A DNA stretch of 64,000 nt, from contig PAZH01000023.1 in NCBI GenBank assembly GCA_002716125.1, positions 38,278 through 102,277 of the forward strand, read 5' to 3'. Positions 1 to 64,000 of this stretch are shown here, piece by piece. The stretch is from Rhodospirillaceae bacterium. Its GTDB lineage: Bacteria; Pseudomonadota; Alphaproteobacteria; UBA8366. Below the pieces are notes generated by a model. That model ran no database searches and was not told the DNA's origin. It worked only from the letters and a program-made list of their open reading frames with translations. The number at the start of each line of letters is the position of its first letter. Positions within the stretch are counted from its first letter, which is position 1. Made by a program: the position numbers and the translations under genes.

Positions 1-83
1 TGTACAGAAAACAATAAGAAAGAACATAATATTACAAGACGACTAATAATTATATATAAATAACTAAAGTAATTATCCTTGTT

Positions 84-706
84 TTAAGTTTTATACGTCG
101 CAATCTTGAAGGCCGCGACACTGAAAAAAAAACGCCAAGGCTGGCTTCGATCCAACGGCGAGAGCGACGATAGAACGCGACCACCGGCGCCGTCGAAAAG
201 GCGAGAGCGTAGGCGAGATGACCGAGTATGGAGAGGGCGGTCGTGCTAACCACTAGCGCAATACCGATCCAAAACGGGGCTTCCGCGCCGAACCCGATCC
301 CGACGATGGCGATCCAGTGGAGGGCTGCTTTCGGATTTGTCATTTGGATAAGCAGGCCGCGCCAATATAGGTTTTCGCCCTTCGCGGCGGTCGCGATTAT
401 GTTCGCCGCCGGCGTACAGGCCGACCGGAACGCTTTATAGGCCAGCCAAAGGAGGTAGGCGGCACCGAATACTTTCAACACGATCATGGCTTCCGCATAG
501 GCGGCCACGAGTGCCGTAAGGCCTGTCACGGTCAGTGTCGCCTAAATGCCCGATCCCGTACCGACGCCGAGCGCGAGGGAGGCGCCTTGTTTGCGCCCCC
601 GCTCCATTGACGTGCCGATGATCGCGAGAATGTTTGGACCGATGCTAATAAAGCCAACGGCGAGAATGCTGAGGGCAAGAAAGAGGCTGGCGAAATTCTC
701 GGTCAT
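84..706 (-). pseudogene. LysE-family amino acid exporter, broken
   Basis: This is a remnant of a LysE/RhtB-type inner-membrane exporter of amino acids or small metabolites. Reading from the ATG at 706, the protein has the family start (MTENFASLFLAL, then GPNILAIIGTSMERGRKQG). An in-frame TAG at 544-542 follows codon 54, where the family normally has Trp (GI-stop-ATLTVTG), so a TGG to TAG change is the simplest explanation. The frame stays open to 50, but the last residues look wrong. A run of nine A (124-132; nine T in the gene) is one base short: ten T would restore GVFF(F)SVAAFKIATYKT and a stop at 86-84, giving about 207 residues, the usual LysE length. With two independent lesions it is probably dead. 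A sequencing error could explain the homopolymer but less easily the stop. Confidence 0.8.
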
Positions 707-820
707 GGGAAGCTTCTCATTGTCGGGGCTTTATTCATATGGCCCTGAATATAACCGGTATTCAACGATCGATGGTTCGATCCCCGTCGTAGCAATAGTT
801 CGGAATGCCGCCGCAATCGT

Positions 821-1384
821 TTATGCATCGAACGGTAATTTCTCACCATCCGGCACGCCGATTTTGAAAGTGTTCAGTGACATCGACACCATGGTGTAGA
901 AACCGCAAAGATTGATGAGCTCGGCGACTCCGTGCTCGCCGAAGGCGTCGACCGCCCGTTGATATGTCGCATCGTCGATGTGATGAATGCGATGCAGATC
1001 GTAGGCGAGGTCGTGGACCGCTGCATCCCGTGCGTCACTGAAGTCAGGCCTCTCGCCGGTCTTTATCGATTGGATCATATCGGCGGGCACGCCCGCGTCG
1101 GTCGCCATCTTCTCATGGGCGAACCATTCGTATTGGGACGTCCAATATGCACCCGTCACAAGGATCGCGATTTCGATATATCGCCGGTCCATGGACAAAT
1201 TAAAACGAAACTGTTTACCGAGAGTGTCGATCGTTTCCGCCAGCTCCGGATTGAGCATCCAGATATCGAAGGGGCCGCCAATGCGTCCATCGCTCACGCC
1301 GGAGCGTCCCTCGGCGATCTTGTCGAACGCTTTTTGCTGGGTGGGACTCAATTCTGCATAAGTCTTTCGGGTGAGGCGTTCCAT
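821..1384 (-). CDS. Carboxymuconolactone decarboxylase-like (AhpD fold) protein
   Basis: A 187-residue protein of the carboxymuconolactone decarboxylase-like superfamily, helical proteins that include gamma-carboxymuconolactone decarboxylase and AhpD peroxidase partners. Support comes from the length and from the core EWFAHEKMATDAGVP followed by the C-terminal helix AELINLCGFYTMVSMSLNTF. I do not see the AhpD CxxC pair, so a thiol peroxidase role is not supported. Many family members are of unknown function. The start at 1384 (MERLTRKTY) was chosen because the upstream extension is low quality and would run into the preceding gene. It lies 40 bases behind a nitronate monooxygenase gene on the same strand and probably shares its transcript. 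Confidence 0.8.
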   Translation of the reverse strand: MERLTRKTYAELSPTQQKAFDKIAEGRSGVSDGRIGGPFDIWMLNPELAETIDTLGKQFRFNLSMDRRYIEIAILVTGAYWTSQYEWFAHEKMATDAGVPADMIQSIKTGERPDFSDARDAAVHDLAYDLHRIHHIDDATYQRAVDAFGEHGVAELINLCGFYTMVSMSLNTFKIGVPDGEKLPFDA

Positions 1385-1424
1385 GATCCGTGTCCCTGTC
1401 AATTCTCGTTCGATTCTAGCGCGA

Positions 1425-2477
1425 TCAGGCGAACCGCCTAAAGCTGGCGTCGGTTTCCGCCGCGAGGTGCCGCACCAATTCACCTGCCGGCTTTGCGACC
1501 GTCAGCTTTGCGGATTGTCCGGCGTAAAGCGCCATATATTGCGGATCACCCGCCTCGGCGAGCGGTGTCGTCAACCGAAGTTGGGAGGGAAAAGGCAGTG
1601 GATCGTCATCGGCGAGTGTGTCGATCAAGGTGTTGCGCAGAAAGCGCGCGGGCTTTCCACTGATCACGTCGGTGACCATGGTCGCACTGTCGTTGGCTTC
1701 GCTCAATGCCTGGCGATGCGCTTCGGCGACGTTTGCCTCCTCGCAGCGAAGAAATGCAGTGCCGAGCTGGACGGCGCTTGCGCCGAGCATCATCGCTGCG
1801 GCGATGGTCTGTCCGTTGACGATGCCGCCAGCGGCGACGACTGGGATCGAGACGGCATGGACGATTTGCGGGAGCAGGGAAAACAGGCCCGGTTGCATCG
1901 AGACATCGACGTTCGTAAAGGTCCCGCGGTGACCGCCGGCTTCGATGCCTTGGGCGATGACGACATCGGCGCCGTCGCGTTCGAGCGCGACAGCTTCGGC
2001 GACCGTCGTGGCGCTGCAGAGGATCATCGTGCCCGCGTTCTTGAGCGCATTCAGGGCATCGGGTGCGGGCAGGCCGAAATGAAAACTGGCCAGCTCGGGC
2101 TTCAAATCCAAGAGGATTTCCAGATGATCCGGATCCATCCGGCTTCGCGAAGGCGTCGGTTCCGGCACGGGTCCCAAGCCGTCCTTATCGTAAAGCGTCT
2201 GCAACGTCGCGCGCATTGCGCCGCCCACATCGGAAAGGTCGTCGGGTGTCTCCCAGAGAAGGTAATTGACGTTGAGGCTGCCGCCGCTCAATTGTCGGAA
2301 TCCCTCGATGCGGCGCCGGACATTGTCCGGATGAAGGCCGGACATGCCGAGCCCGCCGAGCCCGCCTGCGTTGCTGACTGCCGCGGCGAGGGCGGGTGTC
2401 GTCTTGTCGCCCATGGGCGCCTGCAGTATCGGCCACTCCAAATTCAATCGCTTGGTTAATGCGTTCTGAGACCACAT
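1425..2477 (-). CDS. Nitronate monooxygenase-like FMN oxidoreductase
   Basis: A 350-residue TIM-barrel flavoprotein of the nitronate monooxygenase (2-nitropropane dioxygenase) family, which oxidises alkyl nitronates with FMN and oxygen. Related proteins include enoyl reductases. Visible family features are the N-terminal strand WPILQAPMG, the active-site-like EAGGHRG, and the phosphate-binding strands PVVAAGGI and GASAVQLGTAFL. The start at 2477 (MWSQNALTK) has GGAG seven bases upstream; the longer ORF start has no such support. It sits between a PhyH-type dioxygenase gene (41-base gap) and a carboxymuconolactone-decarboxylase-like gene (40-base gap), all on the minus strand. The true substrate cannot be read from the sequence. 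Confidence 0.85.
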   Translation of the reverse strand: MWSQNALTKRLNLEWPILQAPMGDKTTPALAAAVSNAGGLGGLGMSGLHPDNVRRRIEGFRQLSGGSLNVNYLLWETPDDLSDVGGAMRATLQTLYDKDGLGPVPEPTPSRSRMDPDHLEILLDLKPELASFHFGLPAPDALNALKNAGTMILCSATTVAEAVALERDGADVVIAQGIEAGGHRGTFTNVDVSMQPGLFSLLPQIVHAVSIPVVAAGGIVNGQTIAAAMMLGASAVQLGTAFLRCEEANVAEAHRQALSEANDSATMVTDVISGKPARFLRNTLIDTLADDDPLPFPSQLRLTTPLAEAGDPQYMALYAGQSAKLTVAKPAGELVRHLAAETDASFRRFA

Positions 2478-2518
2478 GGCCGTTCTCCGATGAGGTGAAG
2501 CGCGTTCAGTTTTGCGGA

Positions 2519-3316
2519 TTAGGACGTCAAACAATCGTCCGTTAAAGGTTCAACCGCTTCAAAGTCCTGCAAGGCTAGAAAATCCGGGCGGGTCGGGGCG
2601 GTTATTTTATTGTCGGTGCGGTTGGGGCTCCAGAACACGATGGTGCGGTTCCAGGGCGACATGTTGGGCGCGGAGCCGTGTAGGGTGCAGCCGTGGAAGA
2701 AGACAACGGAGCCGGCGGGACCCTTGGGCGCGACCAGGCCGTGTTCTTTGATCAGACGGTCGATGGTCTCGTTCGTGTAGGGGCTACCGATCGCATCTTC
2801 GGCGAGACGACCGTATTCCGGGATGCGGTCGAAATTCTTATCGGAAGGAATCATGCCAAGCTTGTGCGTGCCGGGGACGAACATGGTCGGGCCGTTAAAC
2901 TCCGTCACGTCGTCAAGGAAGAGAGCCGCGTTGATGACACGGGGTTCGGGCATGCCGTCATCCTCGAACCAGGTCCGGTAGTCTTGGTGCCAATGCCAGA
3001 TTTCGCCGTCATGTGCGTTCTTGGTGTTGATTTTGAACTGGTGCAGATAAACCGGCCCGCCAAGCGTCTGCATCGCCGGTTCGATAATCCGCGGGTGTTG
3101 GCTGAGACGGCGGAAGAGTTCGCTTGAATGATGGGGAGCAATGGCGGAGCGGATGGAGTTGCTATTCCCTTCCTTCAGATTGACGGGGCCGTCGCGCTCC
3201 AGAATCTTCGGGAGGTCTGCGTTCAAAAGTTCGACTTCGGCCGCGTCGAAAAGGCGTTCGACGAAGAGCACCCCATTCCGCTCGAACTCGTTCAGTTGTT
3301 CCGTTGTCCATTTCAT
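2519..3316 (-). CDS. PhyH-family 2-oxoglutarate/Fe(II) dioxygenase, EctD-like
   Basis: A 265-residue phytanoyl-CoA dioxygenase (PhyH) family protein, a non-haem iron, 2-oxoglutarate-dependent hydroxylase. The iron triad is visible as H110-x-D112 in WHWHQDYRTW and H213 in LHGSAPN, with R224 placed to bind 2-oxoglutarate. The stretch around residues 107-125 (WHWHQDY..W..DDGMP) resembles the ectoine hydroxylase signature, but there are no ectoine genes nearby, so I call it only EctD-like. The start at 3316 (MKWTTEQL) avoids a poor 17-residue extension. It is first in the minus-strand set with the nitronate monooxygenase gene and is divergent from mipZ. The substrate is unknown. Confidence 0.85.
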   Translation of the reverse strand: MKWTTEQLNEFERNGVLFVERLFDAAEVELLNADLPKILERDGPVNLKEGNSNSIRSAIAPHHSSELFRRLSQHPRIIEPAMQTLGGPVYLHQFKINTKNAHDGEIWHWHQDYRTWFEDDGMPEPRVINAALFLDDVTEFNGPTMFVPGTHKLGMIPSDKNFDRIPEYGRLAEDAIGSPYTNETIDRLIKEHGLVAPKGPAGSVVFFHGCTLHGSAPNMSPWNRTIVFWSPNRTDNKITAPTRPDFLALQDFEAVEPLTDDCLTS

Positions 3317-3397
3317 GCCTGTCACCCCGTCGTGAACGATAGTCCTTAACAAAAATTGTTTCGCCATTCACGCGAATCATCGTACATCCTGTGGGGT

Positions 3398-4288
3398 ATG
3401 AGAAGCGAAATCGAGGACACGCCCGATACGCCCGCCACACCGGGGCCGGCGCATATCGTGGTCTTGGGCAATGAGAAAGGCGGTTCAGGCAAGTCGACAA
3501 CGGCGATGCATGTCGCCGTTCATCTGCTGCGCCAGGGATATCGGGTCGGCTGTCTCGACCTGGATGCCCGGCAAGGTACGTTGCGCCGATATATCAAGAA
3601 CCGGCTCGACTACGTAAAAGCGAACAATCTATCGCTGCCGAGCCCGACCTACGCCGTGATCGAGCGGGTTGAACTCGAAAGCCGAAGCGACTCGGAAAAG
3701 CGCGAGGAAGCGATGCTCGACGCATTCATCGCGGAGTTTCGAGCGAGCCACGACTTCCTGATCGTCGATACGCCGGGCAGCGATAGCTCGCTCGCGCGTC
3801 GGGCCTTAGGTCATGCCGATACCTTGCTGACGCCGATGAATGACAGTTTTATCGATCTGGATATTTTGGGGCAGGTTGATCCGAATTCGCACAAGGTGGT
3901 CCGGCCGAGCCACTATGCCGAGGTTGTCTGGGAACAGCGCAAGACGCGCGCGGGCCGCGGCAGCCGACCGATCGATTGGGTCGTGATGCGGAACCGTCTC
4001 GGCACGTTGGATTCCGCGAACAACCGTGCAATGGAAACCGCATTAGAGGATTTGGCAAACCGGATTGGTTTTCGGCTGGTCGTTGGGTTTACCGAGCGCG
4101 TGATCTTCCGCGAGTTGTTCTTGATGGGACTGACGCTGCTCGATCTGCGTGATGTCGGGGCGGATATTAAGCTCAGCATGTCGCATATCGCAGCCCGCCA
4201 GGAGGTCGCGCAACTGGTAAACGGTCTCAATTTGGGCGCGCCCGCGGGACCGTCAGATGACGAGAACACTGGACGTACAGCCCCCTGA
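3398..4288 (+). CDS. mipZ: MipZ, division-plane positioning ATPase
   Basis: A 296-residue deviant ParA/MinD-type ATPase matching MipZ, which in Caulobacter binds the ParB complex at the chromosomal origin and forms a gradient that keeps FtsZ away from the poles. The Walker A region is GNEKGGSGKSTTAMH near residues 24-38. Switch regions follow (CLDLDARQGT; IVDTPGSDSSLARRA), as do MipZ-specific blocks: TPMNDSFIDLDILG, RPSHYAEVVWE, DWVVMRNRL and RVIFRELFLMGLTLLDL. The C terminus (SHIAARQEVAQLV) also matches. The ATG at 3398 begins a short disordered leader; a longer frame exists but is unlikely. It is followed after 17 bases by a VWA gene on the same strand and is divergent from the PhyH gene. 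Confidence 0.93.
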   Translation: MRSEIEDTPDTPATPGPAHIVVLGNEKGGSGKSTTAMHVAVHLLRQGYRVGCLDLDARQGTLRRYIKNRLDYVKANNLSLPSPTYAVIERVELESRSDSEKREEAMLDAFIAEFRASHDFLIVDTPGSDSSLARRALGHADTLLTPMNDSFIDLDILGQVDPNSHKVVRPSHYAEVVWEQRKTRAGRGSRPIDWVVMRNRLGTLDSANNRAMETALEDLANRIGFRLVVGFTERVIFRELFLMGLTLLDLRDVGADIKLSMSHIAARQEVAQLVNGLNLGAPAGPSDDENTGRTAP

Positions 4289-4289
4289 T

Positions 4290-4304
4290 CCCCTTATAAA
4301 GGGG
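4290..4304 (+). promoter_or_regulatory. Small hairpin covering the ribosome site of the VWA gene
   Basis: CCCCTT (4290-4295) can pair with AAGGGG (4299-4304) across a three-base loop. The 3' arm is the purine-rich stretch directly in front of the ATG at 4306, so folding would hide the start and could tune translation of the VWA gene relative to mipZ. Only the base complementarity is seen; any regulatory effect is inferred. Confidence 0.3.
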
Positions 4305-4305
4305 G

Positions 4306-5013
4306 ATGGCAAAGCTACCAACATCGACAGAAGACGACGTTAGCGCGTTTTTGCGTAAGGTAAACGAGACGCCGGCACCGGCCGCGGGCGCGCCGGGCGA
4401 GCGAGGACGCCTCATTTTTGCGATGGACGCGACGGCGAGCCGTGAGCCCACGTGGGATCAAGCTTGTCAGATCCAGGGCGAGATGTTCAGTGAAACGTCG
4501 ACTCTCGGCGGGCTGGAAGTACAGCTGATTTTCTACCGCGGTTTCGGCGAGTGCCGCGCCAGTAAATGGGCACCGAATGCGAAGGAGCTTCTTCGCCTGA
4601 TGACGAGTGTGCGCTGCCGGGGCGGCCAGTCTCAGATCGCCAAAGTGCTCGACCATGCGAAACGCGAAGCGGAAAAAGGGAAGGTGAACGCGCTGGTCTT
4701 TGTCGGCGATGCCTTGGAAGAGGATATCGACCGCGTTTGCCACAAGGCGGGCGAGTTGGGCTTGCTGGGCGTTCCGATGTTTCTGTTCCACGAGGGCGGC
4801 GACCCGGTCGCGGAGCGCGATTTCCGAGAATTGGCGCGGTTGACCGGCGGTGCCTATTGCCCGTTTGATGCGGGAAGCGCTCAACAGTTGCGGGACTTAC
4901 TTTCCGCTGTGGCCGTCTACGCCGCGGGTGGACGTCGTGCGTTGCTTGAATACGGAAACAATCGGGGCGGAGACGTCTTGCGGTTGACGCACCAGATGAG
5001 CGGCAAGGGTTAG
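4306..5013 (+). CDS. VWA-domain protein of the mipZ operon
   Basis: A 235-residue soluble protein with a von Willebrand factor A-like fold. After about 33 disordered residues there is a first strand LIFAMDATASR whose D41-x-T43-x-S45 fits the metal-ion-dependent adhesion site. Further alternating strands follow (VQLIFYRGFGEC; ALVFVGDALEED; GVPMFLFHEGGD). No signal peptide or membrane span is visible, so it should be cytoplasmic. It lies between mipZ and a membrane J-domain gene, with gaps of 17 and 6 bases, and is surely co-transcribed. No function is known to me. The position suggests an adaptor in assembly or division processes, which is inference only. Confidence 0.8.
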   Translation: MAKLPTSTEDDVSAFLRKVNETPAPAAGAPGERGRLIFAMDATASREPTWDQACQIQGEMFSETSTLGGLEVQLIFYRGFGECRASKWAPNAKELLRLMTSVRCRGGQSQIAKVLDHAKREAEKGKVNALVFVGDALEEDIDRVCHKAGELGLLGVPMFLFHEGGDPVAERDFRELARLTGGAYCPFDAGSAQQLRDLLSAVAVYAAGGRRALLEYGNNRGGDVLRLTHQMSGKG

Positions 5014-5019
5014 GCGACC

Positions 5020-5736
5020 GTGGGCTATTTGTTTCTCGGCATTATGCTGTTGGTGGCCTTGGTGTTTTTCCTGAAGTGGTACGCCACGGCACCACCGGCA
5101 TCGATCCTGAAGGTATTGAAATGGGGCGGCATTACCCTCGCCGTGGTCGTCGCGCTGTTCTTCCTATTGCGCGGCGGGTTCCAGTTCCTGTGGATTGCCG
5201 GCGCATTCCTCCTGCCTTGGCTAATGCGCGCCTGGGGCATGCGGAATTTTGCGCGGGCGTCGAAGCCCCGTGCCGGTGGCCAAAGGTCGACTGTGCGCAC
5301 GCGGTTCGTATCCATGGAACTCGATCATGATACAGGCGAGATGGATGGCGATATCTTGGAGGGCCCTTACGCAGGCCGTCGGTTGTCCGATCTGGATTTG
5401 GATTCATTGCTCGACCTGCTGCATGCGGCCGCGTCGGCGGACGCGCAATCCGCGCAAGTTCTGCAGAGTTATCTTGATCGTATGCATGGCGACGAATGGC
5501 GCGAGCGGGCAGGCGATTCGGCGGGTGCAACGGATGAAGCGGGCGCGGCTGCGAGCAGCGGCCAGATGTCGCGCGAAGAGGCTTTTGAAATTCTCGGTCT
5601 CGAGGTCGGTGCGAGCGACGAAGACATCAAGCTAGCCCACCGTCGGCTGATTCGCGAATACCATCCGGACCGCGGCGGCTCGGATTACCTCGCGGCCAAA
5701 ATCAATGAAGCGAAAGACCTGCTGCTAAAAGACTGA
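5020..5736 (+). CDS. Membrane-anchored J-domain (DnaJ-like) protein
   Basis: A 238-residue protein with two N-terminal membrane spans (about residues 3-20 and 36-66), a basic linker, and a C-terminal J domain (about 183-238). The HPD motif at 215-217 is needed to stimulate Hsp70 (DnaK) ATPase. The J domain is short and ends at the protein terminus, an arrangement like the mitochondrial Pam18/Tim14-DNAJC15 group rather than classical DnaJ, which carries G/F and zinc regions. The start is GTG at 5020, six bases after the VWA stop. It probably recruits DnaK to the inner membrane. Its operon partner role with MipZ and the VWA protein is not established. Confidence 0.85.
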
Positions 5737-5824
5737 GCCCGTGTAACAGAGTCGCGGTTGCGCGCTGCAGCAGGCTGTGGCAAACAGGCCGAAATTCGAG
5801 CGAAATTACTCAATCGGTTCATTC

Positions 5825-6700
5825 ATGTCCTCTCCGGTACGTAAGGCAATCTTTCCGGTCGGCGGCCTCGGCACGCGGTTTTTGCCGGCGACCAAGGCGA
5901 TGCCGAAAGAAATGCTGCCTGTGGTCGATAAGCCGCTCATTCAATATGCCGTTGAGGAGGCGGCGGCCGCCGGGATCGAGGAATTCGTTTTTGTCACGGG
6001 CCGCGGTAAGGCGGCCATCGAAGATCATTTCGACGTTTCCTACGAGCTGGAAAAGACGCTTGGTGAACGTGGGCGGGACGATGTCCTCGATGCGATCCGG
6101 GCGATCGGTCTTGAACCCGGCCAAATCTCATATACCCGGCAGATGGATCCGATGGGGTTGGGCCATGCGGTTTGGTGCGCGCGCAAACATGTCGGTAACG
6201 AGCCGGTCGCGGTCCTTCTGGCGGACGATTTGATCATGTCGAAGGCGCCGTGTTTGGGGCAACTCATTGATGTCCACAAAGAGACCGGCGGCAATGTCGT
6301 CGCGGTCGAGGAAGTGCCGGCCGAACATACGGACCGTTACGGCGTTCTTGATATCGACAGCGATGACGGTACGCGGGCGTCTGTGAGAGGTTTGGTCGAG
6401 AAACCGGATCCCGCCGAAGCGCCGTCGCGGCTTGCCATTATCGGCCGTTATGTGTTGATGCCCGAAGTCTTCGAACACCTCGCGAAATTCGAGACAGGCG
6501 CCGGCGGCGAGATTCAATTAACCGATGCCATGGCCAAAATGATCGGTCACATACCGTTTCACGGGTTACGCTTCGAAGGACGCCGCTTCGATTGTGGCGA
6601 TAAGATCGGATTCTTCGAAGCCAACCTCGCATTTGCGCTTGAGCGGGACGAGTTGCGCGACGATATTGCCGGCGTTTTGAAACAGTATGTCGATCGATAG
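5825..6700 (+). CDS. galU: UTP-glucose-1-phosphate uridylyltransferase
   Basis: GalU makes UDP-glucose from UTP and glucose-1-phosphate. The 291-residue protein carries the nucleotidyltransferase signature GGLGTRFLPATKAMPKEMLP (residues 13-32), the GLGHAVWCAR block, the metal-binding strand VLLADD, and the conserved VEKP and GRYVL segments. The start ATG at 5825 (MSSPVRKAIFPVG) matches the family N terminus; a 16-residue upstream extension is unlikely. It is followed after 21 bases by ugd and then by a phosphohexomutase gene. Together these can run glucose-6-P to glucose-1-P to UDP-glucose to UDP-glucuronate for envelope polysaccharides or glycolipids. Confidence 0.95.
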   Translation: MSSPVRKAIFPVGGLGTRFLPATKAMPKEMLPVVDKPLIQYAVEEAAAAGIEEFVFVTGRGKAAIEDHFDVSYELEKTLGERGRDDVLDAIRAIGLEPGQISYTRQMDPMGLGHAVWCARKHVGNEPVAVLLADDLIMSKAPCLGQLIDVHKETGGNVVAVEEVPAEHTDRYGVLDIDSDDGTRASVRGLVEKPDPAEAPSRLAIIGRYVLMPEVFEHLAKFETGAGGEIQLTDAMAKMIGHIPFHGLRFEGRRFDCGDKIGFFEANLAFALERDELRDDIAGVLKQYVDR

Positions 6701-6721
6701 TCGAAAGGACGGCGGCGCCCA

Positions 6722-8044
6722 ATGCAGATAGCCATGATTGGTACCGGATACGTGGGGTTGGTTTCCGGTGCCTGTTTCTCCGAATTCGGCATTGATGTCG
6801 TATGCGTAGACATGGATGCGGAGAAAATCGCACGTCTCGAAGATGGGATTATGCCGATTTACGAGCCGGGCCTCGATGTCCTTGTGGCGAACAACGTCAG
6901 TGCCGGCCGGTTGTCCTTTACGACGGACCTCAGAGCGGCCGTCGCAAGTTCGGACGCCGTGTTCATCGCGGTGGGCACGCCGAGCCGCCGGGGGGACGGT
7001 CACGCAGACCTGAGCTATGTGCACGCCGCCGCCGCGCAGATCGCCGAAGCGCTTGACGGCTATACCGTCGTGGTCACGAAATCGACGGTGCCGGTTGGCA
7101 CCGGCAACGATGTCGAGCGTATCATCCGGGAAACCCGGCCCGATGCCGATTATGACGTCGTTTCGAACCCCGAATTCCTGCGCGAGGGCTCCGCAATCGA
7201 GGACTTCATGCGTCCAGACCGCGTCGTGATCGGCACCGATAACGACGCGGCGAAGTCCCTCATGCATTCGCTCTATCGGCCGTTGTCGCTGATCGAAACA
7301 CCGATCTTGTTTACGAACCGGGAAACCGCGGAACTCATAAAGTACGCCACGAACGCGTTCCTTGCGACAAAGATCAGTTTTATCAATGAGTTATCGAATC
7401 TTTGCGAAGAAGTCGGCGCCGACGTCAGGGACGTTTCCAAGGGGATGGGACTGGACGGCCGGATCGGGCGTAAGTTTTTGCATCCCGGGCCAGGCTATGG
7501 CGGCTCGTGTTTTCCGAAGGATACACTTGCGCTGGTTCGGACAGCGCAGGAAGCGGGCGCTCCCATCCGTATTGTCGAAGCGGTCGTGGATATCAACACA
7601 GATCGCAAGAAGGCGATGGCAAGTCGGATTATCGACGCGTGCGGCGGCGATGTCGCGGGCAAGACCATCGCCATACTCGGGCTGACCTTTAAACCGAATA
7701 CCGACGATATGCGGGAGAGCCCAAGTTTAGATATCGTGCCGGCCCTGCAAGCGGCGGGCGCCAGCGTGCGCGCCTTCGACCCGGAAGGCATGGAAGAGGC
7801 GAAAAAGGTATTGGACGGCGTGACCTGGTGCGAAGACACCTATGATGCCATCAAGGGCAGCGACGCGGTCGCGATCGTTACCGAATGGAACGAATTTCGA
7901 TCGCTGGATTTCGCCCGAATGAAAGAGTCGATGCGGTCGCCGATCCTGGTTGATCTCCGCAATATCTACGAGCCCGAACACGTAACGGCGACGGGGTTCT
8001 CGTATAGCTGTGTCGGGCGGCCGGCACCGAACGCGGCTGAATAG
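6722..8044 (+). CDS. ugd: UDP-glucose 6-dehydrogenase
   Basis: This enzyme oxidises UDP-glucose twice with NAD+ to UDP-glucuronate. The 440-residue length is typical. An N-terminal Rossmann motif GTGYVGLVSG (7-16) binds NAD, and the catalytic Cys263 sits in GPGYGGSCFPKDT. K120-S121-T122 and the SNPEFLREGSA block are conserved. The C-terminal UDP-binding domain begins around residue 310 (TIAILGLTFKPNTDDMRESPS). It lies directly downstream of galU and 12 bases upstream of the phosphohexomutase gene on the same strand, so its substrate supply is encoded in the same operon. Confidence 0.95.
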   Translation: MQIAMIGTGYVGLVSGACFSEFGIDVVCVDMDAEKIARLEDGIMPIYEPGLDVLVANNVSAGRLSFTTDLRAAVASSDAVFIAVGTPSRRGDGHADLSYVHAAAAQIAEALDGYTVVVTKSTVPVGTGNDVERIIRETRPDADYDVVSNPEFLREGSAIEDFMRPDRVVIGTDNDAAKSLMHSLYRPLSLIETPILFTNRETAELIKYATNAFLATKISFINELSNLCEEVGADVRDVSKGMGLDGRIGRKFLHPGPGYGGSCFPKDTLALVRTAQEAGAPIRIVEAVVDINTDRKKAMASRIIDACGGDVAGKTIAILGLTFKPNTDDMRESPSLDIVPALQAAGASVRAFDPEGMEEAKKVLDGVTWCEDTYDAIKGSDAVAIVTEWNEFRSLDFARMKESMRSPILVDLRNIYEPEHVTATGFSYSCVGRPAPNAAE

Positions 8045-8056
8045 AGGCGCGCTCGG

Positions 8057-9436
8057 ATGGTCGGTCATACTTTCAATCCGCCGCTTCTCAGGAAATACGA
8101 TATTCGCGGTATCGTCGGCGAAACGCTGTCAGTGGATGACGCTGTCGCGCTCGGGCGAACCTACGGCAGTATTGTCGGTGAGAACGGCGGCAAGTTTGTT
8201 TGTGTTGGCCGGGATGGTCGCCTCAGTTCTCCGGATATGCTGGAAGCTCTCGCGTCCGGATTTTTGGCATCCGGTATCAACGTCGTGGATATCGGGCTCG
8301 CCGCAACGCCGATGCTCTACTATGCATCGAAGATGCTGGATGCGCCCGGGGCGATCATGATCACCGGTTCGCACAACCCGCCGAACTACAACGGTTTCAA
8401 ATTGGTTTTGGCGAACAGTCCGTTCTGGGCGGATCAAATTCAGCAACTCGGAAAGCGCAGCGCGGCAGGCGACTGGATCGAGGGCCAAGGCGAAAAGCTG
8501 GAACTGAATGTCCTCGAATCCTATGTCTCGCGTCTTTGCCGGGATTATCGCTCAGAGCGCGAGTTGAAGGTCGTCTGGGATGTAGGCAACGCGTCGGTCG
8601 GCCCCGCTGTGGTCGAATTGGCGCGCCGATTGCCGGGTCACCATGTCGTGCTCAACGAAACAGTCGACGGCACATTTCCGGCGCATCATCCGGATCCGAC
8701 AATGCCGGAGAACCTGACCGACCTCATCAATTCCGTGACCGGTATGGGCTATGACCTCGGTATTGCCTTCGACGGAGACGGCGACCGCATCGGCGCTGTC
8801 GACGGGGAAGGACGGATCGTTTGGGGCGATCAGCTTTTGGCGTTCTATGCAAAGGAACTCCTCGGGCGCAGGCCGGGTGTGGAAGTGATCGCGGATGTGA
8901 AGGCCAGCCAAGTGCTTTTCGATGAGATCGAGAAGCTCGGCGGCAAACCGGTGATGTGTGCGCCGGGTCATTCCGTCATCAAATCCCTGATGGCGGAGAG
9001 TGGCGCACCTCTGGCCGGCGAGATGAGCGGGCATGTCTTTTTCGCCGACGGCTATTACGGTTACGACGATGCGCTATACGCGGCCATTCGGCTGTTGGAT
9101 ATCGTTGCCGCCTCGGACCGCAGTCTCGCGGAGATGCTGTCCGATCTGCCGCAGATGGTGAATACCCCCGAGGTGCGGATCGAGGTCACGGAGGCGCGGA
9201 AATTCGCGGTCGTCGATGAGGTGCTGGCCCAGGCGAAAGCGGATAACCTCTCGATCAACGAGGTGGACGGCATGCGGGTGAACGGGTCGGACGGTTGGTG
9301 GTTGTTGCGGGCGTCGAACACGGAGGCGGCATTGGTCGTTCGCTGTGAGTCCGACAACAAAGACGGCCTCGATCGATTGAAGGCCACAGTGAGCGGATAT
9401 CTATCCCGCGCCGGCGTGATGACGGCGCCGTTCTAG
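8057..9436 (+). CDS. Phosphomannomutase/phosphoglucomutase
   Basis: A 459-residue alpha-D-phosphohexomutase of the bifunctional PMM/PGM type (AlgC-like), which interconverts hexose-1- and hexose-6-phosphates through a phosphoserine. The catalytic Ser105 lies in TGSHNP, the magnesium loop is DGDGDR (239-244), the sugar-specificity loop is GEMSGH, and the phosphate-binding loop is RASNTE near the C terminus. As last gene of the galU-ugd cluster it most likely feeds glucose-1-phosphate into UDP-glucose. Mannose-phosphate activity is also possible, and the sequence does not separate the two. It ends nine bases from the convergent carboxypeptidase gene. Confidence 0.9.
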   Translation: MVGHTFNPPLLRKYDIRGIVGETLSVDDAVALGRTYGSIVGENGGKFVCVGRDGRLSSPDMLEALASGFLASGINVVDIGLAATPMLYYASKMLDAPGAIMITGSHNPPNYNGFKLVLANSPFWADQIQQLGKRSAAGDWIEGQGEKLELNVLESYVSRLCRDYRSERELKVVWDVGNASVGPAVVELARRLPGHHVVLNETVDGTFPAHHPDPTMPENLTDLINSVTGMGYDLGIAFDGDGDRIGAVDGEGRIVWGDQLLAFYAKELLGRRPGVEVIADVKASQVLFDEIEKLGGKPVMCAPGHSVIKSLMAESGAPLAGEMSGHVFFADGYYGYDDALYAAIRLLDIVAASDRSLAEMLSDLPQMVNTPEVRIEVTEARKFAVVDEVLAQAKADNLSINEVDGMRVNGSDGWWLLRASNTEAALVVRCESDNKDGLDRLKATVSGYLSRAGVMTAPF

Positions 9437-9445
9437 AATCGACGG

Positions 9446-10633
9446 TTATTGTGTGATCGGCGGAATGGCGACGCAGGCGTGTCGTTGCGCCCGCAGATAC
9501 GAGCAAGACTTCACAGCGTCCCGCTGCGACATCCCAACAATTTGCGCCCGGTAGAGCCGGTTTCGCGCCTGCTGGTGCATGACGACGGCGACCCGACCGT
9601 GTTGGGCGACACCGCGATCCTGAAGACGGCCTGCCGCGCCGTATGCCGCGAGACGAGCCGCCGAGGATTGTGAGAAAGCGCCGACCTGGATGGCCCAACG
9701 CCGGACACGATCCCGGTTCGGCTTTGATTTCCGCGGATATGCCGCTTTTGCCAGGCGAATCTTGGCTTTCTTCGTCTTCTCGATAGCCTCCGCCGTACTG
9801 GTCGGGTAGTCGGTCTTTTTCTTAGGTATGAGGGCGTAGGCGCGATTAAAGAGTTTCCGCATATGACGGTCACGGCTTTTTGCTGATTTTCCGCCAAAGA
9901 CGACACCGATCAATCGGCGTCCATACCGTTTTGTCGACGCAACGAGATTGAAGCCCGATGCACGGATATAGCCGGTCTTGATGCCGTCCACGCCAGGGTA
10001 GGCGCGTAATAGCTTATTGTGATTGCGATACGTCCGCCGCTTGTAGCTGAAACGCTGCGTTCCAAAGAAATGATAAAACTGTGGGTAATCTTTGATCAGG
10101 CGGCGGGCGAGGGTCGCCATATCCCGGGCCGTCGAAATTTGGCGGCGATTGGGCAGGCCGGAGGCGTTTCTGAACCGGGTCTTCCGCATGCCGAGGGATT
10201 TCGCTTTCGCCGTCATCATTTTGGCGAAATTGATCTCTGTCTTGCCGAGCGCTTCCGCGACGACAACGGCAACGTCGTTGGCCGACTTTGTGATGAGCGC
10301 CAAAATGGCGTCTTTGACGGTAATCGTTTGACCGCGTCGCAAACCGAGCTTTGATGGCGCCATTCCTTGCGCGCGGCGCGAGACTTTCAGGCGTTGATTT
10401 AACTTCAGTTTTCCCCGTTCCAGCGCGTCGAAGACCATGTAAAGGGTCATCATCTTCGTCAACGAAGCGGGATATCGTCTGCGATCCGGGTTCGACGCGT
10501 GTAATACTTTGCCCGTTTGTTCATCGACGACGATCGAGGCGTATCGCGCGTTGGCCGAAGATTGAAAAAATGCGACGCCGAGCAGTAAAATAGAAATAAA
10601 AATAATATTCGTTTTAGTATTGTTTCGGATCAT
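9446..10633 (-). CDS. D-alanyl-D-alanine carboxypeptidase with SPOR domain
   Basis: A 395-residue penicillin-binding protein of peptidase family S11, which trims the terminal D-Ala from peptidoglycan pentapeptides in the periplasm. The N terminus is a signal peptide ending near SSANA (residue 29). The three active-site motifs are present: S57-L-T-K60, S117-A-N119 and K219-T-G. Instead of the usual DacA/DacC C-terminal anchor there is a very basic linker (about 270-310) and a SPOR domain beginning near RRWAIQVGAFSQ (about 312). SPOR domains bind denuded glycan strands at division septa, so the enzyme is probably directed to the septum. It is monocistronic and divergent from the phasin gene. 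Confidence 0.92.
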   Translation of the reverse strand: MIRNNTKTNIIFISILLLGVAFFQSSANARYASIVVDEQTGKVLHASNPDRRRYPASLTKMMTLYMVFDALERGKLKLNQRLKVSRRAQGMAPSKLGLRRGQTITVKDAILALITKSANDVAVVVAEALGKTEINFAKMMTAKAKSLGMRKTRFRNASGLPNRRQISTARDMATLARRLIKDYPQFYHFFGTQRFSYKRRTYRNHNKLLRAYPGVDGIKTGYIRASGFNLVASTKRYGRRLIGVVFGGKSAKSRDRHMRKLFNRAYALIPKKKTDYPTSTAEAIEKTKKAKIRLAKAAYPRKSKPNRDRVRRWAIQVGAFSQSSAARLAAYGAAGRLQDRGVAQHGRVAVVMHQQARNRLYRAQIVGMSQRDAVKSCSYLRAQRHACVAIPPITQ

Positions 10634-10871
10634 GGTGTCTATTTTACAATAATTCTTAGGCGTTAGATTTGATTTTAAAGCGCCGATTCCGATTCAGTAT
10701 TTGAATATTACTGATATCGCCGATTCGTGTCTACCGGAAATTCGTAAAAATTTCAAGATTCCCAACGAGTCGCGCCCGGTCTCAGTCGATCAATGTATTA
10801 TGCACGCCTTGTGCCGTATGAGCTGGAGCCCCCAATATACGGTAGGTCGCGTGAATTTCTCGGGTTCAATG
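10634..10871. other. Gene-free upstream region of the carboxypeptidase gene
   Basis: This is the left part of a 417-base spacer between the carboxypeptidase gene (minus) and the phasin gene (plus). It is AT-rich next to the carboxypeptidase start and should contain that gene's promoter, but I could not pick out convincing -35/-10 boxes. A 71-codon plus-strand open frame at 10701-10916 has no ribosome site and no recognisable protein character, and I do not regard it as a gene. The right part of the spacer holds the phasin promoter and operators listed separately. Confidence 0.6.
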
Positions 10872-10961
10872 CTGCGTCGCACTAAAAAATGCTGCAGTGC
10901 ACAAAAAATTGGTTGACATTGGAACTCAAGCCCATATATTCCCCGTGTTGCTGCGGTGCAG
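10872..10961 (+). promoter_or_regulatory. Three PhaR-like operator sites
   Basis: Three copies of a CTGC-N3-GCA(C/G) motif occur here: CTGCGTCGCAC at 10872-10882, CTGCAGTGCAC at 10892-10902 (exactly 20 bases on), and CTGCGGTGCAG at 10951-10961. The third is a perfect CTGC-N3-GCAG palindrome lying just downstream of the -10 box, over the expected transcription start. From published work on Paracoccus and Rhodobacter, the PHB-responsive repressor PhaR binds TGC-rich CTGC-N3-GCAG sites at phasin promoters and is released when polyhydroxybutyrate accumulates. Position and match make PhaR control of this phasin gene likely; binding itself is inferred. Confidence 0.65.
10913..10940 (+). promoter_or_regulatory. 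Sigma-70-type promoter of the phasin gene
   Basis: TTGACA at 10913-10918 and TATATT at 10935-10940 are separated by 16 bases, close to the housekeeping sigma-factor consensus. The predicted start near 10947 lies about 100 bases before the phasin ATG and is covered by a PhaR-like palindrome. This is the clearest promoter in the window. Confidence 0.75.
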
Positions 10962-10974
10962 CATAAAGATTTTA

Positions 10975-10992
10975 GTCACGCTTTTGCGTGAC
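10975..10992 (+). promoter_or_regulatory. Stem-loop in the phasin mRNA leader
   Basis: GTCACGC (10975-10981), a TTTT loop, and GCGTGAC (10986-10992) form a perfect 7-bp hairpin in the untranslated leader, about 30 bases after the predicted transcription start. It could protect the 5' end of an abundant mRNA. There is no U-run directly after it, so it is not an intrinsic terminator. Confidence 0.45.
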
Positions 10993-11050
10993 CGTTACAA
11001 ATAAAGGCGTTGCGGACGCCGTGTCAGTTAAAGGTCCAAGGAGACGAGAA

Positions 11051-11572
11051 ATGACCACCAAGAAGACGAGCGCGACCGAAGCGGCCACCAAACAAATCGA
11101 AGATGCGGTCGAAGTCGGTAAAAAATCCGTTGAGCAGGCAATGAAGGCTTCCACGGAAAGCTACGAGCAAGCCATCAGCATGACCAAAGAGCAGGTCGAG
11201 AAGGCGAGCGAAGCTTTCTTTAAGTCTTACGACGAAGCCACTGCGCTGAATAAAGAGAGCATCGACGCGGTCGTGAAAGCCGGCGAAGTCCTCACGAAAG
11301 GTGCGGAGACGGTCGGCAAAGCTTACTACGAATTCGCGCAAGCCTCTGCTGAAGCCAGCGTCGATGCGACGAAGGCGATGATGGGCGCGAAGACGGCAAA
11401 GGACTTCGTTGAAATCCAGGCCGAGTTCGCTCGTACGAGCTTCGATAACTTCCTTTCCGAGAGCACGCGTCTTTCCGAAATGTCCGTGAAAGTTGCCAAC
11501 GAAGCTTTCGAGCCGCTTCAGAAGCAACTCAACACGTCTTTCGAGAAGGCTTTCAAAGCGCCAGCTCTCTAA
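11051..11572 (+). CDS. Phasin-family granule protein
   Basis: A 173-residue, almost wholly helical, Ala/Lys/Glu-rich protein of the phasin family, the surface proteins of polyhydroxyalkanoate granules. The sequence is typical: a charged N terminus (MTTKKTSATEA), repeated amphipathic heptads, then the conserved core near VEIQAEFARTSFDNFLSESTRLSEM. The ATG at 11051 has GGAG nine bases upstream; an ORF start further 5' would lie in the mRNA leader. The promoter, three PhaR-like sites and the strong terminator downstream make it a single-gene unit. No PHA synthase gene is in this window, so a role in polymer storage rests on family and regulation. Confidence 0.9.
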   Translation: MTTKKTSATEAATKQIEDAVEVGKKSVEQAMKASTESYEQAISMTKEQVEKASEAFFKSYDEATALNKESIDAVVKAGEVLTKGAETVGKAYYEFAQASAEASVDATKAMMGAKTAKDFVEIQAEFARTSFDNFLSESTRLSEMSVKVANEAFEPLQKQLNTSFEKAFKAPAL

Positions 11573-11592
11573 GCGAAGACACATAAAGTTTG

Positions 11593-11657
11593 GCCCGATT
11601 TAATTCGGGCACAGGCACGGCCCCGCATTTCCCTCCCCTCCCCCTGCGGGGCCGTTT
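11593..11657 (+). terminator. Terminator of the phasin gene
   Basis: A small hairpin GCCCGA-TTTAAT-TCGGGC (11593-11610) precedes a strong one. In the second, ACGGCCCCGCA at 11617-11627 pairs perfectly with TGCGGGGCCGT at 11645-11655 across a 17-base loop, followed by TTTGCTGTTT. It looks like a factor-independent terminator ending phasin transcription. The same stem could also stop the convergent methyltransferase transcript, although that side lacks a clear U-run. Confidence 0.75.
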
Positions 11658-11686
11658 GCTGTTTAGAAGGTAGGGAAGGGCCCACG

Positions 11687-12469
11687 TTAGGATCGGGTGG
11701 CTGTACAATCGTAGAGGACGGTTCTGTTGATGCGGTTGATCCGCCGGCGGTGCTCCGGGATATCGGTGCTATGTGCTTCGAAGACCGCCATTCCCATCTC
11801 ACGTATTCTATCTGCATAGTCCCAGCCGCAAACGCGGACGTGGTAGGGATGACCGAACGCTTTATGTCGCTCGGACGGCGCGGTGATTTCCGAATCTTCG
11901 TAAGTAGATTGCCGGTCGCGATCGATCGGCACCATGATCAAGGCGTGCCCGTTCGGGTTTAAAACCCGGGAAATTTCCGCAATTGCCTTGCGGTCGTCCG
12001 GAATATGCTCAAGCACGTGGTTGCATATCACCACGTCGAACGCATTGTCGGTATAAGGCAAGTCCGTGAGGTCTTGCTGTTCGGCATTGGCATCGTCGTC
12101 GTATCGGTCGATTCCCAGATATCGAACGCGAAAATCTCGAAGCAACCGCTGCTGTATGCAAGCCTCGGGTGCCACGTGAAGAATCCGGCTTCCAGGACGT
12201 AAAATTCTTTGCCGTCCCATCATGTAGAGCCAGAGGAACCTGTGTCTTTCCAAGGAACCGCAACCGGGACATCTCGCATTCGGTCGTCCGCGAAGACCAA
12301 AGGCCGCGAAACTGCGATACCAAGACCCGCAAACCGGGCAATAGAACCGCGCGCCGGTCGCCTCAGCGCTAAACCGCGCGCTCTTACGTTTTATCACGCC
12401 GTAAGCCTGCTCGACTGGCATTTCAGCACTTCGAATTGCGTGAAGTCTTTGCCGCAAATCGGTCAACAT
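11687..12469 (-). CDS. Class I SAM-dependent methyltransferase with zinc-ribbon-like N terminus
   Basis: A 260-residue protein. Two CxxC pairs (C44/C47 and C67/C70) suggest a small zinc ribbon. A class I methyltransferase fold follows, with [15 protein letters not shown], the aspartate-rich [24 protein letters not shown] region, and [12 protein letters not shown]. The HVLEHI motif and a methyltransf_11-like core are typical of enzymes acting on lipids, glycans or small molecules. The substrate is not evident. An internal Met at residue 17 is an alternative start. It stands alone between the phasin terminator and the divergent clpS gene. Confidence 0.8.
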
Positions 12470-12597
12470 TCAGCGATTCTCCCGACGCTGGATCAATTGG
12501 CACACTGGAAGGGGGCAAAAAGGCGGATGTCAACTCTTTATCGTCACTATGCAAATCCAATATTATAGGAGTGATGTTGAATGGCTTTAAAATTCGG

Positions 12598-12936
12598 ATG
12601 AGCGATCAGGATAAAGACGATGATCGCAACAACGATGGCGGCGGAGATACCGGTGTCATCGTTGAGACACGTCCTAAGACCAAAAAGCCGTCGATGTATA
12701 AGGTGCTTATGCTGAATGACGATTACACCCCCATGGAATTCGTCGTGCATGTCCTGGAGCGGTTCTTCGGCATGAACACCGAGCAAGCGACAGAAGTTAT
12801 GTTGCATGTCCATCGACGCGGGGTCGGAATTTGTGGTGTCTTTCCCTATGAGGTCGCGGAGACCAAAGTGACGCAAGTCATGGACTTTGCACGCCAACAC
12901 CAACATCCGTTACAGTGCACGCTGGAGAAGGATTGA
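12598..12936 (+). CDS. clpS: ClpS, N-degron adaptor for ClpAP
   Basis: ClpS recognises proteins with destabilising N-terminal residues (Leu, Phe, Tyr, Trp) and hands them to ClpA. The 112-residue protein has a disordered acidic N terminus, then [16 protein letters not shown], whose Asn-Asp-Asp binds the alpha-amino group. MLHVHRRG and [12 protein letters not shown] follow, then the closing [13 protein letters not shown] chose the ATG at 12598 (MSDQDKDDD) by family N-termini. An AGGAG at 12567-12571 sits just before in-frame candidates at 12574 (ATG) and 12577 (TTG), so a start 7-8 codons further up is possible. It is separated from clpA by one base. Confidence 0.93.
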
Positions 12937-12937
12937 A

Positions 12938-15265
12938 ATGTCGATGCTGTCGCGTGTTTTAGAAAATAGCCTTCATCGCGCTTTGTCATACGCCACCGAA
13001 AGGGGGCACGAGTATGCGACATTGGAGCATTTGCTGCTGGCGCTGACGGACGATCAAGACGCCGTCGCGGTTTTGCGTGCGTGCGGTGTCGAGATGGAAA
13101 AGCTTCAAGGTGATTTGATCGAGTATCTCGACAATGAGCTCGATATGCTCGTCACCGAATCGCTGGAAGACCCCAAACCGACGGCGGGATTCCAGCGCGT
13201 CCTTCAGCGCGCCGCAATCCATGTCCAATCCTCAGGGCGAGAAGAGGTGACGGGCGCCAATGTCTTGGTGGCCATGTTCTCTGAGCGTGAGAGCCACGCC
13301 GTATACTTCCTGCAAGAACAGGATATGACCCGCTTCGATGCGGTGAACTACATCAGTCATGGTATCGCGAAGGTACCGGGCTTCGGTGAAAGTCGGACGG
13401 TCGAGGGGGCAGACGAAGAAGTCGAAGGCGAGAAGGTCAACAAGAAGGGAACCGAAGCGCTCGACGCGTATTGCGTAAACCTCAATAAGAAAGCGGAAGA
13501 CGGCAAGATTGATCCATTGATCGGTCGGTCCGCAGAAGTCGACCGGACAATCCAGATATTGTGCCGCCGGACGAAGAACAATCCGCTTTACGTGGGTGAT
13601 CCGGGTGTTGGAAAAACCGCGATCGCGGAAGGCCTCGCCCGCCGAATTGTCAATGCGGATGTCCCTGAAGTGCTTCAGGACGTCACGATATATGCGTTAG
13701 ATATGGGCGCGCTCCTTGCCGGCACACGCTATCGCGGCGATTTCGAGGAACGCCTTAAGGCGGTCATCACGGAGATCGAGAATCTTGAAAGCGCCGTCAT
13801 GTTCATCGCCGAGATCCACACGGTTATCGGTGCCGGTGCGACCTCAGGCGGTGCAATGGATGCATCGAACCTCTTAAAGCCGGCATTGCAAAGTGGTTCT
13901 CTCCGCTGCGTCGGGTCGACGACCTACAAAGAATACCGCAATCACTTCGAGAAAGACCGCGCCTTGGTGCGGCGGTTCCAGAAGATCGACGTCAATGAGC
14001 CGTCGGTCGAGGACGCCGTGAAAATCCTACGCGGCCTGAAGCCCTACTACGAGGAGCATCATCAGGTCCGTTACACGGCCGAAGCACTTCGCGCCGCAGT
14101 CGAATTGTCGAACCGTTATATCGGTGACCGTAAACTGCCGGATAAGGCGATTGATGTGATCGACGAGGTCGGGGCTTCGCAGATGCTTGTGGCGCCGTCG
14201 AAGCGGAAGAAGACGCTGGGTGTCCGGGATGTCGAGAATGTCATCGCGACGATGGCACGGATACCTCCAAAGCAGGTTTCTAAAGACGACAAACTCGCGC
14301 TCTCGACCCTGGAACGCGATCTCAAGATGGTTGTGTTCGGTCAGGACAACGCAATCGATTCGTTGGCGAGCGCCATCAAGCTCGCTCGGGCCGGGCTCCG
14401 CGAAGCGGAGAAGCCGATCGGCAGCTATCTCTTCTCGGGCCCGACGGGTGTCGGTAAGACGGAGGTGGCGCGGCAGCTGGCCAATACGCTGGGTATCGAA
14501 TTGGTGCGCTTCGACATGTCGGAGTACATGGAGCGTCACAGCGTCTCCCGCCTGATTGGTGCCCCTCCGGGGTATGTCGGTTTCGATCAAGGAGGGATGC
14601 TGACCGATGCCGTCGATCAGAATCCGCACGCGGTGCTGTTGCTGGACGAGATCGAGAAAGCCCATCCGGATGTCTTCAATGTTCTTCTGCAGATCATGGA
14701 CTACGGCAAGCTGACGGATCACAACGGCAAGACGGTTGATTTCCGGAATGTCATTTTGATCATGACCACGAACGCAGGTGCGGCCGATCTCGCGAAACCG
14801 GCCATCGGGTTTGCGAGAAACGAGCGAAGCGGTGAGGACGAAGAAGCGATCAATCGGCTGTTCACGCCGGAATTCCGGAATCGACTCGACTCGATTATTC
14901 CGTTCGCGAACCTTTCGCCCGAAGTGGTCGGAAAGGTCGTCGACAAGTTCATCATGCAACTCGAAGAGCAGCTCGCCGATCGTCGTGTCACGATTTCGCT
15001 CTCTGAAGCGGCGCACGATTGGTTGGCGAAGAACGGTTACGATCAGAACTTTGGTGCGAGGCCGCTCGGACGTCTCATCCAAGAAAAGATCAAGCAGCCG
15101 CTTTCGGAAGAACTGCTGTTCGGCAAATTGTCGAAAGGCGGCAACGTCACGATCGACGAGAAGGACGGCGAATTGACGTTCCTGTTCGAATCGGCGCCGC
15201 CGAAGCGGAAGTCCGGAGATTCGGATAAAAAGAACGAGAAGAAAACGCCGGAACCGGCGGAGTAA
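12938..15265 (+). CDS. clpA: ClpA, ATPase subunit of the ClpAP protease
   Basis: A 775-residue Hsp100 unfoldase that threads substrates into ClpP. It has an N-terminal ClpS-binding domain (1-145), D1 with Walker A GDPGVGKT (220-227), and D2 with Walker A GPTGVGKT (501-508) and Walker B LLLDE (D570/E571). An IGF loop near residue 620 is the ClpP contact. The D1 Walker B motif, normally FIDE, reads FIAE: codon 13808-13810 is GCC (Ala291), where GAC (Asp) is expected, while the catalytic Glu292 is kept. The ATG at 12938 has GGAG upstream and lies one base after the clpS stop. The stop abuts the convergent cyclase gene. Confidence 0.95.
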   Translation: MSMLSRVLENSLHRALSYATERGHEYATLEHLLLALTDDQDAVAVLRACGVEMEKLQGDLIEYLDNELDMLVTESLEDPKPTAGFQRVLQRAAIHVQSSGREEVTGANVLVAMFSERESHAVYFLQEQDMTRFDAVNYISHGIAKVPGFGESRTVEGADEEVEGEKVNKKGTEALDAYCVNLNKKAEDGKIDPLIGRSAEVDRTIQILCRRTKNNPLYVGDPGVGKTAIAEGLARRIVNADVPEVLQDVTIYALDMGALLAGTRYRGDFEERLKAVITEIENLESAVMFIAEIHTVIGAGATSGGAMDASNLLKPALQSGSLRCVGSTTYKEYRNHFEKDRALVRRFQKIDVNEPSVEDAVKILRGLKPYYEEHHQVRYTAEALRAAVELSNRYIGDRKLPDKAIDVIDEVGASQMLVAPSKRKKTLGVRDVENVIATMARIPPKQVSKDDKLALSTLERDLKMVVFGQDNAIDSLASAIKLARAGLREAEKPIGSYLFSGPTGVGKTEVARQLANTLGIELVRFDMSEYMERHSVSRLIGAPPGYVGFDQGGMLTDAVDQNPHAVLLLDEIEKAHPDVFNVLLQIMDYGKLTDHNGKTVDFRNVILIMTTNAGAADLAKPAIGFARNERSGEDEEAINRLFTPEFRNRLDSIIPFANLSPEVVGKVVDKFIMQLEEQLADRRVTISLSEAAHDWLAKNGYDQNFGARPLGRLIQEKIKQPLSEELLFGKLSKGGNVTIDEKDGELTFLFESAPPKRKSGDSDKKNEKKTPEPAE

Positions 15266-16561
15266 TCAGCCTTCTGCAGTGCGCTTGCCGGCGGTCTGAG
15301 GTGCGGCGAGAACGACTTGGTTCCGGCCTTTCGCCTTGGCCTCGTAAAGCGCTTGGTCCGCGGCTTCCGTCAGTGATGGCACGTCTTCGAAATCCGGGAA
15401 CATCGCGACGCCGCAGCTCATGGTGACATTGAATTCGCCACCGGCATGGATCTGTTTGATCTGAGAAAACGCTTCGCGAACTTTGTCTAAAACCAACACG
15501 GCATTGCTTGGCGAGACGTCCGGCAGGGCTACGGCAAACTCCTCGCCGCCATATCGGCCGATCAAGTCCGTCATGCGCAAGCGCTGTTTGAGCATATTCG
15601 ACATGGTCTTCAGAACTTGGTCGCCGATCGGATGCCCATAGGTATCGTTCACCGACTTGAAATGGTCGAGGTCGATCAGCGCGAAGGCCAAGGACATATT
15701 TCCACGCCGCATGCGCGAAAGCTCGATGCTGAGCTGTTCTTTCGTCGTCGTGGGATTGAGAAGGCCTGTCAGGCTGTCGCGCAGCATCATCGAGCGCAGA
15801 CGGCGGAAGCGTTCCGCCCGGATACTGATCGCTGTTACCAGGCGCTCCGGGCTGATCGGTTTCGTGAGAAACTCGTCCGCGCCGATCTGCATCAGCTCAA
15901 GCTGTTTATCCGGATCGCTTTCGGCTGAGAGAAAGACAATCGGGATCGAGAGGAAGGCAGCCTCCTGCCGGATAACGGCACCGAGCTCGCGGCCTTCGAT
16001 CTCGGGCATATACTGATCCATGAGAACGAGTTCAGGGCGAAAATCGGAAAGCGCATCCAAAACCTTCATCGGATCGCTGAGCGCCATGGCTTCCATGCCG
16101 GCATGTTGCAGCACGGTGACATAAAATTCGGAAATCCGTTCGTCGTCGTCGACAATCAGAACACGGAAGGGCTCTTCTTCTTGCGGTTCGATCAACAGGT
16201 CGAGCGCATCGACGAGATCGAGCGGGCTAAACGGACGGACGAAAAACGCTTTGGCGCCGACGCGGATTGATTCGAGGCGTGTCTTAAGATCGTAATCGTC
16301 GGCGAGAAAGATTGTGGGCGGGACATTATCGCCGCTCTTGAACAGTCGCGATACTTCTTCAATTGCTGCCGGTTCGCCGTCATTCGGCGCGCGGTCTACA
16401 CGAACCAGCAGGACAGCAGGGTTGTTTTGACTTATGCGTTCGGCGATGGCGCTCGTGCTTGTGCATTGCTCGACGGTATAGCCGAACGGCGACAATTGCT
16501 GCGTCAGGCGTTCCACCTCTCCCGGTTCGTTATCCACCAGAAGGATCGTACGATCAGTCAT
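15266..16561 (-). CDS. PleD-like response regulator, diguanylate cyclase
   Basis: A 431-residue protein with REC-REC-GGDEF architecture like PleD, which makes c-di-GMP when phosphorylated. The first receiver (about 5-125) is degenerate: Arg54 stands where the phosphoacceptor Asp belongs, and Arg109 replaces the conserved Lys. The second (about 133-255) is intact, with D182 and K234. The cyclase domain has an active GGEEF motif (338-342) and an inhibitory-site RxxD (R329-D332) five residues before it, so product feedback is expected. The ATG at 16561 is preferred over a TTG two codons upstream. No partner kinase is adjacent. Confidence 0.92.
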   Translation of the reverse strand: MTDRTILLVDNEPGEVERLTQQLSPFGYTVEQCTSTSAIAERISQNNPAVLLVRVDRAPNDGEPAAIEEVSRLFKSGDNVPPTIFLADDYDLKTRLESIRVGAKAFFVRPFSPLDLVDALDLLIEPQEEEPFRVLIVDDDERISEFYVTVLQHAGMEAMALSDPMKVLDALSDFRPELVLMDQYMPEIEGRELGAVIRQEAAFLSIPIVFLSAESDPDKQLELMQIGADEFLTKPISPERLVTAISIRAERFRRLRSMMLRDSLTGLLNPTTTKEQLSIELSRMRRGNMSLAFALIDLDHFKSVNDTYGHPIGDQVLKTMSNMLKQRLRMTDLIGRYGGEEFAVALPDVSPSNAVLVLDKVREAFSQIKQIHAGGEFNVTMSCGVAMFPDFEDVPSLTEAADQALYEAKAKGRNQVVLAAPQTAGKRTAEG

Positions 16562-16652
16562 ACTCAAAACCCAAATTAACCATTATTTCCCCACCCAATA
16601 GGATTCGGTCGCAATCGTCGAGCCCTATGTCCGGAAGATTGCATATTTGCGC

Positions 16653-17834
16653 TTACGAGTCCCTGACATCTTGACGGTATGGTGTTTCATTTTCGAGATA
16701 GTTCATTTCCCGCGATTCTTCGTATCGTTCCTGCTCCAAGAAGCGGGCGACAGCTTCACGGAACGCCGGGTTCGGTATCCAGTGTGCGCTTCGGGTTTGA
16801 ACCGGCTCATATCCGCGTTGCAATTTATGGGGGCCTTGCGTGCCGGCTTCAACGCGCGCCAAGCCATGATCGATGGCATATTCGATGGCGCTATAATAGC
16901 AGGTTTCGAAATGCAGGAACTTATAGTCGGCGACACAGCCCCAGTTTCGACCGAAGAGAGAATCGCCGCCTTTCAAGTTTAGGGCCCCTGCGATGGGCAA
17001 ACCGCCGGTATAAGCCATTACGAGCACAATCTGTTCCGGCATCGTATGCGAAACGATCTCAAAGAACTCGCGCGTGAGGTAGGGATATCCCCATTTGCGG
17101 TCGTAGGTATCGGTGTAGAAACGATAAAACGCATCCCATGCTTCTGGGTTCAGGTCGTCGCCCGACAGGCATTGCAACTCAATACCGCCCTCGGCGACCT
17201 TACGGCGTTCCTTGCGAATCATTTTTCGCTTACGGCTGTTTAACGAGGCGAGAAATCCATCAAACGATTCATAGTCGCGGTTGTACCAGTGATATTGATG
17301 CGCGTGTCGCATCAAGAACTCGGCTTCTTCCAGGTAGTCGCCGTCCTCTTTCGAAGCGAATGTCACATGTAGCGAGGACAACTCGTTGCGGCTGGTCCAT
17401 TCGATCATGCCGGCGACGAGGGCCGCGCGTGTCGTATCGGCGCCGACGCCGGGACGGACAAGAAGTCGTGGCCCGGTGACAGGCGTGAACGGGATTGATG
17501 CCTGCAGTTTCGGATAATATTGCCCGCCCGCGCGCTCGTAGGCATTCGCCCAGCCATAGTCGAAGACGTATTCCCCCATTGAATGGCTCTTGAGGTACAT
17601 CGGAACCGCACCAGCGACCTTTCCGTCCGCATCCTCGACGACCAGGTGTTGCGGTTGCCAGCCGGTCTCGGCCCGCACGGACCGGCTCTCTTCCAACGCG
17701 TGCAGAAACGCGTGGCGGACCGATGGATTACTGTCCGGCGCATCGGCACCGGCACACGCATCCCATTCAGCCGCATCGACTTCCGAAATATTAGACACGA
17801 CTTTAACGGTTATTGCGTCATTTCCGTCGGGCAT
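16653..17834 (-). CDS. FemAB/GNAT-like N-acyltransferase (DUF482 type)
   Basis: A 393-residue protein of the family annotated as peptidoglycan-biosynthesis or DUF482 GNAT proteins. Visible family blocks are HAFLHALEESRSV, the segment FDYGWANAYERAGGQYYPKL, FTPVTGPRLL, the Arg/Lys-rich LNSRKRKMIRKERRK, and LFGRNWGC.....HFETCYY near the end. The fold is two GNAT-like halves. Natural substrates in this family are not settled as far as I know. The ATG at 17834 follows GAGGA by 11 bases; a TTG six codons upstream is possible. It is divergent from a methyltransferase gene. Confidence 0.82.
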   Translation of the reverse strand: MPDGNDAITVKVVSNISEVDAAEWDACAGADAPDSNPSVRHAFLHALEESRSVRAETGWQPQHLVVEDADGKVAGAVPMYLKSHSMGEYVFDYGWANAYERAGGQYYPKLQASIPFTPVTGPRLLVRPGVGADTTRAALVAGMIEWTSRNELSSLHVTFASKEDGDYLEEAEFLMRHAHQYHWYNRDYESFDGFLASLNSRKRKMIRKERRKVAEGGIELQCLSGDDLNPEAWDAFYRFYTDTYDRKWGYPYLTREFFEIVSHTMPEQIVLVMAYTGGLPIAGALNLKGGDSLFGRNWGCVADYKFLHFETCYYSAIEYAIDHGLARVEAGTQGPHKLQRGYEPVQTRSAHWIPNPAFREAVARFLEQERYEESREMNYLENETPYRQDVRDS

Positions 17835-17960
17835 TCTCGCTTTGGTCCTCAAAAATTCAGTTCGTTTTGAGAGTGGTGTCCGCAGCGGTACTTATCAAGA
17901 AAAACCTCCGATCTTAATCGTCCGCTTGCGCGTTCGGAGCTATTGTCATACCCACGGCAT

Positions 17961-18680
17961 ATGACAGTTTGCCCGCTCTGTGCTTCACGCCGAACGCGCC
18001 ACTTCCAGGATGTGGAACAATACGCCTTTCATCGATGCGATGAATGCGCCTTTGTTTTTCTTGATCCAATGCCGACCGAGACCGTCTTGGAAAGTATTTA
18101 CAACAATGACGGTTCGATCACGTCGGAGTTTTATCCGAAGGCACGATCGAGGTTTCGGCGCGCGCTGCGGACGGCCTTTCATCTCTACCGATATGCACGT
18201 GGCGGCAATTTGCTGGATGTTGGTTGCGGCGGCGGATTTCAGGTCGCTGCATTCCGCTGGTTTGGGATCGAGTCCAGCGGACTGGATATCAGCGCCGATT
18301 CAATCGGCTACGCAAGAAATAAGTTCAAAAAATCGAAATTTTACTGCAACAGTTTTGATGAATTCTTATCAAATAATAAAAAATATAATTTTATATTTTC
18401 TTCTGAAGTCATAGAGCATGTCGTAGACCTAAATGAATACATGCATTTCTTAAATAAATGTCTTTCGAGCAAAGGTTACGTCTATATCACGACGCCGGAC
18501 ATCGCGAGTACCCGTGTGCCTGCCAATATCGTTGAGTGGGACGTATTCAGTCCGCCGCGCCACGTTCAGTTCTTTTGCCGGGACAATATCGTGACGTTGT
18601 TCGAACGACACGGTTTCGCACTCGAAAAACAATTTCGCGATCCGAAAGCCGGATTGCGGGTTCTCTTCCGTAAGGTATAG
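17961..18680 (+). CDS. Zinc-ribbon class I methyltransferase
   Basis: A 239-residue protein with an N-terminal zinc-ribbon-like region (C4/C7 and C26/C29), then a class I SAM-binding motif LLDVGCGGGFQ (about 84-94), SSEVIEHVVDL and a C-terminal sheet. This arrangement is common in O-methyltransferases of surface glycan and sugar pathways, but the substrate is unknown. The ATG at 17961 (MTVCPLC) was chosen over a TTG upstream because family members begin just before the first Cys. The middle of the gene (about 18320-18420) is much richer in A/T and in Lys/Asn/Phe/Ile than its flanks, which suggests foreign origin or recombination. Confidence 0.82.
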   Translation: MTVCPLCASRRTRHFQDVEQYAFHRCDECAFVFLDPMPTETVLESIYNNDGSITSEFYPKARSRFRRALRTAFHLYRYARGGNLLDVGCGGGFQVAAFRWFGIESSGLDISADSIGYARNKFKKSKFYCNSFDEFLSNNKKYNFIFSSEVIEHVVDLNEYMHFLNKCLSSKGYVYITTPDIASTRVPANIVEWDVFSPPRHVQFFCRDNIVTLFERHGFALEKQFRDPKAGLRVLFRKV

Positions 18681-18751
18681 GCCGATCTCCATTGCCCTTG
18701 ACCCTTTGCCCGTGCCCACAAAGTTTAGTTCAAGAGCTTTAGGGGGACGTT

Positions 18752-19897
18752 ATGGAATACAAATGCATATCAGCCGATTGCCATATTGATCTCATCTGGC
18801 TGCCGCCGGACCTGTTCACCTCGAATGCATCCGGACAGATGAAGAACCGGATGCCCTATGTCGACGAGGAAGCGGAAGGGGGACCGCGCTGGATCAGCCG
18901 CGGCGGCGCCGATTTCGGTCTCGTCAACGGCATGGGATCGGCCGGCCGTAAATATGAGCCGGGACAAATTCATCGCTCCGACGTGATGGCGGCGGAGGGG
19001 CTTTACGAAGACGGTGCGAATGGAATCCGGCGGCTGACCGAGCCGGAACTTCGCGTGAAGGACCAGGACCGGGACGGCGTTCAGGCGGAGGTCCTTTACG
19101 GTATTCTTGGCGCAGCACAGCGCCTGCAAGATCCCGAAGCCGAAATCGAAATGATGCGGATCTATAACGAATGGCTCGCGGGCTTCTGCGCCAGTCATCC
19201 GGAGCGATTCGCGGGTTTGGCGGCTATTCCCAGCCATAGTATCGACGCGGCCGTCGACGAAATAAAACGCGTCGCGGCAAGAGGGGCCGTGCGGGGCGTC
19301 GAAATCGCCAACACCCACGATTTGAAACCCTTGTTCCATCCGGATTGGTATCCGGTTTGGGCGGCCGCAAACGAAGCGAAACTCCCGGTTCACTTCCACA
19401 CGATCGGTACGCCAAAGACCGATACCGAAGGGTTTGCGCCGCTGCAGCAGCGACAAGCTTTCGCCGTGAGCCTGACCGGTTTTCAGATGGCGATGTCACG
19501 CATTCTCATGGAGATCATTTATGGCGGTGTCCTCGAAGCTTATCCCGATATCAAGATTGTCATCGGCGAGTCGGGGATCGGCTGGATACCTTACATCCTG
19601 GATCACATGGACCTCGAATGGGAAGAGCAGTTCAAGGACCTCACCTTGAAGATGAAACCGTCCGATTACTGGCACCGGCAATGTTACGCGACTTACCAGT
19701 CGGATAAGGTCGGCACGCGGCTTCTCGACTTCCTGGGCGAAGACAACATCATGTGGGGGTCGGACTTCCCCCACCCGGATGGTGTTTGGCCGGATTCGCA
19801 ACACTTCATCGACGATGAATTGGGGCACCTTCCGGAAGAGATTCGCTACAAGGTGATTTGCGACAATGCGGTTAAACTTTACGGTTTTGCCGCCTAG
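18752..19897 (+). CDS. Amidohydrolase family 2 (ACMSD-like) protein
   Basis: A 381-residue TIM-barrel metal hydrolase of the amidohydrolase_2 group, which includes decarboxylases such as ACMSD and many uncharacterised hydrolases. Metal ligands are visible: D9-C-H11 at the N terminus, His in PVHFHTIG, and the late Asp in MWGSDFPHPDGVWPDS. The C terminus KVICDNAVKLYGF is the usual family ending. The ATG at 18752 has a strong AGGGGGA six bases upstream. It stands between a methyltransferase and an M48 protease gene without clear pathway partners, so the substrate is unknown. Confidence 0.85.
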   Translation: MEYKCISADCHIDLIWLPPDLFTSNASGQMKNRMPYVDEEAEGGPRWISRGGADFGLVNGMGSAGRKYEPGQIHRSDVMAAEGLYEDGANGIRRLTEPELRVKDQDRDGVQAEVLYGILGAAQRLQDPEAEIEMMRIYNEWLAGFCASHPERFAGLAAIPSHSIDAAVDEIKRVAARGAVRGVEIANTHDLKPLFHPDWYPVWAAANEAKLPVHFHTIGTPKTDTEGFAPLQQRQAFAVSLTGFQMAMSRILMEIIYGGVLEAYPDIKIVIGESGIGWIPYILDHMDLEWEEQFKDLTLKMKPSDYWHRQCYATYQSDKVGTRLLDFLGEDNIMWGSDFPHPDGVWPDSQHFIDDELGHLPEEIRYKVICDNAVKLYGFAA

Positions 19898-19929
19898 CAT
19901 CGCGTGACGCCGCGCCCCATGTATCTGGG

Positions 19930-20880
19930 GTGGATGAAAAATCGGAAATTTCGGCTGCGTCTCGGCGCCGACAACGGTTGAGAAATCTCTTTCAGTCGGC
20001 GGTTCTCCTCGGCGGATTGGCCGCGATGCTGGCTTATAGCGCGAAATGGTTGGTCGGCCTGGACGGCGTTCTGTTCGTTTTAGCGGGATGCGGGCTCGGC
20101 ATTCTCTTCGCACCTCGGCTTTCCTCAAACAAGATCATGCGCTGGTACGGCGCACAGCAAATCGATCATCATGATATGTTGCCGGTCTACGATGCGCTGC
20201 GAAAGATTTCTTATCGCGCCGGTCTGACGGTCGCGCCCGAACTCTATTATATGCCGGACGGTGCGATGAACTCTTTCGCGGTCGGGCGGCGCTCCGATTC
20301 GGCCATCGCAATCACCGATGGGATGTTACGCCATCTCTCGATGCGGGAGTTGATGGCTGTCCTGGCGCATGAAGTGAGTCACATCGCCGGCAATGACATC
20401 TGGGTGATGCAGATTGCGGACATGATCACGCGTATGACACGGATGATGGCGTTGATCGGGATTGCCGTTGGGTTGCTTAGCCTGCCGCTTGCGATGTTCG
20501 GCGGCGGCAACCTTCCGATCCTCCCGATCCTCGCGCTGATATTCGCGCCCGGCGCCGCGGCTTTGCCGCAGCTGGCCTTGTCACGGACACGGGAGTTCGA
20601 GGCGGACCGGTCCGCAGCTGCGCTGACCGGTGACCCAATTGCATTGGCTTCTGCGTTGAAGAAAGTCGAAGCGGTGATGCACCCTTCTTGGCACCGGTTT
20701 CTAATGCCGGTGCGCCGCGGCGAGCAACCTTCGATCTTGCGCAGTCATCCGCCGACGGCCGAGCGCATTGGCCGATTGCGGGAGATGTCGCCGCTCGGTG
20801 CCACGCAGCAGAGACAGGGGATACCGGTACCGGTTCCGCGTATGCGTCCGACCGTTATCCGCCTTCCATTCTGGTGGTAG
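19930..20880 (+). CDS. M48 membrane metalloprotease, HtpX-like
   Basis: A 316-residue integral membrane zinc protease of family M48B. Two N-terminal spans (about 22-60) are followed by the zinc motif H147-E-V-S-H151, a hydrophobic hairpin (about 170-215), and the third zinc ligand region REFEADRSAA. HtpX-type proteases degrade misfolded inner-membrane proteins. The C-terminal tail (QQRQGIPVPVPRMRPT) is Pro/Arg-rich. The start is probably GTG at 19930. The stop is only three bases from the convergent, frameshifted transporter gene. Confidence 0.87.
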   Translation: MDEKSEISAASRRRQRLRNLFQSAVLLGGLAAMLAYSAKWLVGLDGVLFVLAGCGLGILFAPRLSSNKIMRWYGAQQIDHHDMLPVYDALRKISYRAGLTVAPELYYMPDGAMNSFAVGRRSDSAIAITDGMLRHLSMRELMAVLAHEVSHIAGNDIWVMQIADMITRMTRMMALIGIAVGLLSLPLAMFGGGNLPILPILALIFAPGAAALPQLALSRTREFEADRSAAALTGDPIALASALKKVEAVMHPSWHRFLMPVRRGEQPSILRSHPPTAERIGRLREMSPLGATQQRQGIPVPVPRMRPTVIRLPFWW

Positions 20881-20883
20881 GCT

Positions 20884-22123
20884 TTAAGCGGCGTTTTCTT
20901 GAAGCCTTGTGACAGGTGCGTCGGCGATCGGGAGATGGAACGCGGCCGCGACCAAGCCGAGGACGACCGCAACCCCCCAGACGATGTCATAGGAGCCCGT
21001 CAGGTCGAAAACGTATCCGCCGAGCCACGAGCCGAGAAACGCACCGAGCTGGTGGCTGAAGAATACGAACCCGAACAGCGTCGAAAGGTACCGGACACCG
21101 AAGATTTGAGCGACGAGGGCGCTGGTAATCGGCACGGTGCCGAGCCACAAGAGCCCGATGAGGACGGCGAAGACAAGCGCCGTCGTTTCCGTGATCGGTA
21201 TCAATAGGAAGCCGGTCATGACGATCGCCCGGCAAATATAGAAGCCGGAGAGAATATATTTTTTTCGAAACCGATCGCCGCAGATACCGGCAAAGATTCC
21301 GCTGCCGATATTCGCGAGGCCGATAACGGCGATCGCTGTGGCCGCAAAGGCAGCCGTCATGCCCTGATCGCTGAGGAACGAGGGGGGGGGGGACGGCAAT
21401 AAAGGTCACATGGAACCCGCAGACGAAGAAGCCGATGGTGAGCAGCCAGAACCCGGAATGGCCGCGGGCTTCGACAATGGCCTCGGACAGCGATTGCTTT
21501 TGTGCTGCCGGCGCACCTTCATTCGGATCGCCGGCGAGCACACAAGCCAGAACAATGCCCAGGGCGGCGAGGACGGACAGCATCAGAACCGCCTGAACCC
21601 AACCCATCGAGGCGATCAGCGTTTGGCCGATCGGGATCAAGGCGAACATGCCGATCGAGCCGCCGATGGTGGTGATGCTGAGCGCCAAGGCGCGCCGATT
21701 CTCCGGGACGAGCCGGCCTACGGCACCCAGCACAACGGCAAATGTCGTCCCGCTGAGACCAAGCCCAATGAGAAGCCCGATGCTGAGGTAGAGGGCGGCC
21801 GGATCGCTGGAGATCGACGCCAACGCAAGTCCGGCGGCGTAAAGCAGCCCACTGATGGCGACGACCCGGCCGGCGCCGTATTTATCGGCGATCGCGCCCG
21901 CAAAGGGTTGGGAGATGCCCCAGACAATGCTTTGAATAGCGAGGGCGAGGCTAAAGACGGTTCGGCCCAGTTCGAGGTCCGAACTTATCGGCGTTACGAA
22001 GAGTCCGAAGCTTTGCCGGATCCCCATACCGATACAAAGAATAAGGGCCGCGCACGCGACCGCGATCAACGCCTTCGTTCCGAAAGGCGCAGGGGTGGGT
22101 TGCGTAACGCTTGTATCCGCCAT
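20884..22123 (-). pseudogene. MFS transporter interrupted at an 11-base G tract
   Basis: A major facilitator superfamily permease (12 spans expected) encoded in two frames. The first part begins at the ATG at 22123 (MADTSVTQP), seven bases after GGAG, and carries GMGIRQSFGLFVTPI, ADKYGAGRVV and later spans up to FHVTFIAV. At 21382-21392 there is a run of eleven G (eleven C in the gene). Beyond it the family sequence continues in another frame (PSFLSDQGMTAAFAA to the stop at 20884). Ten bases would restore one frame of 412 residues, the normal MFS length. It may be a pseudogene, a phase-variable gene that is off, or a homopolymer miscall. It lies 32 bases behind a RidA gene. Substrate unknown. 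Confidence 0.8.
21382..21392. repeat. Homopolymer tract, 11 G
   Basis: The longest mononucleotide run noticed in the window, within the coding region of the MFS transporter and exactly at its frame break. Such tracts slip during replication and are a known basis of phase variation; they are also common sites of sequencing error. Confidence 0.9.
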
Positions 22124-22155
22124 CATCCTGCTCCAGCGAGAAGTAAGTAGATTGC

Positions 22156-22623
22156 TTAATCGACGACGATTATCGCGTCGACCTCGACGGCGACACCCAT
22201 CGGCAAAGATCCGGCACCGACCGCGAATCGGGCATGGCGGCCCGCATCGCCAAAGACTTCGACGAAGAGATCGGATGCGCCGTTGATGATGGCCGGGTGT
22301 TGGCCGAAATCGGTGACGCAGTTCACAAACCCGCCCACTTTCACAATTCGGCGGACGCGGTCCAGATCGCCATCGAGGGCGGCCTTCGCCTGCGCGATGA
22401 TATTCAGTCCGCAAACGCGCGCCGCTTGCTGTGCATCTTCGACGGAATAGTCGTCACCGACCTTGCCGATGTGCAGCAATTCGCCGTTCCAGAAGGGTAC
22501 CTGGCCCGCGATGTAGAGTGTGTTGTCCTCAAGTGCGTACGGCACATAGTTCGCGGCGGGCGCCGCCGCATCCGGTAGTTCGATGCCAAGCTCCGCGAGA
22601 CGCGCGTCGATTTTTCCAGCCAT
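22156..22623 (-). CDS. RidA (YjgF/UK114) family protein
   Basis: A 155-residue member of the Rid superfamily, whose archetype hydrolyses reactive enamine/imine intermediates from PLP enzymes. This longer form shows LYIAGQVPFWNGEL, the central AALDGDLDRVRRIVKVGGFVN, and the closing AVGAGSLPMGVAVEVDAIIVV. The canonical RidA Arg is not obvious at its usual place, so imine deaminase activity is uncertain. The ATG at 22623 has GGGGAA upstream. It is followed after 32 bases by the frameshifted MFS gene, and the two are probably one transcript. Confidence 0.88.
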   Translation of the reverse strand: MAGKIDARLAELGIELPDAAAPAANYVPYALEDNTLYIAGQVPFWNGELLHIGKVGDDYSVEDAQQAARVCGLNIIAQAKAALDGDLDRVRRIVKVGGFVNCVTDFGQHPAIINGASDLFVEVFGDAGRHARFAVGAGSLPMGVAVEVDAIIVVD

Positions 22624-22758
22624 TTCTTGTTCCCCAAATGAAGGTGTTTCCCTTTGCTATGCTTTCGCGGGCATCAGGTAAAGCCGGAAATCTTATCGAA
22701 GGGTATTGAGGTAGGTTGAGGGCGAAAGAACCGCCCGATTTCGGCCGCGATACCGACT

Positions 22759-23782
22759 CTAGTGCATGTCGTGCGGTTCCATCGAATCGAAGAAATGAAG
22801 GTAGGAGCGGAAAGTCTCTGCGCTATTCCTCCAAGATCGCGCCACGGCGAATTTACGGCACGTGCCGCTTTGCTTTGTCAGCGCGCTTTCGATCGCGCTG
22901 GTTAAGTCATCATGGAGACAGCCAATATCCGGATCGGTGATGACATCTTTTGGACCCATCACCGGATAGGCAGCAACGGGGACGCCGCAGGCGAGCGCCT
23001 CGAGCATAACGAGTCCGAAGGTGTCGGTCCGGCTCGGAAATACGAAGGCATCCGCAGCATTGTAGTAAGTGGCAAGTTCCTCGCCGTGTTTCGCACCGAC
23101 AAAGACCGTTTCGGGAAAGCTTCGGCGGTAAGACTCGAGCAAAGGGCCGTCGCCAACGACAACCTTGGTGCCTGGGGTGTTGAGTTTGAGAAAAGCCTCA
23201 ATGTTTTTCTCGACGGCAACGCGGCCGACATAAAGCAAAATAGGTCCTTCCATCCTTGGGATTTTTGCCTTCGGTCCAGGTTTAAAGAGATCGATATCAA
23301 CGCCGCGGCCCCAGAGACGAACATTTCGGAATCCCTTAGCGATAAGATTATCCACGACGGTGGGGGTGGGCACCATGACGCTGCTTGCCGCGGCGTGGAA
23401 CCAGCGTATCAACGGATAGATGGTGTCTTCCGGAATACGAAATCGGGCGAAGGTATTCTGGAAATCGCGTGTGGAAGGCCGTCGTGAACGGCAACTTCCG
23501 TTTTATGCAGAATCGCCGTGCTGCCAGACCTAACGGTCCTTCGGTAACAATGTGGATAGCACAGGGAAAGAACTTCTCCACCGTTCGCGCGACGGCATCC
23601 GGACCAGCGAGCGCCAAACGAATTTCCGGATAGGTCGGGCAGGGGACTGAGCGGAAGCCGTTGGGTGTTATCAGTTCTACTGTATCGCCCATCTCCTCGA
23701 GCTGGTCCCGCATGGCGGTCATCGTTCGAACAACCCCGTTGATTTGCGGATACCAGGCGTCGCTCACGATTAGGATGCGCAT
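22759..23782 (-). pseudogene. GT4-type glycosyltransferase, frameshifted (third gene of plcP operon)
   Basis: A paralogue of the glycosyltransferase just upstream, broken into two frames. The N-terminal part starts at the ATG at 23782 (MRILIVSDAWYPQINGVVRT; GAGG eight bases upstream) and runs to FHTRFPEYL. The C-terminal part resumes one frame over with ARFRIPEDTIYPLIRWFHA and contains GRGVDIDLF and FVFPSRTDTFGLVMLEALACG, ending at 22759. The intact paralogue reads FPEYIHARTRIP here, so the codon for the His between L and A has lost two bases at about 23449. A corrected protein would have 341 residues. It is either inactivated or a sequence error. Confidence 0.82.
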
Positions 23783-23801
23783 TGCCGAACCTCGCTTATC
23801 G

Positions 23802-24914
23802 TCACCGTTTCGTGTCGAATAGTGCGAGTTGCGCGAGAAAGTCGTCCGCAACCCGGCGCCAAGAAAACTGAGCTGCAAACCGCCGACAGGCTTCCGGGGA
23901 CTTGCTCAAGGCACGTTCCACTGCCGTGACGAGGTTTTCATTGAGACAACCGGCTTCGGTCTCGCCGGCTGCCTTCAGTCCCAAGACGTCGAGCGGGCCG
24001 GTAACCGGGAACGCGGCGACAGGAATACCGCACGACAATGCTTCCAGCATCGTCAACCCGAACGTATCGGTGCGGCTCGGGAACACAAAAACGTCGGCGG
24101 CTGAGAAATATCGAGACAACTCTTCATCGCCTTGCGCAATGCGGAATTCGACACCTGGAAAATCGCGCATCAGTTCTTTGCGTTGCGGCCCATCGCCGAC
24201 CACGACTTTGCTGCCGGGAAAATCCATTTCAAGAAATGCACGCACATTTTTCTCGATCGCCAGACGGCCAATGAACATTAGGATAGGGCGCGGCAAATCG
24301 AGGAAATCCTTACCGCGCGGTCTAAAGACCGTGTTGTCGACACCATGCGACCACTTGTGAACATTTCGGAATCCGCGGGCGGAAAGTTCGTGGTAAACAG
24401 AAGCCGAAGGCGCGAGAACGGATGTTGAAGGGGCATGAAAGCGCCGCATTCCAAGATAAAGCAGATTAAGCGGAATTCGCGTCCGCGCATGGATATATTC
24501 CGGGAACTTCGTGTGATAGGCGGATGTGAAGGGAACATTATTGCGGCGACACCACGTTCGAGCCGAAATGCCCAGCGGGCCTTCCGTCGCGATATGTATT
24601 GCGTCCGCAGTGCCTGATTCGAGCAGTTCGCTCATGATTTTTTTCGGCAGCACCGATAGTGGAATCTCCGGATAACCCGGGCAGGGAAATGTGCGGAATC
24701 GGTCGGGCGCGATAATTTCGATACGATGTCCCATCGCTTCGAGCTCTTGGCGAACGGAGGATAAAACGCGCACGACACCGTTGATTTGTGGAAACCAGGC
24801 GTCGGAGACGATCGTAATATTGCGCGCATCCGAAGGCATGGTCTGGATTTCGCCGACGCTTGAGCGCTGCGCAAACGTAGCGGAATCTCGCTCAAGATTC
24901 GTTAGATTGCGCAT
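23802..24914 (-). CDS. GT4-type glycosyltransferase, probable glycolipid synthase
   Basis: A 370-residue GT-B fold glycosyltransferase. The N-terminal domain has IVSDAWFPQINGVVR and the lipid-acceptor-like region AYHTKFPEYIHARTRIP. The C-terminal domain has IGRLAIEKN, VVVGDGP and the donor motif FPSRTDTFGLTMLEALSCG. This subfamily includes bacterial diacylglycerol glycosyltransferases and mannosyltransferases. The start at 24914 has AGGA seven bases upstream and overlaps the end of plcP by 13 bases, implying translational coupling; Met26 is an alternative. Next to plcP, its likely job is to add a sugar to the diacylglycerol that PlcP releases. Sugar identity is unknown. The galU-ugd operon in this window could supply UDP-glucose or UDP-glucuronate. 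Confidence 0.85.
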   Translation of the reverse strand: MRNLTNLERDSATFAQRSSVGEIQTMPSDARNITIVSDAWFPQINGVVRVLSSVRQELEAMGHRIEIIAPDRFRTFPCPGYPEIPLSVLPKKIMSELLESGTADAIHIATEGPLGISARTWCRRNNVPFTSAYHTKFPEYIHARTRIPLNLLYLGMRRFHAPSTSVLAPSASVYHELSARGFRNVHKWSHGVDNTVFRPRGKDFLDLPRPILMFIGRLAIEKNVRAFLEMDFPGSKVVVGDGPQRKELMRDFPGVEFRIAQGDEELSRYFSAADVFVFPSRTDTFGLTMLEALSCGIPVAAFPVTGPLDVLGLKAAGETEAGCLNENLVTAVERALSKSPEACRRFAAQFSWRRVADDFLAQLALFDTKR

Positions 24915-25702
24915 ACTGTCTTCCTGGCTGATAGGGGAAGTTCGACCGAAATTGGTTCTGCCCAGAAGACCAGCTCGAGGCGCCCATCCAGATGTTCGAC
25001 GAGAGCCGAATAACTCTCCACCCAGTCACCATCATTGCAGTAGAGAATGCCATTGATGTCGCGAATCTCCGCGTGGTGGATATGGCCGCACACGACACTG
25101 TCGACATTTTCTGCCGCGGCCGCTTTCGCAATGGCTTCTTCGTACTCTGCGATATATTTGACGGCGTTTTTGACTTTTAACTTTAGATAGGCGGAAAGCG
25201 ACCAGTAGGGTCGACCAAGGGCGAAACGTAGTTTGTTGAACCAGCCATTGAAGGCCAGAAGAGCCGTGTAGGCGCCGTCTCCAAGAAAGGCGAGCCATTT
25301 TGCATAGCGGACCACTACGTCAAACTCATCGCCGTGCAGGACAAGAAGGCGTTTTCCGTCCGCGGTCTCGTGTATCAGGCGGTCGACGACTTCTACGCCA
25401 CCGAAATGATGATTTACGTAATCCCGTGCGAATTCATCGTGGTTGCCCGGAATAAAAACGACATTCGTACCTTTCCGGGCTTTACGAAGGATTTTCTGGA
25501 CGACGTCGTTGTGTTCCTGTGGCCAGTACCACGAGCGTTTCAGACGCCAACCGTCAATGATATCGCCAACCAGAAAGAGGTTCTCGCTTTCATTGTATTT
25601 CAAGAAGTCGAGAAGCTGTGTGACCTGGCAGCCACGTGTGCCGAGGTGAATGTCTGAAATCCAGATACTCCGATATTGGGTGACTGGAGAATCGATCTTC
25701 AT
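24902..25702 (-). CDS. plcP: PlcP, phospholipase C-type metallophosphoesterase
   Basis: A 266-residue calcineurin-like phosphoesterase closely resembling the alphaproteobacterial PlcP described in Sinorhizobium, which cleaves phosphatidylcholine and related phospholipids to diacylglycerol during phosphate starvation. Metal-binding motifs are complete: D17-x-H19, GD at 46-47, GNHDE (86-90), HGDE (123-126) and GHIHH (206-210). The block DGWRLKRSWYWPQEHNDVVQ is characteristic. The family is often labelled UDP-2,3-diacylglucosamine diphosphatase (LpxH-like), but the overall sequence and the glycosyltransferase neighbours favour PlcP. It is first gene of an operon with two glycosyltransferases and diverges from a lipid kinase. 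Confidence 0.87.
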   Translation of the reverse strand: MKIDSPVTQYRSIWISDIHLGTRGCQVTQLLDFLKYNESENLFLVGDIIDGWRLKRSWYWPQEHNDVVQKILRKARKGTNVVFIPGNHDEFARDYVNHHFGGVEVVDRLIHETADGKRLLVLHGDEFDVVVRYAKWLAFLGDGAYTALLAFNGWFNKLRFALGRPYWSLSAYLKLKVKNAVKYIAEYEEAIAKAAAAENVDSVVCGHIHHAEIRDINGILYCNDGDWVESYSALVEHLDGRLELVFWAEPISVELPLSARKTVCAI

Positions 25703-25770
25703 AATTTGTATCCACTGTTTAAGATACCGATGATCGGTTCGGAATATATTTCTAAATAAAATAAGTAATT

Positions 25771-25788
25771 ATTACAGGTTTGTTACAT
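25771..25788. promoter_or_regulatory. Candidate Pho box between plcP and the lipid kinase
   Basis: ATTACAG-GTTT-GTTACAT (25771-25788) is an 11-base-spaced direct repeat with the layout of a PhoB box. In its reverse orientation the box consensus is two ATGACAG units around an AT-rich 4-base spacer. The core TTACA replaces TGACA in both units. It sits in an AT-rich divergent spacer, where it could serve plcP and the kinase. Known plcP genes are PhoB-dependent; binding here is inferred. Confidence 0.4.
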
Positions 25789-25858
25789 AAATGTTTTTAA
25801 TGAATACTTGACTTTACAGAAATAATTTAAAATATATTGATAACTAGAGGTGTTTCAC

Positions 25859-26731
25859 TTGAATATACTGATCATTCATAATCCTGTTGCTGGCCGCCGC
25901 CGTCGCCGTCGTTTGGAAAAGCTTTTGAACTTGCTCGAAAGTTCAGGACATTCCGTGCGAATCATGCCGACCGGCCGGCGAGGGGATGCGCGCGAGTCCG
26001 CGCGCTCGGCGCGAGGGATTGACGTTATCGTTGCCGCAGGTGGTGATGGCACCGTTAGCGAAATTATCGACGGTATCTCTGCGCGACCCTCGACGGAGCC
26101 CGCGCCCGCTGTCGCTTTCCTACCGATGGGAACAGCAAATGTCCTGGCGTGGGAGCTGGGCTTGCCGCGAAGCCCCCGGGGCATTGTTCGAATGATCAAC
26201 CAAGGAAAGTCCCTTGCGTTTCGGCCCGGTGTGGCCAACGGCACGCGATTCGTCTTAATGGCGAGCGCTGGATTGGATGCGCGGGCAGTTGCGGCGGTAA
26301 AGACACGGACAAAACGGTTGGTCGGCGGACTTGCCTACGTGACAGCGGCGGTCTCCGCATTGTATCGGCCATCCCCTATCTTTCGGGTTCAAGTAGGCGG
26401 CTTGGAGTATGAAGCGCGAACTGTCATCGTGACCCGGGCCGCGCGTTATGGTGGGCCATTCGTCCTAGCACCTGATGCACATTTGGGCGGCGGCAGTCTG
26501 CACATTGTTTTGATGCCGTCACACGGATGGCTGGCGACCGTAAAATATGGATTGGCTTTGGTCTTCGGGCGATTGCATCATTTGCCGGAAGTGGCTGTTT
26601 TGGAAGCCGACAGCGTCGATATTCGCGGTATTGAAAGTGAGCCCGTTCAGGTCGACGGAGATCTTGCGGTCGGAATTCCGCTATCCGTCAGCGTCGATAA
26701 CCGGACCATACCGTTCCTAGTGCCTTCTTAA
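25859..26731 (+). CDS. Diacylglycerol kinase-like lipid kinase
   Basis: A 290-residue DAGK catalytic-domain protein (YegS/DgkB/sphingosine-kinase superfamily) that would phosphorylate diacylglycerol or a similar lipid. It has an N-terminal strand LIIHNPVAGRR, the nucleotide-binding GGDGT motif (61-65), LPMGTANVLAWELGLP, and a C-terminal VQVDGD motif. I chose a TTG at 25859, eight bases after AGAGG; a GTG at 25850 overlaps that ribosome site. It is divergent from plcP across an AT-rich spacer. It could return diacylglycerol to phosphatidate, opposing PlcP plus glycosyltransferase, or act on another lipid. Confidence 0.82.
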   Translation: MNILIIHNPVAGRRRRRRLEKLLNLLESSGHSVRIMPTGRRGDARESARSARGIDVIVAAGGDGTVSEIIDGISARPSTEPAPAVAFLPMGTANVLAWELGLPRSPRGIVRMINQGKSLAFRPGVANGTRFVLMASAGLDARAVAAVKTRTKRLVGGLAYVTAAVSALYRPSPIFRVQVGGLEYEARTVIVTRAARYGGPFVLAPDAHLGGGSLHIVLMPSHGWLATVKYGLALVFGRLHHLPEVAVLEADSVDIRGIESEPVQVDGDLAVGIPLSVSVDNRTIPFLVPS

Positions 26732-26785
26732 CCGTCGAACTGCTTTATCGACCAACGTATGCTGTTCCCAGATCATCCTTTGCGC

Positions 26786-27208
26786 CTATTGGTCTAGGAA
26801 TTCTGTTGGTTCGAAATCAATAAGACGAATCGACACGATCTCGTCCGGCTCGCCGCTACAGCAATGAATGAGCAGGGTCAGGTCGGTCGAGATACCGCCG
26901 TGTTGTGCACCGGGCGCGTTGAACATGTATGAGCCGGGGCGTGCGATGATTCGGCCCGACTTGTCGTAATACGCCCCCGACATGACGTAGACTTCCTCGC
27001 CAAGAGAAGATGCTTTGCCGACAATTTCCCAGCCTTGTCCGGGCGGCGCTTTGTAGCGGGAGATCACGGTGGGGCCGTGGCGATGTTCGCGCAAAGTGCG
27101 GCGCCACCTGCCGTACTCTTTCCCGTCGACGTTGACGTTATAGTCCGCGGGCTCCCATCCACCTTCGTCGGGCTTGAGCTCGTAACTCTTCCAAGTGCGC
27201 TGGTCCAT
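26786..27208 (-). CDS. Cupin-domain protein
   Basis: A 140-residue single-domain cupin. The barrel shows SSLGEEVYVMSGAYYDKSG and ARPGSYMFNAPGAQHGG, a recognisable cupin motif pair, although the metal-ligand set is incomplete. ChrR-type anti-sigma cupins and DUF4437-like proteins look similar. The ATG at 27208 has GGAGG seven bases upstream; the ATG three codons earlier directly abuts GGAGG and is less likely. It is convergent with the lipid kinase. The strong terminator at 27316-27346 separates it from nrdJ upstream, so it is transcribed on its own. Function unknown. Confidence 0.75.
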   Translation of the reverse strand: MDQRTWKSYELKPDEGGWEPADYNVNVDGKEYGRWRRTLREHRHGPTVISRYKAPPGQGWEIVGKASSLGEEVYVMSGAYYDKSGRIIARPGSYMFNAPGAQHGGISTDLTLLIHCCSGEPDEIVSIRLIDFEPTEFLDQ

Positions 27209-27315
27209 CTCTCGCATCCTCCAATCATGAATATCATTCTCGGATGCGAAAATTACGTGCTTCGTCGCGCGCGTTGTTACGTCGGCGATCGAACTGAGTG
27301 TTTTTTGGCGCAGAT

Positions 27316-27346
27316 AAAAAAAGGGGGCGGGTAAGATACCCGCCCC
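27316..27346 (-). terminator. Intrinsic terminator of nrdJ
   Basis: On the minus strand, GGGGCGGGTA-TCT-TACCCGCCCC (27346-27324) forms a perfect 10-bp GC-rich stem with a three-base loop, followed by one C and then seven T (27322-27316). It lies 38 bases beyond the nrdJ stop and is a textbook factor-independent terminator. Confidence 0.95.
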
Positions 27347-27383
27347 GAGTCACAGGGAGCACTATGCCAAGGTAGGGCCTAAG

Positions 27384-30300
27384 TCACGAACACCCGCTGG
27401 TGGCGCCACAAGTGACGCATTTCATGCAGGTGCCGTTGCGTACGAGCGTGAAGTTGCCGCATTCGCCGCAAGCATCGCCCTCGTACCCTTTGGCTTTGGC
27501 CTCTCGAATTTGGTCGAGACGAGTCTCGACCTCTTCGACGACCGCCGCCTGGACCGCTACGGCCGAAACCGTTGCGGCACCGTCAGCAACCACCTGGCCC
27601 TGGGAGTCGGTGGCTGCCGAATTCGCTGTAACTTTTGTCTCTGTTTGCTCTGCACCGCCCGAAAAAACGAGCAGTTTCGACGAGCGCATGAAGCCCGTGC
27701 TGGCAACCTTTTGGATGGCAGCAATGGCGTCCGCCGTGCTGGCTTCGCCGCCGTCGTCTTCATGAACGCCGCGACCGAGCGTGTCGGGGAGCATATCGCC
27801 CGGCTCGGCATGCGCGAGATCGTCGCGGCCGAGATAACTGATCGCCACTTCGCGGAAGATGTAGTCGAGAACCGACGTCGCCATCTTGATCGTGTCGTTA
27901 CCTTCGACGATGCCGGACGGCTCGAACCTTGTGAAGGTGAAGGCCTCAACGAATTCCTCGAGCGGCACGCCGTATTGCAAACCGATAGAGATTGCGATGG
28001 CGAAGTTGTTCATCAAGCTGCGGAAGGCCGCGCCCTCTTTATGCATGTCGATGAAAATCTCACCGAGGCGACCGTCTTCGTATTCGCCCGTGCGGAGATA
28101 GACCTTATGCCCGCCGACGATGGCTTTCTGGGTATAACCCTTGCGTCGGGTTGGGAGACGTTGTCGTTCGGCGACTTTTTCAATAACCCGCTCGACGATC
28201 TTCTCTGCAATAACCGGTGCGGCGGCGGCGCGCGGCGCGTCGACGATATCTTCAACCATGTCGTCGTCGTCGAGCAGCGCCGATTGCAGCGGCTGGCTCA
28301 ATTTCGACCCATCGCGATAGAGCGCGTTCGCCTTAAGACCAAGGCGCCAGGAGAGGAGATACGCGTCTTTGCAATCCTCAACCGTTGCGTTGCTCGGCAT
28401 ATTGATCGTTTTCGAGATTGCGCCGGTGATGAAGGGCTGTGCCGCCGCCATCATCCGGATGTGGCTCTCCGCCGACAGGAACCGTTTACCGATCCGGCCG
28501 CAGGGATTTGCGCAATCGAAGACGGGGAGGTGTTCTTCCTTCAGATGCGGGGCGCCTTCCAGGGTCATCGCGCCGCAGCAATAGGCGTTCGCGGCTTCGA
28601 TATCGGACTTTTCGAACCCGAGATGAGCCAGCATGTCGAATCCTAGATCGTCGAGCTGCGCGTCTGAGAGACCGAGCGTTTCGCGGCAGAAATCCTCGCC
28701 GAGCGTCCACTTATTGAAAGCGAACTTGATGTCGAAACTGCTGGCGAGTGCACCTTCCAGGGCTTCGATAGCGTCGCCCGTGAAGCCTTTCGCCTGCAAG
28801 TCCTTATGATTGACGCCCGGAGCATCTTTCAGCGTGCCGTAACCAACGGCGTAGCCGACGATGTCTTCAACTTGCTCCTCACCGTATCCCAAGCCGCTAA
28901 GCGCGAGAGGAACCGTGCGGTTGATAATCTTGAAATAGCCGCCGCCGGCGAGTTTCTTGAACTTCACGAGGGCGAAGTCGGGCTCGATACCGGTCGTATC
29001 GCAATCCATGACGAGGCCGATCGTGCCTGTCGGCGCGATAACACTGGTCTGGGCGTTGCGGTATCCGTGCTTTTGGCCAAGCTCATAGGCATTGTCCCAT
29101 GCCTTGACCGCCGCTTTGGCGAGATCGTCCTGCGGGCAATTCGCGTGGTCCAGCGGGACAGGCAGGATCGAAAGACCTTCGTATCCAACTTGTTCGCCGT
29201 GGGCGGCCAAACGATGATTGGCGATGACGCGAAGCATTTCGTCGCGGTTTTCGTCGTAACGCGGGAACGCGCCGAGTTCTTCCGCCATCTCCGCGGAGGT
29301 CGAATAAGCAACACCCGTCATGATCGCGGTGATCGCACCGCAGATCGCGCGCCCTTCATCGCTATCATAGGAATGACCGGACGCCATCAACAATCCGCCG
29401 ATATTGGCGAAGCCGAGGCCAAGCGTCCTGAATTCATAGGAGAGCTGGGCGATTTCTTTCGATGGGAACTGCGCCATGAGAACGGAAATCTCAAGGACCA
29501 CCGTCCAAAGCCGCACCGCATGTTCGAAAGCGTCGACGTCAACGGTGCCGTCTGCGCGCTGGAACGCCATCAAGTTCAGCGACGCGAGGTTGCAGGCCGT
29601 ATCGTCGAGGAACATGTACTCCGAGCATGGATTGGACGCGTTGATACGACCGCTCACACCGCAGGTGTGCCACTCGTTGATCGTGGTGTCGAACTGCAGG
29701 CCGGGATCCGCGCAGGCCCAGGCTGCGTAACCGATCTTGTCCCAAAGCTCGCGGGCCGAAGTTTCCTCCGCGATCGCACCGTTGGTCCGCATGGTCAGCG
29801 CCCACGGACCGTCCGCCTCGACCGCTTTTACGAAATCGTTTGTGATCCGCACGGAATTATTCGAATTCTGCCCTGAGACTGTGAGATAGGCATCTGAGTC
29901 CCAGTCCGTGTCGTATGTCTTGAATTCGATCTCCGTGTGACCTTGCCGGGCGAACTCGATCACGCGCTGGATATAGTTTTCCGGCACGGCGGCTTCGCGC
30001 GCAGCGATAATGGCTTTGCGGAGTTCGGGATTCTTTTTTGGGACGAACCGGTCATCGCTGTCGCCTTCGCAGCAGACCGACATGATGCGATTGAGATGCT
30101 TCTCGCACATCTTCGAACCAGAGACGAGTGCTGCAACCTTTTGTTCTTCCGCGACTTTCCAGTCGATGAACTTCTCGACATCCGGATGATCGATATCCAC
30201 GACGACCATCTTTGCGGCGCGGCGAGTCGTGCCGCCCGATTTGATCGCACCCGCGGCACGGTCACCGATCTTCAGGAAACTCATGAGACCAGAGGACTTC

Positions 30301-31046
30301 CCGCCGCCCGAAAGAGGCTCGCCATCGGCGCGGACTTTCGAGAAATTCGTGCCGGTACCGGAGCCGTACTTAAAGAGACGTGCTTCGCGAACCCAGAGAT
30401 CCATGATGCCGTTTTCGGTCACGAGATCGTCGTCGACTGATTGGATGAAGCAGGCGTGGGGCTGCGGGTGCTCGTAAGCGGAATCGGATCGCGTCAACTC
30501 ACCCGTCGTGAAATCAACGTAATGGTGGCCCTGGCTCGGTCCATCAATGCCATAGGCCCAATGCAGTCCGGTGTTGAACCATTGCGGCGAGTTCGGCGCG
30601 GCCATCTGATGGGCCAGCATATAACGCATCTCGTCAAAATAGATTTGCGCATCCGCCTCCGAATCGAAATAGCCGCCTTTCCAGCCCCAATAGGTCCAGG
30701 TGCCGGCCAAACGGTCGAAAACCTGCTTTGCGCTAGACTCGCTGACGAATTGTTCGTCTTTGGCGGAATCCGCCATGGCTTCGTCGTCGGGCACACCGCG
30801 CCATAGCCATTCCGGAACGTCGTCTTCTTTGACTTTCTGCAGCTTTGCGGGAACGCCCGCTTTGCGGAAGTATTTCTGGGCCAGGACATCGCATGCGACC
30901 TGGCTCCAATTCGACGGCACTTCGATATCTTCCGCCTGGAATACGAGAGACCCGTCCGGGTTTCGGATTTCGCTCGTTGTCTGGCGAAATTCGATCTCAT
31001 CGTATGGCGACGAGTTATCTTTTGTGAAGTGACGCGTAAACCGCAT
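27384..31046 (-). CDS. nrdJ: Vitamin B12-dependent ribonucleotide reductase (class II)
   Basis: A 1220-residue adenosylcobalamin-dependent enzyme reducing ribonucleotides to deoxyribonucleotides independently of oxygen. Visible elements are an active-site Cys at about 199 ([11 protein letters not shown]), [21 protein letters not shown] (472-492) with the radical-accepting region, and [26 protein letters not shown]-like domain follows ([21 protein letters not shown] equivalent), and the tail is a C-terminal CxxC-type cluster ending in CATSGCS-like residues. It is the long alphaproteobacterial NrdJ form. The ATG at 31046 has GGAGG eight bases upstream; a 39-residue upstream extension is not credible. 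It is transcribed alone, with a strong terminator, and two NrdR-box-like sites lie upstream. Confidence 0.95.
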
Positions 31047-31187
31047 TCCTGGAACCTCCCCAACGGACGGCCAATCCTTTGGCCCGGTAGAACCGTCCAA
31101 ACCCTCCATCGGACGTTTCTGATGATTATGAACCCCTGTTGCCGCGTATCGGCTTATGCTCACTGGTCGGAATTTGTTTGACCGCTA

Positions 31188-31253
31188 CCCCTATATCCAG
31201 TGGGCAGGGTGATCCTAGTCACAACTTGTTGAGCAATGCAATATATTTTGTGG
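31188..31253 (-). promoter_or_regulatory. Pair of NrdR-box-like palindromes upstream of nrdJ
   Basis: Two 16-base sites resemble the NrdR box (ACACTATATATAGTGT type): 31188-31203, with core CTATATCCAG, matches at 11 of 16 positions, and 31238-31253, with core ATATATTTTGTG, matches at 12 of 16. They begin 50 bases apart, about five helical turns, and NrdR sites usually occur in pairs. NrdR is the ATP/dATP-sensing repressor of ribonucleotide reductase genes. The matches are imperfect, so this is a candidate only. Confidence 0.38.
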
Positions 31254-31444
31254 TCGCAAATGAAATTTTTAGCAGATATTGTAAGATCAAGTATTAAATT
31301 CGCTTTTTTAAGAGAAAAATCACTTGCATTTCAGTAATCGCGATGTTTATGCCAAACCGTCACAATGTGCGTGTGAATACTGGACGGTCTTGGTCGTCAA
31401 TGCCATATTGCCCAAGGAATTTCTCTAGGAGAGGGCGACGCCTT
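31254..31444. other. AT-rich gene-free spacer before the NDUFA12 gene
   Basis: This is the right part of the 398-base spacer between nrdJ (minus) and the NDUFA12-like gene (plus). It is conspicuously AT-rich from about 31255 to 31330 and should hold the divergent promoters. I saw no convincing -35/-10 pair, terminator or small gene. An open frame from 31343 is only an upstream extension of the NDUFA12 frame. Confidence 0.5.
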
Positions 31445-31804
31445 ATGGCGACAGCAATTACCCACGTATTGACTTGGCTTCGTGGCGAACAGGTCGGCGA
31501 GGATTCCGACGGTAACGTGTATTACCAAGAACGTCGAATTCCTAAAGGACGTCGGCGTCGTCGGTGGGTCGTCTACAACGGTCCGGACGAAGCGAGCCGT
31601 ATTCCGCCTGAGTGGCATGCTTGGCTGCACTACACCGTGGACGAAATTCCGGATCCGAACAAAATGACCGTGAAGCCCTGGCAGCAGGATCATCTGCCAA
31701 ACTTAACAGGGACGGATGACGCGTATCGCCCCCCGGGACATACGCTAGAAGGCGGGCGGCGTTCGGCAGCGACCGGTGACTATGAACCATGGACGCCGAA
31801 TTAA
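31445..31804 (+). CDS. NDUFA12-like complex I accessory subunit
   Basis: A 119-residue homologue of the NDUFA12 (B17.2) accessory subunit of NADH:ubiquinone oxidoreductase, found in mitochondria and alphaproteobacteria. Characteristic residues are GNVYYQERR, the basic GRRRRRWVVYNG, and EASRIPPEWHAWLHYTVDEIP, then KPWQQDHLPNLTGT and RPPGH. The start at 31445 (MATAITHVLTWL) matches the family; the 34-residue upstream extension is not conserved in character. It lies upstream of two MlaD-like genes and DUF2155 on the same strand, an arrangement common in alphaproteobacteria, although no direct link of respiration to lipid transport is known to me. Confidence 0.92.
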   Translation: MATAITHVLTWLRGEQVGEDSDGNVYYQERRIPKGRRRRRWVVYNGPDEASRIPPEWHAWLHYTVDEIPDPNKMTVKPWQQDHLPNLTGTDDAYRPPGHTLEGGRRSAATGDYEPWTPN

Positions 31805-31819
31805 GCTAGGAACGGCCTG

Positions 31820-32341
31820 TTGACGTTGGAAACCCGCAATATCCTCGTTGGCTCCTTTGTTGTAATCGTCGGCGCGCTTTTTCTGATTTATTCGTCGCGC
31901 GGAGGCGTTGCAGACGTGGCGGGCGGCTATCAACTGAATGCGATCTATCAAAGCGTGGATGGTGTCTCCGTCGGCACTGATGTGATGCTGACCGGTATCA
32001 AAGTTGGTGAGGTGACGAAGCTTGCCTATGTACCGGATGGACACCGCGCTTCGCTGACAATGCGGATCGACGAGAATATCAAGTTGCCGATCGACAGTGT
32101 CGCAATGATCATCAGTTCTGGAATGCTCGGTGGTAAATATATCAAACTCGAGCCCGGCGGAGAGCTGGACAATCTCCAGGATGGCGATCATTTCGAGTTC
32201 GTGCAGGATGCTGTTATTTTCGAGGAACTATTGGAGAAGATCGTACTCGATGCGGAAGCCAGACGAATGAAGCAGATAGAGAAATCGGTTGAGGAAACGG
32301 CGGAGCCGAAAAAGAGTCCCTTTGGGAGCCTGTTGAAATGA
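31820..32341 (+). CDS. MlaD/MCE-domain protein (first of two)
   Basis: A 173-residue protein with one N-terminal membrane span (about 8-25) and a single MCE domain (about 36-118). MCE proteins form hexameric rings that carry phospholipids across the periplasm. Visible features are YQSVDGVSVGTDVMLTGIKVGEV and SSGMLGGKYIKLEPGG. The tail after the domain is charged (EARRMKQIEKSVEE). The start is a TTG at 31820 with AGGA nine bases before. It overlaps the next MCE gene by four bases (ATGA), so they are translated together. No permease or ATPase gene of the pathway is in this window. Confidence 0.85.
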   Translation: MTLETRNILVGSFVVIVGALFLIYSSRGGVADVAGGYQLNAIYQSVDGVSVGTDVMLTGIKVGEVTKLAYVPDGHRASLTMRIDENIKLPIDSVAMIISSGMLGGKYIKLEPGGELDNLQDGDHFEFVQDAVIFEELLEKIVLDAEARRMKQIEKSVEETAEPKKSPFGSLLK

Positions 32342-32796
32342 AGCGGAATGTAATTGAAACGGTTCTCGGCGGTGTCGTGCTTTTAGTGGCAGGCCTATTT
32401 CTTGTGTTCGCCTATCTCGGCAGCGACGTAAAACCGGTTAAAGGGTACGAAGTAACCGCTAGGTTCGATGCGATCGACGGTTTGTCCGTCGGCAGCGATG
32501 TCCGCATTGGCGGCGTGAAGATCGGCAGCGTGGTCGATCAGTCAATCGACACGGAGGATTTTCGCGCCGTTGTCACCTTGGCGATCTTGCCGGAGGTCAA
32601 GTTGCCTGAGGATACCAAGGCCAGTATTACCAGTGCCGGACTTCTCGGCACCAAATACGTAAAGCTCGAGCCGGGCGGCGCGGAGACGAGGATCGCCGGC
32701 GGCGGCGAGATCGAGCAAACGAAAAGCGTGATCTCCCTGGAAGAGATGCTTGGCAAAGTCATCTTCCTGGTCACCGATGAGCGGCCGGCGCAGTAG
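32338..32796 (+). CDS. mlaD: MlaD, MCE-domain lipid transport protein
   Basis: A 152-residue substrate-binding component of the Mla phospholipid transport system, anchored in the inner membrane. One span (about 7-27) precedes the MCE domain, with FDAIDGLSVGSDVRIGGVKIGSV and TSAGLLGTKYVKLEPGG. The size and C terminus (SLEEMLGKVIFLV) match classical MlaD better than the preceding gene does. It overlaps that gene by ATGA and is followed by DUF2155. The paralogues may form a mixed ring or serve different transporters; the sequence does not say which. Confidence 0.9.
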   Translation: MKRNVIETVLGGVVLLVAGLFLVFAYLGSDVKPVKGYEVTARFDAIDGLSVGSDVRIGGVKIGSVVDQSIDTEDFRAVVTLAILPEVKLPEDTKASITSAGLLGTKYVKLEPGGAETRIAGGGEIEQTKSVISLEEMLGKVIFLVTDERPAQ

Positions 32797-32842
32797 TCAC
32801 CATGTTCATTATCCGCGTAGTTGCGGTTTTGGGGCCCGACGC

Positions 32843-33238
32843 ATGAGGCATCGTGTGGGGGCATTGATCGCCTTTGCTGTGGTCACGCTGGCAGTGCTAC
32901 CGGCCGCTGCGTTGGAAGGCAAAGCGGTTGTGCTGCAGGGACTGGATAAGGTCACCGCGCGTGTCTCTCGGCTGGAGGCGCCGATCGGTGCGACCATACG
33001 TTTCGGAAATTTGGAGATTGTTCCGCGCGCCTGCGAGCGCACGCCGCCGGAAGAGCCGCCTGAGTCGACCGTCTACCTCGATATTACGGAAGTTCGTCCG
33101 GGTGAAGCGCCCGTCGATCTTTTTCACGGTTGGATGTTTGCCTCCAGTCCGGCGCTGAACGGGTTGGAGCACCCCGTATATGATGTCTGGGTCTTGGAGT
33201 GTCAGGTCCTCGCGGCTGAGACACCGTCACAGCAATGA
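32843..33238 (+). CDS. DUF2155 periplasmic protein
   Basis: A 131-residue exported protein with a signal peptide (MRHRVGALIAFAVVTLAVLP, cleavage near AAALEG) and the DUF2155 domain. Family marks are GKAVVLQGLDKVTARVSRLEAPIG, FGNLEIVPRACERTPPEEPPES and FHGWMFASSPALNGLEHPVYDVWVLEC. Function is unknown. In alphaproteobacteria it regularly accompanies NDUFA12, MlaD and aat, as here. The ATG at 32843 was chosen because the signal peptide begins there; an upstream extension reads through the end of mlaD in another frame. Confidence 0.88.
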   Translation: MRHRVGALIAFAVVTLAVLPAAALEGKAVVLQGLDKVTARVSRLEAPIGATIRFGNLEIVPRACERTPPEEPPESTVYLDITEVRPGEAPVDLFHGWMFASSPALNGLEHPVYDVWVLECQVLAAETPSQQ

Positions 33239-33245
33239 TTTGCAC

Positions 33246-33887
33246 TTATTGCTGGAGGATCGCCTCGAGGTCCCCCGCGTCATATTCCACGCCGAACTCT
33301 GAATCGAACTTGAGCGCCGCTGCGAGCAAGCCACGGTACTCGTTTCTTGGCACTTCGATGGCCCCGAAACGGCTGAGGTGCTTGGTGATGAACTGCGTGT
33401 CGATGAACGCGTAGCCGCCCACACTCAATTTCGCCGCGAGGTGGACGAGTGCAACCTTACTGGCATCTGTTGCGCGGCTGAACATGCTTTCGCCAAAAAA
33501 GACACCTTTCAGCGAAATACCGTACAAACCGCCGACCAAATCGCCATCCTGCCAACATTCGACACTATGGCCGTGACCTTTGAAGTGCAGGGATGTGTAG
33601 AGGTCGACGATGCGGCTATTAATCCACGTGCGGGGACGTCCTTCCGTGGCTTCCGCGCAACCTTCAATGACACCGGCAAAATCTCTGTCGAAAGTGACTT
33701 CGAAAGTGTCGTTCCGAACCGTTCGGCGTAAACGCCGCGGTACGTGGAACTTGCTCATCGGAATAATGCCGCGCATTCGCGGGTCGACCCAAACCAACTC
33801 CGGGTCGTCCCGGTCCTCCGCCATCGGAAACACGCCGATACTGTAGGCGCGCAACAACATGTCCGGCGTGAGGTCGGGCATCTCCAT
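33246..33887 (-). CDS. aat: Leucyl/phenylalanyl-tRNA-protein transferase
   Basis: Aat adds Leu or Phe from aminoacyl-tRNA to the N terminus of proteins that begin with Lys or Arg, creating N-degrons read by ClpS. The 213-residue protein shows the family start ([14 protein letters not shown]), [12 protein letters not shown], the substrate pocket [42 protein letters not shown] and [16 protein letters not shown]. It is the last gene of aroQ-accB-accC-aat, 21 bases after accC, and is convergent with DUF2155. Met3 at 33881 is an alternative start. Confidence 0.95.
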
Positions 33888-33908
33888 CGTCGTTGTTCCG
33901 TCTCGATC

Positions 33909-35267
33909 CTATCCGCCGTTTTCGTTGGCGTTGCCGGCCATCCAGGCTTCCAGCCAGTGGATATCGTAGTTTCCGTCCAAGAACTGCGGGTCCGCAATCA
34001 ATTTTTGATGCAGCGGTACCGTCGTCTCGATCCCTTCGATCACGTATTCTTCCAACGACCGGCGTAGGCGCAAGAGACATTCGTTGCGGTTTGCGCCGTG
34101 GACGATCAGTTTCGAAACCAGGCTGTCATAGTGCGGCGGCACGGTATAGCCGGAATATAGCGCCGAGTCGACGCGAACGCCCAGGCCGCCCGGCGCATGA
34201 TATTCGTTGATGCGTCCGGGATTCGGTGCAAATGTCACCGGGTTTTCGGCGTTGATTCGGCACTCGATCGCATGGCCGTTATAGGTGATTTGATCCTGGG
34301 TAAGCGATAAGGGAGATTCTGTTGCGATCTTCAGCTGCTCGCGAACCAAGTCGATATCGCAAATCATCTCGCTGATTGGGTGCTCGACCTGCAGGCGGGT
34401 ATTCATCTCGATGAAATAGAACTCGCCGTCCTCGTACAGAAATTCAATCGTACCGGCGCTTCGGTAATTGATTTTCTTTAGTGCGTCGGTAACGCGTTTG
34501 CCGATCGTATCGCGGCTTGCCGCGTCGAGTGCCGGTGAAGGGGCTTCTTCCAAAATCTTTTGGTGGCGCCGTTGAAGCGAGCAGTCCCGTTCGCCGAAAT
34601 GAACGACATTGCCATGGCCGTCGCCCAGGACCTGAATTTCGATATGGCGCGGTTGTCCGAGGTATTTCTCCATATAGAGCGCGTCGTTCCCGAAATTGGC
34701 CAAAGCCTCGCGGCGGCAGATATCGAGCGTCTCCTGTAATTCTTCGGGCGCCTCGGCGACCTTCATGCCTTTGCCGCCGCCACCGGCGGCCGCCTTAACA
34801 AGAACGGGGTATCCAATTCCCTCAGCGGTCTGACGGGCTTCGGCGTCTGAGGTAATGGCGCCGTCGGAACCCGGTACAACCGGCAACCCCAATTCGATGG
34901 CTAGCCGCTTCGCTTCGATCTTGTCGCCCATGGACCGAATATGATCCGGCGAAGGTCCGACGAATGCGAACCCGTGTTCTTCGACCATCTCGGCGAAATC
35001 GGCGTTCTCCGAGAGGAATCCGACACCCGGGTGTATTGCGTCGGCATCGGTGATCGTGGCGGCGGTAATGATCGCGGCGACGTTCAGGTAACTGTCTTTC
35101 GAGGCGGGGGGACCGATACAAACCGATTCATCCGCAAGGCGAACATGCATAGCGTCCGCATCGGCAGTTGAATGAACGGCGACCGTGTGAATACCCATTT
35201 CTCGGCAGGCACGATGGATTCGAAGCGCGATTTCGCCCCGGTTTGCGATCAGGACTTTCTCGAACAA
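33909..35267 (-). CDS. accC: Acetyl-CoA carboxylase biotin carboxylase subunit
   Basis: AccC carboxylates the biotin on AccB with ATP and bicarbonate, the first half of malonyl-CoA formation for fatty acid synthesis. The 452-residue ATP-grasp enzyme begins FEKVLIANRGEIALR. It has the glycine-rich ATP loop KAAAGGGGKGMKV, the ERDCSLQRRHQK strand, and the catalytic EMNTRLQVEHP. The start codon is a TTG at 35267, with AGG just upstream and six bases after the accB stop. It belongs to the aroQ-accB-accC-aat operon. Confidence 0.96.
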   Translation of the reverse strand: MFEKVLIANRGEIALRIHRACREMGIHTVAVHSTADADAMHVRLADESVCIGPPASKDSYLNVAAIITAATITDADAIHPGVGFLSENADFAEMVEEHGFAFVGPSPDHIRSMGDKIEAKRLAIELGLPVVPGSDGAITSDAEARQTAEGIGYPVLVKAAAGGGGKGMKVAEAPEELQETLDICRREALANFGNDALYMEKYLGQPRHIEIQVLGDGHGNVVHFGERDCSLQRRHQKILEEAPSPALDAASRDTIGKRVTDALKKINYRSAGTIEFLYEDGEFYFIEMNTRLQVEHPISEMICDIDLVREQLKIATESPLSLTQDQITYNGHAIECRINAENPVTFAPNPGRINEYHAPGGLGVRVDSALYSGYTVPPHYDSLVSKLIVHGANRNECLLRLRRSLEEYVIEGIETTVPLHQKLIADPQFLDGNYDIHWLEAWMAGNANENGG

Positions 35268-35273
35268 GTCGAC

Positions 35274-35714
35274 CTACGCCAGCACGACGAGCGGGTCGCC
35301 GAACTCAACCGGTTGCGCGTCATCGACCATAATCGCTTTCACGGTTCCGGCACGCGGCGCTTGAATTGGGTTCATTACCTTCATCGCTTCGATAATGACC
35401 AGTGTCTGGCCTTGCGCGACCGTATCGCCCGGTTGCACGAATGGCGGGTCGCCCGGCTGCGGGGCCAGATAGACCGTACCCACCATCGGCGATGTAACGG
35501 CATCGGCATCGACGGCCGCAGGTGGCGGCGCGGCGTCTGCGACCGCGGGCGCTGCGGGAGCGGCGGCAACGGTGACAGCGGGTGCTGCGGTGCCGGCCCG
35601 GGAAACCCTCAGACCTTGCCCATTGTCCGATACTTCAATTTCCGTCAGGCCTGTCTCGTCTAGGATCGCGGCCAATTCTCGAATCAGATCACTATCTACT
35701 TTCAATTTTGTCAT
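35274..35714 (-). CDS. accB: Biotin carboxyl carrier protein of acetyl-CoA carboxylase
   Basis: A 146-residue BCCP. The N-terminal part (1-40) is the short dimerising helix-strand, then comes an Ala/Pro-rich hinge (42-72), then the biotinyl domain. Biotin is attached at K112 in EAMKVMN, and the protruding thumb is [13 protein letters not shown]. The ATG at 35714 overlaps the aroQ stop by four bases (ATGA). It precedes accC by six bases. The start in the longer frame would lie inside aroQ and is rejected. Confidence 0.96.
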
Positions 35715-36160
35715 TCCGCGCTGCTGTCGATGATTCGTTTTAGCGCGTCGAGCGCCAAGAGATAACCGTGACTGCCAAGGCCGCAAATAACACCATTCGC
35801 AACAGGTGAGATGTAGGAATGATGCCGGAAGCTGTCTCGGGCGTAAACGTTCGATAGGTGAATCTCTATGATCGGCAGCTCGACCAAACTAAGGGCGTCC
35901 AGGAGTGCCACCGAGGTATGGGTATAGGCGGCGGCATTAATTGCGATGCCCGCCATCTTCCCGCGTGCTTCTTGAATCCAGCTTACCAATTCGCCTTCAT
36001 GATTCGATTGGCGAAAATCGATCGCTAAGTCGAGTTCTCCTGCCTTAACACGACAGGCGGATTCGATATCGGCGAGCGTCTCGCTGCCGTAAATCTCCGG
36101 CTGGCGAACGCCAAGCATATTGAGGTTCGGTCCATTGAGAACCAGTATGGTGGAAGACAT
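35711..36160 (-). CDS. aroQ: 3-dehydroquinate dehydratase, type II
   Basis: This shikimate pathway enzyme converts 3-dehydroquinate to 3-dehydroshikimate. The 149-residue dodecameric type II form shows [18 protein letters not shown] with the catalytic Tyr, the [10 protein letters not shown] loop, the [10 protein letters not shown] substrate loop and the [17 protein letters not shown] lid. It is first of the aroQ-accB-accC-aat operon and overlaps accB by four bases. The upstream 121-base spacer to the divergent S9 peptidase gene should carry the promoter. Confidence 0.96.
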
Positions 36161-36281
36161 GGCCCGGCTTTTCCCGTTTGGGCTGGAATTAATTTGGTCA
36201 CCGCTTTACCGCAGTATGCACTGATCATGCAATGCCATACTCGTATTGACGCGCAAGATAGAAAGGCGACAGGTTATTCAA

Positions 36282-38207
36282 ATGAACAATCCGACGATAG
36301 CCCCCTTCGGCGCTTGGGAGTCACCGATAACCGCGGAAGCGATCGTGCGTGACAGCGTACGACTTGGCCAAATCGCAGTCGATGGTCGGGACGTTTATTG
36401 GAGCGAGCTGAGGCCGAGCGAGAAGGGACGCTCGACGATCGTAAAGCGAGATGAAGCGGGGTTTATCGAAGTTCTGCCTGCCGAATTTAACGCCCGCACT
36501 CGCGCGCATGAATATGGCGGCGGCGCGGTTTGTGTTTCCGATGGCGATATCTTTTTTTGCAACGATGCTGACCAGAGAATCTATCGAGTGCGAATTGGCG
36601 AGACGCCGGTCCCGCTGACGCCGGAAGGTGCTTATCGGTATGCAGACCTGGTGGTGGACCGCGAACATGATCGTTTGATTTGCGTCCGCGAAGATCACAC
36701 AGCAGACGGCGAGCCCGAAAATACCTTGGTCGCCGTGCGTTTCGACGCCACCGTCGAAGTTCTGGCGGAAGGCCGCGGTTTTTATGCGGCGCCGAGAGTA
36801 TCCAGCGGCGGGCCGCACATTGCCTGGATTCAATGGCAGCATCCGAACATGCCGTGGGACGAGACGGAACTCGTTATCGCGAAGGTCGACGAGAGCGGTG
36901 CGGTCATCGCATCCGAGCAAGTGGCCGGTGGTGACAATGTTGCGATATTCCAACCTGAATTCGCGGCTGACGGCAGTTTATTCTACGTATCGGATGCCAC
37001 CGGTTGGTGGAACATCTACCGTTATGATGGCGAATCGGAGGCTTGCGTCTATTCGGTCGATGCGGAGTTCGGCTTGCCGCATTGGGTCTTCGGCATGCGC
37101 ACCTATGATTTCAACGGTCCGACCAGACTCGCTGTCACGTTTCAATTGGACGGCATTTCGAAGCTAGCCGAAATCGATATTGGCGGAGGTTCCGTCCGTA
37201 CCATTCCGGTGCCGCATATCGACATGTCAGGCCTCCGAGTTGCCGACGGCGTCGCCTATTATATCGGAGGGTCGATGCGAGCACCCTCCGCCGTCGCTGG
37301 TGTTGATTTGGAAAGCGGTACCGTGTCGGTGTCGCGCTGGTCACAAGAAGTCGATATCGACCCCGATTCGATTTCTTTGGCACAACCCGTGATCTTTCGA
37401 ACGGCGAGTGAAGAACTTGCGCATGGATTTTTCTACCCGCCAGCCAATAGTCAGTTCGAAGGACCGGACGATGCGTTGCCGCCGCTCATCGTAAAGAGTC
37501 ATGGCGGACCAACCGGTCAGACTTCGTGCTCTTACGAGCCCAAGATACAGTTCTGGACGTCACGCGGATTTGCGGTGCTCGATGTGAACTATCGGGGCAG
37601 TACCGGATTTGGCACTCGTTACCGGCGGCTTCTTGATGGGAAATGGGGCATCGCCGATGTCGAGGACTGTGTAGCCGGGGCGCAGATGCTGGTCGAACAA
37701 GGAATGGTCGACGGCGACCGGATGGCGATTACCGGGGGCAGCGCCGGTGGGTACACGACGCTCTGTGCGCTCACCTTCGGCGACACGTTTAGGGCCGGTG
37801 CCAGCCACTACGGCATTGGAGATTTAGAGGCGTTGGCGCGTGACACGCACAAGTTCGAGTCCCGATACCTCGATCGGCTGGTGGGCCGATGGCCGGAAGA
37901 CCAAGCCGTCTATCAAAGTCGTTCGCCTATCCAACACACGGATCAACTCTCGTGCCCGGTCATTTTCTTCCAAGGCACCGAGGACAAGGTCGTCCCGCCC
38001 AATCAATCGGAAGCTATGGTCGAAGCGCTTCGCGAAAAGAATATTCCGGTCGCATACGTATTGTTCGAAGGCGAAGGGCATGGGTTCCGCCAAGCGGCGA
38101 ACGTTCGCCAGGCTTTGGAGAATGAGTTGTCGTTTTATGCCCAAGTGTTTGACTTTCAGGCCGCCGGCGAGATTGAGCCTGTTGAAATCGAAAACCTCTC
38201 GCTTTAG
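36282..38207 (+). CDS. S9-family serine peptidase (prolyl oligopeptidase type)
   Basis: A 641-residue cytoplasmic serine peptidase with an N-terminal beta-propeller (about 30-370) and a C-terminal alpha/beta-hydrolase domain. The triad is S487 in GGSAGG, D568 in GTEDKV and H600 in GEGHGF. The oxyanion-region sequence is PPLIVKSHGGP and the strand before the nucleophile is RMAITGGSAGG. It resembles dipeptidyl aminopeptidase/acylaminoacyl-peptidase types. No signal peptide is seen. The ATG at 36282 is preferred over a frame opening at 36246. It is monocistronic and convergent with the HAD gene. Confidence 0.92.
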   Translation: MNNPTIAPFGAWESPITAEAIVRDSVRLGQIAVDGRDVYWSELRPSEKGRSTIVKRDEAGFIEVLPAEFNARTRAHEYGGGAVCVSDGDIFFCNDADQRIYRVRIGETPVPLTPEGAYRYADLVVDREHDRLICVREDHTADGEPENTLVAVRFDATVEVLAEGRGFYAAPRVSSGGPHIAWIQWQHPNMPWDETELVIAKVDESGAVIASEQVAGGDNVAIFQPEFAADGSLFYVSDATGWWNIYRYDGESEACVYSVDAEFGLPHWVFGMRTYDFNGPTRLAVTFQLDGISKLAEIDIGGGSVRTIPVPHIDMSGLRVADGVAYYIGGSMRAPSAVAGVDLESGTVSVSRWSQEVDIDPDSISLAQPVIFRTASEELAHGFFYPPANSQFEGPDDALPPLIVKSHGGPTGQTSCSYEPKIQFWTSRGFAVLDVNYRGSTGFGTRYRRLLDGKWGIADVEDCVAGAQMLVEQGMVDGDRMAITGGSAGGYTTLCALTFGDTFRAGASHYGIGDLEALARDTHKFESRYLDRLVGRWPEDQAVYQSRSPIQHTDQLSCPVIFFQGTEDKVVPPNQSEAMVEALREKNIPVAYVLFEGEGHGFRQAANVRQALENELSFYAQVFDFQAAGEIEPVEIENLSL

Positions 38208-38215
38208 TCGAGAGG
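38195..38215. terminator. Stem-loop between convergent S9 peptidase and HAD genes
   Basis: CCTCTCG (38195-38201) pairs perfectly with CGAGAGG (38209-38215) over a seven-base loop that contains the S9 stop codon. It overlaps the end of the gene and is not followed by a T-run on either strand. It may act as a weak bidirectional terminator or mRNA end. Confidence 0.4.
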
Positions 38216-38216
38216 A

Positions 38217-38879
38217 TCACGTGACACGAAGTGATACGTCTCGATCGGTGCTTTCGACTGAAATCGACGCAAAGTCTTCAATCCAATCGATTTGATCGAG
38301 GACCGGCGTAACGCGGGTCGCCGTAACGGCAATCACCGGGCAGCCGGCGTTCCGGCCCGCCAAAATACCGGTGTCTGAATCTTCGAACACGACCGTTCCT
38401 TCGCAATCCAACCCAAGTTTTTCGGCCGCGATCCTGTAACCATCGGGCGCGGGTTTTCCCGCCTGGACGTCTTCAGCGGCAACGAGTAACGGCGCTTTTG
38501 GCAGGCCGGCGAGATGCATTCGGGTTTCCGCCAAATCTCGGTCGGCTGAGGTGACAACAGCCCATCTGTCACGCGGCAGGCATTCCAGCAGTTCGCGCGC
38601 ACCGGCCACGGGCGCGATTCCATCGACTTCCTCGCGTTCCTCCGAAAGAAGCCGGGCGATCTCTGCATCGATATCGCTGCCGCGAGGTGCAAGTGCGCGA
38701 ACAGTATCGGCAATGCGCACGCCATGTATCGCCGATAGGACTTGTGACGGTATCAAATCGTGACGGAGGGCCCAGCGTGTCCACACACGTTCGATTGCGT
38801 CAGTCGAATCGACGAGAGTACCGTCCATATCGAACAAGAGAGCATCGGCACGAATGATGGTACCGGGCGCGAGTTTCAT
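38217..38879 (-). CDS. HAD-superfamily phosphatase (subfamily IA)
   Basis: A 220-residue haloacid dehalogenase-like hydrolase, probably a sugar-phosphate phosphatase. The nucleophile motif is LLFDMDGTLVDS (D17/D19), motif II is VVTSADRD, the Lys region is AGKPAPDGYRIAAEKLG, and the acidic motif is VVFEDSDTGILAG. The helical cap after residue 25 fits the phosphoglycolate/2-deoxyglucose-6-phosphate phosphatase group. It is last in a run of six minus-strand genes, 19 bases after the SPOR lipoprotein gene. The substrate cannot be deduced. Confidence 0.88.
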   Translation of the reverse strand: MKLAPGTIIRADALLFDMDGTLVDSTDAIERVWTRWALRHDLIPSQVLSAIHGVRIADTVRALAPRGSDIDAEIARLLSEEREEVDGIAPVAGARELLECLPRDRWAVVTSADRDLAETRMHLAGLPKAPLLVAAEDVQAGKPAPDGYRIAAEKLGLDCEGTVVFEDSDTGILAGRNAGCPVIAVTATRVTPVLDQIDWIEDFASISVESTDRDVSLRVT

Positions 38880-38898
38880 ACTCGGGCCTTCGTATCGG

Positions 38899-39870
38899 CT
38901 ACTTCGAACCTGCTGAGACAGGACGGCAATAAACGCGTTTTCGTTTTAAGGCATTGCAGAGGTCACGCGCCGCTCTGTCTGTTTTCAAGGGACCTGCATA
39001 GACCCGGTGAAACGTACCCTTTCGCCCGAGGTCGACAGTTTCGATCGACGCGCTTAATCCTTGCAGCAGATCTTTATGACTCCGCCAGAGCGTTTGACGA
39101 CTTTTCTCCGCGTTCGCCCGCTCCTTGAACGATGAAAGATGAATGCGGGAAGTAGACGAGGATGCAAGGTTTACCGGCTTATTCTCAGGTGTTGCGGCTG
39201 GCGGTGCCGGCAATCCGCCTGCAGGGCTGGGGGCTGGAAGTCCACCCGCCGGGCTCGGTGCAGGAAGTTCCGCCTTTTTCATCATTTTGGCATCTTTCGC
39301 CATCGCCGCCTTCTCGGCGTCGGCTTTTACCGACTCCAATGTCATATCTTTCATGTCGTCTTTTGCGGCCATCTCCTTCGCGTCTTTCATTGCCATAGAA
39401 TGGCCTGACGTCTCTGCGGCTTTCTTGCGGACTTGCTCTTCGGACATTTCTGCACCGGTTGCTTTGTTCGCGGGCTTCGCCAAATCCTGCGGCTTGCCGG
39501 CTTCCGTATAGATCAGGGTGACTTGTACGAATTCCGGCAGCCGTTGACCGCTTCCCGCCGATTTGCTCAAGAACCCGAGACCGACATTCGAGGGCGACCA
39601 CGGATCGGGTACAGTCGCCAATGTCTCGGTGCCTTTGTAGCCGCTCTCAGTCTCGCAGCTGATTTGCAGGGGGGCGGCCGATATTGGGACAACGATATCG
39701 GCGGGCGCGTTGGCCTGCATGGTGAAACCGTCGCCATTGACCCGGCACGGTGCGTCGACCGGATAGGTTTCGATGCGAAGCGGCCCATAGCCCGAAGAGT
39801 GGGGCGAGCTACAGCCGGCAATGGCGCTGATGGAAACCAGAGCGAGGAACGGGATAAATCCTTGGCGCAT
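38899..39870 (-). CDS. SPOR-domain lipoprotein with repeats
   Basis: A 323-residue lipoprotein: signal peptide with lipobox SAIAGC (Cys20), a PEGA-like beta region (about 30-120), and a long charged Ala/Lys/Met-rich helical stretch (about 135-205). Then come a 9-residue tandem repeat LPAPSPAGG (twice, plus a partial third) and a C-terminal SPOR domain (about 240-320, IHLSSFKERANAEKSRQTL to RVYAGPL). SPOR domains bind septal peptidoglycan, so it should be a periplasmic, outer-membrane-linked division-site protein. It lies between the enoyl-CoA hydratase and HAD genes on one strand. The repeat region may vary in length between strains. Confidence 0.85.
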   Translation of the reverse strand: MRQGFIPFLALVSISAIAGCSSPHSSGYGPLRIETYPVDAPCRVNGDGFTMQANAPADIVVPISAAPLQISCETESGYKGTETLATVPDPWSPSNVGLGFLSKSAGSGQRLPEFVQVTLIYTEAGKPQDLAKPANKATGAEMSEEQVRKKAAETSGHSMAMKDAKEMAAKDDMKDMTLESVKADAEKAAMAKDAKMMKKAELPAPSPAGGLPAPSPAGGLPAPPAATPENKPVNLASSSTSRIHLSSFKERANAEKSRQTLWRSHKDLLQGLSASIETVDLGRKGTFHRVYAGPLKTDRAARDLCNALKRKRVYCRPVSAGSK

Positions 39871-39893
39871 CTGTCGTCCTATTCGCTGTGAGG

Positions 39894-40673
39894 TTAGCGG
39901 CCAAAAAATTCCGGAGCGGACTTTTCGACAAACGCGCGTCGTCCGACCTGGAAATCCTCGGTATCATAGCAATCGAAACCTTCATCAATCTCGGCATCCG
40001 TAAGCGGTGTCGGGTCGAGAAGGCGATAGATAAACTTTTTATGCCAGCGTGCGGATAGCGGTGCGCCATCCGCAATCTTCTCGGCGAATTGACGCGCCGT
40101 CGCGGCGACCTGATCGTCCGGTACGACTTGATTGACGAGGCCCATCCGCAACGCATCGGCCACAGGAAAGACATCGCCTACCAGCAATATTTCGAGGGCG
40201 ACATTCGCGCCAAACTTTTCGACGAGGGGGCGCATTTCTTCATGCGCCTCGACAAGCCCGAGCTTCTTCACGGGGACCCCGAATTTGCTTGAAAGACCGC
40301 ATATCCGGATGTCGCAGCAGGACGCAATCCCCATTCCGCCGCCCACACATAGACCGTCGATTTGTGCGACGACCGGGTGGCGACACTCGATGATCGAACC
40401 AAACCCGTAGGTGGTCAGGTCGCCGTAGGTCAGTGCGGATTTCTTATCTTTTCGGGTGGTTTCGAACTCTTTGATGTCGGCGCCAGCACTGAAGGCGCGG
40501 CCGCCTGCACCTCGGATAATGATACAACGCAGATCCGTGTCGGCATCGCATTCCTTCATGATGTCACCCAGACCGCGCCACATGGTTTCGTCCATGGCAT
40601 TCAAACGTTCGGGTTTGTTCAGGGTGACGACGGCAATATTTCCGTCTTTCTCCAAATAGACGAGATCACTCAT
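39894..40673 (-). CDS. Enoyl-CoA hydratase/isomerase family protein
   Basis: A 259-residue crotonase-fold enzyme. The oxyanion-hole segments are GRAFSAGADIKEF and the later VAQIDGLCVGGGMGIASCCDIRI. The glutamate equivalent to hydratase Glu144 falls in GVPVKKLGLVEAHEE, and the second catalytic Glu (usually in PE.GL..) is not clear. The precise reaction (hydratase, isomerase, hydrolase) is thus open. It is 19 bases behind a GST gene and 23 before the SPOR lipoprotein gene, so it belongs to the same transcript run. Confidence 0.87.
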   Translation of the reverse strand: MSDLVYLEKDGNIAVVTLNKPERLNAMDETMWRGLGDIMKECDADTDLRCIIIRGAGGRAFSAGADIKEFETTRKDKKSALTYGDLTTYGFGSIIECRHPVVAQIDGLCVGGGMGIASCCDIRICGLSSKFGVPVKKLGLVEAHEEMRPLVEKFGANVALEILLVGDVFPVADALRMGLVNQVVPDDQVAATARQFAEKIADGAPLSARWHKKFIYRLLDPTPLTDAEIDEGFDCYDTEDFQVGRRAFVEKSAPEFFGR

Positions 40674-40692
40674 GCGTGTTTATCTTTCCTTA

Positions 40693-41352
40693 CTAGCGGA
40701 CCAACATTTGTTGCGCCATTTCTACGGTGTTTTCCGCTGACTTGCGGGGCGGGACATTTATACCGCGGATACAGGCAGGTCGATCATACATGGTCTGCGA
40801 CCAACGTTGTAGATTCTCCAAACCATCAATATCGACGCCGCTCCATTTGTAGCCGCGCGTCCAAGGCCAAGTCGCAATATCTGCGATGCTGAATTCATTA
40901 CAAATAAATTCTCTGTCTTCGAGCCGCCGGTCGAGAACTTCAAAGAGCCGTCGGCATTCCTTTTGATAGCGTTCGATAACCACCGGTATCTTCTCGTCGA
41001 AATATCGAAAGAAGACGTTCGCTTGCCCCTGCATCGGGCCGATCCCACCCATCTGAAACATAAGCCACTGAATGACTTCAGATCGTTTCTTAGGGTCTTG
41101 CGGAAGCAACTGACCGGTCTTGTCTGCTAAGTAAATCAAAATGGCACCGGGTTCGAAAACAACAAAATCGTCCTCGTCACGGTCGACGATTGCCGGGATT
41201 CGACCATTTGGATTGATCTGGAGAAACGCGGGTGTCTTCTGCTCGTCGGTGGCGAGGTCGATCGAGTGCAGCTCGTATTCGAGTTCCAACTCTTCCAGGG
41301 CAATCGAAACTTTGTAACCGTTCGGTGTACCGGCGGTATAGAGATCGATCAT
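40693..41352 (-). CDS. Glutathione S-transferase (YghU/Nu-class-like)
   Basis: A 219-residue GST with an N-terminal thioredoxin-fold domain ([18 protein letters not shown]; cis-Pro in [22 protein letters not shown]) and a helical C-terminal domain ([15 protein letters not shown]). The TPNG motif at the N terminus is typical of the Ure2p-like Nu class, whose members act with two glutathiones as disulphide reductases. It is placed between a DsbA-like gene (70-base gap) and the enoyl-CoA hydratase gene on the minus strand. Confidence 0.9.
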
Positions 41353-41422
41353 CGGCGCGCATGTCCCTCAATCAAACGTAACGACGCTCCGAAGGGCGTC
41401 GAAAATAACATCGAGGGGTACT

Positions 41423-42178
41423 TTAGCCGCCCGCTCGGGATTGTGCGATAATACGTTTCATGCCCGCCGTATCGATGGCGCCCGGCACCAGAATGTCCCC
41501 GATGACAAACGCCGGTGTTCCGCGAATACCAAGCGCGTTTGCCAGCTGCTGCGTTTCATCGAGATAGGCATCAATGGCCGGGTCTTTCATGTCTTCGCGT
41601 AATTTTTCGAGATTGAGACCGACGCGTTTCGCAGCTTCCATGATCTTACCCTCCGACAAACGCCCGCGTTCTCCCATGAGGGCGATATGGAAATCAAGAT
41701 ATTTAGCCTGTTTTTTCGATGCCATGGCGGCACGGGCGGCAATGCGGGAAGCAGGTCCCAAGATTGGGAGCTCTTTCCAAACGACGCGAACGTTCTTATC
41801 GCTTCGTAACAATTCAACCATAGAGGCGAGGGATCGTTTGCAGTAGCCACATTGATAATCAAAGAACTCCACAACCGTAACGTCGCCGTCGACATTGCCC
41901 GATACCGGCGTCATCGGATGATGGCGTAATGCGTCGCCATTTTGGCTGAGTGCTTGTTTGGCTCGGTTCTCTTCTTCGGCTTGCCGACGGGCGCGGAGTA
42001 TTTGGATCGCTTCTTCGATAACTTCTGGGTTCTCCAATAGGTACTCCCGCACGATCTTCTCAATGGCCGATTTGTCCGTCTTGCTTGGCGCAGTTGCGTC
42101 CGCCAAGGCGACGCCCGAGAAGATCGTCAATCCGACGAGAACGAGTCCGAGTTGGGCTATCATTTTTGTAGGCCCCAT
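41423..42178 (-). CDS. DsbA-family periplasmic thiol-disulphide protein
   Basis: A 251-residue exported protein: signal peptide (cleavage near ALADA), a coiled helical region (35-85), and a thioredoxin-fold domain with the redox motif C110-G-Y-C113 and the cis-Pro loop GIRGTPAFVIGD. This Com1/ScsC/DsbA-like group usually works as a disulphide isomerase or oxidase, and the N-terminal helices of ScsC-type members form trimers. The start at 42178 has AAGGA nine bases upstream. It follows the M48-TPR protease gene by 83 bases. Confidence 0.9.
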   Translation of the reverse strand: MGPTKMIAQLGLVLVGLTIFSGVALADATAPSKTDKSAIEKIVREYLLENPEVIEEAIQILRARRQAEEENRAKQALSQNGDALRHHPMTPVSGNVDGDVTVVEFFDYQCGYCKRSLASMVELLRSDKNVRVVWKELPILGPASRIAARAAMASKKQAKYLDFHIALMGERGRLSEGKIMEAAKRVGLNLEKLREDMKDPAIDAYLDETQQLANALGIRGTPAFVIGDILVPGAIDTAGMKRIIAQSRAGG

Positions 42179-42261
42179 GCCGACATTCCTTCAGGTATTC
42201 GTGACGAGTTGGAGCGCATTTGGACCCGCGACGCCGGCGGCGTCAACTCAGTTCACCGTGA

Positions 42262-43617
42262 TCACTCTTTTTCCTTGAACGAGTTCTCAATGTCCTGGGC
42301 GCGGAACCAACCAGGCGACCCTTCCGGCAGGGTCTCCATTGCACGTTTCGAGTGGGAAAGAGCGCGTGCCTTGTTTCTGCGGAGGGAGGCTTCTTCAGCC
42401 AAGGCTAAAGAAGCTTTGCCAGCATTGCCCAGTCGGCCTTCAGCCGTCGCTAAGAAACGCCATGCGCTCGCCATTTCTGGCTCATATCTCAATGCGTCGA
42501 TCAGATTGTCGCGGGCTCGAACCAACTGGCCGTCGCTCCGGTTTTCAAGCTGCAGCTGCGCGAGGTTTATTTTTATCAAGGCAGCCCAAGGTAACAGTTC
42601 CAGCGCTTTGGTATAGGGCGCGATCGCTTCTTGTGTGTATCCGCCCTCTTTAAGCAAATCGCCCTTCAACTCATGGAAAAATGGGTCCTGCGGCGAAGCG
42701 GCGATCAATCCGTCGACAATCGCCACCGCTCGGTCGACTTCCTGATCTTTCGACAATGCGATTGCCCGGGCGTATTGCGCGCCGAGATTTGGGTCGTTGG
42801 GACTGTATTCTTGTAGGGTGCGTTCGCTTGGATTGATGAATCCCCTTAATTTTCCCCGCATTCGGTCGTGCATGGTCTGGATTTGCGGCTTGCTTTTCAG
42901 ATGGCTGTACTTGGAATTCGCGACATGGTCGCGAACATGTGTGATGCGAGCGGCGGTCAACGGGTGCGAACGTAAATAGGGGTTGTTGCCAGCGGTGAAG
43001 ATCTTCTCTTGTTGGCTCAGCAATTCCAAGAAACTCAGGAGACCTTCCGCTGATTGACCCGTCTCTTCCAACAGTGAGAGCCCGGCTTGGTCAGCTGATC
43101 TTTCCATCGTACGCGTATAAGCGAGGAAAGAGCGCTGGGAAACCGACGAGCCGATCAAGCTTCCCGCGATTAAGGCGTCTGGCGAACGCGTGGCGATTGC
43201 GGCGGCCCCTCCGAGAACCATCGCAAGTATCGACTGACTTGTCGCATCTTTCAGTCCGCGGTGAAGTCTTGAAAGATGCCCGCCGGTGATGTGGCCGATT
43301 TCGTGGGCGAGGACGCCGATTACCTCACCTGGTGTCTTAGTTTCCATCAACAGGCCACTGTGAATAAATATTTTTTGACCACCGGCGACAAAGGCGTTTA
43401 GGTTGCGGTCATTCACAATATGAACGCTGACACTGCCGGGGTCCAAGCCTGCCGCTTCGAAGAGTGGCGCGATATATACGCGGATGGTATTTTCAATTTC
43501 CGTATCGCGAATTAAACCAAGGCGGCCCTGCGCGGATGCCGTCATTTCAGTGGAAAAGACGCCAAGTCCGACGGCACATAGTGCAACAATTCGAATGAAC
43601 GAAAAAAAGCGTTTCAC
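42262..43617 (-). CDS. BepA-like M48 metalloprotease with TPR repeats
   Basis: A 451-residue periplasmic protease: signal peptide (cleavage near ASAQG), an M48 domain with the zinc motif H105-E-I-G-H109 and third-ligand region ERSADQAG, then a C-terminal TPR array (about 265-450). This is the architecture of BepA/YfgC, which with its chaperone and protease activity supports outer-membrane protein (LptD, BAM) assembly. The start is GTG at 43617 with MKRFFSF. It is first in a run of six minus-strand genes and is divergent from a GGT-like gene only five bases away. Confidence 0.9.
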   Translation of the reverse strand: MKRFFSFIRIVALCAVGLGVFSTEMTASAQGRLGLIRDTEIENTIRVYIAPLFEAAGLDPGSVSVHIVNDRNLNAFVAGGQKIFIHSGLLMETKTPGEVIGVLAHEIGHITGGHLSRLHRGLKDATSQSILAMVLGGAAAIATRSPDALIAGSLIGSSVSQRSFLAYTRTMERSADQAGLSLLEETGQSAEGLLSFLELLSQQEKIFTAGNNPYLRSHPLTAARITHVRDHVANSKYSHLKSKPQIQTMHDRMRGKLRGFINPSERTLQEYSPNDPNLGAQYARAIALSKDQEVDRAVAIVDGLIAASPQDPFFHELKGDLLKEGGYTQEAIAPYTKALELLPWAALIKINLAQLQLENRSDGQLVRARDNLIDALRYEPEMASAWRFLATAEGRLGNAGKASLALAEEASLRRNKARALSHSKRAMETLPEGSPGWFRAQDIENSFKEKE

Positions 43618-43621
43618 GATA

Positions 43622-45328
43622 ATGAAATTCCAATCCAGTCAGACTGTAGCGAGGGTGCCCCGACGGCGCAATTGGATAGCGGCGACCGCCTTGATGGCGG
43701 TCGGGCTGAGTGGATGCGGCGGCTTCGATATTACAGAACCGATCCCCTCGATTAAGCGCGCGACAGGGACGAAGATCACTAAGAATGATGTCCCTCGTAT
43801 TTTTGGCCTCGCGGCGAGCGATGACCGGATCGTGACCACTGTGGGGAATAGCATACTGCTTCAGGGTGGCTCGGCTGCAGATGCCGCCGTGGCGATGACG
43901 TTTACGATGGGCGTGACCTTGCCTTCGCGTGCAAGCTTGGCCGGCGGCGGCGTTTGCCTTGTTAAATCGAGCGGCGAGACCCAAGTGCAAGTCTTGGATT
44001 TCCTTCCGCCGGCGAGCCGCGCGCAGTCCGTGAATAGCGACCGCCCGACGGCCGTACCCACGATGGTTCGGGGGATGGCTGCATTACATTCAAAATACGG
44101 TAAGAAGACGTGGCGAGAATTGCTGGCGCCGGCGCGAAACTTTTCACGAGATGGGTTTATTCTAACGCAGAATTTTGCGGATGATTTAGCTGCGTTGGCC
44201 GGACCGCTGTTTGCCGATCCTGCATCTCGTACCGTTTTTAGCATTGGCCGTGGAAAACCGTATCCATCGGGTCGCCGCCTCCGTCAAATCGACCTTCACA
44301 CCGTACTCGGGCAAATTGCGGGGAGAGGGGCGGGCGACTTCTATACGGGCATTCTCGCGACCCGTTTGGTTGAAGCCGTCGCGGCAGCCGGCGGTACGCT
44401 CGACCCGATCGAGTTGAGAGATTATCTGCCGCGATGGACAAAACCACTATCGGTTCAAGTTGGGCCGCATATCCTTCACACATCGCCACCGCCGGCAAGT
44501 GCAGGGATCGTCGCGACACAAATGCTGCAGATGGCGATCGCCGGACGCGAGATATCAGAAGACTCGGAAGTCGGCCGAGGCCATTTGATGGCGGAAGCGG
44601 CACGGCGTGCACTATCCGATCGTTTAGACTGGCTCGGGACGGATTTTGGCCGAAGCGCGTCCGTTGGCGGTCGGCTAACGCCAGCCTATGCCAAGAAATT
44701 GATGACCGGTTTTTCACCAGACAAGCCGTCTTCTACTAAGTCGTCGGCGAACAAACAGAAATTTGTCCATGAACTCGACGCCAGCACGTCTTTTGTCGTG
44801 GCGGACGGAAGCGGCCTCGCCGTTGCCTGTACGTTGACGATGCACCATGCATTTGGCGCGGGTCGTATGGCACCTGGTCTTGGTTTGATCCTAGCAGCGG
44901 CTCCGGGCGAAAAGGGGCGTAATCCGCTTCCGTTGGGGCCGGTTCTGTCCACGGGCGTGCAGGACGGCCGCTTTCGGCATGCGTTTGCGGCATCTGGGGG
45001 AAGCACGGCTGCGACGGGTATGGCGAATATGTTGTTTCATGTCCTTCTCGGGAAAGAGAGTCTCCAGAATGCCAATAAAGCCGCGCGTCTTCATCATGGT
45101 GTAACGACCGGTGAGACAGTGATTGAAGATCGAGAAGATAAGGACAGGTTGGTCCGGCTGATTTCCCTCGGTCATAGGGTGAAAAGACTGCCGACAATTG
45201 GCCGGGTGAATGCAATTGCGTGCCCGGCCGGGCTGCCGTCGAGCGGTCCACCGGTCTGCGAAGTTGTTGCGGATGTACGCGGCGAAGGTATCGCGACGAG
45301 CGTGAATATTTTACAGCAGGAAGACTAA
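43622..45328 (+). CDS. Gamma-glutamyltransferase-like lipoprotein
   Basis: A 568-residue GGT-family (Ntn hydrolase) protein. Unusually it has a lipobox (VGLSGC, Cys32), which implies a membrane-tethered lipoprotein. The large-subunit part has GGSAADAAVAMTFTMGV, SLAGGGVCLV and DYLPRW. At the autocleavage site, where GGTs read T-T-H, this protein reads S388-T389-S390, so the N-terminal nucleophile would be Ser. The next segment FVVADGSGLAVACTLT and the late ASGGSTAATGMANM are recognisable. Sequence similarity is weak in the small subunit, so transferase activity is uncertain. It is followed two bases later by the aminotransferase gene. Confidence 0.78.
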   Translation: MKFQSSQTVARVPRRRNWIAATALMAVGLSGCGGFDITEPIPSIKRATGTKITKNDVPRIFGLAASDDRIVTTVGNSILLQGGSAADAAVAMTFTMGVTLPSRASLAGGGVCLVKSSGETQVQVLDFLPPASRAQSVNSDRPTAVPTMVRGMAALHSKYGKKTWRELLAPARNFSRDGFILTQNFADDLAALAGPLFADPASRTVFSIGRGKPYPSGRRLRQIDLHTVLGQIAGRGAGDFYTGILATRLVEAVAAAGGTLDPIELRDYLPRWTKPLSVQVGPHILHTSPPPASAGIVATQMLQMAIAGREISEDSEVGRGHLMAEAARRALSDRLDWLGTDFGRSASVGGRLTPAYAKKLMTGFSPDKPSSTKSSANKQKFVHELDASTSFVVADGSGLAVACTLTMHHAFGAGRMAPGLGLILAAAPGEKGRNPLPLGPVLSTGVQDGRFRHAFAASGGSTAATGMANMLFHVLLGKESLQNANKAARLHHGVTTGETVIEDREDKDRLVRLISLGHRVKRLPTIGRVNAIACPAGLPSSGPPVCEVVADVRGEGIATSVNILQQED

Positions 45329-45330
45329 AC

Positions 45331-46488
45331 ATGCCGCTTAAGGTTTCGAGCAGAGGGAGCATCCCGCCTTTTATCGTCATGGATGTGATGCAAGCCGCAG
45401 CCGAACGGGAAGCCGCGGCCAAAGCTGTCTATCACATGGAGGTGGGGCAACCGGGAACGCCGGCCCCTCAAGGCGTCCTGGACGCGGCCAAACAGGCGAT
45501 CGACGACAACCGTCTTGGTTACACCGTCGCCTTGGGCATTCCGGAACTCCGCGCAGCGATTGCCGACCACTACGTCTCTAGCTATGGCGTCCACATCGAT
45601 CCGTCGCGCATCGCCGTCACGACGGGATCATCGGGTGGATTCGTTCTTTCGTTTTTAAGTGCGTTTGATGCGGGCGATCGCGTCGCAATGGCGGCACCCG
45701 GATATCCCTGCTATCGGAACATCTTATCGGCTTTCGGCATCGAACCGGTCTCGATTCTGACGGAAGCGGAACACCGATACCAACCGACACCGGAATTGCT
45801 GGAAAAGGCCGCCCGTGAACACGGGGCGATCGACGGTCTTATCGTCGCGAGCCCGTCAAATCCGACAGGTACCATGATCGATGCGGCCGGGATGGCGGAA
45901 CTCTGTACCTATTGCAGCGACAACGGCATCCGTTTGATTTCCGACGAGATATACCATGGAATTACCTATGGTGATCAGGCGGTTAGTGCGCTCGAATATG
46001 ACGACAACGCCGTCGTCATCAATAGTTTTTCGAAGTACTTCTCGATGACGGGTTGGCGCTTGGGATGGATGGTGGTGCCGGAAGATTTGATCCGCGCCGT
46101 CGAGTGTTTAGCCCAGAACTTATTTATTTCAGCGCCGACGTTGTCGCAGATCGCTGGCGTTGCCGCCTTTGATTGTCGTCCGGAGCTTGAGGCGAATGTC
46201 GCGAAATACGCGGCCAACCGGTCCTTGTTGCTGGAGCAGTTGCCGAAAGCGGGGTTCAATCGGCTGGCGCCGGCCGACGGCGCCTTCTATGTCTATGCCG
46301 ATGTGACGGAACTGACGAACGACAGTCTTTCGTTTTGTCGCCGGATACTGAATGAAACCGGCGTCGCGATTACCCCGGGTGTCGATTTCGATCCTGATCG
46401 CGGAAATCGTTATGTACGGTTTTCCTTCGCGGAGTCCCACGAAGAAATAGCGGGCGCCGCGACAGCCCTTATCGACTGGTCGTCCTAA
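45331..46488 (+). CDS. PLP-dependent aminotransferase (class I/II)
   Basis: A 385-residue fold-type I aminotransferase. Visible elements are YHMEVGQPGTPAP, LGYTVALGIPELRAAIADHY, the PLP phosphate loop TTGSSGGF, SPSNPTGTM, DEIYHGITYG, and the Schiff-base Lys235 in NSFSKYFSMTGWRLGW. The Arg contacting the substrate carboxylate lies in RYVRFSFAES. Substrate specificity (aspartate, aromatic, branched-chain or other) is not evident. The ATG at 45331 has AGGA ten bases upstream and lies two bases after the GGT-like stop, so the pair is co-transcribed. Confidence 0.9.
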   Translation: MPLKVSSRGSIPPFIVMDVMQAAAEREAAAKAVYHMEVGQPGTPAPQGVLDAAKQAIDDNRLGYTVALGIPELRAAIADHYVSSYGVHIDPSRIAVTTGSSGGFVLSFLSAFDAGDRVAMAAPGYPCYRNILSAFGIEPVSILTEAEHRYQPTPELLEKAAREHGAIDGLIVASPSNPTGTMIDAAGMAELCTYCSDNGIRLISDEIYHGITYGDQAVSALEYDDNAVVINSFSKYFSMTGWRLGWMVVPEDLIRAVECLAQNLFISAPTLSQIAGVAAFDCRPELEANVAKYAANRSLLLEQLPKAGFNRLAPADGAFYVYADVTELTNDSLSFCRRILNETGVAITPGVDFDPDRGNRYVRFSFAESHEEIAGAATALIDWSS

Positions 46489-46574
46489 AGCGACTTTCGA
46501 TGACCGATTGCGACCCGCTCGTACAATAACACCGCGGCTGCGCGCGCCGCGGGTTATCGCGATCGGTGGTCCCG

Positions 46575-48965
46575 CTAACTCACCACCCGCTGCCACCAAC
46601 CGCGTCTCGGCGGTTCCGCTGGCTCCGAAGCTTCATCTATCGGGTCGGCATTTGTCGCGGCGTCACCTGTCTTGTCCTCGGATATCTCATCCGTGGATGG
46701 CGACGCCTCAACGGAAACCTCGACAATCGGTGTCTCTTCGGCGGATTCCGGTGCGGACGTCGGCGCTTCGCTCGGGGATGCGTCTGTTTCGCCCTCCGCA
46801 TCCGCCGACGTCGGCGTTTCCGCTACTTCTTCCGCGGATGTGTCTGAAGTCTCTTCAGCTGCTTTGGGCGTCCGCCGGCGACGGGGCCGACGGGCACGAC
46901 GCGGTTTCGGTTTTTCTTCGGCTTCTTCCTCAGCGGCTTCGACATCAGACGCATCGGTTGCGGCATCATCGTCGCTCTCGGAGGCTTCCGGCGCGGCGTC
47001 GGTATCCCGCGCGTCGCTCTCATCCGTCTCTACCGCGGCTTGGCTTTCTTCTGTATCGCCAGCCTCGGTCTGTTCGGCCGTATTGCGGTTCCGTCGACGA
47101 CCGCCGCGACGTCCACGGCGGCGACGGCGTTTCCCGCGCTCGCCGTCTTCCGTGCGTTCTTCGTCATTACTATCACCGGCGTCTTCGCGATCGGTCTCTT
47201 CGGCGGCCTCTTCGCCCGCCGTTTGCTCGGTTGCGCTTTCCGAATCCTCGTTTTGCTTGCCCCGGCGGCGCCGTCCACGACGTCGTCTTTTCCCACCTTC
47301 TTCGCTTTGTTCGCCGTCGGCGGCTCCGGATTTACGGCCGGCCGGTTTGGGCGCCTCGCCGTCGGCCCGCTGGGTCACCTCGATTTCCCAACTGCCGCCT
47401 TGCGTATTGCCATTCGTTTTGATGGTGACACGGAGACCGTTCCGCTCTTCCAGCTCGCTCAAGGCCTGGCGCTTCTGATTCAATAAATAGAGCGCGACCT
47501 CGGAAGAGACGCTCAGTTCCATCTCGGCGGCCTTCTGGCGCGCGGCTTCATCTTCGACGGCACGCAGAACCTGCAACGCCATCCAGTCGGTCGATTGAAG
47601 GTAGCCGGTGCCGCCACAATGCGGGCAGGGGTCTCCCGTAATCTCTATGACACTGGCCCGCAATCTTTGGCGCGACATCTCGAGCAATCCAAACGGGCTG
47701 ATCCGACCGATTTGAATTCGTGCGCGGTCGTTCCGGAGCGCATCCTTGAAACGGCGTTCGACCGAATGGTTGTTCCGGTTCTCTTCCATATCGATAAAAT
47801 CGATGACGATGAGGCCGGCTAGGTCGCGTAACTTGAGTTGGCGCGCGATCTCTTCGGCAGCCTCGCTATTGGTCTTGAGTGCCGTCTCTTCGATATGCCG
47901 TTCGCGCGTTGCACGCCCCGAGTTCACATCAATGGCGACCAATGCTTCGGTTTGGTGAATGACGATATAGCCGCCGGAACGCAATTGAACCGTTGGACTA
48001 TGAATAGTCTCAAGCAGGTTCTCAGCTCTGTATTCTTGGAAAATCGGAACGCCGTCATTCGCGTATTTTTTCACCTTTTTGGCGTGACTCGGAATAAGAG
48101 TCTTCATGAAATCTTTGGCGGTCTTATAGCCGGGTTCGCCATCCACCAAAATTTCTTCGATCTCCTTGGCGTAGAGATCGCGAATCGTCCGTTTTATGAG
48201 GTTTCCTTCTTCATAAATCAGCGCGGGCGCCGTTGAGGCGAGCGTCAATTCCCGGATGTCATTCCAGAGACGCATCAGATAGTCATAATCTCGTTTGATC
48301 TCGGCTTTTGAGCGTTCGGAGCCCGCCGTTCGTAAGATAACGGCCATGCCTTCGTCGACATTGAGACCGTCGATAATTGTCTTCAGCCGTTTGCGGTCGC
48401 GGGCGTTGGTGATTTTTCGGCTAATGCCGCCGCCCCGCGAGGTGTTTGGCATAAGAACGCAATACCGGCCCGGTAAGGAAAGGTATGTTGTCAGGGCAGC
48501 GCCTTTCGTGCCGCGCTCTTCCTTGACGACCTGCACCAAGAGAATCTGGCGTCGCTTTATAACTTCTTGAATCTTGTAGCGGCGTTGCAGCGAAACGCGC
48601 TGACGCTCGACATGCTCGAGATCGTCACCGCCCATCGTTTCGACGGTCTCGCCATTCTCGCCTTCTTCCATCTCTTGTGTTTCGGCTTCTTCGGCGATCA
48701 GGGCTTCTCGGTCCGCGATCGGAATTTTGTAGTAATCCGGATGTATCTCATTGAACGCGAGAAAGCCGTGCCGGTTACCGCCGTATTCGACGAATGCCGC
48801 CTGTAAAGACGGCTCCACGCGGGTTACTTTTGCGAGATAGATATTTCCCTTTAAAGGGCGCTTATTGGCGATTTCCGCGTCGTAGTCGACGACCCGGTTC
48901 CCATCCATGACCACGACACGAGTTTCTTCCTCGTGTGCGGCGTCGATCAGCATTCTTCTTGTCAT
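46575..48965 (-). CDS. rne: Ribonuclease E
   Basis: The endoribonuclease that starts mRNA decay and matures rRNA and tRNA. The 796-residue protein has an S1 domain (about 35-125, with an acidic insert EAETQEMEEGENGE), the RNase H-like and DNase I-like catalytic core with VAIDVNSGR and LIVIDFIDM (metal aspartates), and the zinc-link CPHCGGTG. The C-terminal half (about 530-796) is disordered, with alternating acidic and Arg-rich tracts (GGKRRRRGRRRRGK; KRRRRRGRRGGRRR) that bind RNA and degradosome partners. The ATG at 48965 has GGAG seven bases upstream. Confidence 0.95.
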   Translation of the reverse strand: MTRRMLIDAAHEEETRVVVMDGNRVVDYDAEIANKRPLKGNIYLAKVTRVEPSLQAAFVEYGGNRHGFLAFNEIHPDYYKIPIADREALIAEEAETQEMEEGENGETVETMGGDDLEHVERQRVSLQRRYKIQEVIKRRQILLVQVVKEERGTKGAALTTYLSLPGRYCVLMPNTSRGGGISRKITNARDRKRLKTIIDGLNVDEGMAVILRTAGSERSKAEIKRDYDYLMRLWNDIRELTLASTAPALIYEEGNLIKRTIRDLYAKEIEEILVDGEPGYKTAKDFMKTLIPSHAKKVKKYANDGVPIFQEYRAENLLETIHSPTVQLRSGGYIVIHQTEALVAIDVNSGRATRERHIEETALKTNSEAAEEIARQLKLRDLAGLIVIDFIDMEENRNNHSVERRFKDALRNDRARIQIGRISPFGLLEMSRQRLRASVIEITGDPCPHCGGTGYLQSTDWMALQVLRAVEDEAARQKAAEMELSVSSEVALYLLNQKRQALSELEERNGLRVTIKTNGNTQGGSWEIEVTQRADGEAPKPAGRKSGAADGEQSEEGGKRRRRGRRRRGKQNEDSESATEQTAGEEAAEETDREDAGDSNDEERTEDGERGKRRRRRGRRGGRRRNRNTAEQTEAGDTEESQAAVETDESDARDTDAAPEASESDDDAATDASDVEAAEEEAEEKPKPRRARRPRRRRTPKAAEETSDTSAEEVAETPTSADAEGETDASPSEAPTSAPESAEETPIVEVSVEASPSTDEISEDKTGDAATNADPIDEASEPAEPPRRGWWQRVVS

Positions 48966-49453
48966 CAAAGGACTCCAATGCGCAGCCTTCCGGCACCAGC
49001 ACCTTTCGGGCCGATACGCGTCTGCGCAGTTTGTGGGCTGGCGAAGTCTTCGACGCGAGAATGCCGACGCGCGACGGTGTCGGTATGGCTCGCGGAAACG
49101 CTAGATTTTCGGTGGTGTCACCGGATAGCGATAATGACTTCAACCTATTCATAAACAGTTCGTGTTCGCTGCGCTCGTCCTCCGAATCGGTCCTAGGCCA
49201 TCGCTGAATTTTGCGGAAGCGACCGAACGCGAGGATTGTTTGGCAGGGCGACATACCGCTCTACCAACAATTTTTAATATTGCCCCTTAAGAATACGCCT
49301 TCGAAGTGGGATTCGACAATGCGGAAATTCCGCATTGTGTCGAATAGATGAAATTATCGTGCTTTTTCAATTGAAGCGCGCCCTATCAAAACGGTATATG
49401 TTGGGTCTTCATCAAGAATAGACGCAATATATTCACACAGAGCTGTTGAAATC
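48966..49453. other. 488-base spacer between rne and the amidase gene
   Basis: A long gene-free divergent spacer. rne mRNAs often have long autoregulated 5' leaders, and the rne-proximal part could be one, but I could not establish a fold. Open frames here (for example minus 48862-49254) overlap the rne start, lack ribosome sites and look non-protein-like. The amidase-proximal part contains a large imperfect palindrome, listed separately. No clear promoter boxes were identified. Confidence 0.55.
49311..49345. repeat. Large near-perfect palindrome upstream of the amidase gene
   Basis: ATTCGAC-AATGCGGAA (49311-49326) is the inverted complement of TTCCGCATT-GT-GTCGAAT (49328-49345), apart from two extra bases in the right arm. 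That gives 16 paired positions around one central base. No T-run follows on either strand, so it is not a clear terminator. It lies about 110 bases before the amidase start. A dimeric regulator site or a folded mRNA element is possible. Confidence 0.75.
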
Positions 49454-50665
49454 GTGAAATTAATTCTCCGATTCGGTGTCGTGATTACGTTCTGCTTCCT
49501 ATGGGTCGCGGGCGTACAGGCCAAGCCGACGGAAGTCACGAATGTTCGCATCGGCGTACATGCAGAAAAGACCCGCCTTGTCTTGGAAGCCGATGGCGTC
49601 TTTCCCTACCGCGTGTTCTTGCTCGCAAACCCTTACCGGGTTGTGATCGATCTGCCGAATATTTCTTGGCGGGCACCGTTTCAGCGTTTGGAAAAACCGA
49701 AAGGCGCTATCGCGAATTACCGCTTCGGCTTGTTCCGCCCGGGGAACAGCCGGGTGGTTATCGATGTGACAGGGCCGGTCGAAATCGCGCGCCATGCGGT
49801 CTTGGCGGGTGATAAGAAAAAACCTAGCCGCTTTTTCATCGACCTGAAACCGATCGACGCGAAAACATTCGAAAAGTCGAAAGACAAAGTCTTTGCGCGT
49901 AATTGGAATGCCGCAAAGACGCCGATCGAAAAACCGCGCGTTGTGGCGAAGGAGCCGCCAAGAAGGGACTCTCGAAAACTAATCATGATCGACCCCGGCC
50001 ACGGCGGGGTGGACCCGGGCGCCATTGGCCTTCGGGGGACATTCGAGAAGCGGGTCACGCTGAGTACCGCAAAAACCGTGAAGCATGCCTTGGAAGCAAG
50101 TGGCCGATATATTGTGAAACTTACCCGCTACCGGGATATGTACGTGCCGTTGAGAGATCGTTTTGCCAAAGCGGAACAGGCGGGGGCCGATCTCTTTATT
50201 TCATTGCATGCGGATTCGATCAGAAAAAGACGAATTCGCGGTGCGTCGGTTTATACCCTATCGGAGAAGGCTTCGGATTCTGAAGCTGAAGCCTTGGCCG
50301 CAAAGGAAAATAAATCCGATATTATCGCTGGTGTCGATCTGACCGAACAATCGGACACCGTGGCCTCGGTCTTAATTTCACTCCGGCAGCGCCACACGAT
50401 GGACCAGTCGGCGCATTTCGCACGATTTATGGTCGAAAGTTTGGGTAAAGAAGTTCGTTTGCTTCGCAATACGCACCGATTTGCCGGCTTTGCTGTGCTG
50501 AAGTCGCCGGATATCCCATCCGTTTTGGTCGAACTCGGGTATCTTTCGAACCGCGAAGACGAGAAATTGTTACAGACAAAAGCCTTTCGAAAACGGGTTT
50601 CTAAGGCGATACTCCGGGCCATCGATAAATACTTCGCGCGCTTAAAACGCCTGAGCAAATCATAA
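49454..50665 (+). CDS. amiC: N-acetylmuramoyl-L-alanine amidase (AmiC-type, AMIN domain)
   Basis: A 403-residue periplasmic amidase that splits septal peptidoglycan for daughter-cell separation. It has a signal peptide (cleavage near VQAKP), an AMIN domain (about 28-135) for targeting, and an amidase_3 zinc domain (about 175-395) with IDPGHGGVDPGA, the downstream acidic ligand in GTFEK, SLHAD and VLVELGYLSN. The start is GTG at 49454. It is followed after 74 bases by the PBP1A gene and then prfB, a conserved alphaproteobacterial order. AmiC-type enzymes are normally activated by EnvC/NlpD LytM factors, which are not in this window. Confidence 0.93.
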   Translation: MKLILRFGVVITFCFLWVAGVQAKPTEVTNVRIGVHAEKTRLVLEADGVFPYRVFLLANPYRVVIDLPNISWRAPFQRLEKPKGAIANYRFGLFRPGNSRVVIDVTGPVEIARHAVLAGDKKKPSRFFIDLKPIDAKTFEKSKDKVFARNWNAAKTPIEKPRVVAKEPPRRDSRKLIMIDPGHGGVDPGAIGLRGTFEKRVTLSTAKTVKHALEASGRYIVKLTRYRDMYVPLRDRFAKAEQAGADLFISLHADSIRKRRIRGASVYTLSEKASDSEAEALAAKENKSDIIAGVDLTEQSDTVASVLISLRQRHTMDQSAHFARFMVESLGKEVRLLRNTHRFAGFAVLKSPDIPSVLVELGYLSNREDEKLLQTKAFRKRVSKAILRAIDKYFARLKRLSKS

Positions 50666-50739
50666 TCTTGCCTCAATGTTCCTTTAAGGACCGAAGAACA
50701 TTGAATTTCTGATGGAATCGATGCGGCCCGAAACCGAGC

Positions 50740-53211
50740 ATGCGACGTCTTTTTAAATTTACGATCTTTCTGTTTGCGACCGTCCTGTTTCTCGGGGTTG
50801 TGGGTGTTACGTCGCTCGTCGTCGGTCTCTGGCATTACGGCCGGGACCTGCCCGACTACAAGAAATTGGCCGATTACGAGCCGCCGACCGTGACGAGGGT
50901 CCATGCGGGTGACGGTCTCTTGATTGCAGAATATGCAAAAGAGCGGCGGGTTTTCGTGCCGATTGAGGCGATGCCGCGGAAATTGATTGAGGCGTTTATC
51001 GCCGCGGAAGATCAAAATTTCTATCAACATCCCGGCGTCGACTTCATCGCCCTTGCGCGAGCGATGTTGACGAATATCAAGAATTTGGGATCGAACCGAC
51101 GACCGGTTGGCGCCTCGACGATCACACAGCAGGTCGCGAAGAACTTTCTGCTGACCAATGAAGTTTCGATCGAGCGAAAGATCAAGGAAGCGATTCTTGC
51201 GTTCCGCATCGAAAGAGCCTTCTCGAAGGACCGTATCCTGGAGCTGTACCTGAACGAAATTTATCTTGGCTCCGGCTCCTACGGATGCGCGGCGGCGGCG
51301 CTCAATTATTTTGATAAATCATTGGGCGAGCTGACGATTGCCGAGGCCGCATTCTTGGCAGCCTTGCCGAAGGCGCCAAACAACTACCACCCCATCCGCA
51401 AACGACAGGCCGCCGTTGGTCGCCGAAACTGGGTGATCGGCCGAATGTACGATGAAGGGTTCATCGATCTCGAGACTGCGCGAGATGCGCGGCGTGAATT
51501 CCTGGAGGTTCGAAATCGCCGCGACATCAAGATTGAAGAAGCCGATTTCTTTGTCGAACAGGTTCGCCGCGACCTCAACGCGCTTTATGGCGATCGAGGT
51601 GTTTATGAGCGGGGACTTTCGGTCCGAACGACCCTTGATACGCGCTTGCAGAAACTCGCGGAGACCGCGCTGCGTGACGGTCTGATGAGTTATGATCGCC
51701 GCTACGGATGGCGTGGACCGATCGCGAAAATCAGTATTAAGAACAATTGGTTTGCCCGCTTGAATCGGGTTCGGCGACCGGTCGGTATTCGCGGTTGGCG
51801 TCTTGCCGTCGTGCTGTATCCGCATGAACGGTCGGCGGAACTCGGTTTTACGGACGGGTCCCGCGGTACGCTGCCGTTCGCCGAAATGAGTTGGGCGCGC
51901 AACTTCGTTGAATGGGGCAAACGCGGCGAAAAGATATCGACGGTCGGTGAAGCGCTGAAGGCGGGCGATGTCATTCTTGTCGAGGAAGTTCGCGAAAATC
52001 TGAATGCCGAAGATGGCGAACCGACGAAGTATCCGGACGGTACGTTTTCGTTGCGGCAGATCCCGGCGATCAATGGCGCGGTGGTCGCGATGGATCCGCA
52101 TACGGGGCGAGTCCTCTCGATGGTGGGCGGATTCGATTATGCGATCAACCAATACAACCGGGTGGTGCAAGCGCGGCGGCAGCCCGGCTCCGCGTTCAAG
52201 CCTTTTGTGTATTTAGCGGCGCTCGACAACGGCTACACGCCGTCGACGATGATTCTCGATGCACCTTTCGTGATCGACCAGGGGCCGGGCCTCGGCAAGT
52301 GGAAGCCTGCTAACTATACGCGGAAATTCTACGGGCCGAGCCCCATGCGACTGGGGGTTGAGAAGTCGCGCAACTTGATGACGGTTCGGTTGGCGCGCGT
52401 CGTCGGAATGCCGACGATTGCGGACTACGCTCAGCGATTTGGCATTATCGAAAACATGCCGCAGCAGTTATCGATGGCGCTTGGGTCTGGAGAGACCACC
52501 TTGCTGCAACTCACCTCCGCCTACGCGATGCTGGTCAATGGCGGTAAACGCATTCAGCCATCCTTGATCGATCGGGTTCAAAACCGACACGGCAAAACGG
52601 TTCTAAAACACGATAAAAGGCCCTGTTTCAAATGTAGTACACCGGCATGGAACCAAGCGCGCGCGCCGAAGATCCCGGACGAGCGTCCGCAAATCGTCGA
52701 TGCGGGCAGCGCCTATCAAGTCGTGTCCATGCTTGAGGGGGCCGTGAAACGCGGAACGGGCCGCAGAATTAGTTCACTGGCCTGGCCGCTCGCGGGCAAG
52801 ACCGGAACGACGAACGAGAGTAAAGACACCTGGTTCATTGGCTTTTCACCTGACTTGGTTGTTGGTGTTTTCGTCGGGTTCGATGATCCACTTCCGTTGG
52901 GTCGGCGGGAGACCGGCTCCTCCGTGGCTGCGCCAATCTTTAAGTCCTTCATGGCGGAAGCGTTGAAGGGTAAACCGGCGACACCGTTTCGTATTCCGCC
53001 AAATGTTCGTTTGGTCCGTGTCGATCCTCGTACTGGCCGACCGGCCGGCAATGGTGATCGGCGTGTGATTTGGGAAGCGTTCAAGACTGGTACCGAGCCG
53101 AGTGCGGACAGGACAGCTGCCGTGATCGAGGGCGGCACCGACAACGCGGCACCGGCTGCACGCGGTGCGGCTTCGAATGTCCGACCCGTGTCCGCAGGCG
53201 ATTTGTACTAA
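50740..53211 (+). CDS. mrcA: Penicillin-binding protein 1A
   Basis: A bifunctional class A PBP that polymerises and cross-links peptidoglycan. The 823-residue protein has a membrane anchor (about 8-30) and a GT51 glycosyltransferase domain with the catalytic Glu90 in AAEDQNFYQHPG and GASTITQQVAKN. A PBP1A-specific OB-like insert (about 320-440) is followed by the transpeptidase domain with S484-AFK487, S543-RN and K687-TGT. The C-terminal tail is Ala/Gly-rich. Together with the upstream amidase it serves cell-wall growth and division. The ATG is at 50740. prfB follows after 86 bases. Confidence 0.95.
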   Translation: MRRLFKFTIFLFATVLFLGVVGVTSLVVGLWHYGRDLPDYKKLADYEPPTVTRVHAGDGLLIAEYAKERRVFVPIEAMPRKLIEAFIAAEDQNFYQHPGVDFIALARAMLTNIKNLGSNRRPVGASTITQQVAKNFLLTNEVSIERKIKEAILAFRIERAFSKDRILELYLNEIYLGSGSYGCAAAALNYFDKSLGELTIAEAAFLAALPKAPNNYHPIRKRQAAVGRRNWVIGRMYDEGFIDLETARDARREFLEVRNRRDIKIEEADFFVEQVRRDLNALYGDRGVYERGLSVRTTLDTRLQKLAETALRDGLMSYDRRYGWRGPIAKISIKNNWFARLNRVRRPVGIRGWRLAVVLYPHERSAELGFTDGSRGTLPFAEMSWARNFVEWGKRGEKISTVGEALKAGDVILVEEVRENLNAEDGEPTKYPDGTFSLRQIPAINGAVVAMDPHTGRVLSMVGGFDYAINQYNRVVQARRQPGSAFKPFVYLAALDNGYTPSTMILDAPFVIDQGPGLGKWKPANYTRKFYGPSPMRLGVEKSRNLMTVRLARVVGMPTIADYAQRFGIIENMPQQLSMALGSGETTLLQLTSAYAMLVNGGKRIQPSLIDRVQNRHGKTVLKHDKRPCFKCSTPAWNQARAPKIPDERPQIVDAGSAYQVVSMLEGAVKRGTGRRISSLAWPLAGKTGTTNESKDTWFIGFSPDLVVGVFVGFDDPLPLGRRETGSSVAAPIFKSFMAEALKGKPATPFRIPPNVRLVRVDPRTGRPAGNGDRRVIWEAFKTGTEPSADRTAAVIEGGTDNAAPAARGAASNVRPVSAGDLY

Positions 53212-53297
53212 TCCCCGTAAAATACCGGCACGCCCTTGCGTCGGAGGCCGGCAATTCGTAAACGAAACGCACACGCGGACCGATAACGGAGAGAAGA

Positions 53298-54429
53298 ATG
53301 CGTGCGGAAGCGCAGGCTCTTATCGATAGTACGAAGCAGTCGTTGGTGCTGCTGAGGAGGCATCTTTGACTATGATGCCGCGACACGACGCCTAGACGAG
53401 CTGAACGCGCTCGCTGAAGACCCCGACCTTTGGAACAATCCGGAAAACGCGCAAAAGATCATGCGCGAACGTACACGGCTGGAGAAACGGATAACGGGTT
53501 ACGACACGCTCGTCCGGGAACTGGATGAGAATACGGAATTGATCGAACTCGCAGAAGCCGAAGGCGATGAGGATATCGCGGCCGAAGCCGAAGCGGTCTT
53601 GGCGCGGCTCAGCAAGAGTGCAGAGAAGCAACAGATCGAAAGTCTTCTCTCCAGCGAAGCGGACGGAAACGACTGCTATCTCGAAGTGCACGCCGGTGCT
53701 GGTGGCACGGAATCGCAAGACTGGGCCGAGATGTTGTTGCGCATGTATCTGCGATGGGGGGAGCAGCATGGCTACAAGGTCGAATGGCTGGAAGAGTCCG
53801 CTGGTGAAGAGGCGGGCCTTAAATCTGCAACCATTCGGGTCAACGGCGAAGATGCCTACGGCTGGCTAAAGACGGAAACAGGTGTTCATCGCTTGGTGCG
53901 CATATCGCCTTATGATGCCGCGGCGCGACGTCATACGAGCTTCGCTTCGATTGGCGTCTACCCCGTGATCGACGACACGATCGACATCGTCATCAATGAC
54001 AAAGACCTGCGCGTCGATACCTACCGTGCTTCGGGGGCGGGCGGCCAGCACGTTAATCGAACGGATAGCGCCGTCCGCATCACCCACATTCCGACCGGTA
54101 TTGTCGTCCAATGTCAGAATGACCGCTCCCAGCATAAGAACCGGGCGACGGCCATGAAGATGTTGCAGGCGCGACTTTACGAAGCGGAATTAAAAGCGCG
54201 TGAAGATGCCGCTCAGGCGGAACATGAAGCCAAGACCGATATCGGCTGGGGTCACCAGATTCGCTCGTACGTCCTGCATCCCTATCAAATGGTCAAAGAC
54301 CTGCGAACGAATGTAGAGACCGGAAACGCGCAAGGCGTTCTCGACGGAGATTTGGACCGGTTCTTGGAAGCGTCTCTGGCCGACCGGCTTGGCGGCAGCG
54401 ACGAAGCGGCTGAGGTCGAACAGGCTTAA
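53298..54429 (+). CDS. prfB: Peptide chain release factor 2, with programmed +1 frameshift
   Basis: RF2 ends translation at UGA and UAA. The gene starts at ATG 53298 (GGAGAG upstream) and reads 23 codons to CTT, then an in-frame TGA at 53367-53369. Ribosomes must slip +1 (CTT-T-GAC) and continue from 53368, giving a 376-residue protein (join 53298-53366 and 53368-54429). The downstream part contains the stop-codon recognition motif SPY (SPF type) in [11 protein letters not shown] and the peptidyl-hydrolysis motif GGQ in [14 protein letters not shown]. Automated calls that begin at 53461 miss about 54 N-terminal residues. Confidence 0.95.
53355..53370 (+). promoter_or_regulatory. RF2 autoregulatory frameshift site
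   Basis: A Shine-Dalgarno-like AGGAGG (53355-53360), three spacer bases, the slippery codon CTT (53364-53366), the stop TGA (53367-53369) and a following C reproduce the classic RF2 frameshift element. When RF2 is scarce, the ribosome pauses at UGA and slips forward, making more RF2. Confidence 0.95.
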
Positions 54430-54438
54430 CGGCCGGCG

Positions 54439-54831
54439 TTACCCGTCCGATTTTGCTGCCATCGCTTCGATTTCGATCAAAAATTCGGGCTTTGCGAGAC
54501 CGGCTATGACGATCATTGTTGAGCCGCATTTGATGTCACCGACATACTTGTCGCGGACGGTTCTGAAGCCTGCCATGTCATCGGGGTTAACGATATAGAC
54601 ATTAAGGCGCACCAGATCCTCTAACCCCATATCGCCGGATGCGAGAATGTTTTTGATGTTCTCAAAGACCAGGGTCGATTGCGCTTCGATCCCTTCCGGC
54701 ACGGAGCCGTCCGGCGCGATGGCGATCTGACCCGAAAGGCACATCCAACGGGCATCGGGTGGCACTTCGACACCGTGACTATAAGACGATAGCGGTGTCG
54801 CGACGGTGGCGGGGTTGTGTTTTTTTAGCAT
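54439..54831 (-). CDS. RidA family protein (second copy)
   Basis: A 130-residue Rid superfamily protein, closer to the compact form: MLKKHNPATVATPLSSYSHGVEVP, WMCLSGQIAIAPDGSVPEGIEAQ, FENIKNILASGDMGLEDLVRLNVYIVN, and a C terminus with IVIAGLAKPEFLIEIEAMA. The region where RidA has its imine-binding Arg (usually in the G..R.....LP segment) is diverged (KCGSTMIVIAGLAK), so deaminase activity is uncertain. The ATG at 54831 has GAGGA nine bases upstream, 13 bases after the bcp stop, so it is probably co-transcribed with bcp. Confidence 0.87.
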   Translation of the reverse strand: MLKKHNPATVATPLSSYSHGVEVPPDARWMCLSGQIAIAPDGSVPEGIEAQSTLVFENIKNILASGDMGLEDLVRLNVYIVNPDDMAGFRTVRDKYVGDIKCGSTMIVIAGLAKPEFLIEIEAMAAKSDG

Positions 54832-54844
54832 CCTGCAAATTCCT

Positions 54845-55306
54845 CTAGCTTTGGACGGCTTCCAATACGGCCTCGACATGTCCTTTGACGCGCACTTTCC
54901 GCCACACCTGCGAGACCTTGCCCTTCTCATCGATTAAGAACGTCGAACGTTCGATACCCATGTACTTTCGGCCGTAGTTCATTTTCTCGACCCACACACC
55001 GAACGCTTCGCACGCTTCGCCCTCGGTATCGGCGACGAGCGCGAAGGGCAGGTCGTGTTTGGCTTTGAAATTGTCATGGCGTTTAACGCTGTCTTTGGAG
55101 ACGCCGACGATGGTCGCACCGGCCTTCTCGAACGCCTTGATATTGTCGCGAAACCCTTGGGCTTCCGTCGTGCATCCCGGAGTCGAGTCCTTGGGATAAA
55201 AGTATAAGACGACTTTCCCGCCCTTGAGCGAGGCAAGTTCGAGTTCGCCCCCGCCGTCGGTTGGCAGTTTAAAGTTTGGCGCTTTAGCGCCGACGTCTAT
55301 GCTCAT
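54845..55306 (-). CDS. bcp: Thioredoxin-dependent peroxiredoxin (Bcp/PrxQ)
   Basis: A 153-residue peroxiredoxin that reduces hydrogen peroxide and organic peroxides. The peroxidatic Cys45 is in KDSTPGCTTEAQGFRD. Many Bcp proteins have the resolving Cys five residues later (CTTEAC), but here position 50 is Gln. Cys99 (GEACEAFGVW) is the only other Cys seen. The enzyme may thus work as a 1-Cys type or use Cys99. Fold elements VVLYFYPKD and STFLIDEKGKV are typical. It leads a two-gene unit with RidA. Confidence 0.93.
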   Translation of the reverse strand: MSIDVGAKAPNFKLPTDGGGELELASLKGGKVVLYFYPKDSTPGCTTEAQGFRDNIKAFEKAGATIVGVSKDSVKRHDNFKAKHDLPFALVADTEGEACEAFGVWVEKMNYGRKYMGIERSTFLIDEKGKVSQVWRKVRVKGHVEAVLEAVQS

Positions 55307-55394
55307 TCACGGACACTCCTCGTTAGTGCGAAAGACCATTTCGACTAAGCAAATATAGCGTTGGTGCGGTGCAATCCCACCGTTTCGTAAGGAT

Positions 55395-56210
55395 TTAGTG
55401 GCTGTGCGTTTCGATTTCATAGAAGGCGGACGGTAAGCCCGCCGCATTGCGGCTTTTCTTATTGAAGGGCGGCTTCAATTCGCCTTTGAAATAGCGTTGG
55501 ACCAAATCATGGAACGTTGATACCGGTTCTAAATCGCGTCTTTCGCAGAGATGAGCGAACCACCTCTGGCCGGCGGCGACATGGCCAATCTCATCCTTAT
55601 GGATGATATCGAGGATAGCCGCGCTTTCCTCATCATCGACGGCGCGGAGTTTCTCAATCATCGGCGGCGTTACATCCAAGCCCCGGGCCTCCAATACCAA
55701 GGGTACGACAGCGAGGCGCGCCAGGAGATCATGGGCGGTATTCTCGGCGGCTTCCCACAACCCGTCATGCGCCGGAAGGTCGCCGTACGCCGCCCCTAAA
55801 GTCTTGAGCCGCTCCGACAATAAAAGAAAATGCCGGCCTTCGTCCGACGCGACGCCGATCCAATCGATAAAAAATGCCCCCGGAAGGTCTTCATGTTGGC
55901 CGAAACGCGCGATGATATCGCAAGCGAGGTCCACCGCGTTCAATTCGATGTGGGCTAAGGCGTGGAGAAGGGCGACCCGACCTTTGATACCGCGGTTAAT
56001 GCGTCGCCGCGGGACCTTGCCGGGTGCAAGAAGAAGCGGCCGGTCCGGGCGGCTTGGGCGGCGCGGCGGCATAGCGTTCGAGTGCGACAGATCGTCAGTC
56101 GTCTGCCATCGCGCCCGAAGCGCGGTCGCAAGCGTCGCTTTTTCAAACGGGTCGGAGGTGTCAAGGACCGCCACGGCATCTGCCGTGAGCGAGGAGGTTT
56201 CCGAATTCAC
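55395..56210 (-). CDS. DUF455 ferritin-like protein
   Basis: A 271-residue member of the DUF455 family, predicted ferritin-like four-helix bundles. Likely metal ligands are spread through the helices: HALAHIELNAVDLA, SDEGRHFLLL (an E-x-x-H motif), EARGLDVTPPM and HKDEIGHVAAG (another E-x-x-H). This pattern fits a diiron or similar centre of unknown activity. I chose GTG at 56210 because it overlaps the preceding gene's stop by four bases (GTGA) and begins just before the conserved part. The upstream gene encodes the degenerate Hpt/REC protein, so the two are translationally coupled. Confidence 0.85.
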   Translation of the reverse strand: MNSETSSLTADAVAVLDTSDPFEKATLATALRARWQTTDDLSHSNAMPPRRPSRPDRPLLLAPGKVPRRRINRGIKGRVALLHALAHIELNAVDLACDIIARFGQHEDLPGAFFIDWIGVASDEGRHFLLLSERLKTLGAAYGDLPAHDGLWEAAENTAHDLLARLAVVPLVLEARGLDVTPPMIEKLRAVDDEESAAILDIIHKDEIGHVAAGQRWFAHLCERRDLEPVSTFHDLVQRYFKGELKPPFNKKSRNAAGLPSAFYEIETHSH

Positions 56211-56965
56211 GTGATTCCGAATTGTGCAAGCGCATCGGCGAGGTCGTCGCCGAATTTCGCACCCTTCTTCAATAGGGCCGCACTCTGCGGCAGGTCCGCT
56301 AACGCCGCATGGTCGCGATCGCGGCTCGTTAGAATGGCGAAGGGGATGGCTTTTGTCACCGGCATCGCGCCGAAGGCACAAGCCAGATCGATACCGCTCA
56401 GCTGGTCGAGTTCGGCCGACGCAATGATCATATCGGGTTTTGTCTGGACGGCGTAGCTCGGGGAATCAACCGATTCCCGGATCGTCATGACCCGATAACC
56501 GCATGCGCGCAACTCGCGCGACACCAGTTTCGATACGGTTTTGTTCGGCTCAACCAACATTATCTCAACATCGACTTGGACCACATTGTCGAGATCCGGC
56601 GGTGTTCGCACGGGTAACGAACGAGCGAAAGCACTTACGTCTTCGTCCCGATCGGAACGTTCGACCAAGCCGCGCACGATTGTCGAATAGTGTTGCAGGT
56701 CTTCCAGAACCTTGGGTGTCGATTGCGTTAAATCCTCAAGATAGTCGCAGAGACGATGCAACGCGACATCCATGAAGGTGATCTCCAAGACTCTGCCTTG
56801 CGCGCGCAACACAGAGAAGGCGGCGAAGAGACGCTTTCCTTCTGCTGTCGTATCGGCGCTGCCTGCGGACAAATTGCCGAGCGTTACGTCGAAGTCGGCC
56901 AGGACGTCGTCGACTTCTTCCAGGTATTCTCGAACCAGTTGTCCGCGTAGTTGATCGTCAATCAT
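56207..56965 (-). CDS. Degenerate Hpt/receiver-domain protein
   Basis: A 252-residue protein with an N-terminal helical bundle resembling a histidine phosphotransfer (CheA P1-like) domain and a C-terminal receiver-like domain. The usual AHSLKG phospho-His motif reads AFSVLRAQG (Phe50 for His). In the receiver-like part (about 132-250), strand 3 reads PDMIIASAELDQLSG, with Ser183 where the phosphoacceptor Asp belongs, while a Lys-rich segment (LLKKGAK) remains. Neither domain should accept phosphate, so it may be a scaffold or decoy. It overlaps the DUF455 gene by four bases. No kinase is adjacent. Function is unknown. Confidence 0.78.
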   Translation of the reverse strand: MIDDQLRGQLVREYLEEVDDVLADFDVTLGNLSAGSADTTAEGKRLFAAFSVLRAQGRVLEITFMDVALHRLCDYLEDLTQSTPKVLEDLQHYSTIVRGLVERSDRDEDVSAFARSLPVRTPPDLDNVVQVDVEIMLVEPNKTVSKLVSRELRACGYRVMTIRESVDSPSYAVQTKPDMIIASAELDQLSGIDLACAFGAMPVTKAIPFAILTSRDRDHAALADLPQSAALLKKGAKFGDDLADALAQFGIT

Positions 56966-57042
56966 TAGACCGTTGTATCCACAGGTTGTGGCTTCATTCG
57001 AGCATAGCTTCCGGAACTAACCCTTACGGAATCGTAAACATA

Positions 57043-59964
57043 TTATTCGCTGGAGGCGAGTATATGTTGAAAGAGCCCGCGTGTCTGTTCGGCTTGAACG
57101 GACATATGCGCCTTCAATTGATCGAAGGTTTCGACGCCACCGGCCCGGCAAAGCGCATTTGTCTGACCGGCGGGCGGGATTCCGTCATCCAAACGCTCCG
57201 GCCCGGTTAAGCGGATGATCGATTGCAGGCTTTGCCATAATGTAAGGGACGACAATAGCGTATTTGCAATGTCGTCTTGAAGTAGCTTCGCCTGTCGAAG
57301 TTGCGTGAGTGCGCCCGCCGTGGACGTTGAAAGCACTGCGGGTGCAGATGACGCGTGAAGCAATTGCAATGTTTGTGTGACAAACTCGATATCGACCAGG
57401 CCGCCGCTGCGATGTTTGATATCCCAAATGGATTCACCTTTGTGCTCTTTCGCCATCCGCTGGCGCATGTCTTGGATATCCGAGAACAGCGTGTCGCGAT
57501 CGCGTTCCTGTTGGAGAATATCGGCTATGCCCGCGCGAATACGATCTTGGAACGTTCCATTGCCGCAAATTGGCCGCGCGCGTGTGAGCGCCATGTGCTC
57601 CCAAGTCCAAGCAGAATTCTGCAGATAGTCTAAATAACCGTCTATATGGACCGCGATCGGGCCTTTGTTACCGGAGGGCCGCAACCGTAAATCCACTTCG
57701 TAGAGTCTTCCCTCACCGGTCGGAGCGCTGATGGCGCTGACGATTCGTTGCGCAAGGCGCATGAAATATACGCTTGGCGCAAGCGGTTTGGGGCCATCGG
57801 ACGCCTCGACTTCAGGCGCGTGATCGTACACGAATACGATATCCAGGTCAGAGCCGTGCATCAGTTCGCGTCCGCCGAGTTTTCCATAGGCGATGGCGGA
57901 CAGCGTACCGCCGGCGACTTGGCCATGTTGCTTCGCAAACTCAGTTTCGACAGTCGGCATGAGAACTTTGATGACCGTTTCCGCCACCGAAGAAAGTCCT
58001 GGACCGGCCGCTACAGCATCGATCGCACCGCGCAAAACTTGGATGCCGATTCGGAACTTATGATCGTTCGTCCAGCGTCTCGTGATGTCTAAGACATGCT
58101 CGAAGTGATCCGCCTCCGTGAGAGAATGTTGGAGGTCTGCAAGCATGGTCTCCGCGTCTTCAACCGGCTTATCAAACTCGTCCGTCAGGACATAGTCGAG
58201 CAGGTGAGGATTACGGCTTAGCCAATCCGCGAGCAATGGGGCGTCGCCCATCACCATGGCGATAAGGTCGAGTAAATCGGGATTGGCGTGGATCAAAGAC
58301 AATAACTGTACGCCGGCGGGAAGGCGGCCGAGGAACTCGTCGAATTTGACGAATGCGATGTCGGCATTGGCCGTTTTCGCGAGCGCACCGAGCAATTGCG
58401 GCATAAGTTCGGTGAGGAGTTGTCGTGACCGCTCGCTCCGCGTTGCGCGATATCGCCCGTGATGCCAAATCCGGACTGTGTTGAAGATCCGGCCAGGGTC
58501 ATCGAAACCCATGTCACGCAAGGTGGCTTCGGTGTCGGGGTGTAGTTCGTTGCCGGTGAAGACGAGCGAGCCTTGTGCCCCCAAGTCTTGCGAATCTTCG
58601 AACAGGGCAGCGTAATGTCGCTCCACTCTTTGCAGATTCTCGACAAGTTCTTCTCGAAACGCCGCACCATCCGGGTAACCGGCAAAAACGGCGACTTCCT
58701 CGACTTTCTCGTCCGTCTTCGGCAGCTCGTGCGTTTGCTTGTCGTCGATCATTTGTAAACGGTGTTCAATGCGACGCAGATACCGGTATGACGCCAGAAG
58801 ATCGGTTGCTGTGTCCTGCCCAATTCGGCCATGCTCGACAAGCGCATCCAAAACGTTCTCGAGATTTTGACCGCGTAACGCCGGACTCCGGCCGCCCCAG
58901 ATCAGTTGTTGGGTTTGCGCGAAAAATTCGATCTCCCGGATACCGCCGCGACCAAGCTTGATATTGTGCCCGTTCACCGCAATTGTGCCGCCGCCACGGT
59001 GGGCCGTGATTTGGCGTTTCACCGAATGGATGTCTTGGATGGCGGCAAAATCCAAATTTTTGCGCCAAACAAACGGCCGCAGGTGATGCAGGAATTCCTC
59101 GCCAAGTTCGATATCTCCCGCGACGGGCCGCGCCCGGATCATCGCCATGCGTTCCCAGTTCTGTCCGACGCTTTCGTAATAGATTTCCGCAGCCATCGTG
59201 GATATGGCGACCGGCGTTGTGCCGGGGTCCGGTCGTAACCTCAGATCGGTCCGGTGCACGTAACCGTCCGCGGTCCGCTCTTCCAGCAGCTTGACGATAT
59301 CACGCGTGACCCGCACGTAGTTGGCGCCGATCATATCAGGGTCGTCGTGAGGCAGGCGTTCGGGATCGTAAAGGACGATAAGATCGACGTCGCTCGAATA
59401 GTTAAGCTCCCGGGCACCTAGTTTTCCCAACGCCAAAACGACATAGCCTGACCTCGTCTCCGGATCGTTCGGATCCGCCAGCGGTATTCGTCCGGCATCG
59501 CTGGCTTGTCGCAACGCGTGGCGGGCCGCGGCAGAGATCGTGGCGTCGGCAAAATCGGATAGATTCAGCATCACACGGTCGACATCCCAGACTTCCGTGA
59601 TATCCGCGACACCAATGGTCAGAGAGGCATGCCGTTTCGCTTCTCTGAGCGCCTCCATGACCTTGCCGGTATCTTTGATCGCGCCAAACGCGCTATTGAC
59701 CGCGGTCAGAACCTCCGCGAAAGCTGCATCGGGCCCATCGCGGAAGAGCCGGCAGGTGAAGTCAGCATCCCGTTGCAAATTCTGCGCGAGAAAGGGGCTG
59801 TTTCCCGCAACGGCTTCCAATAGTTTTCGCCCACGCTGGTCGCTTGCGACAGCCTCGCAAAACGCGCTGTCTTCCGCGTTGGCGATCCATCTCTCGATTG
59901 TGCGTTCAGTGTGATCAGGATGGATGCCTGCAGGAAGGATATCTTCATCAAAGTCGAATATCAT
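57043..59964 (-). CDS. glnE: Bifunctional glutamine synthetase adenylyltransferase/removase
   Basis: GlnE attaches and removes AMP on glutamine synthetase in response to PII and glutamine, controlling nitrogen assimilation. The 973-residue protein contains two nucleotidyltransferase domains: an N-terminal one with ALGKLGARELNYSSDVDLIVLYD and a C-terminal one with AYGKLGGRELMHGSDLDIVFVYD. RTDLRLRP and EVDLRLRPSG segments follow each. The start at 59964 (MIFDFDEDILP) is preferred; an ORF opening at 60066 would overlap the divergent AsmA-like gene. No glnA is in this window. Confidence 0.94.
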   Translation of the reverse strand: MIFDFDEDILPAGIHPDHTERTIERWIANAEDSAFCEAVASDQRGRKLLEAVAGNSPFLAQNLQRDADFTCRLFRDGPDAAFAEVLTAVNSAFGAIKDTGKVMEALREAKRHASLTIGVADITEVWDVDRVMLNLSDFADATISAAARHALRQASDAGRIPLADPNDPETRSGYVVLALGKLGARELNYSSDVDLIVLYDPERLPHDDPDMIGANYVRVTRDIVKLLEERTADGYVHRTDLRLRPDPGTTPVAISTMAAEIYYESVGQNWERMAMIRARPVAGDIELGEEFLHHLRPFVWRKNLDFAAIQDIHSVKRQITAHRGGGTIAVNGHNIKLGRGGIREIEFFAQTQQLIWGGRSPALRGQNLENVLDALVEHGRIGQDTATDLLASYRYLRRIEHRLQMIDDKQTHELPKTDEKVEEVAVFAGYPDGAAFREELVENLQRVERHYAALFEDSQDLGAQGSLVFTGNELHPDTEATLRDMGFDDPGRIFNTVRIWHHGRYRATRSERSRQLLTELMPQLLGALAKTANADIAFVKFDEFLGRLPAGVQLLSLIHANPDLLDLIAMVMGDAPLLADWLSRNPHLLDYVLTDEFDKPVEDAETMLADLQHSLTEADHFEHVLDITRRWTNDHKFRIGIQVLRGAIDAVAAGPGLSSVAETVIKVLMPTVETEFAKQHGQVAGGTLSAIAYGKLGGRELMHGSDLDIVFVYDHAPEVEASDGPKPLAPSVYFMRLAQRIVSAISAPTGEGRLYEVDLRLRPSGNKGPIAVHIDGYLDYLQNSAWTWEHMALTRARPICGNGTFQDRIRAGIADILQQERDRDTLFSDIQDMRQRMAKEHKGESIWDIKHRSGGLVDIEFVTQTLQLLHASSAPAVLSTSTAGALTQLRQAKLLQDDIANTLLSSLTLWQSLQSIIRLTGPERLDDGIPPAGQTNALCRAGGVETFDQLKAHMSVQAEQTRGLFQHILASSE

Positions 59965-60050
59965 TGAATTCGTAGCCAATTTCTCAAATACATATGAATT
60001 CGCCGTGTTATCTGTATGATGGCTTATCGAGTTCAAGAATATAAAGAGTC

Positions 60051-63000
60051 GTGATTCCACGCGCACTTATTATCGGCATTGAATTACTCGGCGGTCTATT
60101 GGCTGTTGTGGTCATTGCCTTTGTCGCTTTGTTTTGGCGCTTGTCGACTGGGCCAATCCCGCTCGATTACGCGACGCCGTATATCGAAAGGGCGCTCAGT
60201 ACGGACTCGGCTTCCCTTGAGGCGAAAATTCAGAATACCGAACTGGTATGGGCCGGATGGGGCGATGCCTTCGACATTCGCATCTACAATGCGGCGATCT
60301 TGGGAAGCGGCGGTAAAATTCTCGCGACTCTGCCGGAGGCTTCCGTCGGTTTTTCCGTACCGGCCTTATTCCGGGGGTTGATTGCGCCGACGCATTTGGA
60401 AGTTTACGGCCTTAGCGCATCGGTCGAACGGGCCGAAGACGGTCGTATCGCGATGGGCTTTTTCGCGGGTAAAGATGAAGCCGCGGATCGTGAATTTGCG
60501 GACAATATTCCGGGTTATATCGCAAAGTTTTCGGAGCCGGGCGACCTGGAATCGGCGTTCGGTTACTTGGACGCCATCCGGGTTATGGATGTTGATCTGC
60601 GGTATAGCGATTTACAAACCGGGGCGAAGTGGCATGCACCGGAGACGAATATCGAACTTATCCGAGAAGCCGACGGCCTCGAAGCGATCGCTTCTATGGG
60701 GTTGGATTTTGGCAAGCGGCGCAGTCGTTTACGTGCGCATGCGGTGTTTTCGCCGGATCGGCCGGTTATCGACATTGCCGTCGACTTGGACGAGTTCTAT
60801 CCATCCGATCTTGCGGCCCGGTTACCCGAAATAAGCATCCTGAAACCGATCTCACTGCCGATTTCAGGGCAAGTTCGCGTGTCGGCGCAACACACCGGCG
60901 TTATTGATTCCGTCGCGTTTGATTTGAAGGGAGCCGTTGGAAGCTTCGCGGGCAATGTCATTGTGAATGCGGAGAACGAGTATGACCTGACGGTTAATCT
61001 TTCGGGTGTGCGTCTGAATGAGTTTTCTGCGCTGTTGCCGGAGCTGACGAATAAGGTTCAATTTGAAGCATCCCTGGACGCGCGTGCGTCGGGACAGATT
61101 TCGTCGTTTGGAAAAGTTCGAAATCTCGAGATGCGTGTCGAAACAGGCGCCGGTTTGGTTCATTACGCAGGCGTATTGCCGAACCCAATTCAGTTTGACG
61201 GTATTCAATTCGATGTAAAAACAGAGAATGCTTTCTCGCGGGTCATCGTGTCCGATTTCGAAGCTCGTCTCGGCAAGACCTTGGCCAGCTTAGATGTGTC
61301 GGCACATCGTATCGGCGATGAACTTCGTGCGCGTCTTAACGGCACGGCTTCGAATATCGACATGGCGACTCTCGATAAATTATGGCCGACATCGCTCGGT
61401 GTAGAAGCGCGCAAGTGGGTGACGACAAACATTCGTAAAGGCATCGTCGACAAGGCATCGTTAAAGCTCGTGGCGCAAACCCCTCTGCAAATGTTGGATG
61501 GTTTGCGGATACAGACGCTATCGGGTGGGCTCGAGTTTCGCGATTTGGAAGTCGCGTACTTTGACGGCTTTCCAAAGGTCCGAAACATCGAAGGAACCGC
61601 AACATTTACCAGAGATCGGCTCGACTTAGACGTCGCTCGCGGAAGTTTGATAGATTTGGATATCGACAATGGTGTCGTCCAATTGTCGCAACTCGACACT
61701 GATCAAGAACGCATATCGATTGATTTGGTGGCGCGTGGTCCACTTGCGACCGCATTGTCGCTCGCCAACCGCAAGCCTCTCGGATTTGTAGGTGAAGTCG
61801 GGATTGATCCCGCGGCCGTCGGCGGTGAAATGGCGGCTCGATTGGGCTTTCGGTTTCCGCTCCGGGCCGATGTTAAATTGAACCAAGTGAATGTCGTCGG
61901 CGCCGCAAATATGCGTGGCGTCAGTATGAAGCCCGGTCCATTTGGGTTCCAACTCTCGAACTCCGACTTGGAATTAAAGCTCTCCAACAAAGTGTTGAAA
62001 GTTGGCGGCCGGGTAGAGATGAACGGTGTTCCTTTGTCGGTCGACTGGCATGAAGTTTTTGTCGCGAGCGAGGACTTTCGAAGTCGTTATATATTGAGTG
62101 GCGAACTCGGCGCGCCGGAATTCAGCCGATTAGGTCTGCCGGATATGCCCTTTTTTGGCGGCCGTACGGAAATGAATTTGATCGTTAGCCGGTTTGGCGA
62201 CGGTCGGACCGAGGTGCTCGGTTCAGGCAACTTGAACGATGTTGTCTTGTCTGTTCCGGAGATCGGATGGATTAAGCCGGCAGGTCAGCCCGGCACCGTC
62301 CGGTTCGGTATGACATCTTTAGCGGACGGTAGTGCACGTATCGACCGCTTCGACTTAATCGCCGGCGACATGGAAGCCATCGGTAAGCTGGACTTTGAAG
62401 GCGGAAACTTTCGAAGATGGAAAGCGGATTTTTCAAAATTCAAGGTCGGTAAGACCGATATTCGGGGACAAGTATCACAATTATCGGATGGAGAATTTCT
62501 TGTCCGGCTCGATGGTTCGCGCCTCGACATTGAACCGCTTTTGATTGGCGACCAGAGGGAGGGCCGCGAAGTCGCCCGAAATGCGGTTGCGGAAACAAAG
62601 CAAATTTATATCGATATGAATGTCGACAGCTTGCGTACCGGACCAAAGTTTGGCCTCGGTCGCACGGAAGGGCAAATGCGTCTTATCGGTCGAGAGATCG
62701 ATATGTTGTCGATGGACGCGGGTTTGGGCGACGGTAAGTCTCTTCAAGTCAATTACGCACCTAGTCAAGCGGGACATGCTTTAGAAATCAGGTCGAATGA
62801 TGCCGGTGCGACGCTACGGATGCTCGGTTGGAGCGATAAGCTTGAAGGCGGCGAATTGTCGGTGACGGGACAACGGCGCGGACAAGACGAACCGCTCAGT
62901 GGGTCGTTCAAGCTCTCCGACTACAAACTCACCAAAGCGCCCGCATTGGCACGCCTGCTTCAGGTCGCGTCTTTGACAGGTATATTCGATGCCTTGCAGA

Positions 63001-63401
63001 GCGGCCTTGAGTTTGTCGCGTTTGATGGAACGTTTGCCTATTCGAATAAGCTGCTCCGGGTGGAGCGGTCACGCGCCTACGGTTCTTCAATAGGCATAAC
63101 CGTCGAAGGTGCGTTGGATCTTGAGGAAGATATCGCGGAACTGAAAGGCACGGTCGTACCGGCCTACACGGTGAACCGGGTCTTGGGACAAATACCGATC
63201 TTAGGTCCCATACTGACTGGCGGTGAAAACGAGGGGATCTTTGCAGCGAGTTATGCGGTGAACGGTCCCTTGGAAGATCCGGCAATCGCGGTCAATCCAT
63301 TGTCCGCGCTCGCGCCGGGATTCCTGAGAAAGCTCTTCGATGCGATTGGTGGCGATACAGAACCGTCGCCGAGCGCGGTCCCTGAAAAACGAGACAATTA
63401 G
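60051..63401 (+). CDS. Large AsmA/YhdP-like (DUF3971) protein
   Basis: A 1116-residue protein with one N-terminal membrane span (about 7-30) and a long beta-rich periplasmic body, ending with an AsmA-like C-terminal segment (KLEGGELSVTGQRRG to ITVEGALDLEEDIAELKGTVVPAYTVNRVLGQIPILGPI). YhdP, TamB and YdbH relatives form hydrophobic-groove bridges that move phospholipids to the outer membrane. The N-terminal DUF3971 region is seen in ATPYIERAL and GWGDAFDIRIYNAAI. The start is GTG at 60051. It is divergent from glnE and convergent with tyrS ten bases away. With the MlaD proteins it adds to lipid-transport functions in this window. Confidence 0.88.
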   Translation: MIPRALIIGIELLGGLLAVVVIAFVALFWRLSTGPIPLDYATPYIERALSTDSASLEAKIQNTELVWAGWGDAFDIRIYNAAILGSGGKILATLPEASVGFSVPALFRGLIAPTHLEVYGLSASVERAEDGRIAMGFFAGKDEAADREFADNIPGYIAKFSEPGDLESAFGYLDAIRVMDVDLRYSDLQTGAKWHAPETNIELIREADGLEAIASMGLDFGKRRSRLRAHAVFSPDRPVIDIAVDLDEFYPSDLAARLPEISILKPISLPISGQVRVSAQHTGVIDSVAFDLKGAVGSFAGNVIVNAENEYDLTVNLSGVRLNEFSALLPELTNKVQFEASLDARASGQISSFGKVRNLEMRVETGAGLVHYAGVLPNPIQFDGIQFDVKTENAFSRVIVSDFEARLGKTLASLDVSAHRIGDELRARLNGTASNIDMATLDKLWPTSLGVEARKWVTTNIRKGIVDKASLKLVAQTPLQMLDGLRIQTLSGGLEFRDLEVAYFDGFPKVRNIEGTATFTRDRLDLDVARGSLIDLDIDNGVVQLSQLDTDQERISIDLVARGPLATALSLANRKPLGFVGEVGIDPAAVGGEMAARLGFRFPLRADVKLNQVNVVGAANMRGVSMKPGPFGFQLSNSDLELKLSNKVLKVGGRVEMNGVPLSVDWHEVFVASEDFRSRYILSGELGAPEFSRLGLPDMPFFGGRTEMNLIVSRFGDGRTEVLGSGNLNDVVLSVPEIGWIKPAGQPGTVRFGMTSLADGSARIDRFDLIAGDMEAIGKLDFEGGNFRRWKADFSKFKVGKTDIRGQVSQLSDGEFLVRLDGSRLDIEPLLIGDQREGREVARNAVAETKQIYIDMNVDSLRTGPKFGLGRTEGQMRLIGREIDMLSMDAGLGDGKSLQVNYAPSQAGHALEIRSNDAGATLRMLGWSDKLEGGELSVTGQRRGQDEPLSGSFKLSDYKLTKAPALARLLQVASLTGIFDALQSGLEFVAFDGTFAYSNKLLRVERSRAYGSSIGITVEGALDLEEDIAELKGTVVPAYTVNRVLGQIPILGPILTGGENEGIFAASYAVNGPLEDPAIAVNPLSALAPGFLRKLFDAIGGDTEPSPSAVPEKRDN

Positions 63402-63410
63402 CGTTCCGGT

Positions 63411-64000
63411 CTAACTGGGAACGACCAACGCGTGACGTTTGCGACCGGCCGATAGCTTCAGGACGCCCTCAGCGTTGAGGTCATCCAAGGTGGCCGATGC
63501 CGTCTCCTCCGAAATCACCGTATCGTTCAATCGCCCACCGCCACCCTTTATAAGACGGCGCGCTTCGCCGTTGCTCTTCGCCAAACCGGCCTCTCGCATC
63601 AACTCATAAATCGGAACGCCGCTTGATAACCGATCCTTTCCGATTTCGACGCGTGGGAGGTCTTCGCCACTACCGCCTTCGACGAATGTCCGGCGTGCGG
63701 TCTCTTCGGCGGCCTGGGCTGCGTCGTCGCCGTGGCACATGCGCGTGGCTTCATTCGCGAGCTTAATTTTTGCTTCGTTGATCTCCGCGCCTTCGAGTTT
63801 TTCAATCTCGGTAATTTCGTCGAGCGACAATTCAGTGAAGAGGCGCATAAATCGACCGACATCCGCATCTTCGGTATTGCGCCAGTATTGCCAGTAATCG
63901 TAAGGCGATAGCATGTCGGCATTCAGCCAAACCGCTCCGCTTGCGGTCTTGCCCATCTTGGCGCCGCTCGCCGTTGTGAGCAGCGGGGACGTCAAACCGA
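63411..64000 (-). CDS. tyrS: Tyrosyl-tRNA synthetase, C-terminal part
   Basis: The 3' part of tyrS; the 5' part lies beyond the window edge, so the gene is partial by truncation of the window, not by mutation. About 195 residues are visible. It has the class I signature loop as [15 protein letters not shown] (KMSKS equivalent), then the anticodon-binding helical domain ([24 protein letters not shown]), and a C-terminal S4-like RNA-binding domain ([21 protein letters not shown]). The frame continues through base 64000 as [15 protein letters not shown]. It is convergent with the AsmA-like gene. Confidence 0.95.

Follow-up and report, generated by a model that had tools for sequence, protein, structure and literature searches.

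A phasin gene that stands in a stretch of DNA devoid of pha enzyme genes raises the question of how its promoter is controlled and whether the organism stores PHB. The gene lies in the window, the whole 64,000-nucleotide stretch analysed here, and its product matches the Phasin_2 family (PF09361; 83.1 bits, cut-off 24.9) and TIGR01841 (47.6 bits, cut-off 30.2) and scores below the cut-off of TIGR01985 (48.2 against 99.7 bits); the promoter upstream thus drives a phasin gene. Read from the sequence, this promoter is of the sigma70 type (TTGACA-N16-TATATT) and matches the consensus at 11 of 12 positions, and palindromic TGC-N3-GCA boxes flank its core. The features of the region are:

9446-10633, minus strand: D-Ala-D-Ala carboxypeptidase gene, on the other flank of the promoter region
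10870-10882, plus strand: distal PhaR-like operator A1 (TGCTGCGTCGCAC), core TGC-RNY-GCA
10889-10905, plus strand: putative operator A2 (ATGCTGCAGTGCACAAA), directly upstream of the -35 hexamer
10913-10940, plus strand: sigma70-type promoter (hexamers and spacer)
10913-10918, plus strand: -35 hexamer TTGACA, read from the sequence
10935-10940, plus strand: -10 hexamer TATATT, after a 16-bp spacer
10948-10964, plus strand: putative operator B (TTGCTGCGGTGCAGCAT), containing a perfect 15-bp palindrome
10975-10992, plus strand: leader hairpin GTCACGC-TTTT-GCGTGAC with a 7-bp stem, between operator B and AAGGAG
11038-11043, plus strand: Shine-Dalgarno sequence AAGGAG before the ATG, read from the sequence
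11051-11572, plus strand: phasin gene (173 amino acids, Phasin_2, PF09361, E = 1.8e-23)

An earlier note on this DNA had described a near-consensus promoter with three CTGC-N3-GCA-type sites, and all of these were re-located in the sequence: CTGCGTCGCAC at 10872-10882 is part of A1, CTGCAGTGCAC at 10892-10902, 20 bp further on, is part of A2, and the perfect palindrome TGCTGCGGTGCAGCA at 10949-10963, in operator B, lies over the predicted transcription start. Its statement that the sites flank the promoter needs one correction: both GCAC sites are upstream of the -35 hexamer, and only the third site is downstream of the -10 hexamer. A1 and A2 are both of the TGCTGC-N3-GCAC type (10870-10882 and 10890-10902); A1 is the weakest match, with a degenerate right arm, and falls outside the strict motif described below, which A2 and B fit. 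If transcription starts at about 10947, operator B would span approximately +2 to +18. Over the window, the short pattern CTGC-N3-GCA shows no excess over chance (8 matches where 7.97 are expected). When the whole window was shuffled 300 times with its dinucleotide content preserved, three distinct sites inside 100 bp arose in only one shuffle, and positions 10500-11800 contain 4 promoter-like sites where 0.7 are expected. The 15-mer of operator B recurs at C16:9621, upstream of a thiolase gene, and at C57:10463.

The remainder of the genome bears out the prediction that this organism stores PHB. Its assembly (4.78 Mb in 89 contigs, 87.6% complete, 5.5% contamination) contains one PhaR, on contig C16 (TIGR01848, 133.5 bits, cut-off 109.45), which carries both PhaR domains (PF07879 and PF05233), scores 92.8 bits for PF07879, lower than the 104-112 of most relatives, and has no sequence match among solved structures at E values up to 1. 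A class I PhaC is encoded on C23, the contig that also contains the window, about 53 kb beyond where the window ends (TIGR01838, 782.8 bits, cut-off 622.65), PhaB is encoded on C41 (TIGR01829, 340.1 bits, cut-off 302.1), and a PhaA-type thiolase exceeds the TIGR01930 cut-off (477.9 against 240.55) and falls below that of the narrower PhaA model NF042967. Both phaR and phaC, the genes whose absence would have spoken against a PhaR-controlled promoter, are therefore present, and a window without pha enzyme genes had correctly pointed to a PHB granule system elsewhere in the genome. The search for further sites, which the earlier note had proposed, also located them in front of two pha genes: in the PhaA-type thiolase gene on C16, a perfect operator begins 82 bp ahead of the ATG, and CTGCGTTGCAG lies 34-44 bp upstream of the phaR start. 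No core site was found in the stretches read for phaB and the class I phaC. At the pha locus itself (L012:2838-6879, G000 C16), phaR is divergent from a class III-like PhaC gene, which is followed by a MarR-type ORF (weak match) and next by the PhaA-type thiolase gene; this second, weaker PhaC scores 176.2 bits, below the cut-off of 365.3.

We then considered phasin loci of relatives, which we take to be Alphaproteobacteria, the same class. A phasin match is present in 83 of 144 genomes, our own included; among named records, similar phasins occur for instance in Hwanghaeella, Marivibrio, Nitrospirillum and Azospirillum. The 70 loci scanned comprise our own, the 29 homologs listed with it and 40 from lower-scoring matches, other weaker or paralogous phasin matches being left aside; the scan covered the 500 bp upstream of where the alignment begins, a point that differs from the start codon when a homolog is distant or partial, and in L176, where the contig ends, it covered 259 bp. 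Every one of the 70 loci has one or more TGC-RNY-GCA sites upstream and, together with the presence of phaR and phaC, this supports the earlier reading of the region as a phasin promoter of the PhaR-autoregulated type. In the 40-locus batch, 83 core sites fell in a nominal 20.0 kb of upstream DNA (19.8 kb real) and 13 in the other 49.4 kb. Two or more core sites were present in 63 of the 70 loci.

The sites are also arranged in a restricted manner. Pairs 50-70 bp apart occur in 60 of the 70 loci, with 2 pairs at 50 bp, 43 at 54-61 bp (41 of the 60 at 55-61 bp), none at 62-63 bp and 15 at 64-68 bp; among the first 30 loci, the longer class belongs to genus g6 of family f2 and to several f3 genera. 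Three loci of genus g11 (family f4) have sites spaced by 30-31 bp and two other f4 loci by 60-61 bp, and adjacent sites are 17-23 bp apart, as A1 and A2 are, in 13 cases across the 70 loci. The upstream member of the pair ends in GCACAA in 44 of 60 pairs, A2 being the operator of this position, and the downstream member ends in GCAGCA in 30 and GCAACA in 10 of 60. Hexamers were placed in the first 30 loci (L051, a contig edge of 130 bp, was dropped from the profile): in 26 of them the paired sites enclose a TTG-type -35 element and a best -10-like hexamer with 3-5 of 6 matches, the placement in L057 being probably spurious. This conserved geometry, with GCACAA-type arms upstream and GCAG-type arms at the start, may explain why published consensus sequences differ, and from the narrow range of spacings one may suspect that the two operators cooperate. 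Simple helical phasing does not fit all classes: spacings of 20-22, 30, 58 and 67 bp share no single phase, and the two spacing classes, set beside LacI-like bridging, differ by about 9 bp, which is no clean helical turn.

Is PhaR the protein that would recognise these sites? The sites could instead be operators of another regulator that recognises TGC-N3-GCA, and we looked at this using the strict pattern WTKBTGCRNYGCAVMAW, which has an RNY centre and AT arms, with the reversed pattern as control. The RNY centre and the AT arms are needed because the looser TGCTGC-N3-GCA (29/42 on the two strands against 28/37 reversed) and TKBTGC-N3-GCAVMA (14 against 11 reversed) are not enriched genome-wide, whereas the strict motif occurs 12 times in our own genome against once reversed. 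A PF07879 match is present in 92 of the 144 genomes, our own included. The strict motif was counted 706 times (22 reversed) in these 92 PhaR-positive genomes (356 Mb), 86 times (9 reversed) in the 52 PhaR-negative genomes (100 Mb) and 42 times (9 reversed) in the 45 genomes with neither PhaR nor phasin (74 Mb), counts that are partly so by construction as the pattern was drawn from 61 sites in the phasin loci of 28 relatives in the same genome set. The reversed control is also an imperfect null, since PhaR-negative genomes still exceed it. The motif is thus denser where PhaR is present, in a raw comparison uncorrected for phylogeny, base composition and genome size. Seven of the 83 phasin-positive genomes have no PhaR match (G010, G016, G019, G031, G061, G106 and G109), and the phasin loci read from six of them (all but G061) each still carry upstream sites, as expected if a different protein used them; however, the missing PhaR is likely due to incomplete assemblies, even though G109 is rated 100% complete. 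Given that motif density follows PhaR, that sites also precede the phaA-type gene and phaR, and that PhaR sites mapped or tested in Ralstonia, Bradyrhizobium and Sinorhizobium agree with the motif, we consider control by another regulator very improbable. That PhaR would activate, or both activate and repress, at this promoter, as activation is reported for Ralstonia phaP3, seems to us likewise very improbable: the phaP3 promoter is reported to be sigmaN-like, whereas here a near-consensus sigma70 promoter has sites on either side and B lies at the predicted start, which is the repressor layout of phaP1.

The leader hairpin, which had been described as an element of the phasin promoter layout, did not prove to be conserved among 28 leaders. 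Regulation of the phasin mRNA by this hairpin might be suspected from its perfect 7-bp stem, which was matched in 3 of 100 shuffled leaders, and from GTCACGC-N4-GCGTGAC having its single exact genome match at this position. However, the folding energies of the 28 leaders (our own included) have a mean z of only -0.6, and stems with a shuffle P of at most 0.05 occur in 4 of 28, with sequences that differ, so a role for the hairpin is unlikely. As judged from these comparisons, it is probably lineage-specific or a product of chance and probably lies outside the switch. The palindrome of the hairpin was also considered as a second operator and rejected, as the genome contains no further exact copy and three places with one mismatch.

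The region is therefore very probably a PhaR-repressed phasin promoter. In the scheme that we propose, in which the start site, the binding of PhaR, its repressing effect, its release by PHB and any operator cooperation are all inferred, PhaR would sit on B at the start site and on one or both of A2 and A1 upstream of the -35 hexamer when the cell contains no PHB granules, and its presence on both sides would shut out RNA polymerase by steric exclusion. Once PHB accumulates, PhaR would be drawn to the granule surface and leave the DNA, phasin would then be made in proportion to the naked polymer surface, and PhaR would return to the DNA when the granules are coated. The hairpin would not be needed in this scheme.

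Having a strict motif at hand, we considered which other genes could be PhaR targets. The 12 strict sites of our own genome lie at the phasin gene (two), the thiolase gene, and genes for a MaoC hydratase, malate synthase G, an RND efflux adaptor and a sulfonate-type binding protein (below cut-off), at serC or its neighbour, at a 69-amino-acid ORF with no Pfam match, in a small ORF/HAD-type gene region, at an unassigned place on C67 and in a terminator-like hairpin. The upstream 400 bp of phaR contain a core site in 14 of 31 loci (our own and 30 listed), against about 3 estimated from the background of the 40-locus batch. The MaoC hydratase gene (L068:1009-1470, G000 C18), beside a riboflavin kinase/FAD synthetase gene, has a PhaR-type site about 42 bp upstream, and its product matches structures of (R)-specific enoyl-CoA hydratases (5cpg, E = 1.2e-29; 1iq6, E = 5.9e-22), so that by sequence a PhaJ-like function is likely. 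A core site precedes this gene in 26 of the 30 orthologs listed (our own included) where 0.8 would be expected, and two sites 19-20 bp apart occur in 10 of the 30; 29 of these loci come from our organism's own order and one from another. The hydratase gene is consequently a candidate PhaR target, which, if real, would tie the supply of monomers from fatty acids to the granule surface.

Two candidates were set aside. Malate synthase G has a site 119 bp upstream in our own genome, but a core site was found at 3 of 25 loci, where about 1.7 are expected (25 of 30 loci listed, our own included, the last five, partial or weak, being left out), and the site at C27:49186 lies inside a terminator-like hairpin and is regarded as a false positive. 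Other sites were observed in the genome. A PhaR-type site (L018:1522, G000 C84) lies between a Crp/Fnr-type regulator gene and panC (TIGR00018, 276.3 against a cut-off of 212.75); one of its arms is imperfect, and 76 bp separate its first base from the panC ORF. A perfect TGCTGCGGTGCAGCA (L013:1964, G000 C57) lies about 130 bp before the 69-amino-acid ORF, and the ORF that follows we take to encode an HtpX-type protease. The palindrome TGCTGCGATGCAGCA (L014:1710, G000 C63) lies between an ORF with no NCBIfam match and the RND efflux adaptor gene, and two TGCTGCGATGCA sites (L015:1815 and 1948, G000 C79), 133 bp apart and in opposite orientation, lie near the starts of two ORFs, presumably an HTH regulator and an amidase-like protein.

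Work on Ralstonia, Bradyrhizobium and Sinorhizobium has already described PhaR boxes and phasin promoters with two operators. According to published studies, phasin genes are repressed by PhaR, which shows a sigmoid curve when it binds the phaP promoter region and is itself titrated by PHB. What is possibly new here is the wide conservation of the spacing and the site before the MaoC/PhaJ-like hydratase gene. Tentatively, and with somewhat less than even confidence, we suggest that in Alphaproteobacteria one PhaR tetramer bridges both operators of a bracket with two spacings, GCACAA-type upstream and GCARCA-type at the start, and that the hydratase gene is a conserved member of the order's PhaR regulon. 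The literature searched contains no report of such a class-wide bracket or of the MaoC target, which is weak evidence of absence given that the original Paracoccus and Rhodobacter work lies outside it. The motif and spacing rule could serve to locate PhaR regulons, and the phasin genes themselves, in bacteria that have not been cultured.

Comparison with the known systems reveals both shared and divergent features. In Sinorhizobium meliloti, phaP1 and phaP2 each have two palindromes per promoter, with AT-rich arms that match the motif here, and removal or mutation of the palindromes abolished PhaR binding (PMC12542648); by the listed coordinates, 18 and 28 bp separate its paired sites, which flank the -35 element, unlike those in the window. 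The PhaR (AniA) regulon of Sinorhizobium includes panC with a putative PhaR site (PMC12542648), as a site also lies upstream of panC here, and the efflux gene SMc02868 is listed with a PhaR-like site (PMC12542648). The phbA promoter of Sinorhizobium is described as unaffected by phaR, whereas in our genome a perfect site precedes the phaA-type gene. In Bradyrhizobium diazoefficiens, PhaR is mainly a tetramer in solution, its binding is lost with PHB, and phaP1 has two footprinted GCACAA-type sites (PMC6201568, PMC10888616); these, at -101 and -72 from the ATG, 29 bp apart and 6 bp either side of the -35 element, sit astride it, whereas the sites here lie upstream of the -35 hexamer and at the start. 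The Rhodobacter sphaeroides PhaR site, CTGC-N3-GCAG (cited in PMC12542648 and PMC3206438), is matched exactly by operator B, and the A sites differ from it in their GCAC right arms. In Ralstonia eutropha, granules sequester PhaR, the palindromic PhaR motif YTKNTGCRNYGCANMAR coincides with the motif here, and footprinted phaP1 sites lie upstream of the -35 element (BS1) and around the start (BS2) (PMC12849132, PMC3206438); for this promoter a comparison with LacI has already been made. A third Ralstonia phaP1 site is predicted in the coding region, whereas the third site here is A1, 20 bp upstream of A2. Overall, the layout in the window is that of Ralstonia phaP1, found in an alphaproteobacterium rather than a betaproteobacterium.
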